Shown here one piece after another: positions 1-46,247 of a stretch of 46,247 nt of DNA. A model generated the notes under the pieces. The model had not been told where the DNA came from. It did not search any database and was given only the letters and a program-made list of their open reading frames with translations. The first letter of the stretch is position 1; every line of letters begins with the position of its first letter. Source of the stretch: Thermoplasmata archaeon (lineage in GTDB: Archaea; Thermoplasmatota; Thermoplasmata; Thermoplasmatales; Thermoplasmataceae); the NCBI GenBank assembly GCA_021821635.1, contig JAKACH010000005.1:1-46247 (forward strand), in the 5' to 3' direction. The translations under genes and the position numbers were made by a program.

Positions 1-142
1 CCTCATAAATACTTGAGATATTGCCGTCGGAAACAGAAAAAGATTGGACTGGTGGGATCAGGACTAGAAATGATATGGGAGAAGCAACGATAATTGCAGC
101 AATTGCAGCAAACATGATCATCCTGCTCCTCTTGAGAATCAT
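1..142 (-). CDS. N-terminus of a secreted or membrane-anchored protein (partial, runs off the window)
   Basis: An ATG at 142 opens a minus-strand frame that stays open to the window edge (47 codons). The predicted start is MILKRSRMIMF, followed by a hydrophobic stretch (AAIAAIIVAS and onward) and then a polar Ser/Asp/Asn segment. That is a basic n-region plus hydrophobic core, as in a signal peptide or N-terminal anchor. Function cannot be assigned because the rest lies outside the window. Later genes here with the same architecture (S53 peptidase, ESGLP-repeat protein) suggest a cell-surface protein, but that is only analogy. Confidence 0.5.
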   Translation of the reverse strand, partial: MILKRSRMIMFAAIAAIIVASPISFLVLIPPVQSFSVSDGNISSIYE

Positions 143-276
143 GTGATATAATAATCCAAGGATGTATAAAGACATCATGGTTTCATAAAACGCCCTTGCC
201 TTAGTGCTATTTTTACTCTCACCTTTTCAATATATGTTAAAGAAAAAAAGGAAAAAATACATCATGAGCCATCGGA

Positions 277-526
277 CATCCTAAGACGAACTATTGAGAC
301 GTTTCAAAAGAATTTTCACCTTTTATCCATTAAATAACCTTAAATAAAATTATTAACCGAATTTATTTTCAATCCTCATTCGCCTGTATATCTGTTCAGT
401 CAATTTAAGGAAAGGATAACAAGCTTAGTTCAAAGGAAAAATGTAGACTTTTAAAATACCAAACAAATATGCCCCTATAAGAAACGAGGGGCTTCCGAGC
501 CAGGTTAAAGGCGAAGGTTTTGGCGT
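277..526. repeat. Direct repeat copy A (upstream region plus 5' half of tRNA-Leu)
   Basis: About 250 bp here match 2727-2975 in the same orientation. The first 29 nt are identical, and blocks such as ATTAAATAACCTTAAATAAA, CCTCATTCGCCTGTATAT and AAAAATGTAGACTTTTAAAA are shared. Small indels and substitutions separate the copies elsewhere. Copy A ends in a decayed tRNA-Leu 5' half, while copy B leads into the intact tRNA-Leu. The two copies bracket both toxin-antitoxin operons. Confidence 0.85.
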
Positions 527-527
527 C
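485..527 (+). pseudogene. Decayed 5' half of a tRNA-Leu gene
   Basis: The D-arm sequence CCGAGCCAGGTTAAAGG matches the intact tRNA-Leu at 2941 (CCGAGCCAGGTCAAAGG). The acceptor strand and anticodon region no longer form a sensible tRNA, and there is no variable arm, T arm or 3' acceptor strand. Similarity stops near 527, where the palindrome at the end of vapC begins. The tRNA portion is less conserved than its upstream flank, the opposite of what selection on a working tRNA would give. Confidence 0.65.
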
Positions 528-544
528 AAACAGTTTCACTGTTT
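528..544 (-). terminator. Palindrome at the vapC stop codon, terminator-like
   Basis: AAACAGT and ACTGTTT form 7-nt arms around a 3-nt loop. The TGA stop of vapC (536-538) sits at the loop. It also marks the exact point where the truncated tRNA-Leu copy ends, so it may be a junction sequence rather than, or as well as, a terminator. Confidence 0.4.
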
Positions 545-952
545 TATTGGTATCCTTGTAATTTCCTTGATTCCATCAAAGTCTGCATCGTCAGTTATAA
601 TTTTTGATACGTTTCGTTCAATAGCGCAAGATAGGTGAATCGAATCTCGCGGTTTCAAATTATACTTTTCCCGGATAACCTGACTCCTCCTAATTATCTC
701 ATCATCTACCGGTATAAATCTTAAGAACGGAAAATTAAGGAATCTCTTACCCACCTCAATCGAATCTGTTTTCCCAAAGATCCTTTCTACTACATAACTG
801 ACCTCATCCCAGGTTAGGGTTGATGTATAAGCCTGAATATTCTTCCCTTCTATCTCCGCGAGGATTTCCCTTGCAGTTTCAGACTCTTTTATATTGTTGT
901 AAAGAACGGGGTATAGGAAAACATTGGAATCAATGTAGAATGTTCCTTTCAT
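536..952 (-). CDS. vapC: VapC-family PIN-domain ribonuclease toxin
   Basis: A 138-aa protein with the PIN-domain layout: an N-terminal acidic residue in FYIDSNVFLY (D8), a mid-protein glutamate in TWDEV (E50), a third acid in PRDSIHLSCA (D103) and a C-terminal TDDADFDGI (around D121). Together these would bind the metal used for RNA cleavage. Length is normal for VapC. The gene overlaps the AbrB-type antitoxin gene by 23 nt, so the pair is translationally coupled and transcribed from the palindromic promoter at 1185-1210. The target RNA cannot be read from sequence; tRNA or rRNA is usual for the family. Confidence 0.92.
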   Translation of the reverse strand: MKGTFYIDSNVFLYPVLYNNIKESETAREILAEIEGKNIQAYTSTLTWDEVSYVVERIFGKTDSIEVGKRFLNFPFLRFIPVDDEIIRRSQVIREKYNLKPRDSIHLSCAIERNVSKIITDDADFDGIKEITRIPIKQ

Positions 953-1184
953 ATTGTTCCTCGGTTATTTTCTTTATATCCACTCTTTTGGTAAGCTTCT
1001 TTGAATAAGTTGCGCAATAATAGTCCACATATGTTACGGAGGCAGGTTTGAGTTTTTTGATTATGACGGTATCATCAACTGTGTCGACAATTACCTCTGA
1101 ATATTCCTTGATTCCAATTTTGTCTCTGATATCTTTTGGTATGACTATCTGGCCTTTTGGTCCAACTGTTGTTTTCTTTTCCAT
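930..1184 (-). CDS. vapB: VapB antitoxin, AbrB/SpoVT swapped-hairpin type
   Basis: An 84-aa protein whose first ~45 residues are an AbrB-type DNA-binding fold: TTVGPKGQIVIPKDIRDKIG, then EVIVDTVDDTVIIKK. The C-terminal ~35 residues (from about KPASVTYVDYY) are the likely toxin-neutralising tail. The start ATG (1182-1184) directly abuts a perfect 12+2+12 palindrome, with an AT-rich TATA-like stretch (TATAAATATAT) just upstream. The transcript is therefore probably leaderless and autorepressed by VapB or VapBC binding to the palindrome. Confidence 0.9.
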   Translation of the reverse strand: MEKKTTVGPKGQIVIPKDIRDKIGIKEYSEVIVDTVDDTVIIKKLKPASVTYVDYYCATYSKKLTKRVDIKKITEEQYERNILH

Positions 1185-1210
1185 ATATATGTTATATGTA
1201 TAACATATAT
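1185..1210 (-). promoter_or_regulatory. vapBC operator/promoter palindrome
   Basis: Arms ATATATGTTATA (1185-1196) and TATAACATATAT (1199-1210) are perfect inverted repeats separated by 2 nt, touching the vapB start codon. A TATA-like run lies immediately upstream on the minus strand. The position fits an operator covering the core promoter for autoregulation by the AbrB-type antitoxin. Confidence 0.75.
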
Positions 1211-1252
1211 TTATACACGATCCACATGTTTTGTTTCATTTGGTTTCCCGCT

Positions 1253-1435
1253 TCAAACCTGTTCCTTGTCCGTAAATAATAATTCGCATTTGATATGTAA
1301 ACCCTCATTTATTGGGTTTAGATAAAATATTAAGTTGTCTCCATAAAATTTAATTTTCAAGTTCGTATTATGCGTATTTACATTTATTTCAAGAAAAACG
1401 TTCGAGCTAGGGTACTCCAAGACCCTCTCAATCAT
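1253..1435 (-). CDS. Small hypothetical protein (60 aa)
   Basis: An ATG-started frame encoding a 60-aa product rich in Ile/Leu/Asn (MIERVLEYPSSNVFLEINVN at the N-terminus) with alternating hydrophobic residues that could form beta strands. I do not recognise it. It lies between the vapBC and mazEF operons, upstream of vapB on the same strand. It may be a remnant of a larger gene, since the surrounding DNA carries several gene fragments. Composition is as AT-rich as its neighbours, so codon use does not decide the case. Confidence 0.3.
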   Translation of the reverse strand: MIERVLEYPSSNVFLEINVNTHNTNLKIKFYGDNLIFYLNPINEGLHIKCELLFTDKEQV

Positions 1436-1604
1436 TTCTGAGCCATTTTCTTATTGATCATTACTATGCAATTAGTTATCAAACCAGGAAAAAACTAGTG
1501 AAAAAAAATTGTCTATTGAAAATTGGAGAGCATCTTTCTCCCACATCGTAAAATGGTATTTATCCTGGAAAGTCGATTCTAATTTATTTCTAAACACCAA
1601 AAGG

Positions 1605-1634
1605 TATGTATATATAATACACATTATTATGTGT
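1605..1634 (+). promoter_or_regulatory. mazEF promoter and operator palindrome
   Basis: A TATA box (TATGTATATATAATA, 1605-1619) is followed by an inverted repeat ACACAT-TATT-ATGTGT (1619-1634). The repeat overlaps the GTG start codon of the antitoxin at 1633. A repressor on this palindrome would cover the transcription and translation start of a leaderless message, as expected for an autoregulated ribbon-helix-helix antitoxin. Confidence 0.65.
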
Positions 1635-1857
1635 GTCAACTCAAAGACTTAACGTGACTCTGCCTGATGACGTATCAGAATTTCTTAAAACAAAAAAGAA
1701 TAAATCTGAATTTCTAGCTGCGGCTGTGAGGGAAAAGGCCATTAATGATAGGAAGAAAGAAATCATGGAGAAAGCAATGAAGCTAAAGCATTACTACGAG
1801 TCTGATGAGGACCTCAATAGTCTTAATGGACTTGATTCTCAGGATTTTGTGGATTAA
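1633..1857 (+). CDS. Ribbon-helix-helix antitoxin of a MazEF-like pair
   Basis: A 74-aa protein. The N-terminus RLNVTLPDDVSEFLK is the beta strand plus helix of a CopG/MetJ-type RHH domain. NKSEFLAAAVREKA is the second helix, and the charged C-terminus (ESDEDLNSLNGLDSQDF) is the likely toxin-binding tail. The GTG start at 1633 is the only sensible in-frame start; the ATG at 1629 is out of frame. The stop is 9 nt before the toxin gene. The antitoxin should neutralise the downstream MazF-like protein and repress its own promoter through the palindrome at 1619-1634. Confidence 0.85.
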   Translation: MSTQRLNVTLPDDVSEFLKTKKNKSEFLAAAVREKAINDRKKEIMEKAMKLKHYYESDEDLNSLNGLDSQDFVD

Positions 1858-1866
1858 GGGGATTAG

Positions 1867-2208
1867 TTGAATCAAGGAGATATATGGTTGGTAAATCTCT
1901 CACCAACCGTCGGAGCAGAGATAACCAAGACTAGACCATGCGTTATAGTAAGCAGCAATGAAATCGGTATTTTACCACTGAAAGTCATTGCACCTATAAC
2001 AGATTACAAACCTCGTTATGATTCAGTTCCCTGGATGGTGGAGCTGTATCCCGACGGTATAAACAATTTATCCAAGAGATCGGTCTTAGATTTGTTTCAA
2101 TTGAGGTCAGTATCACAGGTAAGATTAATCAAAAACACAGGAAAAGTGGGAAAAGATGAATTTCAAAAAATCTTAGAAGCTACCAAGATTGTTTTTGGGA
2201 TTTATTGA
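1867..2208 (+). CDS. mazF: MazF/PemK-family endoribonuclease toxin
   Basis: A 113-aa protein with the PemK/MazF core: MNQGDIWLVNLSPTVGAEI (the conserved GDIW...L-P..G.E opening), KTRPCVIVSSNEIG (the K-RP-VIVS loop holding the catalytic Arg), and LFQLRSVSQVRL (the D/Q-L-R-S strand). It starts with TTG at 1867, 9 nt after the antitoxin stop. The family cleaves mRNA or other RNAs at short specific sequences; the specificity here is unknown. It is complete and shows no inactivating change. Confidence 0.9.
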   Translation: MNQGDIWLVNLSPTVGAEITKTRPCVIVSSNEIGILPLKVIAPITDYKPRYDSVPWMVELYPDGINNLSKRSVLDLFQLRSVSQVRLIKNTGKVGKDEFQKILEATKIVFGIY

Positions 2209-2209
2209 A

Positions 2210-2436
2210 CAATATATTTTAGAGTACAGGTATCGACTCTCCATCACAATTTCCATCAATTCTCTCAACTTTTGTGTACCCCTTATTTCTCTTTTAGTTA
2301 TTCCTATCATATTCTTGATTGGGTGTGAACCGATATCTCTTCATGATGTTATCTCATTCCATCTCTCACCTAATTCAATGCTCGAATACGCCTGATGAAT
2401 TGGAATACCAGATTCCGCGATTAGTTTTGATATCTT
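2210..2436 (-). pseudogene. Gene remnant with an internal stop
   Basis: The minus-strand frame entered at 2436 reads like coding sequence: KISKLIAESGIPIHQAYSS, then ELGERWNEITS. It hits a TGA at 2341-2343 and continues in the same frame as RDIGSHPIKNMIGITKREIR and QKLRELMEIVMESRYLYS. It has no start codon and is cut off at the mazF end. Helical, charged composition suggests a regulator or recombinase fragment, but I cannot name a family. Confidence 0.35.
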
Positions 2437-2510
2437 CTAGGTGTCTATATTATGAAAGAAACTGAAAAATTTAAATCGATAGAAATGCAACAGTTTTTAT
2501 TGTTTTCAAT

Positions 2511-2726
2511 TTAACTTTTCCCTCTCAAAATATAAAGTTGAACGGGTTCCTGAATTGTATTTGACAGTCCTGTTATCGTAATGCCGGTTGTGAAAATCAG
2601 CGGCAACATGTCGAAAAACCTCCAGTTTGCCGCTCCGTTGTTTACTCTGAGGGGATTCACAATTAAAGTCAAATAAACATAACTGCTAAAATGATATACA
2701 GTTGTGTTTGACGGAAGCGAAATCGC
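2511..2726 (-). pseudogene. C-terminal fragment of a surface-type protein
   Basis: An open frame without a start codon reads (top end first) AISLPSNTTVYHFSSYVYLT, LIVNPLRVNNGAANWRFFDM, and ends TIQEPVQLYILRGKS before TAA at 2511-2513. The strand-rich, Asn/Thr-rich sequence resembles the C-terminus of a secreted protein. It stops being meaningful exactly where repeat copy B begins (2727), so the gene was truncated there. It could derive from a relative of the secreted protein at the left edge of the window, but the parts do not overlap and this cannot be tested here. Confidence 0.45.
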
Positions 2727-2975
2727 ACATCCTAAGACGAACTATTGAGACGTTTGGATGAATTTCCCCATCATCCATTAAATAACCTTAAATAAAATTA
2801 TTAACTGGATTTATTTTCTATCCTCATTCGCCTGTATATCTTGTCAATCAATTCGTGGAAAGGATAAAATTCAACGAAAAGGAAAAATGTAGACTTTTAA
2901 AATATCAAACAATCATATCCCTATTACAAAGCGGAGATTGCCGAGCCAGGTCAAAGGTGATGGATTTAGGGTCCA
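2727..2975. repeat. Direct repeat copy B, running into the intact tRNA-Leu
   Basis: Partner of copy A at 277-526, in the same orientation about 2.45 kb away. It contains the presumed tRNA promoter (AGACTTTTAAAATATC at 2891-2906, about 25-30 nt before the tRNA) and continues through the 5' half of the intact tRNA-Leu. Confidence 0.85.
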
Positions 2976-3015
2976 TTCCCGTAGGGGTTCGCCGGTTCGA
3001 ATCCGGCTCTCCGCA
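2931..3015 (+). tRNA. tRNA-Leu, anticodon UAG
   Basis: Class II tRNA of 85 nt. Acceptor strands GCGGAGA (2931-2937) and TCTCCGC (3008-3014) pair perfectly, with discriminator A at 3015. The D arm is GCCGAGCCAGGTCAAAGG, the anticodon stem is ATGGA/TCCAT around loop TTTAGGG (anticodon TAG), a long variable arm follows (CCCGTAGGGG), and the T arm is GCCGG-TTCGAAT-CCGGC. A TATA-like box lies about 27 nt upstream. No intron is seen. Confidence 0.95.
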
Positions 3016-3470
3016 TTTCGAGCTTCACATTTTCAGAATTTACTTTACTTTAAACAATCATTTATACACTCAGATCGGAACTTCACGTGATTTTTATGCT
3101 CTTGCAGTAGTTTTTAAGATCCGTTTTCAGCTTTGGAGGAAGATAATAAGTGGGTTTACGCGGTTTTGAGGTATATTCCACCATAGATGTTATTACGAGT
3201 TACCATGAAGGCCCTATGACTCGTCTTAAATGGCTTATTTTATCTCCCTTCGGCTATGCACTTATTTAATTATTGTTTGTACCTCGATTTCGAATCAACA
3301 GAAGTATCGATTCTGTGCCATGAGGTTTATTCATGCCTCGAAGCGTTCAATCTTACATAAAATATGATACACTTCGCTCTCTATAGAATTACATTTTCTA
3401 TACAAACCCTTAAAACAAAGAATAAGCAGGAATATTTATTACTGCACATCATATTTATAAGTCGATAAAG
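3016..3470. other. Intergenic stretch after tRNA-Leu
   Basis: AT-rich DNA without a convincing complete gene. It holds only the 33-aa RHH-like frame at 3083-3184 (minus) and, at its right end, a TATA-like box (ATATTTATAAG, 3451-3461) serving the methyltransferase. A plus-strand frame that runs through the tRNA into this stretch is not coding. Confidence 0.5.
3083..3184 (-). pseudogene. Short RHH-like antitoxin remnant (33 aa)
   Basis: An ATG-started frame of 33 codons contains KPTYYLPPKLKTDLKNYCKS, which resembles the strand-helix start of ribbon-helix-helix antitoxins, and then stops. A working RHH domain needs a second helix, so this looks like a truncated antitoxin or a chance frame. Its position just after tRNA-Leu fits the remnant-rich surroundings. 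Confidence 0.25.
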
Positions 3471-4280
3471 CTGAAACAGGATGAATTTATCAATAAGAAC
3501 AGGGAGGCATGGAATGAGGTTACCCCCATACATGTCAGCCATAGGAAAGAAGAAGCCAAATTTTTTCAACGGGGCGGAAGCACCCTCGATCATGTTGAAT
3601 TAAAACTTCTACCAGATCTTCGAGAAAAAAAGGTAGGTCATCTCTGCTGCAATTGTGGTCAAGATACACTTTCTCTTGCTAATTTAGGTGCAAAGTGTGT
3701 AGGTTTTGATTTCTCCGGTGCAGCTATAAGTGAGGCGAGACGTCTATCAGCAGATTCCGGTATCAAGGTAGAGTTTGTCGAGAGTAACGTCTTAGATATT
3801 CCGCACGAATTTTACAATAAGTTTGACCTGATATACATTAGCAAAGGGGTTCTTGTTTGGATTCCAGAAGTCAAGAAGCTTATCAAGTCTGCCTCTGAAC
3901 TTCTCCATAAGGGAGGAAAACTCTTTCTCTATGATCAACACCCCTTTACCCATCTTTTTGATTCTGATCAAGATGGGGATTTAGTTGTAAAATTCGACTA
4001 TTTTAAACAGAGTCCAAATGAATATAAGGGCCTGGATTACGTAGGTGGAACTGAATATGATGCCCTACCAAATTATCAGTTCATGGTTAGATTAAGCGAT
4101 GTTCTGAATGGAATTTCCGAAAGTGGAATGAAAATTGATCTGTTCAAAGAATACGACCATTCTATGTTTCAACAGTTCCCTGGAATGGTAAAGTGCGAGG
4201 ATGGATTGTTTAGATTCCCAAAGGAATCTGGCAGAACAAATATCCCAATGATGATGGCTTTGATGGCAACGTTAATCTAG
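3471..4280 (+). CDS. Class I SAM-dependent methyltransferase, start codon missing or unusual
   Basis: The frame from 3471 to the TAA at 4278 encodes ~269 aa. Family landmarks are an N-terminal EFINKNREAWNEVTPIHV, motif I (VGHLCCNCGQDTLSLANLGA), GFDFSGAAISEAR (acidic loop), FDLIYISKGVLVWI (motif IV region) and LLHKGGKLFLYDQHPF (motif VI). The end (FRFPKESGRTNIPMMMALMA) is also typical. No in-frame ATG, GTG or TTG exists between the upstream TAA (3423-3425) and the conserved N-terminus. The best candidate is CTG at 3471, one base from ATG, reading (L/M)KQDEFINKNREAWNE. A TATA box ends only ~10 nt before it. Either CTG is used or the start was lost and the gene is silent. The substrate is unknown. 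Confidence 0.7.
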   Translation: MKQDEFINKNREAWNEVTPIHVSHRKEEAKFFQRGGSTLDHVELKLLPDLREKKVGHLCCNCGQDTLSLANLGAKCVGFDFSGAAISEARRLSADSGIKVEFVESNVLDIPHEFYNKFDLIYISKGVLVWIPEVKKLIKSASELLHKGGKLFLYDQHPFTHLFDSDQDGDLVVKFDYFKQSPNEYKGLDYVGGTEYDALPNYQFMVRLSDVLNGISESGMKIDLFKEYDHSMFQQFPGMVKCEDGLFRFPKESGRTNIPMMMALMATLI

Positions 4281-4911
4281 TCCTAAGAATAAATGCAAGT
4301 CTAGCCTTTGAGCCTTAGTAAAAGCAAATTCTTATTATTTGTCATTTCGGAATTTTCTATAGTTTATAGAAAAAAGAGGCACGAAACAAGAAACATCGTA
4401 TTACTTCGCATGTCTCGATATTAATAGGTCATTTGAAACATGTTTACCATCAAGTCATACAGGCAGTAAAGAACCGTTTAGTCAAGGGTGATTTACACTG
4501 CTTACAGTCGTAAATTAATATGAGTAAGGAATTCATTGCATGATAACAAGAACATGTTGCTTAAAATGATGGAAATTTTACTGAGGAATTTGATTGAATG
4601 AACTCTTTAAAATCATCGAAACTCGTGAAACTCCTGTGACATACTTCCATCCCTGAATGGTGTTGGATTCCCCGCTCATAAATGTTAAACTCGAGGTTTA
4701 GAATTTTTTAGATAGGGTTTTTGCCATTATTAGTTCTCTTCCAGAATGCAAGAAAATAGAAGCGAACAAAGAATAGTACCTGATATCAATTATCTTAGCT
4801 GGACTAAAGTGATCTCCCAAGGTTATACTATGGTAAAATCAAAGGATTGTTCGTCAATATGCAACCTGGAAACATATTTGAACCAAGTTTCACTAACTAA
4901 AAAGCTGTACA
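4281..4911. other. 630-bp stretch without a confident gene
   Basis: AT-rich. I see no supported gene; a 60-codon plus-strand frame at 4746-4928 overlaps the peptidase start and has no family features. On the minus strand, 4636-4664 reads as a short hairpin (CCATT/GATGG) followed by AAGTATGTCAC, echoing the right end of the TnpB element at 46106-46136. It may be a relic transposon end. Confidence 0.45.
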
Positions 4912-7900
4912 TTGGAACACTATTTTAAAAAAAGGGCTATTTTATCATTTATCCTGGTTATGCTAATGACAGCCACGGCAATACTGGGGACAATCTCGGC
5001 GCAGCATTATGGTGGGCCCCAATTAAGCGCCTCAGGAGGCATCGCTGATCAGTATACGGCGACAAACTTTTTCGGACCTATGCAGAAAATTACTGATTAT
5101 GCAAAAGGATGCATAGATCCTCTTATTAAGTTGAATAGTACAAGTCATCCTTACAATGGCACGGTGACCGTTGTAATAGGACTCAACCCGAGCAATGAGA
5201 CTTTGCTCAATCATTTTCTTTCTGCTTTAAACAATCCTTCATCGCCACTATATCATAAATATCTCACGAAGGATCAGTTCGATTTAATGTTTGGTGGTTC
5301 TAAGCCTGTCTATCAGGATCTTGTAGCATATCTGCACCAGAACGGAGTTACGGGCCTGGCCGAATTCTCTGACAGAATGGAAATTTCGTTCACTGCCTCT
5401 CCCAGCCAGGTGAGTAATATATTTGGAATTTCATTATCAAGTTTTAATTCCCCTATCGGATCTTATTTTGCTCCAACACGGACACCCTCATTGCCGGCTG
5501 AAATTGCTGGCTCCGTGTCAGGCATCGTGGGACTGTCCAACTATTCTGTACTGATGAACGAATACGCACCACTTGTGCTTCAAAAGGAACATGCAGTTCA
5601 TGCTCTTGGACAAAATGTCACAGTGAATGGTTTTCCGATACCGGTCAACTCAACGAGCGCTCAGTATCTTTATGGATCCGATATGCAGATAGCAATGCAG
5701 GAAAATACGCTTTTTGCCCAATTCGGATATCCCACAAACATGGTGGAGGCGACCATACTCTGGAGCGGCGAATATACCGGAACCACGAAACAAATAACAT
5801 CAACTGGAGGGCTAATCTCTCCTAATACAAACGTTGGTCCGTTTGTGCCTTCAGATATATACGCTTACTACAATGAAACCCTTCCACCTGGCGAGCCGCA
5901 TAGCAAGATCTACGCATACCCGATCAACGGTGCCCCTCTTCCAGGCATCAGGGCTTCATATGACTCGACCGGAGCTTATGTAGAGAACACCCTGGACCTG
6001 GAGATGCTGGGAAGCAGTGCTCCCGGGTCCTCAATCTACAACGTATACGGGAGCAACGCTTCCACCGTGAACCTTGTCGATGCCTTCAGCTCCATCCTGA
6101 ATCCACTTCCTGCATATTCCGCACTGGATAATGTTTCGGTGATATCCAACTCTTGGGGTGGGACAGATGGCAACTGTACCATATGGTATAATGATCTTCA
6201 AGAGGCCAATGCCAGAGGAATAACAGTCCTTGCTTCCAGCGGTGACGATGCCGACAGTTCTTCAAGCTCAGAGTACATAGGGTCCAATGTAAGCTTTCCA
6301 GCTTCAATGGCCTACAATAATTTTGGCATGGTGGCCGTCGGCGGTGTTTCTGTAACCCTGACCCACTCCCTTCAGATATCGTCGGAGACAAACTGGTATG
6401 AACCTGGATCAATCACAAATCTTTCAACCGTTGTTGGAACAACTTCCGGAATATCAAGCGTGTTTCCAGAACCAGACTGGCAGGTGAATTCTTCCGCCAA
6501 CTCTCTGATACAGGGACAGGGCAGGGGAGTCCCAGATATTTCCGCCCTGGCAAACAATACCATAATGACCATTAGTGTTAGCGGGTTCACTTACGATGCA
6601 ACCAACGCTTCTCAGGGTTACCCGTTCGAGGCTGTTGCCGGCACCAGCATAGCCTCTCCTCTGCTGGGTGGTGTAATAGCTGAAATTGATCATTCTATAG
6701 AGAGACAGGGCACCTCACCATTGGGATTTCTGGATCCGGTTCTTTACAGCATTGGCACTGCAGAGTATAATCCAATCTCGTACTCAACCGGCATAGGTCA
6801 TTACGGATCTGCTGCCTATAACACCTCCTTAGCGAACAGGCCTTACATGCCAGTAATATTCGGCCAGAACACGCTGTACACGGATAGATACGGTTACAGC
6901 CTCCTGAATGGATGGGGCACTATTAACGCTTATAATTTCACATCATTTGTGATAAACGACAACTTCACAATTATGTCAGGCCTTCTGGCCGGGATTACCG
7001 ATATAGTGAACCTTTCTAACATCAACGCAACATCATATCTTGCGGACGGAACAATCTTCAGCAGCTTTAATGCGTCAATACAGCAGGCTTTCTTCTTGGC
7101 TTCGAGCCTGGGCACACCGGCGTTCTTTGTGCAGGCGATCATACAGATATCGGGGATAAACGAAACAGGATTTGCGGGGAATTTTTCATTGCAGATCGAA
7201 ACGCCGTACATGGGTCTCTATCCTGATCTTGCAAGATATGAGTACAGATCCGCATCCATTTTTATTCCATGGGCAACAGCATTCAATATAACATCAATGC
7301 TTGACACAGCACCAGGTTATATCGGCAGCAGCATAATTTCACGCATTGGATCAGATATACTCTCTATGCCTGTTCCGGGTGCTTCTTACATCATAGGCAG
7401 GCTTCACTATGATTATTTTTACGGTGACTCTGTCGTTTCAATTGGGCCGAACGGACAAACAGGAATCCCGGGAACCTTCTCCCCCCAGTTCCTTGTGACC
7501 GGCGCACTTGCTGCAAAAGCAGGTGTTTTTGGTCCCGGCACGGGTGGAAGTGTTGTTCCGAGGCTACTGCCGTTCAAATCGCAGACATGGGTTGCCCCTG
7601 ACAGCAGCGTCATCGCCCTCCAGACCACTCAGACTGGATCGATAGGTGCGAATATAGCTTATTCTCCTTCAGGCAACGGAACATGGATATTCAGCTACCT
7701 TCAGAGAAGCCTTCAGCAGGGTATCTCTTCTTATGTCAAAGGCAACTATGTTGTTACATTCAACGAAACGGGCTTGCCTTCAGGCACTGCATGGCATGTT
7801 AATATCCTGGGTCTTCCACCTTCCCCTTCGATATCCACGAATGGATCGTATTCAGCAAATGTGACAGACGGTCCATATCAGTACAGCGCATATGCTTCAA

Positions 7901-8553
7901 ACCCGATTTACGCTCCGACAGATAACGGGACTTTTATCATAAACGGAGAAAATCTATCAATAACACTTCATTTTGAGAAGAAGCTCTACAGGGTGACATT
8001 TATTGAATCAGGCCTGCCTTCTGGCGTGACATGGTCTCTGGATATAAAAGGGATAATTAGCACTGGCCAGATCCACACAAATACTGTTTCCGTGAACCTT
8101 ACGAACGGGACATACAGCTACAATTTCTCCAGATCCAGCAACATATATACAGCAGCTCAGTTCTTTGGCACGTTCACGGTTAACGGGTCAGCCATATCCG
8201 TTCCGATTGAGTTCTTCAAGCTGAAATATAGCGTGAGCATCTCTGAATCCGGGCTCCCGGCAAACCAGAACTGGACAATTGTCTTCGACGGGGTAAAATA
8301 CAATCTTTCCAGCATCCCACTTGTGCTGTCTCTTACAAACGGAACCTATAACTTTACAGTATACAGCGTACCTGGATACAGGGTTGCACAGCCCTCAGGG
8401 ACCTTCGTAGTAAGCGGATCCGCCGCTTATCTGGTCATAGAATTTACCTCACCAAAAACCCTTGAGTATGAGATCGAGTTCGTTGTTGCTATCATAGCGA
8501 TGGTTCTTGTAGCTTCGTTTCTCTTCTATCTTCTTGTAAGGAAGAAAGTATAA
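4912..8553 (+). CDS. Secreted S53 (sedolisin/kumamolisin-type) serine-carboxyl peptidase with C-terminal ESGLP modules
   Basis: A 1213-aa acid peptidase acting outside the cell. TTG start at 4912, then a signal peptide or anchor (about residues 5-30). Next is a pro-kumamolisin-type activation domain (~80-215, with SSPLYHKYLTKDQF), then the catalytic domain (~255-680). The S53 catalytic set is visible: Glu358 and Asp362 (VENTLD), Asp445/446 in ASSGDDADSS (oxyanion acid) and Ser579 in AVAGTSIASPL. After a linker region come three ~78-aa modules (from ~946, ~1026 and ~1105), each opening like VTF-ESGLPSG--W, and a C-terminal membrane segment (~1186-1210) ending VRKKV. The enzyme is therefore probably tethered to the membrane. 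It is much longer than bacterial sedolisins because of the C-terminal part. It likely degrades protein in an acidic habitat. Confidence 0.93.
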   Translation: MEHYFKKRAILSFILVMLMTATAILGTISAQHYGGPQLSASGGIADQYTATNFFGPMQKITDYAKGCIDPLIKLNSTSHPYNGTVTVVIGLNPSNETLLNHFLSALNNPSSPLYHKYLTKDQFDLMFGGSKPVYQDLVAYLHQNGVTGLAEFSDRMEISFTASPSQVSNIFGISLSSFNSPIGSYFAPTRTPSLPAEIAGSVSGIVGLSNYSVLMNEYAPLVLQKEHAVHALGQNVTVNGFPIPVNSTSAQYLYGSDMQIAMQENTLFAQFGYPTNMVEATILWSGEYTGTTKQITSTGGLISPNTNVGPFVPSDIYAYYNETLPPGEPHSKIYAYPINGAPLPGIRASYDSTGAYVENTLDLEMLGSSAPGSSIYNVYGSNASTVNLVDAFSSILNPLPAYSALDNVSVISNSWGGTDGNCTIWYNDLQEANARGITVLASSGDDADSSSSSEYIGSNVSFPASMAYNNFGMVAVGGVSVTLTHSLQISSETNWYEPGSITNLSTVVGTTSGISSVFPEPDWQVNSSANSLIQGQGRGVPDISALANNTIMTISVSGFTYDATNASQGYPFEAVAGTSIASPLLGGVIAEIDHSIERQGTSPLGFLDPVLYSIGTAEYNPISYSTGIGHYGSAAYNTSLANRPYMPVIFGQNTLYTDRYGYSLLNGWGTINAYNFTSFVINDNFTIMSGLLAGITDIVNLSNINATSYLADGTIFSSFNASIQQAFFLASSLGTPAFFVQAIIQISGINETGFAGNFSLQIETPYMGLYPDLARYEYRSASIFIPWATAFNITSMLDTAPGYIGSSIISRIGSDILSMPVPGASYIIGRLHYDYFYGDSVVSIGPNGQTGIPGTFSPQFLVTGALAAKAGVFGPGTGGSVVPRLLPFKSQTWVAPDSSVIALQTTQTGSIGANIAYSPSGNGTWIFSYLQRSLQQGISSYVKGNYVVTFNETGLPSGTAWHVNILGLPPSPSISTNGSYSANVTDGPYQYSAYASNPIYAPTDNGTFIINGENLSITLHFEKKLYRVTFIESGLPSGVTWSLDIKGIISTGQIHTNTVSVNLTNGTYSYNFSRSSNIYTAAQFFGTFTVNGSAISVPIEFFKLKYSVSISESGLPANQNWTIVFDGVKYNLSSIPLVLSLTNGTYNFTVYSVPGYRVAQPSGTFVVSGSAAYLVIEFTSPKTLEYEIEFVVAIIAMVLVASFLFYLLVRKKV

Positions 8554-8569
8554 TTTTCGCTCCTTGAAA

Positions 8570-9598
8570 TCAAGACCTCAATATGATGCATTCGTCTCCG
8601 AACTCATGCCATCGGAACCCGTGTTCACCCGACGCTTCATATGCAGCCCTTATCAGTCCGATACCGGCGAATGCGGATATCAGAAGCATATGGGATGTGG
8701 TTGGATCATGCATTCCCGTCACTATCCCGTCCAGTCCTGTCTCAGTGTCCTGATCTATGAATATTGAGGTGAATCCACTACCAGGCCTGAAAACATCATT
8801 TTTTCTCACAGTCGTCAGCGCCCTCGCAACGCTTGTTCCGAGAGCGATTATCCTGCCTCCCTTCTCCCTGGCACTGGAAATCATCTCTGAAGTGCTTTCA
8901 GGTATGTCATAATATTCCGGCAGGAGGCTCTTCTGATGAAGGAACTCCGAAGCGTCCAGAGACCCAAGGTTGCAATGGATTGTTATAGGTGCAAACCGTA
9001 TTCCTACTTTCGTCAATGATGCAATTATTTCACCGGTGAAAGGCCTGGAGGCAGACGGATATTCCACTGATCCCTCAACCGCCGCCAGTTCAGATCCATA
9101 TACAGATGCTGGATAAAGCGGGCTATTTTCACCATATATAATGAAATCTCCGGAATTGTTCATCAGTTTCTTGAATGCAGCGGGATCCGAAAATGCCGCG
9201 TGCCAAAATCTCCCATACATCTCATATTTCTTGCCCAGCGTAAGGAATGAACCATTCAAAAACGTTATAGTGTCTCCGCTCTGGTATGCATGTAAACGAT
9301 CCCTTACCTCCACTATAATCCCGGTCTCGCTGTACCCAAAATTCACGCGCACATATCGATCCATATCTCTAACGTACCCTTTCATGCTTGAGCGGACGAT
9401 TTTGCTGTTGTTATAGACAAGCAGGTCGCCTTTTCGGAGCAGGTTCACTATATCTGCAAAATGCAGGATAGAATAAGTGCCGGATGATGCCTTTATCGAA
9501 AGCAAATTCACATCGGAACGTTTCCTGTCCAGGTATTCAGTCGGAACTCCTGCAGGAAACTCCCTTGCATGAATAAGGTATTCAGATGGTGCAATCAT
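8570..9598 (-). CDS. queA: QueA-family protein (SAM:tRNA ribosyltransferase-isomerase-like), divergent
   Basis: 342 aa, the normal QueA length. Family landmarks in order: LLVYNNSKIV (bacterial form LLVFNDTRV), FTGEIIASLTKVGIRFAPIT (FT..L...G), ITIHCNLGSLDASEFLHQKS (normally TLHVG-GTF), GRIIALGTSVARALTT (GRV-AVGTT--R-LE), DGIVTGMHDPTTSHMLLISA (normally TNFHLP-STLLML) and FGDECIIL (FGD-MLI). QueA moves the ribosyl part of SAM to preQ1 in bacterial tRNA during queuosine synthesis. Archaea normally make archaeosine instead, and several near-invariant QueA residues are altered here (NFHLP to GMHDP, HVG-GT to HCNLGS). The substrate may therefore differ. It overlaps the upstream dehydrogenase gene by 4 nt (ATGA), so both are co-transcribed. 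Confidence 0.82.
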   Translation of the reverse strand: MIAPSEYLIHAREFPAGVPTEYLDRKRSDVNLLSIKASSGTYSILHFADIVNLLRKGDLLVYNNSKIVRSSMKGYVRDMDRYVRVNFGYSETGIIVEVRDRLHAYQSGDTITFLNGSFLTLGKKYEMYGRFWHAAFSDPAAFKKLMNNSGDFIIYGENSPLYPASVYGSELAAVEGSVEYPSASRPFTGEIIASLTKVGIRFAPITIHCNLGSLDASEFLHQKSLLPEYYDIPESTSEMISSAREKGGRIIALGTSVARALTTVRKNDVFRPGSGFTSIFIDQDTETGLDGIVTGMHDPTTSHMLLISAFAGIGLIRAAYEASGEHGFRWHEFGDECIILRS

Positions 9599-10230
9599 CT
9601 TCTCACCTCTTCTCTGATCCTGTTGAAGACCTTCAAAGCTGCAACAGCAGGATCAGCAAGTCCTGCTGGGTCCGCTTCAGGATCGGCAGTCATGTGCATC
9701 GTTGTGTTCATGTCGCCCGGGTCTATTGAAAGAAATTTCACTTCATGATTTTCCAGCTTCAATGTCTCCATTATGTAATCCATCGCACGCTTTGAAGCAC
9801 CATAGAAACCCCAGCCAGGGTAAGGCGATTCCGCCACATCCGATGTTATATGCACAACTGCTTCAGGGTTGCATTTCCGCATAAACTCCTGCGCCATGAA
9901 GGTATTAGAGATCAGGTTAACCTCAACATCCTCACGGAGGTTGTTTATATTTTCGTCTACTATCTTCGTGGCTCTGGAAACCCAGCCGGCATTCAATACC
10001 AGAACGCGAGGGTTTCCCAGCAGTCTTTTAGTCTCCGATATAACCCTTTCAATGTCTGCTTCAAACCTTATGTCTGCTTTCAATCCTAGGAAAGATGGTT
10101 CCATGAACTCGATATCCTGAGGCCAGCTCCGTGAGAATGTGCTTACTTTCCAGTTATCCTTGAGGAAGAGATCTACGAGTTCTTTACCAAGACCTCTTGA
10201 TCCTCCTGTTATTATTGCTGTTCCATTCAT
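9595..10230 (-). CDS. Short-chain dehydrogenase/reductase (SDR)
   Basis: A 211-aa classical SDR. Cofactor motif TGGSRGLG at 8-15, acidic KADIR at 51-55, NAG at 80-82, catalytic Ser ~130 (VHITSD) and Y143-x3-K147 (YGASK). A longer frame continues upstream to 10392, but the start at 10230 (MNGTAIITGG) gives the usual SDR N-terminus and lies ~30 nt after a TATA-like run (TTTATAAAGTATATATAG reading toward higher coordinates on the opposite strand). The substrate is unknown. The gene is translationally coupled (ATGA) to the QueA-like gene, hinting at a shared modified-nucleoside or small-molecule pathway, but that is only context. Confidence 0.88.
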   Translation of the reverse strand: MNGTAIITGGSRGLGKELVDLFLKDNWKVSTFSRSWPQDIEFMEPSFLGLKADIRFEADIERVISETKRLLGNPRVLVLNAGWVSRATKIVDENINNLREDVEVNLISNTFMAQEFMRKCNPEAVVHITSDVAESPYPGWGFYGASKRAMDYIMETLKLENHEVKFLSIDPGDMNTTMHMTADPEADPAGLADPAVAALKVFNRIREEVRR

Positions 10231-10288
10231 GATTGAAAAGAACAGGGTAATAAATAAACATATTAGTTTATAAAGTATATATAGTATT

Positions 10289-10657
10289 TCAAGAAGAACT
10301 TCCGAGGATCGAATGCACCAGGTTCTCCATATCCCTGGTTCGCATATTTGGAGTAAGCGCAATCTCATCCCTGTAAAAGACTGCTTCAGCAATCATGGAT
10401 CCTTTGAAGAAAATATCAAAGCTAAGAGAATATACGCTGGAATCCTTGGTTGGAATATCCTCTATTACTTCTAGCTCCTCCTTGCCCTCTTCTTTCAGTT
10501 CACAGTAAACAAATTTTAGAGTAAAATCTGCCGCCTTAATTTCCGGGCTGCCTGAATTCTGGAGCGTTGAAAGCAGGTTGGTGAATACAGCATCCTCATG
10601 TCCAGTTATATACCGCTTCGCTGAACCCAGCCTTTCCTTTCTCTTATGATCCAACAT
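10289..10657 (-). CDS. Conserved-looking hypothetical protein (122 aa)
   Basis: Not recognised. It begins MLDHKRKERLGSAKRYITG (basic, helical), then alternates strands and charged loops (KFVYCELKEEGKEELEVIED, YSLSFDIFFKGSMIAEAVFY) and ends in a helix (RDMENLVHSILGSSS). No membrane segment or signal is visible, so it should be cytoplasmic. It sits 58 nt upstream of the SDR gene and 68 nt after polX, all on the minus strand. Independent TATA-like sequence before the SDR suggests it may end its own transcript. Confidence 0.6.
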   Translation of the reverse strand: MLDHKRKERLGSAKRYITGHEDAVFTNLLSTLQNSGSPEIKAADFTLKFVYCELKEEGKEELEVIEDIPTKDSSVYSLSFDIFFKGSMIAEAVFYRDEIALTPNMRTRDMENLVHSILGSSS

Positions 10658-10725
10658 GCCTCTTTAAGGCAGAATCTGGATATAGGCTTTTTGCCGGGCC
10701 TAACGTATTTCATGGTTTATGCGGC

Positions 10726-12432
10726 TTATTTTCTGATGAGCTTCTTGAAATCATTCAGGCTGAGCGTATTGACAACCTTGTCGGGAGTGAGCCATCCCCT
10801 CCTTGCTATCGCTGCTGCAAACCTAATAAACCTGAGATCTGCGACACTGTGAGCGTCGCTCCCAAGAGCAAACCTTACTCCAGCATTCTGGATCCTTCTT
10901 ACGATATCCGCAGGGAGGTCAGATCTCTCCGGGAAACCATTTATTTCAATAAAGACATTATTTTCCAGGCACTTCTCTATGACCGTATCAAGATCTATGT
11001 TGTAGGGCTCCCTCGTACCTATGAGCCGCCCGGTGGGGTGGGCTATCGCATTCACCCGACCGGACTGGATTGCCCTTACAATCCTGTTCGTGTTCTCCTT
11101 CCTGTCCTTCGATATGTACTGGTGCAGGGCAGCAAGCACATAATCCATCTGATCAAGCGTATTTCCAGTCAGATCAAGGGATCCGTCCTTTAGTATCTCC
11201 AGTTCTACCCCTTTTAGCGCAGGCATGCCGAGCTTCTTTGACTCATCGTCGATCCTTGCATTCAGTTCGGAAAACCTTTCCGGATCAAGGCCATGTGCAA
11301 TTTTGAGGCCGGCGCTGTGGTTGGTCATTGCTAAATACTCAAGGCCATTCTTCTTGGCGCGCTCAAGCATCTCTTCTAGCGAGTTCCTGCCGTCGCTGTC
11401 ATTGGTATGCATATGCATGTCGCTCTTTATGTCCTCATACTTCACTATATCCGGTAACGTGCCGTTCATGGCAGCCTCAATCTCACCTGTATTTTCGCGA
11501 AGTTCCGGCTCTATGAACGCAAGCCCCAGGCTTTCATATATCCCTTTCTCATCCTTTCCTGCAATCCTATTCTCGCCCTTGAAAAGGCCGTATTCATTCA
11601 ACTTGTATCCTTTCGATATCGCCAGATCACGAAGATGCACATTATGATCCTTGCTTCCTGTGAAGTACTGGAGCGCGGCTCCGATGGAATCTGCATCGAT
11701 AAACCTGAGATCGCATGTTATCCCGAGTTTCAGGTTTACGGTTATTTTTGACTCTCCCGAAACCACCACTCCGGATACAAAATCAGAACCGATAAAGGCT
11801 TCAGATGCCTCACCCCTTCTTGTGGAAGAAGCAAGCATATCAACGTCCCCAATAGATTCCCGCATCCTCCTCGCTGATCCAGCGATTATAAGGTTATCAA
11901 AAAGACCGGTCCCTTCCAGGTATGACTTGAGTGACTGAATATCTCCATAAGCTCTTCCAAGCAGGATCCTGGAGGCACCGGATTTTGAATACACCTCTAT
12001 CCCTTTCAGGAGATTAGCCTCTGTTTTTTCTCCGAACCCTGGAAGTCCAGCAACCTTATGTGCATCTATTGCGCTTTTCAGGCTTTCAACGTCTTTTACT
12101 CCGAGGTTAATGAAAAGAGCTGCTATTTTCTTCGGTCCAAGTCCCTGTATCTTTCTAAGATTCCTGAAATCAACAGGATATTTCTGCTTCAGTTTATCAT
12201 AGGCGTCAATTTTACCCTCCTCGATATACTGCCGGATCTTCTTCTCAATGGCAGATCCAACGCCATCAATCTTTCTGAGATCATTCCTTTTATAGATCTC
12301 TCGAACATCCTCGCCGAGTGCAGTAAGATTGGCAGCAACTTTTCTATACGCAAGCGACTCCCATCTGTTACCCTCAATCTCCTCAATATCAGCCATTTCG
12401 GAAAATATCTCGGCAAGTTCGTCGTTTATCAC
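10726..12432 (-). CDS. polX: Family X DNA polymerase with C-terminal PHP domain (PolX)
   Basis: 568 aa with the full PolX layout: an N-terminal helix-hairpin-helix 8-kDa region (AYRKVAANL, RKIDGVGSAIEKK, KIQGLGPKKIA), palm with GSARRMRESIGDVDML (catalytic acids about D196, D198) and ITCDLRF (D241), then a PHP domain with DMHMHTNDSDG (H340/H342), MTNHS, KGVELEI, AIAHPTGR and LGSDAH. The enzyme fills short gaps in base-excision repair; the PHP part gives metal-dependent 3'-5' exonuclease or end-processing activity. All metal ligands appear intact. I place the start at GTG 12432 (VINDELAEIF) because family members begin there and a TATA-like AAATAT lies ~26 nt upstream. An in-frame ATG at 12492 would add 20 unrelated residues. 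Confidence 0.92.
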   Translation of the reverse strand: MINDELAEIFSEMADIEEIEGNRWESLAYRKVAANLTALGEDVREIYKRNDLRKIDGVGSAIEKKIRQYIEEGKIDAYDKLKQKYPVDFRNLRKIQGLGPKKIAALFINLGVKDVESLKSAIDAHKVAGLPGFGEKTEANLLKGIEVYSKSGASRILLGRAYGDIQSLKSYLEGTGLFDNLIIAGSARRMRESIGDVDMLASSTRRGEASEAFIGSDFVSGVVVSGESKITVNLKLGITCDLRFIDADSIGAALQYFTGSKDHNVHLRDLAISKGYKLNEYGLFKGENRIAGKDEKGIYESLGLAFIEPELRENTGEIEAAMNGTLPDIVKYEDIKSDMHMHTNDSDGRNSLEEMLERAKKNGLEYLAMTNHSAGLKIAHGLDPERFSELNARIDDESKKLGMPALKGVELEILKDGSLDLTGNTLDQMDYVLAALHQYISKDRKENTNRIVRAIQSGRVNAIAHPTGRLIGTREPYNIDLDTVIEKCLENNVFIEINGFPERSDLPADIVRRIQNAGVRFALGSDAHSVADLRFIRFAAAIARRGWLTPDKVVNTLSLNDFKKLIRK

Positions 12433-12772
12433 AATAAAATATGGTCCGGTTGGATATTTACTTTGCCAAACCCCTAAGAGATCGCAATGCATTCAAGAAT
12501 TGAATTGAATTCGGTTATAGATCAGAATGCCTGGTCAAAAATGTCAGTTCTCTGAATGTGACGGTTAGCTGCTTGAATAATAAACCGATTTAATAATACG
12601 TGCATAGTCTGAACATAAGCGAAACCTGTATTCCGGTAATTATGCTAGCTATTCGTTCGATCAATGTGAACAAAGGGATAAAAATACTGGTACCTGGAAG
12701 AGCAACTTCATAGAAAACGATAGTTTTTGCACCAAATTGCCCCAACCAGCCAGTTTGCTCTGCCATGATATA

Positions 12773-14452
12773 TCATGCTTCAGGATTAAATACCCACATT
12801 GTGGGCAGATTAAAGTTTGTCCCTGAAATGCTTATTGAAGTGCTGAACCTGTAGAGATTCGTAAGCACGGAATTGCCATTCTGTCCGCTTGTCGTTCCAA
12901 CGTTTTCTATAGCGGCTCCATACACAACGACACCAGATTTCGCAGTTACCACACCACCCAAGAAAAAAGACAAAGCTGCGGTAGAAAACCCTGCAATAGC
13001 GAGAACGGCAGCCGCTGTGTCTGCCCAGCCTCCACCAGGCCACCAGTCGGCAGCTACGCCAATAGCCTCGATTGCGCCGATGTACGCAAGTCCCAGGTCA
13101 ATAAGGCCATTGATTGTTCCATCAAGGTTCTGGTAAGAGGTACCAAGATTATCCATAATCTCTGACCACTGGAGTTCCTGGGACGGCAATAATGGGCCTT
13201 CCTGCAAAGGAGTGCTGTAGTTGAAGAAGCCCAGCGTCTTTTGTGCAGAGAGGTTGGAGTAAGGACTCGATCCATTATATCCATCGTACTGGAATCCAGA
13301 TACGAACCTGCCATTCTGTACGTTGATGGAATCAACCTCGACTGTAGTATAATAATCATTGTAATAACGCCAAATGGTCGATCCGCAGTCGCGGTAAGCA
13401 AACTGGTATCTGTACAACGTCATGTTGCCTACCACGTATATGTATCCGAAGGAGCGAGTCCCGTTAACAGAAGAAGGGTATAACGTCATTAGTTGAGGGG
13501 TGAATATGTTGTATGGATTCCATGTTCCAGTAGTGCCCATTATATAAGAGTATGAACCGTTATTCTCATAACCCTTCATGGCTGAAAAATGTATGTAATT
13601 ATCAAAGGCACCCAAGCTGACTTCCGTGCTAATTATTTGTGTAGTACTTGTATCATTGTCAAACAGGAGCGGTATACGCACATTGTAAGTTGAATTCTGT
13701 TCCTTCAGGACCCAGCCATACAAAGTCCCCTGGCATGGGAATCCATCCGGCACATAGGAAGGAGAGCCTGACTGCTGATCGATAGGGATGAACATTCTAG
13801 GCGAGCCGCGCAGATCAGGATGCTCGCTGATCGTGATATTAGTCATGTTTGCAAAGTACGAAAATGGGTTAAATGGGAAGTAACCATTATACTGTATAAG
13901 AACGTTGGAGGTGGCATTATATGAGAACATATATGTCACTGCAACGCTCATTGATGGTTCGCTCTCAACCTGATTGGTTACAGAGAGAAAATGCTGCCAT
14001 TCAATAGCAACGTTTATAAAATCCGGGGAAGTATTTCCAATGCCATTCCCAGAAGGACCTATCCATGCCTGCAAAACCGGATTCAAATCGTTACCTGACA
14101 CCACATATGGCGTGGTAATATTCAAATTGCCAATATTTGCCATGGCCCATATTTGCAGATATGCCGATAACATTACATATGAAGCGTTGCCAGTATTATT
14201 GGTTGCTTCACCCTGAACTGTTATACTTGAAGGCAGATAAGTCGTATTGTTGACGATAAATGAACCAGAGGGTGTTACATTCAGGAAGGTAGGGATTCCG
14301 GTAGGGGTCGGAATATTCTTTGTCTGAGGAGAATGCAGGACTTCAAAACCTGCAAAACCTGCAAATATTATAACCGCTACAATTATGCCAATAAATATCC
14401 TGTTACTCAGGAAATTACTTGACATAATTGAATTAAGTATCCTAAAGAACAT
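12773..14452 (-). CDS. Large secreted/membrane protein of unknown function (559 aa)
   Basis: An N-terminal membrane segment (~19-37) is followed by a long extracellular region rich in Asn, Ser, Thr and Tyr with many N-glycosylation sequons (NNT, NNTG, NAS, NMTN, NGS and others), and only two cysteines (C240, C356). Near the C-terminus are two hydrophobic Gly/Ala-rich stretches: ~448-470 (ending AADWW) and ~479-512 (AAAVLAIAGFSTAALSFFLG within it). A polar tail follows. Another Met at residue 10 (14425) could be the start. I recognise no family. The fold could be a surface receptor or a pore-forming protein; the paired hydrophobic segments prompt the latter idea but do not prove it. Confidence 0.75.
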   Translation of the reverse strand: MFFRILNSIMSSNFLSNRIFIGIIVAVIIFAGFAGFEVLHSPQTKNIPTPTGIPTFLNVTPSGSFIVNNTTYLPSSITVQGEATNNTGNASYVMLSAYLQIWAMANIGNLNITTPYVVSGNDLNPVLQAWIGPSGNGIGNTSPDFINVAIEWQHFLSVTNQVESEPSMSVAVTYMFSYNATSNVLIQYNGYFPFNPFSYFANMTNITISEHPDLRGSPRMFIPIDQQSGSPSYVPDGFPCQGTLYGWVLKEQNSTYNVRIPLLFDNDTSTTQIISTEVSLGAFDNYIHFSAMKGYENNGSYSYIMGTTGTWNPYNIFTPQLMTLYPSSVNGTRSFGYIYVVGNMTLYRYQFAYRDCGSTIWRYYNDYYTTVEVDSINVQNGRFVSGFQYDGYNGSSPYSNLSAQKTLGFFNYSTPLQEGPLLPSQELQWSEIMDNLGTSYQNLDGTINGLIDLGLAYIGAIEAIGVAADWWPGGGWADTAAAVLAIAGFSTAALSFFLGGVVTAKSGVVVYGAAIENVGTTSGQNGNSVLTNLYRFSTSISISGTNFNLPTMWVFNPEA

Positions 14453-14570
14453 AACTCTATTTGCAAAATCGTCAGGATTAATATGTATATACCCGCAAGA
14501 GGCACATTCGAGATAATCTCATCGATGATCGGATAGGCATTATTCTTAAAGGTGATTTCAATACAGAAGC

Positions 14571-14912
14571 ATGGCAAAAGTATTGTTTCTAATACTGACT
14601 GGCAAGGAAAACCCTGCTAGGGCGGATCTCGGATTGATAAGTGCATCAAGGTCTGTTGATAAGAAAAGATACGAAGATCTCAAAGTTGTTTTCTTCGGCG
14701 CTAGTGAAGAATACATCACCGAACTTAAGGGGCCTGCATTGGACGCATTCAAAATTCTATACAATGCTGGAGCAGTGGATTCAGCCTGCATCGCAGTGGC
14801 AGAACGTCTTGGGAAGAAGGAAAAATTAGAGTCGATGGGAGTAAAACTCTTACCTGCGGGAGAGCGCATAGCTCACTACGTTAATGAAGGGTATCAGGTT
14901 ATAAGTTTCTGA
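14571..14912 (+). CDS. DsrE/DsrF-like small protein
   Basis: 113 aa with the DsrE-type alpha/beta layout: strand MAKVLFLILTGKENP, an Ala/Ser helix, strand LKVVFFGASEEYI, ILYNAGAVDSACIAVAERLG (the region that carries a cysteine in many sulfur-relay members) and the closing GERIAHYVNEGYQVISF. The family handles persulfides or other small sulfur species, though some members have no proven role. AAAGGTGATT lies about 20 nt before the ATG. It is followed by an unknown protein and a TauE/SafE exporter on the same strand, which fits sulfur metabolism but is not proof. Confidence 0.68.
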   Translation: MAKVLFLILTGKENPARADLGLISASRSVDKKRYEDLKVVFFGASEEYITELKGPALDAFKILYNAGAVDSACIAVAERLGKKEKLESMGVKLLPAGERIAHYVNEGYQVISF

Positions 14913-14960
14913 AAATCACACACATGAAAAATTAATAACATTCAGGGCACTATTGCCTTC

Positions 14961-15527
14961 ATGGCAAAGATCAACGAAGCCGTCGGCATTCTGGTAAGCA
15001 ATAACCCGCTCTATTCTATTCTTATCAAAAGCAACCTGGTGAATTACACCAATCTGGCCAAAGCGCTGGTGCCACAGGTGCGTGCCCTCCTGAAAAGGGA
15101 CGTGAAGATAAACACTATAGTGAAGGCGCTCAGCCTGATGGCCTCCCATGAAGCGGAAGAGGAGACTATTAATTTTCTCAGCAATGCCAATCTTTCCCTT
15201 GAATACAAATTCCTGGAAAAGGAAGTACTCAATCCAGGGCAAATAGATCCAAATTTTCTCGTCGCTTACAGAGAGGATGGCACCATAAAGTACCTTATTG
15301 GCAATGAGTCGAAAGGCAATCTGGCATGCATACGTATATCACTTCCTAAAGAGATAGCAGGCAAACCGGGCATCACCCTTTTTCTGGTCCAGTATCTGAT
15401 GATGCAGCATATTTCAATTGAAAGGATATACAGACTGAGCAACCAGGTCATTCTCGTCTCAACACTGGCCGAAGCCGACAGTGTGGTTAAGCATCTGAGT
15501 TCACTTCTTTATAATTCACACTTGTGA
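14961..15527 (+). CDS. Hypothetical protein, possibly ACT-like regulatory domain (188 aa)
   Basis: The first ~85 residues look helical and DNA-binding-like (INEAVGILVSNNPLYSILIK, KALVPQVRALLKRDVKINT), a pattern seen in archaeal proteins that join a helical N-terminus to an ACT-like domain. The remainder alternates strands and helices (LACIRISLPKEIAGKPGITL, ISIERIYRLSNQVILVSTLA), compatible with a beta-alpha-beta ligand-binding fold. No catalytic motif. TATA-like AAAATTAATAAC (14928-14939) is ~25 nt before the ATG, so it is probably a leaderless gene of its own rather than part of the DsrE transcript. Confidence 0.65.
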   Translation: MAKINEAVGILVSNNPLYSILIKSNLVNYTNLAKALVPQVRALLKRDVKINTIVKALSLMASHEAEEETINFLSNANLSLEYKFLEKEVLNPGQIDPNFLVAYREDGTIKYLIGNESKGNLACIRISLPKEIAGKPGITLFLVQYLMMQHISIERIYRLSNQVILVSTLAEADSVVKHLSSLLYNSHL

Positions 15528-15584
15528 TTATTTATCATGGTTCTGATTATTTATATAGCGGCATGAAATACTGTACATCTTGGT

Positions 15585-16379
15585 ATGTCAGTCGAATTGA
15601 TTCAGTTAATCCTGTCATTCATTTCTGGGATTCTGGTTGGCTTTTCACTTGGTCTCATAGGCGGCGGAGGATCGATTCTCGCCATCCCTCTTCTGATCTA
15701 CTTTGTAGGATATGATCACCCTCATATCGCAATCGGCACAACGGCCCTCGCTGTAGGTATAAATGCATTCCTCAACCTCATTCCGCATACCAGGGCCGGC
15801 CATGTAAATTACAGGGTTGGGGCAATGTTCAGCCTTCCTGGTATCGCCGGGGTGATCATAGGTGCAGAACTTGGTCTCCTGACACCAGGCGGAAAACTCC
15901 TTTTCATATTTGCCGCAATGATGCTTTTCATCTCTGCAGTTATGTTCAGGAGAAGCCTTAATGTTAAATCAGAACAGACACCAAAAAGCAAAGAGAGAAA
16001 GACTACGCCCAGAAGCACGGTAAAGATAATGCTTTCAGGTCTGGGCGTAGGTTTCATGTCCGGTTACTTTGGAATTGGCGGTGGTTTTTTGATTGTTCCT
16101 GCACTGATGTTATCTTCCGGGCTCCAAATAATAAATGCCATAGGCACATCGCTCATCTCAGTTGGAACGTTTGGAATAGTAACTACGCTCACATATGCAG
16201 TAAGCGGAAAGATTGATCTTTTGATATCTGCCTTCTTCATACTGGGTGGAATTGGCGGCGGATGGCTTGGTGCACGGAAGGCATCATCACTTCCCACCAA
16301 GACTCTAACACAACTGTTCTCTGTAATAATTGCCATAGTCGCTTTCTACATGTTATACATGAATTTCCATTCCATATGA
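15585..16379 (+). CDS. TauE/SafE family membrane transporter (sulfite/organosulfur exporter type)
   Basis: A 264-aa polytopic membrane protein built from two similar halves, each with the family signature: LGLIGGGGSILAIPLLIY near the N-terminus and YFGIGGGFLIVPALML after a basic cytoplasmic loop (KSEQTPKSKERKTTPRS). GTTALAVGINAF and GTSLISVGTFGI are the second halves of each repeat. TauE/SafE proteins move sulfite, sulfoacetate or related anions across the cytoplasmic membrane. Substrate cannot be told from sequence, but the DsrE-like gene two positions upstream fits sulfur compounds. A TATA-like GATTATTTATATAG precedes the start. Confidence 0.88.
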   Translation: MSVELIQLILSFISGILVGFSLGLIGGGGSILAIPLLIYFVGYDHPHIAIGTTALAVGINAFLNLIPHTRAGHVNYRVGAMFSLPGIAGVIIGAELGLLTPGGKLLFIFAAMMLFISAVMFRRSLNVKSEQTPKSKERKTTPRSTVKIMLSGLGVGFMSGYFGIGGGFLIVPALMLSSGLQIINAIGTSLISVGTFGIVTTLTYAVSGKIDLLISAFFILGGIGGGWLGARKASSLPTKTLTQLFSVIIAIVAFYMLYMNFHSI

Positions 16380-16588
16380 CGCAATGATACATTTCTCTAT
16401 ATTCCGAGAGCATTGCGATAATACTAAGAACTAACTATTAGAAAAAAAGTCTTTGAAACAACATTATCGATCTGAGAATCTCACAATCTGATTCCAGAAG
16501 AACGAATTTAAGCAGTTTTAAAAATTAATCCTCAACCAAATTCTTATGTGTTCGCCTGAAAACCATGCTGACAGCAAACTAAAATAGA

Positions 16589-16738
16589 TCAGCTCTTCTC
16601 TATCTTCTTCTTTAGATCCTTTATCTCTTCCTGTAATGCCTTGTTTAAAGGGTTCTTTCTTGCCTTTTCTTCCAGTTCCACCAGTTTATCCTCCAGACTC
16701 TTCTTCTTTCTTGAAAGATCCCGTTTACCCAGTCCCAT
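16589..16738 (-). CDS. Small charged coiled-coil protein (49 aa)
   Basis: ATG at 16736-16738, TGA at 16589-16591. The product starts MGLGKRDLSRKKKSLEDKLV, continues ELEEKARKNPLNKALQEEIK and ends KDLKKKIEKS. It is almost wholly Lys/Glu/Leu helix with heptad-like spacing and no membrane segment. A TATA-like ATATTTTATTAT lies upstream on the minus strand at 16757-16770. Strong amino-acid bias and promoter placement argue it is a real short gene. The role is unknown. Confidence 0.6.
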   Translation of the reverse strand: MGLGKRDLSRKKKSLEDKLVELEEKARKNPLNKALQEEIKDLKKKIEKS

Positions 16739-16833
16739 GCAATTGTATCACACGCGGATAATAAAATATTCGTTTTCACATCGATCAGACCCCATAAGCT
16801 GTTTTGCTTCGACCTTACTAAAATCCATTCATT

Positions 16834-17367
16834 TCAAGACAGAAAATACTTCACCATATATTCGGGCAGGTCAGTTGCCTTCTCATAGTATCTGTAACCG
16901 TATTGCTCAATTACACTCTTAGCTTCTTTGGTGGATTCCATCTTTTTCTTTGAATCGACATGAAACCATGCTGGAAAGACTTTCAGATCCTCATGCAAGT
17001 CGTGCTCATTAAGCATTTTAAAAAAGCTATCCACCTTTTGTAATACGACAGAACTTTCCTCGGTTGACATGAGATCGATCAGCGATTTTCCCATTCTTCT
17101 TATCATAATATGATCGGATAATGCCTTCTTAATCATCTCATGGAGACTTCTATCCTCTGGAAGTGTGCTCTCTATCACGGGAAAAACCGCATTTTCCTCT
17201 ATCTCCATGTGACACTGCGCCTTGAAGTGAATGATGCTTTCAACCCTTACGGGACTTATGGCTTTTTCATTTCCGATACCCTGCTTGATTGCAAAGTGAT
17301 CCAGCATAAGGAGCCCTATCAAATCTCCCATTTTACAGGAGAAGATCATGGCATACACCATAAACAT
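16834..17367 (-). CDS. Hemerythrin-like (HHE) domain protein
   Basis: 177 aa. Metal-binding pattern of an HHE four-helix bundle: LLMLDHFAIKQG (H24), AQCHMEIEENAVFPVI (H53, E57), ALSDHIMIRRMG (H86) and NEHDLHEDLKVFPAW (H122/H125 with acids). Such proteins bind a di-iron centre and sense or handle oxygen, nitric oxide or peroxide in the cytoplasm. The tail after ~140 is basic and helical (SKKKMESTKEAKSVIEQ). The first residues (MFMVYAMIFSCK) are poorly conserved-looking; an in-frame ATG at 17331 (MGDLIGLLML) is a good alternative start. Divergent from the ABC exporter genes. Confidence 0.82.
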   Translation of the reverse strand: MFMVYAMIFSCKMGDLIGLLMLDHFAIKQGIGNEKAISPVRVESIIHFKAQCHMEIEENAVFPVIESTLPEDRSLHEMIKKALSDHIMIRRMGKSLIDLMSTEESSVVLQKVDSFFKMLNEHDLHEDLKVFPAWFHVDSKKKMESTKEAKSVIEQYGYRYYEKATDLPEYMVKYFLS

Positions 17368-17426
17368 TACCCATGCGCAATCTGCATGGAAGTAAAGCTC
17401 TTAATTAAAAATTGCATAACCTGTGG

Positions 17427-18338
17427 TTGCCTGAAACAGTTATTAAAATTACAGATCTAAGTAAAAGTTACGGTAAATTTGAGGCGGTCAAAGGCATTTC
17501 ATTTGAAATCTTCAGAGGCGAAATCTTCTCAATACTAGGACACAACGGAGCAGGTAAAACAACAACTCTTGAAATTATAGAGGGACAGAGAACCAGGACT
17601 TCCGGAACTGTTCAGGTCCTGGGTATGGACCCGGAAACAAAAAGGGCTGAAATCTCACAGCGCGTTGGTATACTGCCACAGGACTTCAACTTCCTGGAGC
17701 TTATAAACTGTGGTGAGGCCGTAGATTTTTACATAAAGTCTCTTAATGCAAAGGATTCGGTTGACGGAATACTTGAAAGGGTGGATCTGCTGGATAAGAA
17801 ACGATCACTCATAAAGAACCTGTCGGGTGGAGAAAAACACAAGCTTGGACTTGGACTTGCGCTCGTCAACGATCCGGAGATACTCTTTCTTGATGAGCCT
17901 ACCACAGGACTTGATCCGGTTGCCCGCAGATCGGTATGGAAGGTGATTGAAAGACTTAAAGGATCAGGCAAGAGTATCATACTTACAACTCACTACCTTG
18001 AGGAAGCACAGAAGCTTGCAGACAGGGTCTGTATTATGGATCGTGGCATGATCACAATAACAGCCACGCCAGACGAAATAATCCATAAATATGGTAAAGG
18101 GTCGGTACTGCGGTTATCCTTCAGCGACCCGGACATGAAGGCTTTCCTGAAACTTGGAATGAAGCACAGGCGATCGGGGGATTTCATCGAGATAGATATA
18201 TCGACAATGGATGAATTCTTCTCAATCATTGACAGATTCAAGGAGATCAGGATTTCACCGGAAAACCTTACCTTGACGAGGGATACGCTTGAAGATATAT
18301 TCATAGATCTTATGGGAGCGGACGGAAATGAATCTTAG
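17427..18338 (+). CDS. ABC-2 type exporter, ATP-binding subunit
   Basis: ~303 aa, cytoplasmic ATPase partner of the next gene. Walker A is GHNGAGKTTT, the Q-loop region is VGILPQDFNF, the signature is LSGGE, Walker B is ILFLDEPTTGLDP and the H-loop is TTHYLEEA. The extra C-terminal ~80 residues are typical of drug/lipid exporter ATPases (DrrA/NatA/CcmA class). The start is uncertain. TTG at 17427 (MPETVIKITDLSKSYG) lies ~20-25 nt after a TATA-like TTAATTAAAAA; a TTG at 17412 adds five residues. It overlaps the permease gene by 11 nt. The substrate is unknown. Confidence 0.92.
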   Translation: MPETVIKITDLSKSYGKFEAVKGISFEIFRGEIFSILGHNGAGKTTTLEIIEGQRTRTSGTVQVLGMDPETKRAEISQRVGILPQDFNFLELINCGEAVDFYIKSLNAKDSVDGILERVDLLDKKRSLIKNLSGGEKHKLGLGLALVNDPEILFLDEPTTGLDPVARRSVWKVIERLKGSGKSIILTTHYLEEAQKLADRVCIMDRGMITITATPDEIIHKYGKGSVLRLSFSDPDMKAFLKLGMKHRRSGDFIEIDISTMDEFFSIIDRFKEIRISPENLTLTRDTLEDIFIDLMGADGNES

Positions 18339-19431
18339 GCGGATACTGCTCTACCTGAAGCTTGATGCAAAATCCTTCATGCGGGGAAAAACAGGCCCGT
18401 TCTTTCTGATAGTCTTTCCCATCATACTCATCCTCCTATTTGGCTCCATATTTGGCTCCAGCGGAGCAACTGCAAAAACAACGCTGGTTGTTCAGAACCT
18501 TGATCCTGGGAATGATACATGGGGAATTGTCAACAGCATTAACCAGACCGGGCTATTCAGCGTCGTGGTGATAGCACCCGACGTGAACATATCCACCTAC
18601 ATAGCACAGAATAGCATCGACAGTGCACTCCAGATACCTGAAAACTTCTCTGTAGAATTTTCAAAGGGTGTCATCAGCCTTACTTATTACAGCAATCCAA
18701 GCAATCAGATAGCTTCGGCTTTGGGGCAGACCCTGGCCAACGAAATAGCACAGTCCTACAACTCAAATCTTACAGGCAGCAAGAGCGTGTTACTTGTAAG
18801 CCGGCCTGTTCTGGAAAAGTTTTCAAAGACGATAGATTATTACATACCTGGATTCATAGGCTTCACAATACTCAGCGGTGTTTTTGCTCTTATCTACCAG
18901 GTTCCAAACTATCGCGAGAAGAAGATTTTCAGGCAACTATCTTTCGTCGGGCTCACCAAATCAGAATGGCTCGCAGCCAGCGTAATCTTCTTCACACTGT
19001 CAACCTTCATTTCGGATCTGGTGCTTGTTGGGATTGGATACGCGGTCTTCGATGCAAACCTTTCCCTATCGATCCAGTCAATATTGCTCTCTGCGGTTGT
19101 GATCTTCCTTGGAATGATATCGTTCCTTTCAATCGGGCTGCTTGCCGGCCTCCTTACAAAAGAAGAAAACTCGGCAAGCCTGATAGGTAACGTTATCTTT
19201 TATCCAATGCTTTTCCTATCAGGAGTGTTCTTTCCAATCAGCGATATGCCTGCATTTCTTCAGGTGGTCTCTGAATTCCTTCCACTGACATATTTCATAA
19301 AGGCACTGGACAACCTGATTCTCTTTGACAACATACAGGCCGTTGTGCTTCCAATCACAATCATGGCTGTTATAGCCGTACTTCTTTTCTTTGCTGCCAG
19401 TTATATTGCAACGAATAGAGAAAGACTTTAG
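18328..19431 (+). CDS. ABC-2 type exporter, permease subunit
   Basis: 367-aa ABC2 membrane protein. One N-terminal membrane segment (GPFFLIVFPIILILLFGSIF, ~24-45), then a ~150-residue extracellular domain (NLDPGNDTWGIVNSINQTG onward), then a cluster of five or so membrane segments with the usual motif region EFLPLTYFIKALDNLI near the C-terminus. It starts 11 nt inside the ATPase gene, so the two are translationally coupled and form one exporter. A small anchored protein (19522) follows and may be an accessory, although it has its own TATA box. Confidence 0.9.
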   Translation: MNLRRILLYLKLDAKSFMRGKTGPFFLIVFPIILILLFGSIFGSSGATAKTTLVVQNLDPGNDTWGIVNSINQTGLFSVVVIAPDVNISTYIAQNSIDSALQIPENFSVEFSKGVISLTYYSNPSNQIASALGQTLANEIAQSYNSNLTGSKSVLLVSRPVLEKFSKTIDYYIPGFIGFTILSGVFALIYQVPNYREKKIFRQLSFVGLTKSEWLAASVIFFTLSTFISDLVLVGIGYAVFDANLSLSIQSILLSAVVIFLGMISFLSIGLLAGLLTKEENSASLIGNVIFYPMLFLSGVFFPISDMPAFLQVVSEFLPLTYFIKALDNLILFDNIQAVVLPITIMAVIAVLLFFAASYIATNRERL

Positions 19432-19521
19432 GAAAGAGCGATAATTAAAAGCTCCGTTCGTCAATATTAGTTGCAAACTACCTGCAGGTAAATATTTATC
19501 AAATATATGTATGAGGTTAAC

Positions 19522-20073
19522 ATGGCATCCGGAAGTCACGGCGTGAGGAATATAGCAATAATCCTGGGGGTTGTTGTAGTCGCTGCCGTACTGATCGCGG
19601 TCTTTGTTTTGCCGGCATCTCCACACTTCGGTTTTGTTTCAGAGCAGCAGACAAACAAAATAACGCACCAGAACTTTACTTCCTCACAGAGTTCCAGCTC
19701 GTCCATATCCAACTCGACCAGCGGAGAAAAAAAGGCAGAGTCAGTTGAGTACTATGCCGGCACACAATCGGTAACCATATCTGTGGTTGAGTACAATTCA
19801 CCCTCGATGTCAGCGAAGGCTTATGGGAACTTCACCCAGCTCCTCGGAACATCGCTTTCATACTCCCTGATTGGCGTTTCGCTTCATAACTCCACTTACA
19901 GGAGCTTCAAGATTGCCTATGGATACGTCAACGTTTCCCTTCTAAATTACAACATATTCTTCGCGGCCGGACTTGATGGATCATACCTTTTCCTAATATA
20001 CGGTTTCTTGACTTCTGGAAACTACACCGAGGTCTCTGCCCTTGCAGATGCACAAGCCTCAGCTATGCTATGA
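19522..20073 (+). CDS. Membrane-anchored extracellular protein of unknown function (183 aa)
   Basis: ATG at 19522 has a Shine-Dalgarno-like GAGGT 4-5 nt upstream and a TATA-like AATATTTATC ~25 nt upstream. An in-frame ATG at 19507 is less well placed. An N-terminal membrane segment (IAIILGVVVVAAVLIAVFVL) is followed by a Ser-rich linker (SSQSSSSSISNSTSG) and a compact domain with strands (SVTISVVEYNS, YGNFTQLLG, NYNIFFAAGLDGSYLFLIYG). It is probably anchored with the domain outside the cell. Not recognised; the location after an ABC exporter hints at a substrate-handling partner. Confidence 0.65.
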   Translation: MASGSHGVRNIAIILGVVVVAAVLIAVFVLPASPHFGFVSEQQTNKITHQNFTSSQSSSSSISNSTSGEKKAESVEYYAGTQSVTISVVEYNSPSMSAKAYGNFTQLLGTSLSYSLIGVSLHNSTYRSFKIAYGYVNVSLLNYNIFFAAGLDGSYLFLIYGFLTSGNYTEVSALADAQASAML

Positions 20074-20185
20074 GCTTATCGACAATTCTTTTCAATTTAT
20101 TTTTACCGCATTTTCACAATTCCCGAGTAGCGTCTCCCCAGGATGCGGCCATATAAATCGAATGCTTCGTGGTTTACCATAAGTA

Positions 20186-21964
20186 TTAGATAACAAACGC
20201 GAGGATGAGCACAAGCATGAACGCAACTATCATGTAAATCATGTACCAGGTTATTGAGCTGTTCATCACCCGGTATGCGAATTGCCTGGCAAATCTCCGA
20301 TATCCCGAGGCAAAAGACTGCATTGCGAACCAGAAAACGTCGACAACGCTCATCTGCCTGTTCCCATCGCGAATCCTGGTCCTGAGAATCCCCTTCAGCA
20401 TCAGTCGGATGTTGCTGGCATATGCGAATGAAGTGTAATATTGATCGAAATCCACGCCTCCATTCCATCTTGGCACTATTCTCAGTTTTCCTTTCCGTCT
20501 GTCAAATACCAGATATGCTGCCAAAGCAAAAAAGATGATTATGACAAGAACGTACAACGGCGATATCAGCCCAAAATCCGCGGCACTAAACTTCGACTGG
20601 ATTGTGAAACCATTGTATACAAGAACTGAAGGAAGCCCTGATATAAACTGCGGCTGAATGAGGAAATTGGCTAAGACGAAGAGCAGAATAAGGATCACTC
20701 CTGTCGAGAGCAGGACATACCCTTCAGAATTCTTCATGCTTCCCTTGGGATGACCATGAACCTGCGAGAATGAGAGTACCTTCATCATCGATGCTGATGC
20801 AAGGCCTTCTGCCAGCGCAATCATCGAACCTGCGACCACGCTCGCTATTCCTATCAAACCATACTGGTATGCACCCATGAAGAAGGATTCAAGCAGCATC
20901 CATGTGCCGAGCCCACCGATTGTCGGCAGTAAACCGGAAAGCGACATGGTGACAAGGAACCACCCAAGCGTCAGGAACGAATTTTTACTGCTGTCCACCT
21001 CGCTGAAATTCTCCTTTCTGGTTGTTCCAATTCCTATGAACAATCCGGTCTTAGCCACCGAATGGGCAAGTGCAAAAATCATTATCACTGCCAGCAGGTA
21101 AGTCTTTAGAACGCCTTCACCCAGGGCTACATACAGCCCGATGGCAGCCAAAATGGAGCCATTGTTTTCAATTGTGCTGAAACCGCCCAGCATCTTCATA
21201 TTCTCGGACACGTAGGCAAACAGTGCTGCAAAGAACACTGTAAGCACTCCCACCGCTAGCATGAAGAAGCCCAGATAGATTGAAGAAGGGCTGAGAAGCA
21301 TTATCCTGGCAATTCCGAATACCCCCATCAGTGTCATTGTAGCACTGAAAAGTGCGGAATCGTTCGCAGGTGCATTCCCATGTGCAATAGGGAGCCATTC
21401 GCTTATCATGAACGGGGTTATGCCCATCTTAGTCATGCAGCCGATTGCAATGAGAAGGAGCGGGAGATCTGACGTGAGGCTCTGGAAGCGGAAGTCCATG
21501 GTACCGGTCTCCTGAACAGCGAAGATGGCTCCTATTACCAGGAATACGGTGCTTATCTCGCTGAATACCATGAAAACATAAGCGGCATTCCAGTGCTCCT
21601 TGTTGAGGCCAATCGATGCATACGCTGGAATGGACATAATCTCCCAGCCTATGATGAAGGTCACATAATCTGAGGACTCCAGAATAACCATCATGCCGAA
21701 AACAGTCATTGCAAAAAGTGGTGTCAGCCATTTACCGTAACCGGCTGAGTAAGTCATCGAGAAGATAGAAATCAGAATCCATGCAATCGAAGCTATCAGA
21801 GAGAAATAGGCAAGGGGATAGGCAAGGTTTCCAGAACCAAGGAGGGTGAATACAGCCATCTCGAGTGATCCAGCAATCACGAGCGCATAGGATGCTTTCC
21901 TCCACCAGATCCCGACAGGCATTGCCACTGCGGTTATAAGCAGGGAAAAATAGACGGGATTCAT
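20186..21964 (-). CDS. Ehr-type complex: antiporter-like proton-channel subunit (HyfB/NuoL-like)
   Basis: 592-aa polytopic membrane protein of the Mrp/NuoL/NuoM/NuoN family. Family landmarks: IIGWEIMSIPAYASIG (the conserved channel glutamate), KMGITPFMISEWLPIAHGNA (TM7 lysine region, normally K-A--P-H-WLP-AH) and LAHSVAKTGLFIGIGTT (second lysine). The C-terminal extension (RRKGKLRIVPRWNGGVDFDQ plus two more membrane segments) is like HyfB. It should move protons or sodium ions as the hydrophilic arm turns over. Last gene of the operon; its ATG overlaps the stop of the small-subunit gene by 4 nt. Confidence 0.9.
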   Translation of the reverse strand: MNPVYFSLLITAVAMPVGIWWRKASYALVIAGSLEMAVFTLLGSGNLAYPLAYFSLIASIAWILISIFSMTYSAGYGKWLTPLFAMTVFGMMVILESSDYVTFIIGWEIMSIPAYASIGLNKEHWNAAYVFMVFSEISTVFLVIGAIFAVQETGTMDFRFQSLTSDLPLLLIAIGCMTKMGITPFMISEWLPIAHGNAPANDSALFSATMTLMGVFGIARIMLLSPSSIYLGFFMLAVGVLTVFFAALFAYVSENMKMLGGFSTIENNGSILAAIGLYVALGEGVLKTYLLAVIMIFALAHSVAKTGLFIGIGTTRKENFSEVDSSKNSFLTLGWFLVTMSLSGLLPTIGGLGTWMLLESFFMGAYQYGLIGIASVVAGSMIALAEGLASASMMKVLSFSQVHGHPKGSMKNSEGYVLLSTGVILILLFVLANFLIQPQFISGLPSVLVYNGFTIQSKFSAADFGLISPLYVLVIIIFFALAAYLVFDRRKGKLRIVPRWNGGVDFDQYYTSFAYASNIRLMLKGILRTRIRDGNRQMSVVDVFWFAMQSFASGYRRFARQFAYRVMNSSITWYMIYMIVAFMLVLILAFVI

Positions 21965-22596
21965 CTTTTACCCTCCCTGGCTCTTAATAATGCTTCCAGG
22001 ATTGTATAAGGGCTGGGAGGGCATCCTGCGATTTCTATTACTGAGTCCTTGGATAGATGCGGTCTCTTTCCAATAATACCTCCGCTTATGGCGCATGCGC
22101 CTAATGCAATGATGAGCTTCGGATCAGGCATTGCCTCAAATGCCCTGGATATCACCTGATCCATTCCCTCCGTATATACGCCCATAAGGACAAGGGCATC
22201 CGCATGTCTTGGTGTGTTGGTAAAGAATATGTTCAGCCTGCTAGCATCGAATTGGGGGGCAAGTATTGAGAGGAGCTCCGTGTTGCAGGCGCCGCAAGTT
22301 CCTGAATCCACCGGATAGAGGTAGAAGGATCTTGAAAGAATGCCTGGAAACTTACCGCTAACCCTGAAACTGCTCTGATCTCCTGTTGGCTTATAATCAG
22401 GAAGACAGAGCCGGCATGATATGCATTTTCCCGCATTCCACTTTCCCTGCTCTATGGCATTGGTTGGGCACTCAGGCGTGCCGTTACCAGCAAGCTTTGA
22501 GGGCCACAGTGGCGGTTCTTCGGGATGGGCTTTGGGGAATTTCTCCGTCTTCTTGCCGTTTCTGAGGCCCTTGAGAAACCATATTGTGGTCCTCAT
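21961..22596 (-). CDS. Ehr-type complex: small Fe-S subunit (NuoB/HyfI-like) with a fused ferredoxin-like cluster
   Basis: 211 aa. The core (about 95-205) has the four cysteines that hold the proximal [4Fe-4S] cluster next to the active site: C101 and C104 in GTCGACNTE, C168 in LGACAISGG and C192 in IAGCPPSPY. Ahead of it is C43 (PECPTNAI) plus C58-x2-C61-x2-C64 (GKCISCRLC), enough for one extra ferredoxin-type [4Fe-4S] cluster in the same chain. No separate ferredoxin subunit gene is present in the operon, so this N-terminal region may take its place. Neighbours overlap at both ends by 4 nt. Confidence 0.9.
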   Translation of the reverse strand: MRTTIWFLKGLRNGKKTEKFPKAHPEEPPLWPSKLAGNGTPECPTNAIEQGKWNAGKCISCRLCLPDYKPTGDQSSFRVSGKFPGILSRSFYLYPVDSGTCGACNTELLSILAPQFDASRLNIFFTNTPRHADALVLMGVYTEGMDQVISRAFEAMPDPKLIIALGACAISGGIIGKRPHLSKDSVIEIAGCPPSPYTILEALLRAREGKR

Positions 22597-23765
22597 TCTA
22601 TTTCCACCCCCGCCTCGGATATCCAGATTCCAAAACTCTCCCAGTTGAAGTGAAAATCGGTGAATATGTTTCCCTGCATCGACTGCTCAAAGGCGATGAT
22701 GTTTGAGACCGATGGAGAGCAGAATTCTATTCTTTCCACGCTGCCATTATTTATGGAAAGATAACAGAAGAGATCACCCTGGGGACTCTCCACCCGCGCA
22801 GCCCCAATGCCCGTTCCATGTATATTCATTAGGTTTGCTTGATCAGGTCTTCCATTCGAAATGATCTGATTAACTATCGCAAACGATGAGAAAATCTCAT
22901 TTCCCCTTACCAGAAATCTTGCGAAGGCGTCTTTTCCATCCTCAATGTATGGCTCAAAGCCATATCTGCCATAATCAAGGGAAGGGCTGTCGATCCTTGC
23001 ATCGTATTTATATCCGGCTGCCCTTGCGGCCGGTCCGACCAGCCAGACCTTCTCTATTTTTCCGTTACCCTGCAGCCTGTTGACAAATATCTTTGAATCC
23101 TGCAGACTCTCAAATAAGAGCGCAAAACGCGTCTCTATATCTTTTGTTCTGGTTACAATACCAGACGGTATCCTTACACTGGGTTTTGGCGTATTATGAA
23201 CACCAAAAAAGTACCTGTGGCCGAATATGGAGGAGATCACGCGAGTTACCTCTTCCCTCATCTGTGCAATCTGGTGATATGGAACCCCGAATCCTGCCGG
23301 TTCACATAGTCGCTCAAGCACGTTCAGGTGGCTTCTTATTCTCTCCAGTTCCATCTGAAGGATCAGTTCCTCATCAAGTCCAGTGTTCTGCTCCGTGAGC
23401 AGTGCGTCTTCAACAGCCTTTAAAAAGGCGGCCTGATAGGATGACGAATGATATCCATTAATTCTTTCGACCAGAATGAATGCGTCTTTCAGGCTAAGTC
23501 CAGATAATTTTATCGTTCTTAGCTTGTATGTCGGGTCAACGGCAACTGACCGGATCATTTCTCCAGGTGTCGAGAGAGCGATCCTGACAGACTCAATCAT
23601 CCCTCCGGTGGAAGGACCGTAATTGAAAACCAGTTCTCCAGGTATTATATCTGCAGGCTTCTTCTCAACCTTGACTGGAGAGTCGATAGAATCAGAATAT
23701 ATCGTATAACTTCTCGTCTGACCGATATATCTTCCATTTCCTCTTGCTGTCTTATAGTACTGCAT
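22593..23765 (-). CDS. Ehr-type complex: large subunit (NuoD/HyfG-like) lacking the Ni-Fe cysteines
   Basis: 390 aa, similar in plan to the large subunit of group 4 [NiFe] hydrogenases. N-terminal FNYGPSTGGMIESVRI matches the GP-HP--G opening. The first active-site motif, normally ERICGICS, is ERINGYHSSS, so both cysteines are replaced (N103, H106). The C-terminal DPC--C motif reads DFHFNW (H372, W375), so those two are also gone. The protein therefore cannot hold a NiFe centre and should not be a hydrogenase. MELERIRSHLNVLERL and IPSGIVTR are family features. It fits the Ehr class that links hydrogenases and complex I. No NuoC-like domain is obvious. Confidence 0.88.
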   Translation of the reverse strand: MQYYKTARGNGRYIGQTRSYTIYSDSIDSPVKVEKKPADIIPGELVFNYGPSTGGMIESVRIALSTPGEMIRSVAVDPTYKLRTIKLSGLSLKDAFILVERINGYHSSSYQAAFLKAVEDALLTEQNTGLDEELILQMELERIRSHLNVLERLCEPAGFGVPYHQIAQMREEVTRVISSIFGHRYFFGVHNTPKPSVRIPSGIVTRTKDIETRFALLFESLQDSKIFVNRLQGNGKIEKVWLVGPAARAAGYKYDARIDSPSLDYGRYGFEPYIEDGKDAFARFLVRGNEIFSSFAIVNQIISNGRPDQANLMNIHGTGIGAARVESPQGDLFCYLSINNGSVERIEFCSPSVSNIIAFEQSMQGNIFTDFHFNWESFGIWISEAGVEIE

Positions 23766-25098
23766 TATTCACCACCATGAAGAAAACGCCTATTGCCAGA
23801 GGCACAATAGATGCAACCAGAGCTACAGCGGGCATAAGCCTGCCCGGTTCACCGTCATCACCCGGTGACCCGAAAATCATCCTTGAAACGTTGAGGTTGA
23901 TACCTACAAACGCAAAAACAAGGGAAATAACGACCACTATGAACTGCGGTATTGCATTCACAAGAACCATTGAGTAGAGGATCAGAATTTCACCGAAAAA
24001 TGTCCCAAACGGGGGCGTCCCGGAAACTCCCAGGGATGACATAAGCAGCGCAGCGCTCGTAACCGGCATCTTTTTGGCCATACCCTTTACGCCAGCAACA
24101 TCCTTTTTACCTGTCGATCTTAGAACACTTCCTGATGAATAGAAGGCGCCGGCCTTGGAAAAGCTGTGTGAAATCAGAAGATAAAGTGCACCTGCAATGC
24201 CTATGGGATTCATTGTCGCTATTCCTATAAGAGCAAGGTTCATGTTCTCCATTGTTGAATAGGCGAACATCCTCTTGTATCTGGCCTGGTATCCCAGGAA
24301 CAGGGATGCAGCAGCTATAGAAACAGCTCCAAACCAGACAAAGAGTGAAGTTAACGGATCGATCTGGAAAATCCTGTAAAGGACGTAGAGTGCCGTGGGA
24401 AGCAGTACCCCAGAGAACATGGCACTGACCGGCGACGGCGCTTCACTATGCGCATCTGGAAGCCATGTGTGAACCGGAAAAACCCCTATCTTAGTTCCGA
24501 ATCCTATCAGTGCAATGGAAACTGCAACCCTGACAAATAGTGTGTTGGAAGTACCCAGGCCGAGAATAGTGGAAACCTCGAGCGTTCCAAATGAGTAGTA
24601 TATCAGGATGATGGATATGAATGCAAAAGTAACGCCTGCGGACACAATTATGATATACCGCCAGGTTGCCTCAAGGGATTCCTCACTCTTTTCGGTCATT
24701 ATGAGAAGGGCGGATGATATTGTTGTAGCCTCGATTCCAACCCACATTAGGCCGTAGTTGTTTACCTGCGCCGAAAACAGCATGGATACTGCAAACAGGT
24801 TCATGAGGAGGTAATAAGTCGGTTGCTTCAGACCGGTTGCATTCTGATCTGAAATGTATATGAGAGAATATATGCTGGAAAGCAGGTATATACTCGTTAT
24901 CATGATTATGAACACGTCTGTGGTCCGGTCAACAAAGAAGAAACCCTGAGGCGGCATTATCCAGAACAGCATAACGGAAAGCACTACATCGATCGATGCT
25001 GCAACAACAGTTGCCATTCTTATGTTGCGTAAATAAAATGCTGCGGCCATTCCAGGAATCAGCAGGAGAAGGATGGAGATCAGTGTACCCGGTGTCAT
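23752..25098 (-). CDS. Ehr-type complex: antiporter-like membrane subunit (HyfF/NuoN-like)
   Basis: 448-aa polytopic protein of the antiporter-like family. Landmarks: LMWVGIEATTISSALLI (channel Glu), GTKIGVFPVHTWLPDAHSEA (TM7 Lys plus the highly conserved P-H-WLPDAH), and LLISHSFSKAGAFYSSG (HS--KA). GTPPFGTFFGE lies near the C-terminal third. With the HyfB-like gene this gives the complex two ion-translocating modules. It overlaps the next gene upstream (HyfE-like) by 4 nt and the large-subunit gene by 14 nt. Confidence 0.92.
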   Translation of the reverse strand: MTPGTLISILLLLIPGMAAAFYLRNIRMATVVAASIDVVLSVMLFWIMPPQGFFFVDRTTDVFIIMITSIYLLSSIYSLIYISDQNATGLKQPTYYLLMNLFAVSMLFSAQVNNYGLMWVGIEATTISSALLIMTEKSEESLEATWRYIIIVSAGVTFAFISIILIYYSFGTLEVSTILGLGTSNTLFVRVAVSIALIGFGTKIGVFPVHTWLPDAHSEAPSPVSAMFSGVLLPTALYVLYRIFQIDPLTSLFVWFGAVSIAAASLFLGYQARYKRMFAYSTMENMNLALIGIATMNPIGIAGALYLLISHSFSKAGAFYSSGSVLRSTGKKDVAGVKGMAKKMPVTSAALLMSSLGVSGTPPFGTFFGEILILYSMVLVNAIPQFIVVVISLVFAFVGINLNVSRMIFGSPGDDGEPGRLMPAVALVASIVPLAIGVFFMVVNNAVL

Positions 25099-25736
25099 CC
25101 TCTCAACTCCTCCATTCTTTCGTGAGTGGCTTTCTCCACGGTAATGACCGATGATATGACAACCAGTGCAAGCACGTCAAGGAAAACGCTTGCCTCTATG
25201 ATTATTGGCACAGGAAGCAGGAAGAGTGCCAGCAAGACAAGGCCATTCTCTTCCTCGACGTAACCCACGATCTGCGTGTACGTGCTTCTTCTCGATGTAA
25301 TCAGGAAAAGGCCCTGAAAAAAGAGCAGCAGTGGAAAAAGAAGAGTAGAGGAGTCCCCGGTCTGGGAGATTGGAACCAGACTTGAGAATATTATAGAATA
25401 GATTATGAAAACCGCTATAACTATGAAAACCAGGTCCACAAGGAAGAGATATGGAACATTCACGCCCTCCTCAAAAACATAGCTTTTCCTCCTTGGCATA
25501 CGTGTTTCCAGCATATAGGTTATCAATATGCCGCGAAGTATCAGAATAAGAAGGCCAAGGATAAGGAGATCAATGGAACTCTCCATATAAGCCAAGAGAA
25601 AGGATGCGATTGCGATAAGAATCGACTGCACCAGCTGCCCTCTTATCATTGACATTATATACCGCTGCCCCTGGATATAGAAGGCGCTGACGAGAATCGA
25701 GGCGGAGATCAGGTAAACTATGGCGTTGTCGTTCAA
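25095..25736 (-). CDS. Ehr-type complex: HyfE/NuoK-like membrane subunit
   Basis: 213 aa with about six or seven membrane segments. Features of hydrogenase-4 component E: IRGQLVQSILIAI near the start, GYVEEENGLVLLALFL (the conserved Glu of the NuoK-like half) and ASVFLDVLALVVISSVI near the end. It should form part of the proton path between the NuoH-like subunit and the antiporter-like subunits. The ATG overlaps the stop of the NuoH-like gene by 4 nt, as do most junctions in this operon. Confidence 0.85.
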   Translation of the reverse strand: MNDNAIVYLISASILVSAFYIQGQRYIMSMIRGQLVQSILIAIASFLLAYMESSIDLLILGLLILILRGILITYMLETRMPRRKSYVFEEGVNVPYLFLVDLVFIVIAVFIIYSIIFSSLVPISQTGDSSTLLFPLLLFFQGLFLITSRRSTYTQIVGYVEEENGLVLLALFLLPVPIIIEASVFLDVLALVVISSVITVEKATHERMEELRG

Positions 25737-26677
25737 TGCATCACCTCGCTCAGAAGTAAAAATAAAATGGAAAATGTGAAAGCAACGGCAAGATAGTCTA
25801 GTATTTTGAAAAGCCTAACCTTTGCCAGCGTTGTTTCAATGATCATTACAATGAAGATGAGTAGGAGCCACTTTCCTATCATTACAGGCACATCCAGGAG
25901 GAAATACGGCGATGTGGAATAGAGACCCCATGGGAACAGGAAAACGTTAAGGAGTACTGATCCCAGGAGATATTGCTTCATGTACGATGACCATTTATTC
26001 ACGGCAAGCAGGCGTCCGCTGTACTCATAGTTGAGGGACTCATCAACCATGCCAAGTTCCTGCAGGCCGGAGCTTTCAAGCGGTATCTTCCCAGTTTCAT
26101 AGAGAAAAATCATGAAAAATGCAAGTGTTGCAAACACATGAACAAGCGTAATATTGGCAGACGGATTGGAAATCAGGTACTGGTTTGTAGTATATGGATT
26201 GTCTGTGGCTGTTATCAGGGATACTGCTATGAAGACGGTTATCAAAGCCCCTTCACCAAGAAAATTAAAGGATGCAAGCCGCGAGACGCCCATGGCAGCC
26301 AGGTTACTTCCAGAGTCCATGGCCGCAGCCATTTTAAGGAAGGCGGCAAATGAGAACAGGATGGCGCCTCCAAGGAAATCTGCACTTGCCGTGAATATAA
26401 CCGGCACCGGAATCAATACTGGAATTATCAGTGCAATAAGGCAGTATACACCGAATGCGACATATGGAACGAATCTGAATAATATCGAAGAACCCTCAGG
26501 AACAAGCGTTTCTTTCTTCAGGAGTTTGAAAAGATCATAATAAGGCTGAAATATGCTTGGCCCCTTCCTGGACTCGACTCTTGCCTTAAACCTGGCGAAA
26601 ATTCCGGCGAAAAGAGGGGCACATAGAATAACAAATATGAACTGAGTGGCGGTTTCCAGGAACAGTGTCAGCAACAT
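25733..26677 (-). CDS. Ehr-type complex: HyfC/NuoH-like membrane subunit
   Basis: 314-aa polytopic protein, first gene of the operon. FKARVESRKGPSIFQPYYDL is the hallmark cytoplasmic loop of this family (R-x-RKGP--Q-YYDL-KL). LYETGKIPLESSGLQELGMV matches the E-G-IP-D-----EL loop. It connects the Fe-S arm to the ion-pumping arm. The ATG is preceded by GGAGG 7 nt upstream and a ~70-nt leader, with a TATA-like TTTTATATAAG further up, so unlike many genes here it uses a leader and a Shine-Dalgarno site. Confidence 0.92.
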   Translation of the reverse strand: MLLTLFLETATQFIFVILCAPLFAGIFARFKARVESRKGPSIFQPYYDLFKLLKKETLVPEGSSILFRFVPYVAFGVYCLIALIIPVLIPVPVIFTASADFLGGAILFSFAAFLKMAAAMDSGSNLAAMGVSRLASFNFLGEGALITVFIAVSLITATDNPYTTNQYLISNPSANITLVHVFATLAFFMIFLYETGKIPLESSGLQELGMVDESLNYEYSGRLLAVNKWSSYMKQYLLGSVLLNVFLFPWGLYSTSPYFLLDVPVMIGKWLLLIFIVMIIETTLAKVRLFKILDYLAVAFTFSILFLLLSEVMH

Positions 26678-26683
26678 GATTAG

Positions 26684-26782
26684 CCTCCAGTAAGCTAGGC
26701 GTCATCAGCCAGAGCTGGCGGTTTGGTCATGTGGAAACGCCATTCCACGACGCCCGGATATGTATGATTCTTATATAAAATT
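26684..26782 (-). promoter_or_regulatory. Promoter and structured leader of the Ehr operon
   Basis: Reading on the minus strand: a TATA-like TTTTATATAAG (~26,771-26,781), then a ~70-nt leader containing inverted repeats. GTGGAA (26731-26736) pairs with TTCCAC (26743-26748), and a GGCGT/ACGCC pair can form a larger stem. GGAGG lies just before the ATG at 26677. It could be a regulatory leader or an operator. It matches no riboswitch class I can name. Confidence 0.5.
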
Positions 26783-26896
26783 GCGGTGGAAGTGCTTTCA
26801 ATGTCACTTTAAAGGATAAAGATTTTCACTCGTGCAATTACTTCGACGTGCTCCTTCTATGAATGTTTATAGACGCTTTGCAATAATGAATCAAAG

Positions 26897-28042
26897 ATGG
26901 AAACGCTCCGGATAGCAATATACACCGATACCTACCTTCCTACAAGGGACGGTGTTGTAACATACATACTTACACTTAGAAAGGAACTGGAACGTCTCGG
27001 ACATGAGGTGATAATCGCAACTACTGCAAGAGGCCCCGCTTCTAAAGCAGATGAAAATAATGTATATGTGAGCAGGGGCTATAAATTTCCATTATATCCG
27101 CAGTACAGTATTAGCCCTGTGCCATTCTCAGTGAACAAGAAAATAATGGATCTGAAGGTTGACATAGTCCATTCGCAGACTCCTCTAATGATGGGATATG
27201 CGGCACTCAGGTACTCAAAACTGAAGGATATACCATGCATATCGACTTTTCACAGCCTCATATTCCACGAGTCAATCCTGAACGCATATCTTCCAGATAA
27301 TACAAGAACTATCAGAACGGTAGAGCGGCTCATGAAGCGGTACCTGAAGTGGCATTATCTTAAATGTAACGAAACTATTGTCCCATCAGAGTACGTCAAA
27401 CGCATTCTTTCCAGAGAATTATCTGTAGAAGCAAAGGTAGTAAACAATGCCATAGACATATACAGATATTTACCATCAATGTCGAAAAGCGAAGCAAGGG
27501 CACACTTGAATATTGACGCTTCGTCCAGGATAGTACTGTTCCTGGGCAGAATAAGCAGGGAAAAGAATCTGGAGGTGCTCCTTAATGCCGCAAGACTTTC
27601 AGCCAGTGATGTAAGGTTTCTTATCCTGGGAGGAGGGCCGCATCTTGGGCACTACAAGGATATGGCCAATAACCTTGGGCTCAGGAACGTCGATTTTCTG
27701 GGTTTTGTCGACGACTCCCTTGCTCCCCTGTATTTCCGGGCTGCTGACGTCTTCTGCAATCCTTCCAACTTCGAGGTAATGAGCACCGTTGATGTTGAAA
27801 GCATGGCAGCAGGAACACCAATCCTGGTCCCTGACGGGACATCCCAGGTAGAACTCCTTTTTGACGGGAAAGCAGGAATGTCATTCAGGAATGCCGATCC
27901 GTCGGATTTGAACTCCAAGATAGGCGATATGATATCAAACGAAAACAGTTTTTCCACCATAGATTATGCGAAGAAATTCACTCCTGAGAAGCATGTGGAG
28001 TCACTGCTCAGTATTTACAGATCGGCTTTAGACAGAAGATGA
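26897..28042 (+). CDS. GT4-family glycosyltransferase
   Basis: 381-aa GT-B fold enzyme. The N-terminal domain opens IAIYTDTYLPTRDGVVTYIL (the usual D-y-P-GG/DGV loop). The C-terminal domain starts near SSRIVLFLGRISREKNLEVL and contains FLILGGGPHLG, FLGFV and the E-x7-E motif in SNFEVMSTVDVESMAAGTP, which binds the nucleotide-sugar donor. No membrane segment. Relatives transfer sugars to lipids or other acceptors (including diacylglycerol and phosphoinositol lipids). The acceptor here is unknown; a glycolipid is plausible because archaeal acidophile membranes are glycosylated. Divergent from the Ehr operon. Confidence 0.9.
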   Translation: METLRIAIYTDTYLPTRDGVVTYILTLRKELERLGHEVIIATTARGPASKADENNVYVSRGYKFPLYPQYSISPVPFSVNKKIMDLKVDIVHSQTPLMMGYAALRYSKLKDIPCISTFHSLIFHESILNAYLPDNTRTIRTVERLMKRYLKWHYLKCNETIVPSEYVKRILSRELSVEAKVVNNAIDIYRYLPSMSKSEARAHLNIDASSRIVLFLGRISREKNLEVLLNAARLSASDVRFLILGGGPHLGHYKDMANNLGLRNVDFLGFVDDSLAPLYFRAADVFCNPSNFEVMSTVDVESMAAGTPILVPDGTSQVELLFDGKAGMSFRNADPSDLNSKIGDMISNENSFSTIDYAKKFTPEKHVESLLSIYRSALDRR

Positions 28043-28044
28043 CC

Positions 28045-28959
28045 TCACTCATCTTTTATAACACTGATTAGTGCTTTTGCAGCTGCGAGATCCTCCAAGC
28101 CGATGCCCATGCTTTTGAATACGCTTTTTCGGTATTTTCCCCTGTAATCCCGACCATCAAAAAGATCCTTAAGTTCAACAACCTTTCTATCAGGATTCTG
28201 CTCGCTAAACTCTATAATTTCCTTGGATTCCTGCAATGCCTGTTCAAGGCTTTCAGCTATAACGATATCCGAGGATACCAAAACGCTTTGGTCGGCCTCG
28301 CTTCTGAATGGCAGGTTTCCTCCTGCAAGGTTGACATGAAATCTGCTACCCAGGTCTGAAGCATAAATTATGGGCTTTATGGAGTCAGTAATAGCAGAAA
28401 CAAGCGTTACTCCTTCAAGAGCTTCTTTAGCAGTCCTGAAAGTCTTTATCTTCACGCCGAGTTTTCTGGAATTCCTTTCGGCGAAGGACTCCGCATGCTC
28501 GAATGTTCTGGAATACAGCCTGATCTCAGCGGGGTTGAATAGTTCCATTATGCCTGCCAGCTGAGTCTCTGCCTGGTAGCCTGAACCAATAAGAGTGAAC
28601 ACAGGGTCTTTTTCCTTAAGAAGGAGGCTTGAGACAAGTGCGGGGACAGCACCTGTCCTCATCTGCCCGAGCCTGTTTGCTTCTATCACAAATTTTAGCT
28701 CATTTGCCGCAGTGTCAAAAACCAGGACTTTGAAATTTCCTCCTTTTTTGGAAGCAAAATATGCTTTCAGGCCGGTCATGTTCCATGGATCGACGGAGGC
28801 AGGCATTGTGTTCAGGATACCTTCTCCTGCCGACAATCTGTTCCTGACTGAATATCTGGCTTTACCATTATAAAGGTAAGTGAACGCTTCTTTCAGCCTT
28901 TCCAATACATCATGCATTTTGAGGTTTTCCTCAACTTCCTGCTCAGTAATGTATCTCAT
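28045..28959 (-). CDS. Ornithine cyclodeaminase / mu-crystallin family protein
   Basis: 304 aa. Family features: GLKAYFASKKGG (K65, substrate carboxylate region), EANRLGQMRTGAVPALVSSL (helix after the dimer strand), TLIGSGYQAETQ (GSG--A nucleotide-binding loop, ~125-130), EIRLYSRT and LAGGNLPFRSEAD (normally G-----EID). Family members are NAD(P)-dependent: ornithine cyclodeaminase, alanine dehydrogenase (archaeal Ala dehydrogenase belongs here) or imine reductases. The exact reaction cannot be chosen. The stop lies 2 nt from the end of the convergent glycosyltransferase gene. Confidence 0.87.
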   Translation of the reverse strand: MRYITEQEVEENLKMHDVLERLKEAFTYLYNGKARYSVRNRLSAGEGILNTMPASVDPWNMTGLKAYFASKKGGNFKVLVFDTAANELKFVIEANRLGQMRTGAVPALVSSLLLKEKDPVFTLIGSGYQAETQLAGIMELFNPAEIRLYSRTFEHAESFAERNSRKLGVKIKTFRTAKEALEGVTLVSAITDSIKPIIYASDLGSRFHVNLAGGNLPFRSEADQSVLVSSDIVIAESLEQALQESKEIIEFSEQNPDRKVVELKDLFDGRDYRGKYRKSVFKSMGIGLEDLAAAKALISVIKDE

Positions 28960-29022
28960 AAACCAAAAGTCTGTGAAGATATTTAATATAGCTGATTAAA
29001 TAGATTCATGTAATATTGTATC

Positions 29023-29316
29023 ATGGATAAACCCTCTATAGACAGGAAGAAGCTGTTATCATACGTTGATGTAAACAGACAATTCTCTTTAACGATCGAC
29101 GGAAACAAGGTGGAACTGCACTTCTTTCCTAACTCACCGGAAGCTGCTCAGCATTTTCCAGACGGAAGCCAGGTCGAGCACATTATGTACGGGGAACTGA
29201 ATGGAGAAACGATTTATTTCCTCGAATTCGTAACGCGTAGCAGTTTTGGGGAGACAAGAACAAAGCTTGAGGGTGCAGACGACCCCGTCATGGAATGGCT
29301 GAAGTACGTCGATTAA
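29023..29316 (+). CDS. Small hypothetical protein (97 aa)
   Basis: Soluble, acidic, with a clear strand-turn pattern: RQFSLTIDGNKVELHFFPNS, QVEHIMYGELNGETIYFLEF, then SFGETRTKLEGADDPVMEWL and a C-terminal helix. No cysteines or membrane segment. Not recognised. TATA-like sequence (AATATAGCTGATTAAATAG) lies ~30 nt upstream of the ATG. It is divergent from the ornithine cyclodeaminase-like gene and convergent with the deoxyhypusine synthase gene. Confidence 0.6.
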   Translation: MDKPSIDRKKLLSYVDVNRQFSLTIDGNKVELHFFPNSPEAAQHFPDGSQVEHIMYGELNGETIYFLEFVTRSSFGETRTKLEGADDPVMEWLKYVD

Positions 29317-29360
29317 CATTTACGTGCCAGATACCGGCCCCCTTCAGGAGTATGAGGAAG

Positions 29361-30293
29361 TCACAGGTACGCACCGACAAGCAAAGGAAGTATTACGGTA
29401 ACATCTCCAGTCACGTTGACGAATTCGGCGTCTTCACGCATCTTTCTCCATGAAATTGCCTCTTCAAGCTTTGCACCGGAAAGCGATCCATCATATTCCT
29501 GGGCAGTTGTTATATAGATTGCATAATCCAATCCTCCCCTGAACTGGTTCCACCATATAGTGTGATGCTTGGAAATTCCCCCGCCTATCATCATTGCGCC
29601 TGTTTTCTTTGCCTCGAATATTATATCCGAAAGATCATGCTCGTCCTTGAGAAGATCAATCTTGAAGGATCTGTTTCGCTCATAGAATGACCAAAGCTGG
29701 GAACCGAAAGACCCGTCCGTCATGCCGGGCACAAATACCGGAATAGAGTTCTTTGCCGCGTTGTATAGGATGGATTCGTCGCTCTTCATCTGCATTCCAA
29801 ATTCACGAATGAGTTCCGCCCCGCCCCATTCCTTTTTTTTCTCAAACGCGCTCTCCAGGAACGGTTGAACCTTGGATTCTATGATTTCTCCATAGCTTTC
29901 GTCGGGAACGAAAACGTTTCCAAGACGGTTTATCCCAAGGTCTTTCAATTCCCTGTCACTGTAATCAAATGAACCGGAATAGTATTTCATGTATGTTCTC
30001 GCAATATCATGATCAAGGGTGCCGTTTGTTGTTATGATAACGTCTATCAGGTGCCTCTTAACAAGATCATTGATTACTCCCCTTGTGCCGGTTGCGATGA
30101 TGTCTGCAGGAAAAGAAAGGAAAGTTGTGTTCTCCTCATCAAACATTTTTTTCATTATGCTGAAAGCAGTAGCAACTTTAGCCGAAGTGAATCCGCCTGA
30201 ATGGGAAAATCCCTTCATTAATTCTTTCAGGGTAGTGTTTCCAGATACCCTTATGTCCTGGACTCCTTCAGATAATAGATCTTTCCTGTCCAT
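29361..30293 (-). CDS. dys: Deoxyhypusine synthase
   Basis: 310 aa. Transfers the aminobutyl group of spermidine to a lysine of translation factor aIF5A, the first step of hypusine formation. Key parts are visible: SFPADIIATGTRGVINDLVK, DVIITTNGTLDHDIART (NAD-binding and -T-G--DHD), PVFVPGMTDGSFGSQLW and GGGISKHHTIWWNQF with the active-site lysine (K242), followed by YITTAQEYDGSLSGAKLEEA. Length is at the short end for the family but all motifs are there. Monocistronic by position; divergent from the CopD-like gene. Confidence 0.95.
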   Translation of the reverse strand: MDRKDLLSEGVQDIRVSGNTTLKELMKGFSHSGGFTSAKVATAFSIMKKMFDEENTTFLSFPADIIATGTRGVINDLVKRHLIDVIITTNGTLDHDIARTYMKYYSGSFDYSDRELKDLGINRLGNVFVPDESYGEIIESKVQPFLESAFEKKKEWGGAELIREFGMQMKSDESILYNAAKNSIPVFVPGMTDGSFGSQLWSFYERNRSFKIDLLKDEHDLSDIIFEAKKTGAMMIGGGISKHHTIWWNQFRGGLDYAIYITTAQEYDGSLSGAKLEEAISWRKMREDAEFVNVTGDVTVILPLLVGAYL

Positions 30294-30393
30294 TGTTCGT
30301 AATAAGGAATGAATATATTGAATTGACCTTTCTTTGCATGATCAAGCATTGCTTTTATAAAGAAACTTAAATCGCTGCAAGGCATTCTGGAGA

Positions 30394-30888
30394 ATGGAGA
30401 ATTCGCTTATACTGGCACTCCTTTGGATACACATTTTCTTTGCGATTATATTTATCGGGGGCTCGTACTTCATGTGGCTCGTACTCTGGCCAGCCTCCTT
30501 CAAGGTTTCAGATGACGAGAAACAGCGTACCAGGTTTGTGGGTGTTGTTGCCAAGAGATTCGCCTATTTCTCCCATGCATCGCTTCTCATCCTTATTGTA
30601 ACGGGTCTTATCCTCGCTTTCGGCTGGTACCTGCCACAGCCTTCAGATCTTACAACCACGCTTCCAGGGAAGATTCTCCTTTCAAAGATTGCTGTAGTAG
30701 CAGCTATGATAGCAATTGTTTACGGAAATAACATGTATCATGGAAAGCGGATAATGAGGCTCAGCAGGGAAGGGAAAAAAGAAGAGCTTCAGAAGCTCAG
30801 GAGAATGTCCCACATTCTGAGTTTTATAAGCCTTGGCCTTATGGCGGTGATAGTGGTGCTCGCAGTTGCGCTTCAGATTTACGGATAA
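30394..30888 (+). CDS. CopD-like small integral membrane protein
   Basis: 164 aa with four predicted membrane helices. ALLWIHIFFAIIFIGGSYFM has the CopD-type His in helix 1, AYFSHASLLILIVTGLILAF has one in helix 2, and GKILLSKIAVVAAMIAIVYG and SFISLGLMAVIVVLAVALQI are helices 3 and 4. A charged cytoplasmic loop (RLSREGKKEELQKLRRMSH) separates helices 3 and 4. CopD-domain proteins are linked to copper or haem in the membrane; no role is proven for single-domain archaeal forms. It is followed 61 nt later by an MFS transporter on the same strand. Confidence 0.75.
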   Translation: MENSLILALLWIHIFFAIIFIGGSYFMWLVLWPASFKVSDDEKQRTRFVGVVAKRFAYFSHASLLILIVTGLILAFGWYLPQPSDLTTTLPGKILLSKIAVVAAMIAIVYGNNMYHGKRIMRLSREGKKEELQKLRRMSHILSFISLGLMAVIVVLAVALQIYG

Positions 30889-30949
30889 GATCAATGAATA
30901 CAATTTCACATAATGGATCCTGCAGCTTTACCGGGAGAATCGATCCCCT

Positions 30950-32110
30950 ATGAAAGAAATTACTAATAATATCCGATCCGTACTGCTTGTCCTTTTCGTT
31001 CTCCTGTCGCTGACAGTAGTGGTAAGGGGCAGCAACAACATGCTTCAAACGACAATTCCACTCTACGCAGCATATAATTTTTCGCTTTCAAAGCTGGATA
31101 TAGGTGTTCTATCTGCCATCTTCGGTCTTGCCACATTTATCACAACCGGTTTCGTAAATTCCCGTCTTGAATCACGGATCAGGAGGTACGTATTCATTGG
31201 GGCAAGCATGCTTTACGCTACAATTTTCATATTCTATTTCTACTCAAGCTTTCTCTTCCTGTGGATAATAACCGCGGCTTCAGGAGCTATTCTTGGGATG
31301 ATAATGCCAAACCTGATCACTGCAGCCGGTTTATTTCCAGACAGAAAGATAAGGGAGAGATCACTGTCGCTGTACGCTTCATCGTTGAGCCTGAGCCTCA
31401 TAATAGGACCACTTTTCGAGTACTATGTCCTCTTGCACTTCACGCTGAGAGATACCTTCCTGTTTTTCCTGCCTTTCGGCATTGCTGCGGCCTTGCTCTC
31501 ATTCTTCATAAAGTTCCCGCAAGATGAGAAGCGCCAAAACAAGACCAAATTTGAAGTCAGGCATGGTTTCAAGGTAGCTACTTACCTGAATCTATCATAC
31601 AACATACCCTTCATCCTGATAACAGTGTTTGCAGGAATCTATGTGCACTCTGAACTCGGTGGATCACTTTCGGATGTAACACTATATTACACTGTTTTCT
31701 TCGCGACCTCCTTCATATCCAGGATACTTCTATCATTTACGGGCCGCAGGAAATTGATCCGCCCTGTCATGCTAACGATGGCCCTGACTGTTATCGGTAT
31801 GTTTCTCATGTACATGTCATCGACTGCGGAAATATTTGTAATCTCGATGGCAGTCCTTGGGATACCGCACGGACTCAGTTATCCGCTTTCACTTATATAT
31901 CTCTCAAGATCCTATGAATCAAACGAGCGGAGTGCGGCCAACAGTTACTTCTTCTCTCTTATGACGATAATAATGGTTGCAGGGCCAATTCTCGGAGGCT
32001 ACTCTACCAGCGAGATAGGGTGGAGGCTGACCTTCCTGCTAATAGTTCCCATCGTATCGATCCTCATGATCATGGTATTTCTTCTCATACGCAAGGATCG
32101 GAACACGTAA
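30950..32110 (+). CDS. Major facilitator superfamily transporter
   Basis: 386 aa with about 12 predicted membrane segments in two six-helix halves joined by a basic loop near FPQDEKRQNKTKFEVRHGFK. The N-terminal half has RGSNNMLQTTIPLYAAYNFS and the cytoplasmic loop TGFVNSRLESRIRRYVFIGA, a variant of the MFS motif A region. The C-terminal half has FTGRRKLIRPVMLTMALTVI. It is a secondary transporter, probably proton-coupled; substrate class cannot be read off. It converges on rps7 with 72 nt between. Confidence 0.88.
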   Translation: MKEITNNIRSVLLVLFVLLSLTVVVRGSNNMLQTTIPLYAAYNFSLSKLDIGVLSAIFGLATFITTGFVNSRLESRIRRYVFIGASMLYATIFIFYFYSSFLFLWIITAASGAILGMIMPNLITAAGLFPDRKIRERSLSLYASSLSLSLIIGPLFEYYVLLHFTLRDTFLFFLPFGIAAALLSFFIKFPQDEKRQNKTKFEVRHGFKVATYLNLSYNIPFILITVFAGIYVHSELGGSLSDVTLYYTVFFATSFISRILLSFTGRRKLIRPVMLTMALTVIGMFLMYMSSTAEIFVISMAVLGIPHGLSYPLSLIYLSRSYESNERSAANSYFFSLMTIIMVAGPILGGYSTSEIGWRLTFLLIVPIVSILMIMVFLLIRKDRNT

Positions 32111-32139
32111 TGCCTGCAGGAAACAGAGCTCCCTGATGT

Positions 32140-32182
32140 ATAAATAACAATTAGAAAAAAAGTGGATATAAAAAAGAAAGGG
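32140..32182 (-). terminator. Poly-U terminator downstream of rps7
   Basis: On the minus strand the 40 nt after the rps7 stop contain two U-rich runs (CTTTCTTTTTTATATCC and CACTTTTTTTC), the usual archaeal intrinsic terminator. No stem is needed. This closes the rps12-rps7 transcript before the convergent MFS gene. Confidence 0.55.
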
Positions 32183-32743
32183 TTAACGGGCAGATGCCGA
32201 AATCCTTTCCACCTCATCCTTCTTGTTCACGGCAAAAGAGCCGCCCTCATTCCTGGACGCAAGCATAAGCTCATCTGCCAGGCAGTTCGCTATTGGTTTC
32301 TTGCTCTTGAAGGATGCATTGGTAGCACCAATAGCTATGTTTCTGAGTGCAACGCTCACCCGCCTTGAAGGTGAGACATCAACGGCTTTAGGTACTGCCA
32401 CTCCACCGTATTTCAGTCTCGTGACCTCTTCCCGGGGTGCCGCATTCTCTATGGCATTGATAAGTATCTGAATCGGGTTCTCCTTGGTTTTTGCAGCAAT
32501 TATCTCAAAAGCTTCCCTGAGCACGCGATATGCACTGTACTTCTTTCCTGTCCACTTCTCCGTCCTCATCAGCTTGTTAAGAAGACGCTCAATAGTGCTG
32601 ATATTCTTTCCGGTAGGGGATTTGCTGTATTTTCCGCCTCCGTGTAGATTCAGGCCAGAAGTCAGGTTGATGTACTTTTGCAAGCTCTGGTCATGCACCG
32701 CAACCTCATTAACTGGATATAATCCAAAGACTTTTGGTTCCAT
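32183..32743 (-). CDS. rps7: 30S ribosomal protein S7
   Basis: 186 aa. Archaeal/eukaryotic-type S7, which binds the 3' major domain of 16S rRNA and nucleates the small-subunit head. Clear features: [56 protein letters not shown] (the conserved NP-Q----A--N--P-E), [16 protein letters not shown] (G---P--V---R) and [20 protein letters not shown]. Its ATG overlaps the rps12 stop by one base (TAATG), so translation is coupled. The usual archaeal follow-on gene for elongation factor 2 is not next to it. Confidence 0.97.
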
Positions 32744-33180
32744 TATCTCACCGTTTTCTCCTTTCTTCCCTTCACCAGTTCGTGAAGTGAAATTCCGTTT
32801 ACCTTTACAACCTTGAACCTGACGCCGGGGATATCGCCTTTACTTCGGCCCATTCTTCCACCGATACCTTCAACCACAACTTCGTCGTGTTCGTCAATAT
32901 AGTTTATTGCACCATCGCCGGGTGCAAATGCAGTGATCTGCCTCCCGTTCTTGATCAGCTGAAGTTTGACACATTTCCTGATCGCGGAATTAGGCTGTTT
33001 TGCCTCAATGCCAACTTTCTCGATTACTATACCCTTCGCCTGTGGAGCACCCTCTAGAGGATCACTCTTCTTCTTCAGCTGTAACACTCTTCGTTTGTAG
33101 TCTCGATCGGACCATCTGAATCTTCCCCTCGCCTTAGAGAGTTTGTCTCCTGCATTTTCTCCATTTGCCAATATATTCAC
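32743..33180 (-). CDS. rps12: 30S ribosomal protein S12
   Basis: 145 aa. The decoding-centre protein uS12. Features: [60 protein letters not shown] (the PNSA loop that reaches the decoding site), [20 protein letters not shown] and [19 protein letters not shown]. The short N-terminal part ([17 protein letters not shown]) differs from the usual archaeal start and could begin a little later, but no better start codon is obvious. First gene of the rps12-rps7 pair. Confidence 0.97.
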
Positions 33181-33377
33181 CTGTTAAATCCTGAAACGTT
33201 AAGTACCTCCCGGATATTTTTCAAGACTATTTAAGATATTCATTCAGGCATGCAAATATCTGGGTATCCGGAATTTGTTAACCACTTTAAGTAACACTTG
33301 GGTGTAATAGTTCATTTCTAGGCTCTTGCATATATCCATTCTTTCATAGTTCATGTTAGAAGAACGTAAAGCTACGC

Positions 33378-35045
33378 TCAGGGTGGTTTAGGCTTTCTGC
33401 GGAACGCAAGGACAGCAACTCCAGCGCCAACTGCCACACCCACTATACCAGCAATGACCGGTATGCCAACAGTCGTCAACGAATCACTTGTTCCGGAAGC
33501 AGATCCGGGTGAATAGGTTGCGTTAACCGTGATATTATGACCTGATATGGTAACGTGACTATCAGGGGCGTTATATGCATTCCCAGGTGTCAATGGTATC
33601 TCGAAATAATAGTAATAGTTGATCGTGTAGGTACCATTGGGAACACTGAACGAGAATACATTGGAACTGCTGGATATGAATGAATAATCAATCCCTTTAC
33701 CACTGATTTCTGCATTCCAATAATAGTTCCCGGAAGACAACGGAAGGCCGTGCTCTATTATGGTGACAGTATACTGCTCCTCGAAGGTTGCTTTGAGGTG
33801 AACAGTCACATTGGAACTCAAAATCCTCAATTCCCCAAAGGTAGGTGTTAAATTGTAATTACCACCCGTTGCTGTCACGTAGTAATAATATGTGCCTGGG
33901 GCAATCAGGTAGTTGTATGATAATGAACTCGAATAGAAGGTATTTGTAGATCCAGTGTTTATATTCACTAACTCAACGCTGTAATCAAGGTTTGCTGTGC
34001 TGATATTTGATGGATTTATCTCAATTATCAGGAACTGTTCCTGCGTAAATGTAATACTAACGCTCGCTCCAGAACCGTTTATCACTAATGATCCCTCAAA
34101 GTTTGATGAGCTAAAATAACTGTTACCGGAAATTTCGCTGTAACTGCCCTGATAGTAATACGTTCCATTTGGCAGGCTGAAGGAAACTGAGGTCCCGCTT
34201 GATACAAGAGTGGAGTTCGTTGCTATCTCATTATAATATGCATACTGATATATTGCTGCGTTAAATACAACGCTGGTTGGAAGTCCTTTTTCACTTATGC
34301 TAGCGTTATAGTATGCCGTTTTTTGGGGCTCTGAATAAAGAAGCGAAATTGTCACATTCTTTCCGCTCACCTGAAAGTAACCAGACGCTGGTGAAAGAGT
34401 AAAATAACTTCCATCAAAACTGAGTTCATAATAGTATGTGCCATTGGTAACCGCATAGTTGAAAACAGATGTTGAATTATAGGAAAGCTGGTATGTAACA
34501 AAGGATCCGGAAACGGTATACAGATATGCATACCAGTAAAAAGAAAAACCATTCATCACAGAAGGCAGGTTGCTTATCTTCATCGAAACAGTGTAATATG
34601 TCGGAGCCGGTGCCAAAGCTACCTTTGTAAACGTGACAGTGTCTGTCAAATTTTTTCCTGACACTATTATCGTTATATACGAGGATGGTTCACCATAATT
34701 TGGGATATACTGGGTATTTCCGATAGTTATTGTATACACGTAAATCGTGAAAGTACCATTAGAAAGAAAATCCGTTATATGATTATAGCTCGAGCTGGTA
34801 TTTGCGGTTGTATTGTATGTATAATAAGAGCCACCATTTGACGATCTAGGGTGCCCGACATGCCATGTAGTGTTCAGGGGAAGCCCAGACTCAGAAATAG
34901 TAATATTATAGTATCCAGGAATCGATGTTTCTGGGGTATTTGGATGAGGTCCAGTGGGGCCCGACGAGGAAGGAATCGATACGAGTACTATCAGGCTTAC
35001 AATCATTATGGCGGTCAGACCTAAAGCATAAAGTCTTTTCTGCAC
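33378..35045 (-). CDS. Cell-surface protein with five ESGLP-type modules
   Basis: 555 aa, GTG start at 35045 with a TATA-like TTTAAATATG ~20-25 nt upstream. N-terminal signal segment (LYALGLTAIMIVSLIVLVSI). Five repeats of about 85-95 aa follow (starting near 45, 150, 244, 337 and 424), each opening with a strand such as YNITISESGLPLNTTWHV or YTVTIIEHGLPLSSGNYYW and ending in an NGTY--- hairpin plus SG-N-TI--. A C-terminal membrane segment (~528-548) and a basic tail (RRKPKPP) anchor it. Very rich in Tyr, Ser, Thr, Asn and in N-glycosylation sequons. The same module occurs three times in the S53 peptidase. Probable adhesive or structural surface protein. Confidence 0.82.
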   Translation of the reverse strand: MQKRLYALGLTAIMIVSLIVLVSIPSSSGPTGPHPNTPETSIPGYYNITISESGLPLNTTWHVGHPRSSNGGSYYTYNTTANTSSSYNHITDFLSNGTFTIYVYTITIGNTQYIPNYGEPSSYITIIVSGKNLTDTVTFTKVALAPAPTYYTVSMKISNLPSVMNGFSFYWYAYLYTVSGSFVTYQLSYNSTSVFNYAVTNGTYYYELSFDGSYFTLSPASGYFQVSGKNVTISLLYSEPQKTAYYNASISEKGLPTSVVFNAAIYQYAYYNEIATNSTLVSSGTSVSFSLPNGTYYYQGSYSEISGNSYFSSSNFEGSLVINGSGASVSITFTQEQFLIIEINPSNISTANLDYSVELVNINTGSTNTFYSSSLSYNYLIAPGTYYYYVTATGGNYNLTPTFGELRILSSNVTVHLKATFEEQYTVTIIEHGLPLSSGNYYWNAEISGKGIDYSFISSSSNVFSFSVPNGTYTINYYYYFEIPLTPGNAYNAPDSHVTISGHNITVNATYSPGSASGTSDSLTTVGIPVIAGIVGVAVGAGVAVLAFRRKPKPP

Positions 35046-35169
35046 TTTTCAGTATTGTAAAGCACATATTTAAATCATACATTGTAAAATTTTAACATTC
35101 AGCAATGTAATCAATACGTAAGATAAGCGTAACACCTTGACCTTTTTCCGGGTCTTTTTTTATTACTAC

Positions 35170-35460
35170 CTAGGTTCCATAAGCAAGAACCTCGGTTGTA
35201 GCATTTCCAATTTCAGATGTATCAAAGTCGACAGAGATCACTGCATTTGCACCTAAACTCCTGGCATTGTTGCTCAGGAGCTCAATCGCATGATGACATA
35301 CCTTCTCCAGCTGGTTAGCGTAAACCATGGTTTCCCCTGAGGTCCAGCCAGAAAAAATGCCACAATAACCTGTCCCAAGCTTCCAGAGATGGCGGAGAAA
35401 AAAAGATTAGTGAAATCACTCAAAGATACAGCATCTTACATATCTTCTCTTTTAACAATG
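35170..35460 (-). pseudogene. Broken YbjQ/UPF0145-like heavy-metal-binding-domain gene
   Basis: The minus-strand frame ending at TAG 35170-35172 reads GYCGIFSGWTSGETMVYANQ, LEKVCHHAIELLSNNARSLG and ANAVISVDFDTSEIGNATTE, then VLAYGT. The A--LGANAV--V-FDTSEIG---EVLAYGT tail is the signature of YbjQ/UPF0145 proteins. The frame is open only from 35406; upstream in-frame stops interrupt it. A plausible N-terminal piece (VIGTDSIVKREDM) lies in another frame just before a stop. The N-terminal half of the fold is therefore missing. Possible alternative: a short protein from ATG 35328 (52 aa). Confidence 0.55.
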
Positions 35461-35650
35461 CTATCAGTACCAATTACCCTTTTGTGCCTCCCTGATCGGG
35501 ACTTTTAAAATTGGCTGCTCAGATCTGAAAGAACAATTCAGCAAACGGTTCCTATAGACAGGGAAAAGCCAATCTTAATCATATCATATAGCAATTATTA
35601 TGGGGTCAAACCAAAAAAGGGTGGGTTGCACCTCACCAAGGGAGTAGTAT

Positions 35651-36001
35651 TCAGGGCTGGTAGATCTCAACCTCGTTACCGTCCGGATCCTTTATGACAG
35701 CCTCATATGCACCCCACGGCATTTTTTCTATTTCTTGGGAAAAATTAACACCTAGCTTTTTGAGCCTTGTCACCTCCGCATCAATATCACTTGTGGCGAA
35801 ATGCAGGTTCAAGGGTCCTCCAGGATCGCCTTTGTAACCTGCATGCAAAGAAAATTCCACATCTCCAACGATGAAAGTCGCAAATCTTTCTGTTGGTTCG
35901 CTTCCTTTCTTGATACTCAGGCCGAGAACCTCCTTGTAGAACCTGATGCAATCATTGTATTTCTTAACAAAGAGTATTATTGGGCTGATTTTAGTTATCA
36001 T
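35651..36001 (-). CDS. VOC superfamily (glyoxalase/bleomycin-resistance-type) protein
   Basis: 116 aa, one full VOC domain made of two beta-alpha-beta-beta-beta units: PIILFVKKYNDCIRFYKEVL and FATFIVGDVEFSLHAG in the first, LNLHFATSDIDAEVTRLKKL and EAVIKDPDGNEVEIYQP in the second. LNLHF and NEVEIYQP carry the usual metal-ligand positions (His and Glu). Such proteins act as dimers in the cytoplasm on many substrates; the actual one is unknown. The ATG at 36001 is well placed. Monocistronic by position. Confidence 0.88.
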   Translation of the reverse strand: MITKISPIILFVKKYNDCIRFYKEVLGLSIKKGSEPTERFATFIVGDVEFSLHAGYKGDPGGPLNLHFATSDIDAEVTRLKKLGVNFSQEIEKMPWGAYEAVIKDPDGNEVEIYQP

Positions 36002-36180
36002 TAATGTGCATCAACATAGATGCTATTAAGCGTTTTTTCAAATAATGATTTCATGTCATATGAGTCGATGGAAATCAAATGGACATTGAGCAAAAAATTT
36101 TCACAATCAACAATCAGTAATTGAAAACATGCGAACAGCTTTTGCTGTTAACAAAATTAAATAAAGGTAGAATAGTTATT

Positions 36181-36723
36181 CTACGCGTTTGGCTGCAGCA
36201 CCATTTCAACGTGGACTTCGAACTTGACCTTCGAGCCAACCATGACGCCGCCAGTTTCGAGAACGCTGTTCCATTTCAGGCCAAACTCTTCCCTGACTAT
36301 TTCGCCAGTTACGGTTGCACCGAATCTCTCGAAACCGTAGGGATCTTTTATCCTTCCTTCAAACGTTCCTTTCAAGGTTATATCCTTCTTTATGCCCCTT
36401 ATATTGAGTGTCCCTCGTATCTCGTAATCATCATCAGAAACCTTTTTTATTGAAGTAGATTCGAAAAATATATCCTTAACGGTCTCAGTGCTGAAGAAAT
36501 CAGGCGAACGAAGATGCGCGTCTCTCTTTTCCTCTCCAGTATCTATGCTCTGTGGGTCAATCCTCACTTTAACTTTTGAATGTTCAAGATCATTTGTATC
36601 GCCTTCAAAGTTAACCTCGAAAACTTTGAATTTCCCCTTCACATTAGATATCATCATGTGCCTTACACTGAACTCTGCGCTCGAATGAACCAAATCCTGT
36701 TTCCATGTCATCGCTGTTTGCAT
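36181..36723 (-). CDS. YceI-family lipid-binding-like protein
   Basis: 180 aa YceI beta-barrel: WKQDLVHSSAEFSVRHMMIS (W--D--HS---F-V-H), VKGKFKVFEVNFEGD, SIDTGEEKRDAHLRSPDFFS (the D-R--HL-S-DFF core), IRGTLNIRGIKKDITL and GFERFGATVTGEIVREEFGL. Family members bind isoprenoid-like molecules in the barrel; many are secreted, but no signal peptide is seen, so it should be cytoplasmic. AGGTGA lies about 6 nt before the ATG. It faces a divergent HxlR regulator gene across a ~90-nt gap with a palindrome, so it is likely under that regulator. Confidence 0.9.
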   Translation of the reverse strand: MQTAMTWKQDLVHSSAEFSVRHMMISNVKGKFKVFEVNFEGDTNDLEHSKVKVRIDPQSIDTGEEKRDAHLRSPDFFSTETVKDIFFESTSIKKVSDDDYEIRGTLNIRGIKKDITLKGTFEGRIKDPYGFERFGATVTGEIVREEFGLKWNSVLETGGVMVGSKVKFEVHVEMVLQPNA

Positions 36724-36743
36724 TTATTTTTCACCTGTTTAGA

Positions 36744-36756
36744 TTGCATTATGCAA
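36744..36756. promoter_or_regulatory. Palindrome between yceI-like and hxlR-like genes
   Basis: TTGCAT and ATGCAA form a perfect inverted repeat with one central T. It sits 21 nt upstream of the yceI start and ~55-60 nt upstream of the regulator start, the right place for an operator of a dimeric winged-helix protein acting on both promoters. Confidence 0.5.
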
Positions 36757-36816
36757 GTGGATATCATACATACATTAAAATACCTTATGCTACTTACTTG
36801 CTATCAGGTGGCACGA

Positions 36817-37182
36817 ATGAAAGCGGGATCTAATGGCGGATCAAGGGTGACAAATATACCAGAGTGCCCCATTGTGGATGCAATCAAGAACATTGGGGGA
36901 GAGTGGAATTTTATCATAATCAGATATCTTAACGAAAAGGCGATGGGATTTAATGAACTTTTGAAGTCTGTTCAGGGACTAAACTCCAAGACCCTATCCA
37001 GAGTGCTCAAAAACCTTCAGTCTGCAGAGATCGTGGATAGGACTATTGTCAACACGCAGCCCTTTCTTGTCCAGTATTCACTGACAGAGAAAGGCAGGTC
37101 ACTTGACCCGGTGTTTGAAGCCCTGCGCGAATGGGGAACAAGGTGGGCTTCGACAGGCATGGAGGTCTCTGGAGCTAAATAA
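36817..37182 (+). CDS. HxlR-family winged-helix transcriptional regulator
   Basis: 121 aa from ATG 36817 (MKAGSNGGSRVTNIPECPIV), with GTG 36808 as a rival start three codons earlier; a TATA-like ATTAAAATACC lies ~30 nt before it. HxlR features are the lone cysteine in PECPIVDAIKNIGGEWNFII, the recognition helix region MGFNELLKSVQGLNSKTLSR, VLKNLQSAEIVDRTI and the wing/C-terminal YSLTEKGRSLDPVFEALREW. HxlR proteins sense electrophiles, redox state or aldehydes, often by the conserved Cys. It probably controls the divergent yceI-like gene. Its stop (37182) is immediately next to the convergent GTPase stop (37183). Confidence 0.9.
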   Translation: MKAGSNGGSRVTNIPECPIVDAIKNIGGEWNFIIIRYLNEKAMGFNELLKSVQGLNSKTLSRVLKNLQSAEIVDRTIVNTQPFLVQYSLTEKGRSLDPVFEALREWGTRWASTGMEVSGAK

Positions 37183-38349
37183 TCAACTCTTTGATATTAT
37201 CCTTACTACATCTCCATCCTTAAGCGGATGATCCTTTCCTATTATCATTTTTGACTTGCAGTCGACTGCTCTTATGAATCCTTCCCCTATGTCGGTGTGA
37301 ACCATATACGCCAGATCAAGAGGAGTCGATCCCTCCTGCAGGAGGAAAGCATCCGGAAGCACATTTCCTGCCTTGTCTGTCCATGTGCTATCATCGTAGA
37401 CAGGATAAACTACAATCAGCTTGAGTATCTTCTCGACAATTTCACCAAGTATGTCGAACGGCCTGGCAACAACCCCCGATGAAATATAGTCTTCAATATG
37501 TTTCAGCACCTCGACCTGTTTTTGAGTTGCTTTCTGTGTTGCGTTGAACGGGGGAAGCCTGGAAGTAATAAGACCATGGGTAAGGGCTCGCTGTATTGCA
37601 AGTTCATATTCCGCCGACACTGGGAAGGCCTTAATATCAATATTCTGCAGCGCACCTAACTTATCATTTGATACCAGATCGGCCTTGTTGGCGACCGGAA
37701 CTATGGCTTTTATCCTGGAAAACATGATATCTGCGAAAGTCCTGAAGTCATCATCAGACCACAGCGAAAGCTTCTGCGGAAGTGATCCGGCAGACATGAT
37801 CTCATGTATGTGCTTTTCATCAATTCCAAGGGAACCAATCTTCCTGGAGAGTTGCTTTTCGACCTTCTCATTAAGTGAGTCAGCTTTCTTCGCAAATCTT
37901 TCCCAGTCTCTTGCGATTATGGATGACGCCCATTTTATGAGCTCTTCCTTGATGTCGTTGATCTCCTTATGTACGGATACCCCAAAATCCTCTGCCTTGG
38001 CAGCTTCACTCATGTCAAACACAAGCATGAGTGCGCTTGCATCTGTGATGCTCTGGAGAAACTGGTTTCCCATGCCCTTTCCCTCGCTTGCGCCCTCGAT
38101 GAGCCCCGGCACATCCACGATCTGTACAGGTATGTACCTGTTGCCATTGCTGCATGATCCATGGTTCGGATTGCACTTCTTGCCAATAATCTCTTCAGGG
38201 CACCTTCTAATTATGAAAGATGTGCCTATATTCGGTGAAACTGTGGTGAAGGGATAATTCGCAATCTCGACCTCGGTCGCAGTTATTGCGGAAAAAAGTG
38301 TCGATTTGCCCGCATTCGGCTTACCGATTAAACCAATTTTGAATGACAA
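37183..38349 (-). CDS. YchF/Obg-related GTPase with C-terminal TGS domain
   Basis: 388 aa. G1 GLIGKPNAGKST (9-17), G2 region YPFTTVSPNIG, G3 VDVPGLIEGASEGKGMGNQF (the Obg-type glycine-rich switch II), G4 NKAD, G5-like PVSAE. A helical insert (IARDWERFAKKADSLNEKVE) follows, and the end is a TGS domain (VVYPVYDDSTW, TPLDLAYMVHTDIGEGFIRA, LKDGDVVRIIS). Of the archaeal YchF type. It binds ribosomes or tRNA and affects translation. It carries a Cys/His-containing insert (RRCPEEIIGKKCNPNHGSC) after G2. Third gene after egsA and the UPF0179 gene. Confidence 0.93.
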   Translation of the reverse strand: MSFKIGLIGKPNAGKSTLFSAITATEVEIANYPFTTVSPNIGTSFIIRRCPEEIIGKKCNPNHGSCSNGNRYIPVQIVDVPGLIEGASEGKGMGNQFLQSITDASALMLVFDMSEAAKAEDFGVSVHKEINDIKEELIKWASSIIARDWERFAKKADSLNEKVEKQLSRKIGSLGIDEKHIHEIMSAGSLPQKLSLWSDDDFRTFADIMFSRIKAIVPVANKADLVSNDKLGALQNIDIKAFPVSAEYELAIQRALTHGLITSRLPPFNATQKATQKQVEVLKHIEDYISSGVVARPFDILGEIVEKILKLIVVYPVYDDSTWTDKAGNVLPDAFLLQEGSTPLDLAYMVHTDIGEGFIRAVDCKSKMIIGKDHPLKDGDVVRIISKS

Positions 38350-38364
38350 TTCAAACCTTATTCA

Positions 38365-38799
38365 TCAAAGGTTTACAGATATTTCCCTTATATCGTAACC
38401 CTTGGGGCATTCCACCTTTTTGGCCACTTTCTGGACAGTTACCTTCCTGCCTTCCTTTAAATGCATAATATTGCATTTTTCTATGTATTGGCATGCTACA
38501 TTATCGCAGTGGATCGACTTCAGTGTGACGCTTGAACCCTCCTGCAGGTATCTTCCGAACCGCATTGTTATGGTTTCAGGTAACTCCTCCACCTCAACAG
38601 TCTTTACCTTATCTCCATTGAAAACGAAACAGTTGTTCAGTTTTTCCCTGACACCCGTTATACGATAGTTCTTTCCAGGTTCAAGATTAAAGCAAACGTT
38701 CTTTATTCCGCATTCCGAGCAGCCCACAAGGGGCCCGATAAACTTAAACTCTAAACCTACTTCTGCCAGATCTTTTCCAATAAGTGATATCTTAGCCAT
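38365..38799 (-). CDS. UPF0179 family archaeal protein
   Basis: 144 aa, conserved in archaea and of unknown function. Cysteine-rich: C27, C30 and C36 in VGCSECGIKNVCFNLEPGK, C56 region in NNCFVF, and a C-terminal group in HCDNVACQYIEKCNIM and ECPKGYDIRE. The spacing suggests a zinc or Fe-S site. YRITGVREKL and GRYLQEGSSVTLKSI are strand-rich segments. It lies 6 nt downstream of egsA and 15 nt upstream of the GTPase gene, so all three form one operon. Confidence 0.85.
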   Translation of the reverse strand: MAKISLIGKDLAEVGLEFKFIGPLVGCSECGIKNVCFNLEPGKNYRITGVREKLNNCFVFNGDKVKTVEVEELPETITMRFGRYLQEGSSVTLKSIHCDNVACQYIEKCNIMHLKEGRKVTVQKVAKKVECPKGYDIREISVNL

Positions 38800-38805
38800 T
38801 CTAAT

Positions 38806-39867
38806 TCACCCTATAATGCCTGTAAGCTCAAGTGCCTTCTCTGCGGCGGAGTAGCTGAGATCTGTATTTCCGAGAATTGTGAGCCGCTCCGGCCGTATAG
38901 AATGAGCCTTCATTAATGACTTAATCGCAACCTGATCCGAAATACCGTAATCAGAGACGTGTATTGATAGCTTGATCTTGGAATATGTGTTCGCCAACTG
39001 CTGCCAGTCGCCCCCATGCAGGTACATTGATGCTACGGAACCAATTGCGCACTGCTCTCCATGCATTGCATTGCCTGCCCCATATAGCTCAAGAGCATGT
39101 GCAAAAAGATGCTCGGACCCGCTCGCGGGTCTCGAGGATGAAGCAATTGCCATTGCGGTTCCGGACGCAAGTATCTGCTTTGTTACGAGCCACACGGATT
39201 CCTCGACACCCGCTGCTACAAGATATGCTTTCTCTATAAGTTCCCTTGAGGCATATTCAGCAAGTGCGGCTGCAGATGAAGAAAATTCCTCCCCATTCAA
39301 CCTGTTTGCCAGCTTCCAGTCTAGAATTGCTGTGATGTTTGAAATCACGTCGCCGGCTCCGGATGCAAGGTACCTGTATGGGGCCTTTATCATGATTGAT
39401 GTATCAGCTACAATTGCGAGGGGCATTGAAGCCGTCTGTGATAGCACGACTCCAGGTCCCCTAATGCTTGCCCTGGGGGATGCTATACCGTCATGGCTGG
39501 CTGTCGTCGGTACGCTGACCATTGGCACTTTCATCCTGTATGCAATTATTTTGGCGGCATCTATCTTTGAACCACCGCCGATTCCGATGACTATAGAAAT
39601 TTTCTTGTTTTTAAGCTGTTCCTCGCAGGCGGTGACATTCTCTTCCGTCACCTCTCCAATCTTGACAACCTCGGTTTCAAAATCGGCATCTGTAAGGTAT
39701 TTTACAACCTCCCTGCCTGCGAGTTCAAATGTGTTTTTGCCGGACACTATAGCTACCCTACCGCGCTTCAGGTCCCTTGAAATTAGTTCCGGAATTACAT
39801 GCAAAACACCGTGACCGGCTATAACGTCACGTGGAAATTGCATGGTCTTGACCTTTAAGAAATCCAT
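38806..39867 (-). CDS. egsA: sn-glycerol-1-phosphate dehydrogenase
   Basis: 353 aa. Makes sn-glycerol-1-phosphate from dihydroxyacetone phosphate, fixing the stereochemistry of archaeal lipids. Family features: FPRDVIAGHGVL, VAIVSGKNTFELAG, VIGIGGGSKIDAAKIIAYRM (NAD(P)-binding GGG-DAAK), VSVPTTASHDGIASPRASI, SGAGDVISNITAILDWKLA (metal Asp) and SGSEHLFAHALELYG with AMHGEQCAIGSV (the two metal His regions). All metal-ligand regions are intact. A second ATG at residue 9 (MQFPRDV) could be used. It heads an operon with UPF0179 and a GTPase. Confidence 0.95.
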   Translation of the reverse strand: MDFLKVKTMQFPRDVIAGHGVLHVIPELISRDLKRGRVAIVSGKNTFELAGREVVKYLTDADFETEVVKIGEVTEENVTACEEQLKNKKISIVIGIGGGSKIDAAKIIAYRMKVPMVSVPTTASHDGIASPRASIRGPGVVLSQTASMPLAIVADTSIMIKAPYRYLASGAGDVISNITAILDWKLANRLNGEEFSSSAAALAEYASRELIEKAYLVAAGVEESVWLVTKQILASGTAMAIASSSRPASGSEHLFAHALELYGAGNAMHGEQCAIGSVASMYLHGGDWQQLANTYSKIKLSIHVSDYGISDQVAIKSLMKAHSIRPERLTILGNTDLSYSAAEKALELTGIIG

Positions 39868-39901
39868 TTACCCACAATGCATCGCGAATAAATATATCTG
39901 C

Positions 39902-40759
39902 TTATCCTGTATCGCTTGAAATGAAGCCGACTGCCATAGGCTTGCTGGAGAAATATGAAAATCCATCTTTATCTATGGCAATCAGTCCTATCGGCCCTTC
40001 AAATGAAGACGCATTATCCTCTAAAATATCGGATAATTTTCCACTGCCAATATCGTTGTAAACAGAGATGCAGAGCATGTGCTTGATTATTTCCTCTCCG
40101 TAACCTGTTGCCACAATTGCGCCTTTAGGTCCGCAGTAGATTCCTGCTCCTGGAATAGGAGAGTCTCCAACCCTCCCCCTCAGCATTGGTGTTGCTCCAC
40201 CAGTCGAAACGGCAGCGGCAAAAGCACCATCAATGCAAGCAACTGCTCCAACGGTGTCTTCTGGCTGCATTAGTTTGGAAATATCCCCCATTCTTTTGAG
40301 TGCAGTAAACCTTGGATTTTTATCAGCTTCGCTGGAAATAAGGTCTGATATTACCTTTCTCCTCTGATCCTCGGCCTTCTTCGTGTTTGGATCATATTCT
40401 TCATAGCCAAGCATCCTTGCGAGTCTTAATGCACCGTCACCTGCCATTATCAAATGGGGTGTTTTCTGCATCACGTCTAATGCCAGCTTTACAGGGTTCC
40501 TTATTTTTTCAACTCCTATGACGGAACCAAAACCAGTTTCAGTCATCACGGCGGCATCCATCTGTATCGTACCGTCTATTCTCTGGTACGATCCAGTGCC
40601 TGCATTGAAGATGGGATCATCCTCCATCAATATCGTTGCATTTACGACAGAATTAAGGGAAGATTTATTGTCGAAGGCTTTCAACGCATATTCTTGAAGT
40701 ACGGCAGACAACGAAGATTCAGAACCAACGCCACCATGGAGAAGCAGACTGTTTTTCAC
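39902..40759 (-). CDS. Plant-type L-asparaginase / isoaspartyl peptidase (Ntn hydrolase)
   Basis: 285 aa. N-terminal nucleophile hydrolase that self-cleaves before a threonine. LLLHGGVG (opening), LMEDDPIFNAGTGSYQRIDG (the -NAG-G----G block), QMDAAVMT, then the autocleavage site EDTVGAVACIDG with Thr169 as the new N-terminus, followed by VSTGGATPMLRGRVGDSPIP (the TGG----GR-GDSP block). Acts on isoaspartyl dipeptides and/or asparagine in the cytoplasm, repairing or recycling aged proteins. It precedes egsA by 34 nt on the same strand and may be co-transcribed. Confidence 0.93.
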   Translation of the reverse strand: MKNSLLLHGGVGSESSLSAVLQEYALKAFDNKSSLNSVVNATILMEDDPIFNAGTGSYQRIDGTIQMDAAVMTETGFGSVIGVEKIRNPVKLALDVMQKTPHLIMAGDGALRLARMLGYEEYDPNTKKAEDQRRKVISDLISSEADKNPRFTALKRMGDISKLMQPEDTVGAVACIDGAFAAAVSTGGATPMLRGRVGDSPIPGAGIYCGPKGAIVATGYGEEIIKHMLCISVYNDIGSGKLSDILEDNASSFEGPIGLIAIDKDGFSYFSSKPMAVGFISSDTG

Positions 40760-40859
40760 CTATTGTAATCTGCACCTTCAATAAATTGTCTTTCATGCAA
40801 GAAAGTAAAAAATTAAATCACTTCTGTCAATACTGCGTTCCAGAAGACAAAGCAACAAT

Positions 40860-40932
<73 letters not shown>

Positions 40933-41058
40933 TTACAGCTATAAGTAAGTCCTATTTTCTGATGGATAGGTAGGGAGTCTATTCGGATACCATATAAATC
41001 GACGATCGCCGTAATGAGAGGTCAAATCGCAAAACTATAGTAAGATCTTCTTATTCTT

Positions 41059-41211
41059 CTAATCTTCTACTTGCAACTTTATGTCACTGACATAATTAGA
41101 GACAGTTTTAACTGATACAGATAGAAGCCTTGCCATTTCTTTTTCCTCAAGTCTATCCCCAAATTTGTATAACCTCCTAGCCGCTTTTAGAAGGTTTTCG
41201 ATTTTTGTCAA
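41059..41211 (-). CDS. Small helix-turn-helix protein (50 aa)
   Basis: TTG start at 41209-41211, TAG at 41059-41061. The product begins MTKIENLLKAARRLYKFGDR, continues LEEKEMARLLSVSVKTVSNY and ends VSDIKLQVED. EMARLLSVSVKTVSNYV is a textbook helix-turn-helix (second helix VSVKTVSNYVS). It is divergent from amt, 131 nt away, inside the segment bounded by the tRNA-Val repeats. It could regulate amt or be an element-borne regulator. There is no in-frame ATG before the HTH, so it could also be the surviving end of a larger gene. Confidence 0.6.
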   Translation of the reverse strand: MTKIENLLKAARRLYKFGDRLEEKEMARLLSVSVKTVSNYVSDIKLQVED

Positions 41212-41218
41212 TCGAAAA
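41195..41218. promoter_or_regulatory. Inverted repeat over the start of the small HTH gene
   Basis: TTTTCGAT (41195-41202) and ATCGAAAA (41211-41218) are perfect arms around an 8-nt spacer. The repeat straddles the TTG start codon of the HTH gene, so it may be its own operator or an mRNA hairpin limiting translation. Confidence 0.5.
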
Positions 41219-41342
41219 GAGAAATGGAACCGCTATCAGATCGTTAAGAAATTTCATATTAATAGTTAAATGATAATAATTCGCAGTATTATAGCCCATT
41301 TCACAACGATTAAATATTACTCCGGGATAAGAAGAAGTTACA

Positions 41343-42668
41343 ATGATAAATATCCTTAACAATTTCTGGGTCCTCTTTGCAGCTGCACTTGTATTCATGA
41401 TGACAATTTCTGTGGGGTTCCTGGAGATTGGTGAACTCGGCACCAAGCTTTACAGGAGTTTATATAAGACTATTCTCATAACAGGGATTTCATTCATAGT
41501 TATGGCTTTTATAGGGTTCAATACTGCCTTTGCACCGACCATTTACGGTATTATCGGAAATCCATTCTATGCACAGGGATCATTTATGAGTGTTCTGGCG
41601 TCTCCCACTGCAGTATTTACCACTGAGTGGTGGTCCACAACGTCCCAGTATTTTGGCACAGGTCTCCTTAGCATTACCTATTTCATGTTTGAAACTGCAT
41701 TTGCGTCGGTCACTCTGGCCGTGGTATCTGTGGTGATTTTACGAAAGGTTAAAATGTCAGCCTTTGCGATCTTTTCCATAGTTTATTTCATCGTTATATA
41801 CAATCTTCCGGCCGCATGGATATGGAATCCTACCGGCTGGCTTTACCTGCTGGGAATGAGAGACTTTGCCGGGGGTCTTGTAGTTCATGGAGCTGCAGGT
41901 TTTGCAGGTATTGCTATACTGCTAAGGATAAGGCAGGAGGAAAAGAAGAAAAACCTGGCGGAAAGTCCCCAGGAAACTTTTCATATAAACTATGGTTTTC
42001 TGGCACTGGCAATTCTTTTACTCATGCTTGGATGGCTCGGATTTAATCCGGGGAGTGTACTAGCATTCAATTACGACACGCTGATTGTGGTTATGACAAC
42101 ATTCACTGCAGCATTTGCCGGAATGATTTCCACACTTGTCGCAGGTTTTATTATCAACAAAGATAAGGGAGGTGTGCTTCAGGCAACAAATGGAATTTTA
42201 ATGGGGCTAATCATTATCACTCCCCTTGCTGGTTTTGTAAGTCCGCTATCAGCATTTGCATTGGGAATTATTGGAGGACCGCTGTTTGTATCTGCCGAGG
42301 TGTATTTCTCCAAAATAAAATCTATTAGTGATCCTATAGGGCTCCTGCCGGGGCACTTAACCGGTGGTTTATTCGGAGTCGTTATGATAGCGTTTTTCAC
42401 ACAGCACAGTTATGCAGTACTCTCGGGAAATTCCGTCCTTCCCAGTGGTTTCCTCTTTGGAGGAGGATTAGCTGCCGCTCACACACTGGGAATTGAAACC
42501 CTTGGAATTGTGGTTGTGGCCGTGACGGTATTCAGCCTTTCCTATGCCACTATATTCCTCATAAGCAAGGCAATGCATGGTATACTGGAGGATTACGGCC
42601 GATCAAATTCTGCAGATCATCCTTTCATGACAGTTCAGTCTTCAAGCGAGGTCGGTTCGAAAAAATAA
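41343..42668 (+). CDS. amt: Ammonium transporter, Amt family (divergent)
   Basis: 441-aa polytopic membrane protein. Amt landmarks: RDFAGGLVVHGAAGFAG with the substrate-site Asp174 and first pore His182, GWLGFNPGS (normally W-FN-GS), ATNGILMGLIIITPLAGFV, and GLLPGHLTGGLFG with the second pore His338. The first half is less conserved, e.g. WWSTTSQYFGTGLLSITYFM in place of the usual E-cluster region. It imports ammonium/ammonia across the cytoplasmic membrane. There is no GlnK gene beside it, which is unusual for amt. It lies between the two tRNA-Val 3'-end repeats, next to a divergent HTH gene. Confidence 0.9.
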   Translation: MINILNNFWVLFAAALVFMMTISVGFLEIGELGTKLYRSLYKTILITGISFIVMAFIGFNTAFAPTIYGIIGNPFYAQGSFMSVLASPTAVFTTEWWSTTSQYFGTGLLSITYFMFETAFASVTLAVVSVVILRKVKMSAFAIFSIVYFIVIYNLPAAWIWNPTGWLYLLGMRDFAGGLVVHGAAGFAGIAILLRIRQEEKKKNLAESPQETFHINYGFLALAILLLMLGWLGFNPGSVLAFNYDTLIVVMTTFTAAFAGMISTLVAGFIINKDKGGVLQATNGILMGLIIITPLAGFVSPLSAFALGIIGGPLFVSAEVYFSKIKSISDPIGLLPGHLTGGLFGVVMIAFFTQHSYAVLSGNSVLPSGFLFGGGLAAAHTLGIETLGIVVVAVTVFSLSYATIFLISKAMHGILEDYGRSNSADHPFMTVQSSSEVGSKK

Positions 42669-42772
42669 AAATGTGATATGAAAAAATGAATACCGATTTA
42701 TTATAGATTTTAGTTCTGTTATGTGCATGAAAATTAAATAGATTCATATAACATTGCCACAATTTTTATGTG

Positions 42773-43893
42773 GAGGTTTTCCTAAAACCTTCACTTCAAC
42801 CTTATATCTTTCTTGATTCCTGTAAAATCAACCTTAATCAAGAATATTGTGTGAAGCATGGTGTGTTTTACTATGTTTATACATCCATTTTCTCCTAAAT
42901 TTCCATAGCTTACGCTGTCCGGTCAAGAAATCTTGACCTTACAAGGTTGTAACAAATAGCAGTAAAATATGTCTTTACTCTCACCCTCTGCACAGTTGTT
43001 ACCATTACATGGCCAAAGCGGAACATCCTCTTGAAGAATGCATAGGGATGTTCCACCATGGATCGAATGCGGGATATTCGGAGATTCCTGCGTATGCTCT
43101 TCATGGGAAGTGAATGTCCCCTTACGGATCGATCCATTGTGCCATTGATCCCTTTGCAATCGGATCCGAAATAACCCTTATCCCGGTAACATATGATTCC
43201 TGGAAGACTGAGATCGATCTGCGAATCATGCACGTTCGCAGGCGTTACTGATAATTTTTCAATTATCTTTATCTCATTGACAAGGGTATGCGCCTTGTAG
43301 CCGAAGTGATGCTCATTATTCTTTGTCGCCGATGATCCATCCTTAGATCTGCGTGTATTGGCATCATCACCCCTTGGCTTTCCATACTCTCCCTTATCTG
43401 CCTCTATGAAGGAAGCGTCTTGCATATTGCCCTTCTTGATTCTGATTCGTTTCGCCATGATCTGGTCTCTTATCTCGTTGAAAACGAGACGATCCTTTCC
43501 TGTTTTCGATAATCGTTCACGGAAATAACAGATTGTGTTCCGGTCGGGTAATTTCTCAGGATATCCCAGGAAATTAAGGAACGATATCCGATCCCTGATT
43601 TCACGTTCCACCTGCGGATCTGAGAGATTGTACCACTGTTGCAGTAAAAGAATCTTCACCATCAGGATGGGATCATAATTTGGTCTTCCACCCTTTTCCG
43701 TATAATTCTCATAGAGATCTGACAATATTGGCCTTATCCGTTCGAAATCAATGCGATCAGATATGCCGGTTAAGGGATCGCCAAGTGTTTCAATCTCCTT
43801 GTATAGTTCGGATAATCCGGTGTGGTAAAGGTTCATAGATATTGATCATGAGGTCATGAAAAAGGTTTTCGGTGATGGTTTTTGGAAATCCTC
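42773..43893 (-). mobile_element. IS5-family-type insertion sequence, apparently complete
   Basis: One transposase gene flanked by terminal inverted repeats. The left end begins GAGGTTTTCCTAAAACCTTC (42773), and the right end read inward from 43893 begins GAGGATTTCCAAAAACCATC. They match at 19 of the first 22 positions. Size is ~1.12 kb. I see no clear target-site duplication at 42772/43894. The element sits between amt and the right copy of the tRNA-Val repeat. Confidence 0.8.
42910..43836 (-). CDS. IS5-type DDE transposase
   Basis: 308 aa, intact. The N-terminal DUF772-like region (GGRPNYDPILMVKILLLQQW, SFLNFLGYPEKLPDRNTICY) is followed by a DDE catalytic core: D140 in MQDASFIEAD, D219 in CYRDKGYFGSD and E262 in SMVEHPYAFFKRMF (the Y-(2)-R-(3)-E-type region with HP-A--K). 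HHFGYKAHTLVN is the usual strand before the second acid. It cuts and joins the IS ends. No frameshift or stop, so the element may still be active. Confidence 0.92.
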   Translation of the reverse strand: MNLYHTGLSELYKEIETLGDPLTGISDRIDFERIRPILSDLYENYTEKGGRPNYDPILMVKILLLQQWYNLSDPQVEREIRDRISFLNFLGYPEKLPDRNTICYFRERLSKTGKDRLVFNEIRDQIMAKRIRIKKGNMQDASFIEADKGEYGKPRGDDANTRRSKDGSSATKNNEHHFGYKAHTLVNEIKIIEKLSVTPANVHDSQIDLSLPGIICYRDKGYFGSDCKGINGTMDRSVRGHSLPMKSIRRNLRISRIRSMVEHPYAFFKRMFRFGHVMVTTVQRVRVKTYFTAICYNLVRSRFLDRTA

Positions 43894-43981
43894 ATTAATT
43901 TTATAATAGAATAATAAGTATAAACTTTTGCGCTTCAGTTACTCCCCCAACTGGAACTATAGTCTCTCAATATGTTGAATA

Positions 43982-43998
43982 AATCCGGTCGGGCCCAT
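43982..43998 (+). repeat. Putative attachment-site repeat (right copy of the tRNA-Val 3' end)
   Basis: AATCCGGTCGGGCCCAT, identical to 40916-40932. The upstream part of the tRNA is absent, so this is only the 3' tail. Together they frame a 3,066-bp unit (start to start) holding the HTH gene, amt and the IS. No integrase gene is present between them. Confidence 0.75.
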
Positions 43999-44129
43999 AA
44001 ATATAATAATTGGGATATAATTATATTTTTGAAAGCTTAGAACTTTGCCCTAGTATTGCATTTTTCGGAGAAAATCTATTGATTGAAATCCAAAACAATG
44101 TTTATTAAACCTGCTATAATGTGTATACT

Positions 44130-44381
44130 ATGGACCAAGAAATCCAGATGGACATTAAAGATGTGAGACTCACCGTCGAAAAGCACCTTAAAGATTTAGG
44201 TATTGAGGGTCCGGCTAGGATTGCATCCGCACAATTCAATCAGGGTTACTGGAGTGTTGTTGTTGTCTATTCAAGAGACATAGAGGTTGGAGATAAGAAG
44301 CAAAAGACAGGTATAATTGCCGCATTGGTAATCGATGATACCACCAGAAAAGTTGAGGCATTCAAAGAGAATCCAACATAA
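44130..44381 (+). CDS. Small hypothetical protein (83 aa)
   Basis: Not recognised. Starts MDQEIQMDIKDVRLTVEKHL at ATG 44130, ~25 nt after the TATA-like TTTATTAAA (leaderless); a GTG at 44121 in frame is less likely. The second half has strands and a charged loop: GYWSVVVVYSRDIEVGDKKQ, TGIIAALVIDDTTRKVEAF. It looks like a compact alpha+beta protein. It ends 14 nt before the retropepsin-like gene, so the two are probably one transcript and may work together. Confidence 0.65.
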   Translation: MDQEIQMDIKDVRLTVEKHLKDLGIEGPARIASAQFNQGYWSVVVVYSRDIEVGDKKQKTGIIAALVIDDTTRKVEAFKENPT

Positions 44382-44395
44382 GGACGCTTTTTCAC

Positions 44396-44755
44396 ATGGG
44401 ATTGATCATCGATCAGATTGAAATAAAGGGCACAATCAAGAGTGTCAAAGTCTCCGCTTTGATAGATTCTGGAGCTGAAGGGAACTATATCAGTGCTGTA
44501 TTGCCCAATGGAATCCGGCCAGAACAACTTGGATTTGTATCTTACGGTGAAATTCCCGTTTCAATTCCAGGGTTATCCATCAGAGAATTGCATGGTTCCC
44601 TGACATTCGAGAATCTAAAACTGAACGGGGTTATCGTTTCTGAGCCGGAATTCATAATTCTCGAAAATATAGATTTTCCAGCCATAATTGGAGTGGAAAT
44701 ACTTCAAATGATTGGATTGAAACTGGACTTCAGAACCGATACCATGCGGATCTGA
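44396..44755 (+). CDS. Retropepsin-like aspartic protease-type protein (clan AA)
   Basis: 119 aa, single domain. VSALIDSGAEGNYIS contains the D24-S-G-A active-site motif of retroviral-type aspartic proteases, and AIIGVEILQMIGLKLDF contains the hydrophobic-hydrophobic-Gly motif (IIG) that packs under it. The middle has strands (VSYGEIPVSIPGL, RELHGSLTFENLKLNGV). Such single-domain proteins work as homodimers, each giving one Asp. Being short and without a signal, it should be cytoplasmic. Target unknown. Start ATG 44396; it follows the 83-aa gene by 14 nt. Confidence 0.75.
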   Translation: MGLIIDQIEIKGTIKSVKVSALIDSGAEGNYISAVLPNGIRPEQLGFVSYGEIPVSIPGLSIRELHGSLTFENLKLNGVIVSEPEFIILENIDFPAIIGVEILQMIGLKLDFRTDTMRI

Positions 44756-44839
44756 ATATCCAGTTATTCTTAAAAAAACAAGAAGAAACCAATTTTCAGT
44801 TTCACTTTTCCATTTCTTTATCAGTTGTGATCGAGAAAA

Positions 44840-46136
44840 CCTACCTCTTCAGGGGTGGGATGAAAGCGAACACACATCTTTAATGATTGCAAAGCAATTG
44901 CATAAATAGCATGTTCAAAGCCTATAAGTTCCGATTGTATCCTGATGAGGAACAGCAACTTCTCCTGGAAAAGCACTTTGGATCATGTAGGTTTGTATGG
45001 AATCATTTTCTTGATTCCAGTAACAAGAGATACGTTGAAACTGGCAAAGGGATGAGTTACAAGGATGCGTCGGTTCTCCTTCCCGCATTGAAGGAAGAAA
45101 GGGAGTGGTTGAACGAGGTCAATTCACAAAGCCTGCAACAGGAATTGATGCATCTTGACAGTGCATTTCATGGATTCTTCAGGAAGATTTCAGGATATCC
45201 CGCCTTCAGGAAAAAAAGAAACGGTGGTTCATTCACGGTTCCCCAGCATTTCACCATTAAGGACAATCATCTTACAATCCCTAAGTTCAAGACCCCATTG
45301 CGTCTCTTCATGCACAGGAACATTGAAGGTGAAATGAGAAGCCTCACCATATCAAAGACGCCATCGGGTAAATATTATGCCTCAATACTCGCTGAGACCG
45401 GAAAGAAAATACCTGGACCTGTAAGGATTGAAGCATGTACATCCATTGGCATTGATGTCGGCATAAAGGTATTCCTCACGACATCGGATGGATTGCAAAT
45501 TGACAATCCCAAAAATCTCAAGAAATCGGAAAAGAAACTGGCGTTATTGCAGAAGAGGCTCTCCCGAAAGCAGAAAGGATCAAAAAACATGAATAAGGCA
45601 AGAATCAAGGTTGCAACAGCGCAGGAACACATAGCAAACCAGAGAATGGATTTCCACAACAAGGTATCAGATGCAATGCTCAGGGCATATGACACCGTAA
45701 TAACGGAAGACCTGAACGTTTCGGGCATGATGAAGAACCATCATCTCGCAAGGAGCATAGCAGATGCAGGATGGTCGTCTTTCATGGCAATGCTGAAAAC
45801 CAAGGCATTGCAGAGAGGTAAGAGCATAATAGATATAGGAAGGTTCGATCCTTCATCAAGGATGTGCTCCCATTGTGGATATACCTACAACCTGAAACTC
45901 AGTGAGAGGAAATGGATCTGCCCGCAATGCAATACCGCACATGATAGGGAATGGAATGCCGCAAAAAACATAAAGCAGTTCGGTCTCATAAAGACCGGAA
46001 TACCCACGGACAGTGGGGAATTAACGCCTGTGGACAGGAGTATGGATACCCTGATCTTTCTCGCAAGGGAGGGAATAGGGCAGGTACACTGGCTGAAACA
46101 GGAAGCCCACGCTCTTTAGGCGTGGGAGGATGTCAC
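44840..46136 (+). mobile_element. IS200/IS605-superfamily element with tnpB only (IS1341-like)
   Basis: Left-end hairpin at 44840-44859 (CCTACCTC pairing with GGGGTGGG through G-U pairs, loop TTCA). Right-end hairpin at 46106-46126 (CCCACGC and GCGTGGG), followed by AGGATGTCAC ending at 46136, a typical right-end form for archaeal tnpB elements. No tnpA (Y1 transposase) gene is present, so it cannot move on its own. Exact left boundary and target motif are not resolved. Confidence 0.65.
44911..46119 (+). CDS. tnpB: TnpB, RNA-guided RuvC nuclease of a transposon
   Basis: 402 aa from ATG 44911 (MFKAYKFRLYPDEEQQ); a TTG at 44887 in frame would add eight unrelated residues. RuvC catalytic acids all present: D182 (IGIDVGIK), E266 (VITEDLNVSG) and D345 (AHDREWNAAKN). 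Zinc ribbon cysteines C319, C322, C337 and C340 (CSHCG and CPQC) lie between the second and third acids, as normal for TnpB. GRFDPSSRMCSHCG is the usual linker. The nuclease cuts DNA matching a guide next to a target motif, helping the transposon persist. The stop codon lies in the loop of the right-end hairpin. Confidence 0.93.
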   Translation: MFKAYKFRLYPDEEQQLLLEKHFGSCRFVWNHFLDSSNKRYVETGKGMSYKDASVLLPALKEEREWLNEVNSQSLQQELMHLDSAFHGFFRKISGYPAFRKKRNGGSFTVPQHFTIKDNHLTIPKFKTPLRLFMHRNIEGEMRSLTISKTPSGKYYASILAETGKKIPGPVRIEACTSIGIDVGIKVFLTTSDGLQIDNPKNLKKSEKKLALLQKRLSRKQKGSKNMNKARIKVATAQEHIANQRMDFHNKVSDAMLRAYDTVITEDLNVSGMMKNHHLARSIADAGWSSFMAMLKTKALQRGKSIIDIGRFDPSSRMCSHCGYTYNLKLSERKWICPQCNTAHDREWNAAKNIKQFGLIKTGIPTDSGELTPVDRSMDTLIFLAREGIGQVHWLKQEAHAL

Positions 46137-46156
46137 CTATTCTAGGTATAAAGAAC
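45990..46156 (+). ncRNA. Probable omega RNA (TnpB guide RNA) overlapping the 3' end of tnpB
   Basis: In this family the guide RNA scaffold is made from the end of tnpB and the transposon right end, with the guide taken from just past the element. The right-end hairpin at 46106-46126 and the boundary at 46136 fit. The guide would begin at 46137 (CTATTCTAGGTATAAAGAAC). The 5' limit is a guess and no transcript evidence is available. Confidence 0.4.
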
Positions 46157-46247
46157 TGGACTTGATGAGCCATGTGACTTCTACGAGTCCATGCAAATAC
46201 GGAATTAATGCCATAGCAATGTCTTCTGCTATACAGGAATCTTTCCT

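Follow-up and report, generated by a model that had tools for sequence, protein, structure and literature searches.

Within a 46,247-nucleotide window of a Thermoplasmata archaeon (contig JAKACH010000005.1) lies an operon that resembles those of group 4 [NiFe] hydrogenases but encodes a large subunit without the cysteines of a Ni-Fe centre. The locus therefore raises the question of what such a complex does and when the cell makes it.

An Ehr operon with an emptied Ni-Fe site

Six ORFs from a program-made list, all on the reverse strand at positions 20186–26677, are matched concordantly by Pfam and NCBIfam profiles (Table 1). Four of the five gene junctions overlap by 4 nt, much as an earlier note on this DNA had described, and the HyfF/large subunit junction overlaps by 14 nt. 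The gene order is retained across the related loci that span the operon. Group 4-like large and small subunits accompanied by NuoH-, HyfE-, HyfF- and HyfB-type membrane subunits identify an energy-converting hydrogenase-related (Ehr) complex (Coppi 2005; Marreiros 2013, as represented in passages of PMC4378227, PMC6349859 and PMC10432482). The phylogeny upholds the same note's Ehr-type assignment, placing the large subunit inside the Ehr clade (support 100/100), apart from complex I and the hydrogenases, with the E. coli group 4 hydrogenases Hyc/Hyf (FHL-1, FHL-2) as the sister group of Ehr (97/90). A true NuoD is encoded elsewhere in the window genome.

Table 1. Coordinates of the Ehr operon and its leader within the window
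Feature	Position	Strand	Evidence
TATA-like element ttttatataa, probable operon promoter	26771..26780	-	Inferred from sequence reading
Fluoride riboswitch aptamer (crcB motif, RF01734) in 5' leader	26689..26756	-	Rfam cmscan
Ribosome-binding site GGAGG	26684..26688	-	Sequence
NuoH/HyfC-like membrane subunit, first gene	25733-26677	-	Pfam PF00146, E 5.6e-31
HyfE-like membrane subunit, TTG start	25095-25736	-	NCBIfam NF008556, E 1.4e-8, below cut-off; position conserved in relatives
HyfF-like antiporter subunit	23752-25098	-	NF005042, E 4.9e-180
Large (NuoD/HycE-like) subunit	22593-23765	-	PF00346, E 3.7e-22
Small (NuoB/HycG-like) subunit	21961-22596	-	PF01058, E 1.2e-20
HyfB-like antiporter subunit	20186-21964	-	NF005046, E 3.6e-191

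The best fold match of the large subunit model is HycE (Z 42.2), and complex I is also matched. As the earlier note had claimed, all four Ni-Fe cysteines are lost; in our alignments their positions are occupied by N103, H106, W381 and E384, and neither NiFe-binding CxxC motif of group 4 hydrogenases is present. Three MAFFT modes, applied to a set that includes HycE of E. coli and a genuine Azospirillum hydrogenase, place HycE C531 at W381 and C534 at E384, and the Glu of the complex I motif FGEIDR aligns at E384. A structural alignment that stops at model residue 387 and HycE residue 537 agrees with this register. The Asp of the DPC motif is lost as well; D370 corresponds to MbhL D363, from the AD(L) motif, nine residues ahead of the DPCxxC Asp. 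The alignments equate E58 with MbhL E21 and HycE E193. The protein ends 3 residues past the HycE maturation site R537, and the cleavable C-terminal extension is absent. Cysteine loss is the defining trait of Ehr (PMC4378227, PMC6349859) and is already on record for acid-mine Thermoplasmatales in the available text of PMC3750248.

The earlier note had instead read DFHFNW as the counterpart of DPCxxC, with the former cysteines at N103, H106, H372 and W375. These residues exist as numbered, and the first two do replace cysteines. H372 and W375 do not: aligning the region without gaps to HycE, MbhL and the genuine Azospirillum hydrogenase rules this register out. With the true register, the idea of a new cofactor or quinone site formed by two histidines at former cysteine positions fails. 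H106 is retained in most Thermoplasmata members, and H372 lies within TDFHFNWESFGIW, a stretch identical among the closest relatives; however, both residues are Phe in some relatives, H106 in Micrarchaeota and L039 and H372 in related genera (L030–L038). We consider such a site, or alternatively an activity like that of the membrane-bound sulfane sulfur reductase MBS, very improbable. MBS (PMC7684303) is likewise a pumping complex with loss of Ni-Fe cysteines, and offers an earlier example of catalysis at the proximal cluster. However, it retains two of the four cysteines (MbsL C85 and C385) and has no equivalent of E21, whereas the Ehr described here has no cysteine at any of the four positions and keeps E58. 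Complex I can also be rejected as the identity of the complex, both by its clade and because the quinone-site His (Nqo4 H38) and Tyr (Y87) align to I57 and G104.

The small subunit retains the proximal cluster ligands C101, C104, C168 and C192, which the earlier note had listed and which are invariant in 20 relatives. It also carries a second, N-terminal [4Fe-4S] motif (C43, C58, C61, C64). Both this motif and the riboswitch upstream of the operon had been overlooked in the earlier note. In the membrane arm, the HyfF-like subunit keeps E123 (TM5), K203 (TM7) and E370 (TM12), mapped on E. coli NuoM, and the HyfB-like subunit keeps E108 (TM5) and K179 (TM7), mapped on NuoM/NuoL.

A fluoride riboswitch ahead of the operon

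The leader contains a match to the fluoride riboswitch model RF01734 (39.7 bits, E 1.2e-7), above the gathering score of 34 and 11 nt ahead of the first ATG. Judged from the distance to the TATA-like element, transcription probably starts at about the first aptamer base. The ribosome-binding region can pair with the aptamer 3' end, GACGCCU (duplex −6.7 kcal/mol), and this pairing is the predicted expression platform. The aptamer stem covaries across relatives, and the aptamer occupies the identical place in 18/18 genome-scan loci that include the leader, in some with a score below gathering. Taken by itself, the leader has a weak folding-energy z-score (−1.19), and the assignment is based on the Rfam model together with this comparative evidence.

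The coupling of riboswitch and Ehr extends well beyond the window. RF01734 occurs in 33/34 genomes with this Ehr versus 20/259 others (P 1.4e-28, for genomes that are not phylogenetically independent), and lies 2.8–3.3 kb upstream of the large subunit in 30 of the 36 related archaeal loci. No riboswitch was detected at L041, and a few other loci have weak matches only. In the tree, the riboswitch-linked Ehr of archaea and bacteria fall together in a single clade (support 100/99); the riboswitch label was assigned by clade and so includes L041 and also L048, the latter with a sub-threshold match. The Ehr tested outside this clade have no riboswitch. Five bacterial members are preceded by RF01734, those of Burkholderia within islands that also hold crcB and a pyrophosphatase and, in one case, a GNN-type CLC. 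The subclade differs from other Ehr, which are of the S-x-S-G type, in having N/H/W/E at the former cysteine positions, the riboswitch in front and a small subunit with a fused [4Fe-4S] domain, while sharing with them the group 4-like six-subunit architecture, the lost Ni-Fe cysteines, the Fe-S small subunit and the antiporter-like subunits. The "putative hydrogenase 4" of acid-mine Thermoplasmatales is of the same lineage and complex type; the available text of PMC3750248 states the loss of the two Ni-binding motifs there and mentions no riboswitch or fluoride link. That link is what is added here, although an earlier report connecting Ehr with fluoride may exist.

The same arrangement, an RF01734 leader before HycE/HyfB-like genes, has been described as a crcB motif ahead of "formate hydrogen lyase" genes (PMC2864571) and appears in a fluoride review (PMC11139923), where the genes are read as formate-oxidising. 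Fluoride would then induce a hydrogenlyase-like hydrogenase and an anaerobic, H2-evolving metabolic shift, a reading with which the HycE homology of the large subunit agrees. However, Hyc/Hyf have all four cysteines, the DPC Asp, the cleavable extension and hyp genes, and the Ehr described here has none of these. A hyp gene search of the kind that the earlier note had proposed found no HypD, the maturation protein tested, in the window genome (80% complete) or in any of 24 near-complete genomes with such an Ehr, and the operon lacks a formate dehydrogenase. No linked locus examined here encodes a Ni-Fe hydrogenase, and we regard the hydrogenlyase reading as extremely improbable. Considered together, the data suggest that the complex aids fluoride survival rather than H2 production.

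Fluoride exporters and the role of the complex

CrcB is over the cut-off in none of 41 Ehr-rich genomes; as a point against our preferred reading below, it is absent too from 17/20 other riboswitch-bearing genomes of the phylum. Ehr and CrcB alternate within one genus (g21): one and the same riboswitch lies ahead of CrcB in two of its genomes (G004, G216) and ahead of Ehr in two others (G219, G248). Six genomes (G034, G068, G227, G282, G219 and G248) have neither CrcB over the cut-off nor a CLC match. A CLC can be rejected as the exporter under riboswitch control: none of the CLC matches adjoins a riboswitch, and the CLC of the window genome is without the GNN motif of the Burkholderia island CLC.

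The alternation in g21, the six genomes and the window genome's CLC are in keeping with a model in which the complex itself exports F−/HF in an energy-driven manner, standing in for CrcB/CLC-F, with a path for F− through the vacated NiFe chamber or the channels of the antiporter-like subunits. In a variant, a redox-powered exporter of the complex I superfamily would move F−/HF directly or in exchange for H+ and so replace CrcB and CLC-F in acidophiles. The Ehr of M. branderi, whose small subunit lacks all four proximal-cluster cysteines, is also in keeping with export, as the complex is kept despite this loss. However, the pump residues match those of H+ antiporter-like subunits, there is no recognisable fluoride-binding motif, and other, unrecognised exporters are possible. 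Moreover, the Burkholderia islands hold CrcB, and in one case the GNN-type CLC, beside Ehr, which is thus not simply an exporter there. We consider both forms unlikely; if the variant were true, this Ehr clade would be a new class of fluoride-resistance machine, serving acidophiles, in which passive F− channels would be of little use.

Alternatively, a redox complex (ferredoxin:quinone, or with another acceptor) might re-route electrons when fluoride blocks metabolism through enolase inhibition, with H+ pumping incidental. Enolase and inorganic pyrophosphatase are fluoride-sensitive enzymes; the former is encoded next to the M. branderi Ehr and the latter in the Burkholderia islands, and the Fe-S chain of the complex is intact. 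Against this, no conserved metabolic partner gene adjoins the archaeal operon, the key residues of the antiporter-like subunits are kept, and the M. branderi proximal cluster is lost. That loss also counts against our preferred reading, since not every member of the clade can use the redox route proposed below. Indeed, no genomic partners conserved outside the operon were found beyond close relatives, and no extra redox partner can therefore be assigned. Re-routing as the primary role seems rather doubtful.

Our preferred reading, to which we give an even chance, is that the six genes specify an Ehr complex that fluoride induces and that translocates H+ in the fluoride response of mostly acidophilic, CrcB-less archaea. 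It draws on the riboswitch and its coupling to one Ehr clade, the lack of CrcB and, in the genomes tested, of HypD, the alternation of Ehr and CrcB in g21, the lost Ni-Fe ligands and the retained Fe-S ligands and pump residues. We infer the fluoride induction, electron donor, acceptor, direction of pumping and benefit to the cell as follows. At low pH, HF outside the cell is fully protonated and would diffuse inward, dissociating into cytoplasmic H+ and F−. Binding of F− to the leader aptamer would free the ribosome-binding site and switch the operon on. Electrons, probably from reduced ferredoxin, would travel via the small subunit's N-terminal [4Fe-4S] cluster and then the proximal one to the former NiFe chamber. 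There an acceptor, most likely a membrane quinone, would take them up, with E58 as the proton donor. This redox step would drive the NuoH/HyfF/HyfB arm to expel H+, so that cytoplasmic pH and proton-motive force recover. A ferredoxin-reducing enzyme family is present in 18/18 genomes and cytochrome bd in 17/18. Fluoride lowers the proton-motive force and acidifies the cytoplasm, and cells answer by H+ extrusion (PMC11139923). Any protection would probably come from proton export; however, H+ pumping alone would not remove F−.

Ehr complexes are widespread, and a conserved fluoride sensor before a whole clade of them offers a definite entry point into their physiology, through fluoride and acid stress, and makes their function directly testable. 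The "formate hydrogenlyase" often cited in the fluoride regulon appears to be wrongly named. The complex may explain how CrcB-less archaea cope where fluoride is present as fully protonated HF.

The operon and its large subunit

Six open reading frames on the minus strand, assigned by Pfam and NCBIfam to NuoH-, HyfE-, HyfF-, NuoD/HycE- (large), NuoB/HycG- (small) and HyfB-like families, bear out the gene order described in the earlier note, and the overlaps it described are 4 nt at four junctions and 14 nt at one. This order is kept in 19 related loci from a genome scan, in Thermoplasmata and two Micrarchaeota MAGs, wherever the contig covers the operon. Identity to the window protein is 39–79% for the large subunit versus 59–94% for NuoH; the large subunit is the quickest of the six to diverge at close range and among the most divergent throughout. 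The Micrarchaeota copies (L016 and L018) combine the same operon with a fluoride riboswitch (RF01734, 58 bits in L018) and may reflect gene transfer or a binning error. At another locus, L040 (genome G180), the large subunit is broken by a change of reading frame, through either gene decay or faulty assembly. A maximum-likelihood tree agrees with the Ehr assignment, placing Ehr as sister to the Hyc/Hyf hydrogenases (97/90) and separate from complex I, of which a true NuoD is present elsewhere in the window's genome.

Features of the window and two plasmid small subunits
Feature	Coordinates	Strand	Remarks
Protein with pro-kumamolisin activation domain	4912-8553		1213 aa; probably an acid protease
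Six-gene Ehr operon	20186-26677	-	
Fluoride aptamer RF01734	26756-26689	-	Rfam, 39.7 bits; gathering score 34
DDE transposase	42910-43836		near right end
IS605 OrfB/TnpB-type gene	44887-46119		near right end
Ehr small subunit, Mycobacterium branderi plasmid	L053:10132-10926		
Small subunit, Allomeiothermus silvanus plasmid	L055:10092-10964		

The former Ni-Fe cysteines had been placed at N103, H106, H372 and W375. The N-terminal pair stands, with HycE C241 and C244 aligning with N103 and H106, and the C-terminal pair does not: the counterpart of D370 is the "AD(L)" Asp (MbhL residue 363), and the C-terminal ligands of MbhL are C374 and C377 (PMC11228991). In an alignment that included E. coli HycE and a true hydrogenase from Azospirillum, HycE C531 and C534 fall on W381 and E384 whichever of three alignment modes is used. 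When the AlphaFold model (pLDDT 86, pTM 0.90) is aligned structurally to HycE, the alignment ends at model residue 387 and HycE residue 537, the same register. The former ligands are N103, H106, W381 and E384, with G379 in place of the DPC Asp. The proposed two-histidine site is not supported, because position 372 is Phe in L030–L038 and position 106 is Phe in Micrarchaeota and L039. Two members of the window-type Ehr clade, L042 and L046, carry one Cys at the N103 position (ERYCGPL), with the other three sites non-Cys. E58 corresponds to the Glu that donates protons in MbhL (E21) and HycE (E193), and is retained in nearly all Ehr compared. The C-terminus is that of mature hydrogenases, and the large subunit therefore has no cleavable extension. 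The maturation protein HypD was found neither in the window's genome (80% complete) nor in any of the 24 near-complete genomes bearing such an operon.

Small subunit and pump subunits

All four proximal-cluster cysteines are retained in the small subunit, as the earlier note had read. An additional motif, CP...CxxCxxC (C43, C58, C61 and C64), occurs in the aligned Thermoplasmata members and amounts to a single [4Fe-4S] site in a trimmed ferredoxin domain, an extra domain that is missing from the Micrarchaeota small subunits. From residue 82 onward the small-subunit model resembles complex I PSST and HycG. In all relatives compared, the glutamate of TM5 and the lysine of TM7 are retained in the antiporter-like subunits, as is the TM12 glutamate of HyfF. 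All four proximal-cluster cysteines are lost in the M. branderi (TGSNGSDEWE / GTDA / GAPAS) and A. silvanus (AGNTGLDDTE / GNEA / GSPAR) proteins, which still carry the N-terminal CxxCxxC motif; judged by these residues, both complexes would be without an N2-type cluster.

A fluoride riboswitch and its distribution

On reading the leader sequences, we found a block conserved well beyond coding divergence, corresponding to the fluoride aptamer. A TATA-like element immediately precedes the aptamer, 11 nt separate its end from the ATG, and comparison of relatives shows covariation in the stem around ATGGCGTT. Base pairing is possible between GACGCCU at the aptamer's 3′ end and the ribosome-binding region, and would be consistent with an ON switch. 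Each of the 18 genome-scan loci with the leader on its contig has an RF01734 match there, some under the gathering score.

A large subunit of the window-type Ehr clade is encoded in 34 of 293 Thermoplasmatota genomes, and RF01734 is present in 33 of these versus 20 of the 259 others (Fisher P 1.4e-28, which overstates the number of separate events because related genomes are counted as independent). It lies on the same strand, 2844–3299 nt upstream of the large subunit and just before NuoH, in 30/36 loci. Elsewhere, matches under the threshold stand where expected in G183 (2897 nt) and G154 (3250 nt), the riboswitch of G282 precedes a NuoH-like gene on another contig, and one Ehr copy of G210 sits on a short contig; RF01734 was not found for G134 or one G207 copy. 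In genus g4, four genomes that lack Ehr also lack RF01734, which is present in their Ehr-bearing congener G096.

The riboswitch-linked Ehr form a single clade (100/99) within Ehr (100/100), the label being assigned by clade (none detected in L041, sub-threshold in L048). Its bacterial members, from M. branderi, Alicyclobacillus, two Burkholderia and a Caballeronia plasmid, are all preceded by RF01734 (5/5), which had no match at the S-type Ehr loci of Allomeiothermus, Methylovirgula, Paraburkholderia, Rhodococcus and B. stagnalis. In Burkholderia, Ehr belongs to islands that also contain genes for CrcB, inorganic pyrophosphatase, DUF190 and MutS proteins, and in one case for a CLC with a GNN motif. 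The Alicyclobacillus sp. ALC3 plasmid (L054) has six fluoride riboswitches inside 19 kb, with CrcB and DUF190 genes and no annotated Ehr partners adjoining its large subunit.

The riboswitch also precedes other genes. At seven further Thermoplasmata sites (L089–L094 and L101) the target appears to be a pair of ∼500-aa genes in tandem; MutS domain V occurs in both members of the L089 pair, and likewise in the tandem MutS pair of the Burkholderia fluoride island. In other families of the order (L095–L098) it stands before ∼120-aa coiled-coil-like genes, followed in L095 by an MFS transporter.

A proposed role of Ehr in the response to fluoride

CrcB lies directly behind the riboswitch in G004, G216 and G047, Thermoplasmatota without the clade Ehr. 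Within genus g21, Ehr (G219, G248, G154) and CrcB (G004, G216) therefore alternate. CrcB over the cut-off was found in none of the 41 genomes of the Ehr-rich set, an absence that alone proves little because CrcB is missing too from 17 of the 20 other genomes in the phylum that carry the riboswitch. Neither CrcB over the cut-off nor a CLC match was found in G034, G068, G227, G282, G219 or G248.

Membrane potential is often reversed in extreme acidophiles, so Fluc (CrcB) channels would suit them poorly. Such channels make use of a positive-outside potential, and fluoride enters as HF, acidifying the cytoplasm and draining the proton-motive force that exporters need (PMC11139923). The fluoride sensor in front, the intact Fe-S chain, the proton channels and the loss of the hydrogenase site are best accounted for by a fluoride-induced proton pump, a reading to which we give roughly even chances. 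Ferredoxin would feed electrons into the complex, which would probably pass them to quinone and pump protons, restoring pH and proton-motive force. A pyruvate:ferredoxin oxidoreductase-type family is present in 18/18 genomes and cytochrome bd in 17/18. That the clade Ehr itself exports fluoride directly we regard as less likely. The cysteine loss in M. branderi suggests that some members of the clade may work without redox coupling.

Ehr and its absence of NiFe motifs were already known, the latter also for acid-mine Thermoplasmatales (PMC3750248). The crcB motif was noted before "formate hydrogen lyase" genes in 2010 (PMC2864571), and a 2024 review still takes the linked genes as formate oxidation (PMC11139923). 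No earlier statement joining the riboswitch-linked complexes with the Ehr clade was found in the accessible literature, key subscription papers aside. The riboswitch-linked complexes examined form an Ehr clade of their own that has no NiFe ligands and apparently takes part in how CrcB-less archaea respond to fluoride.
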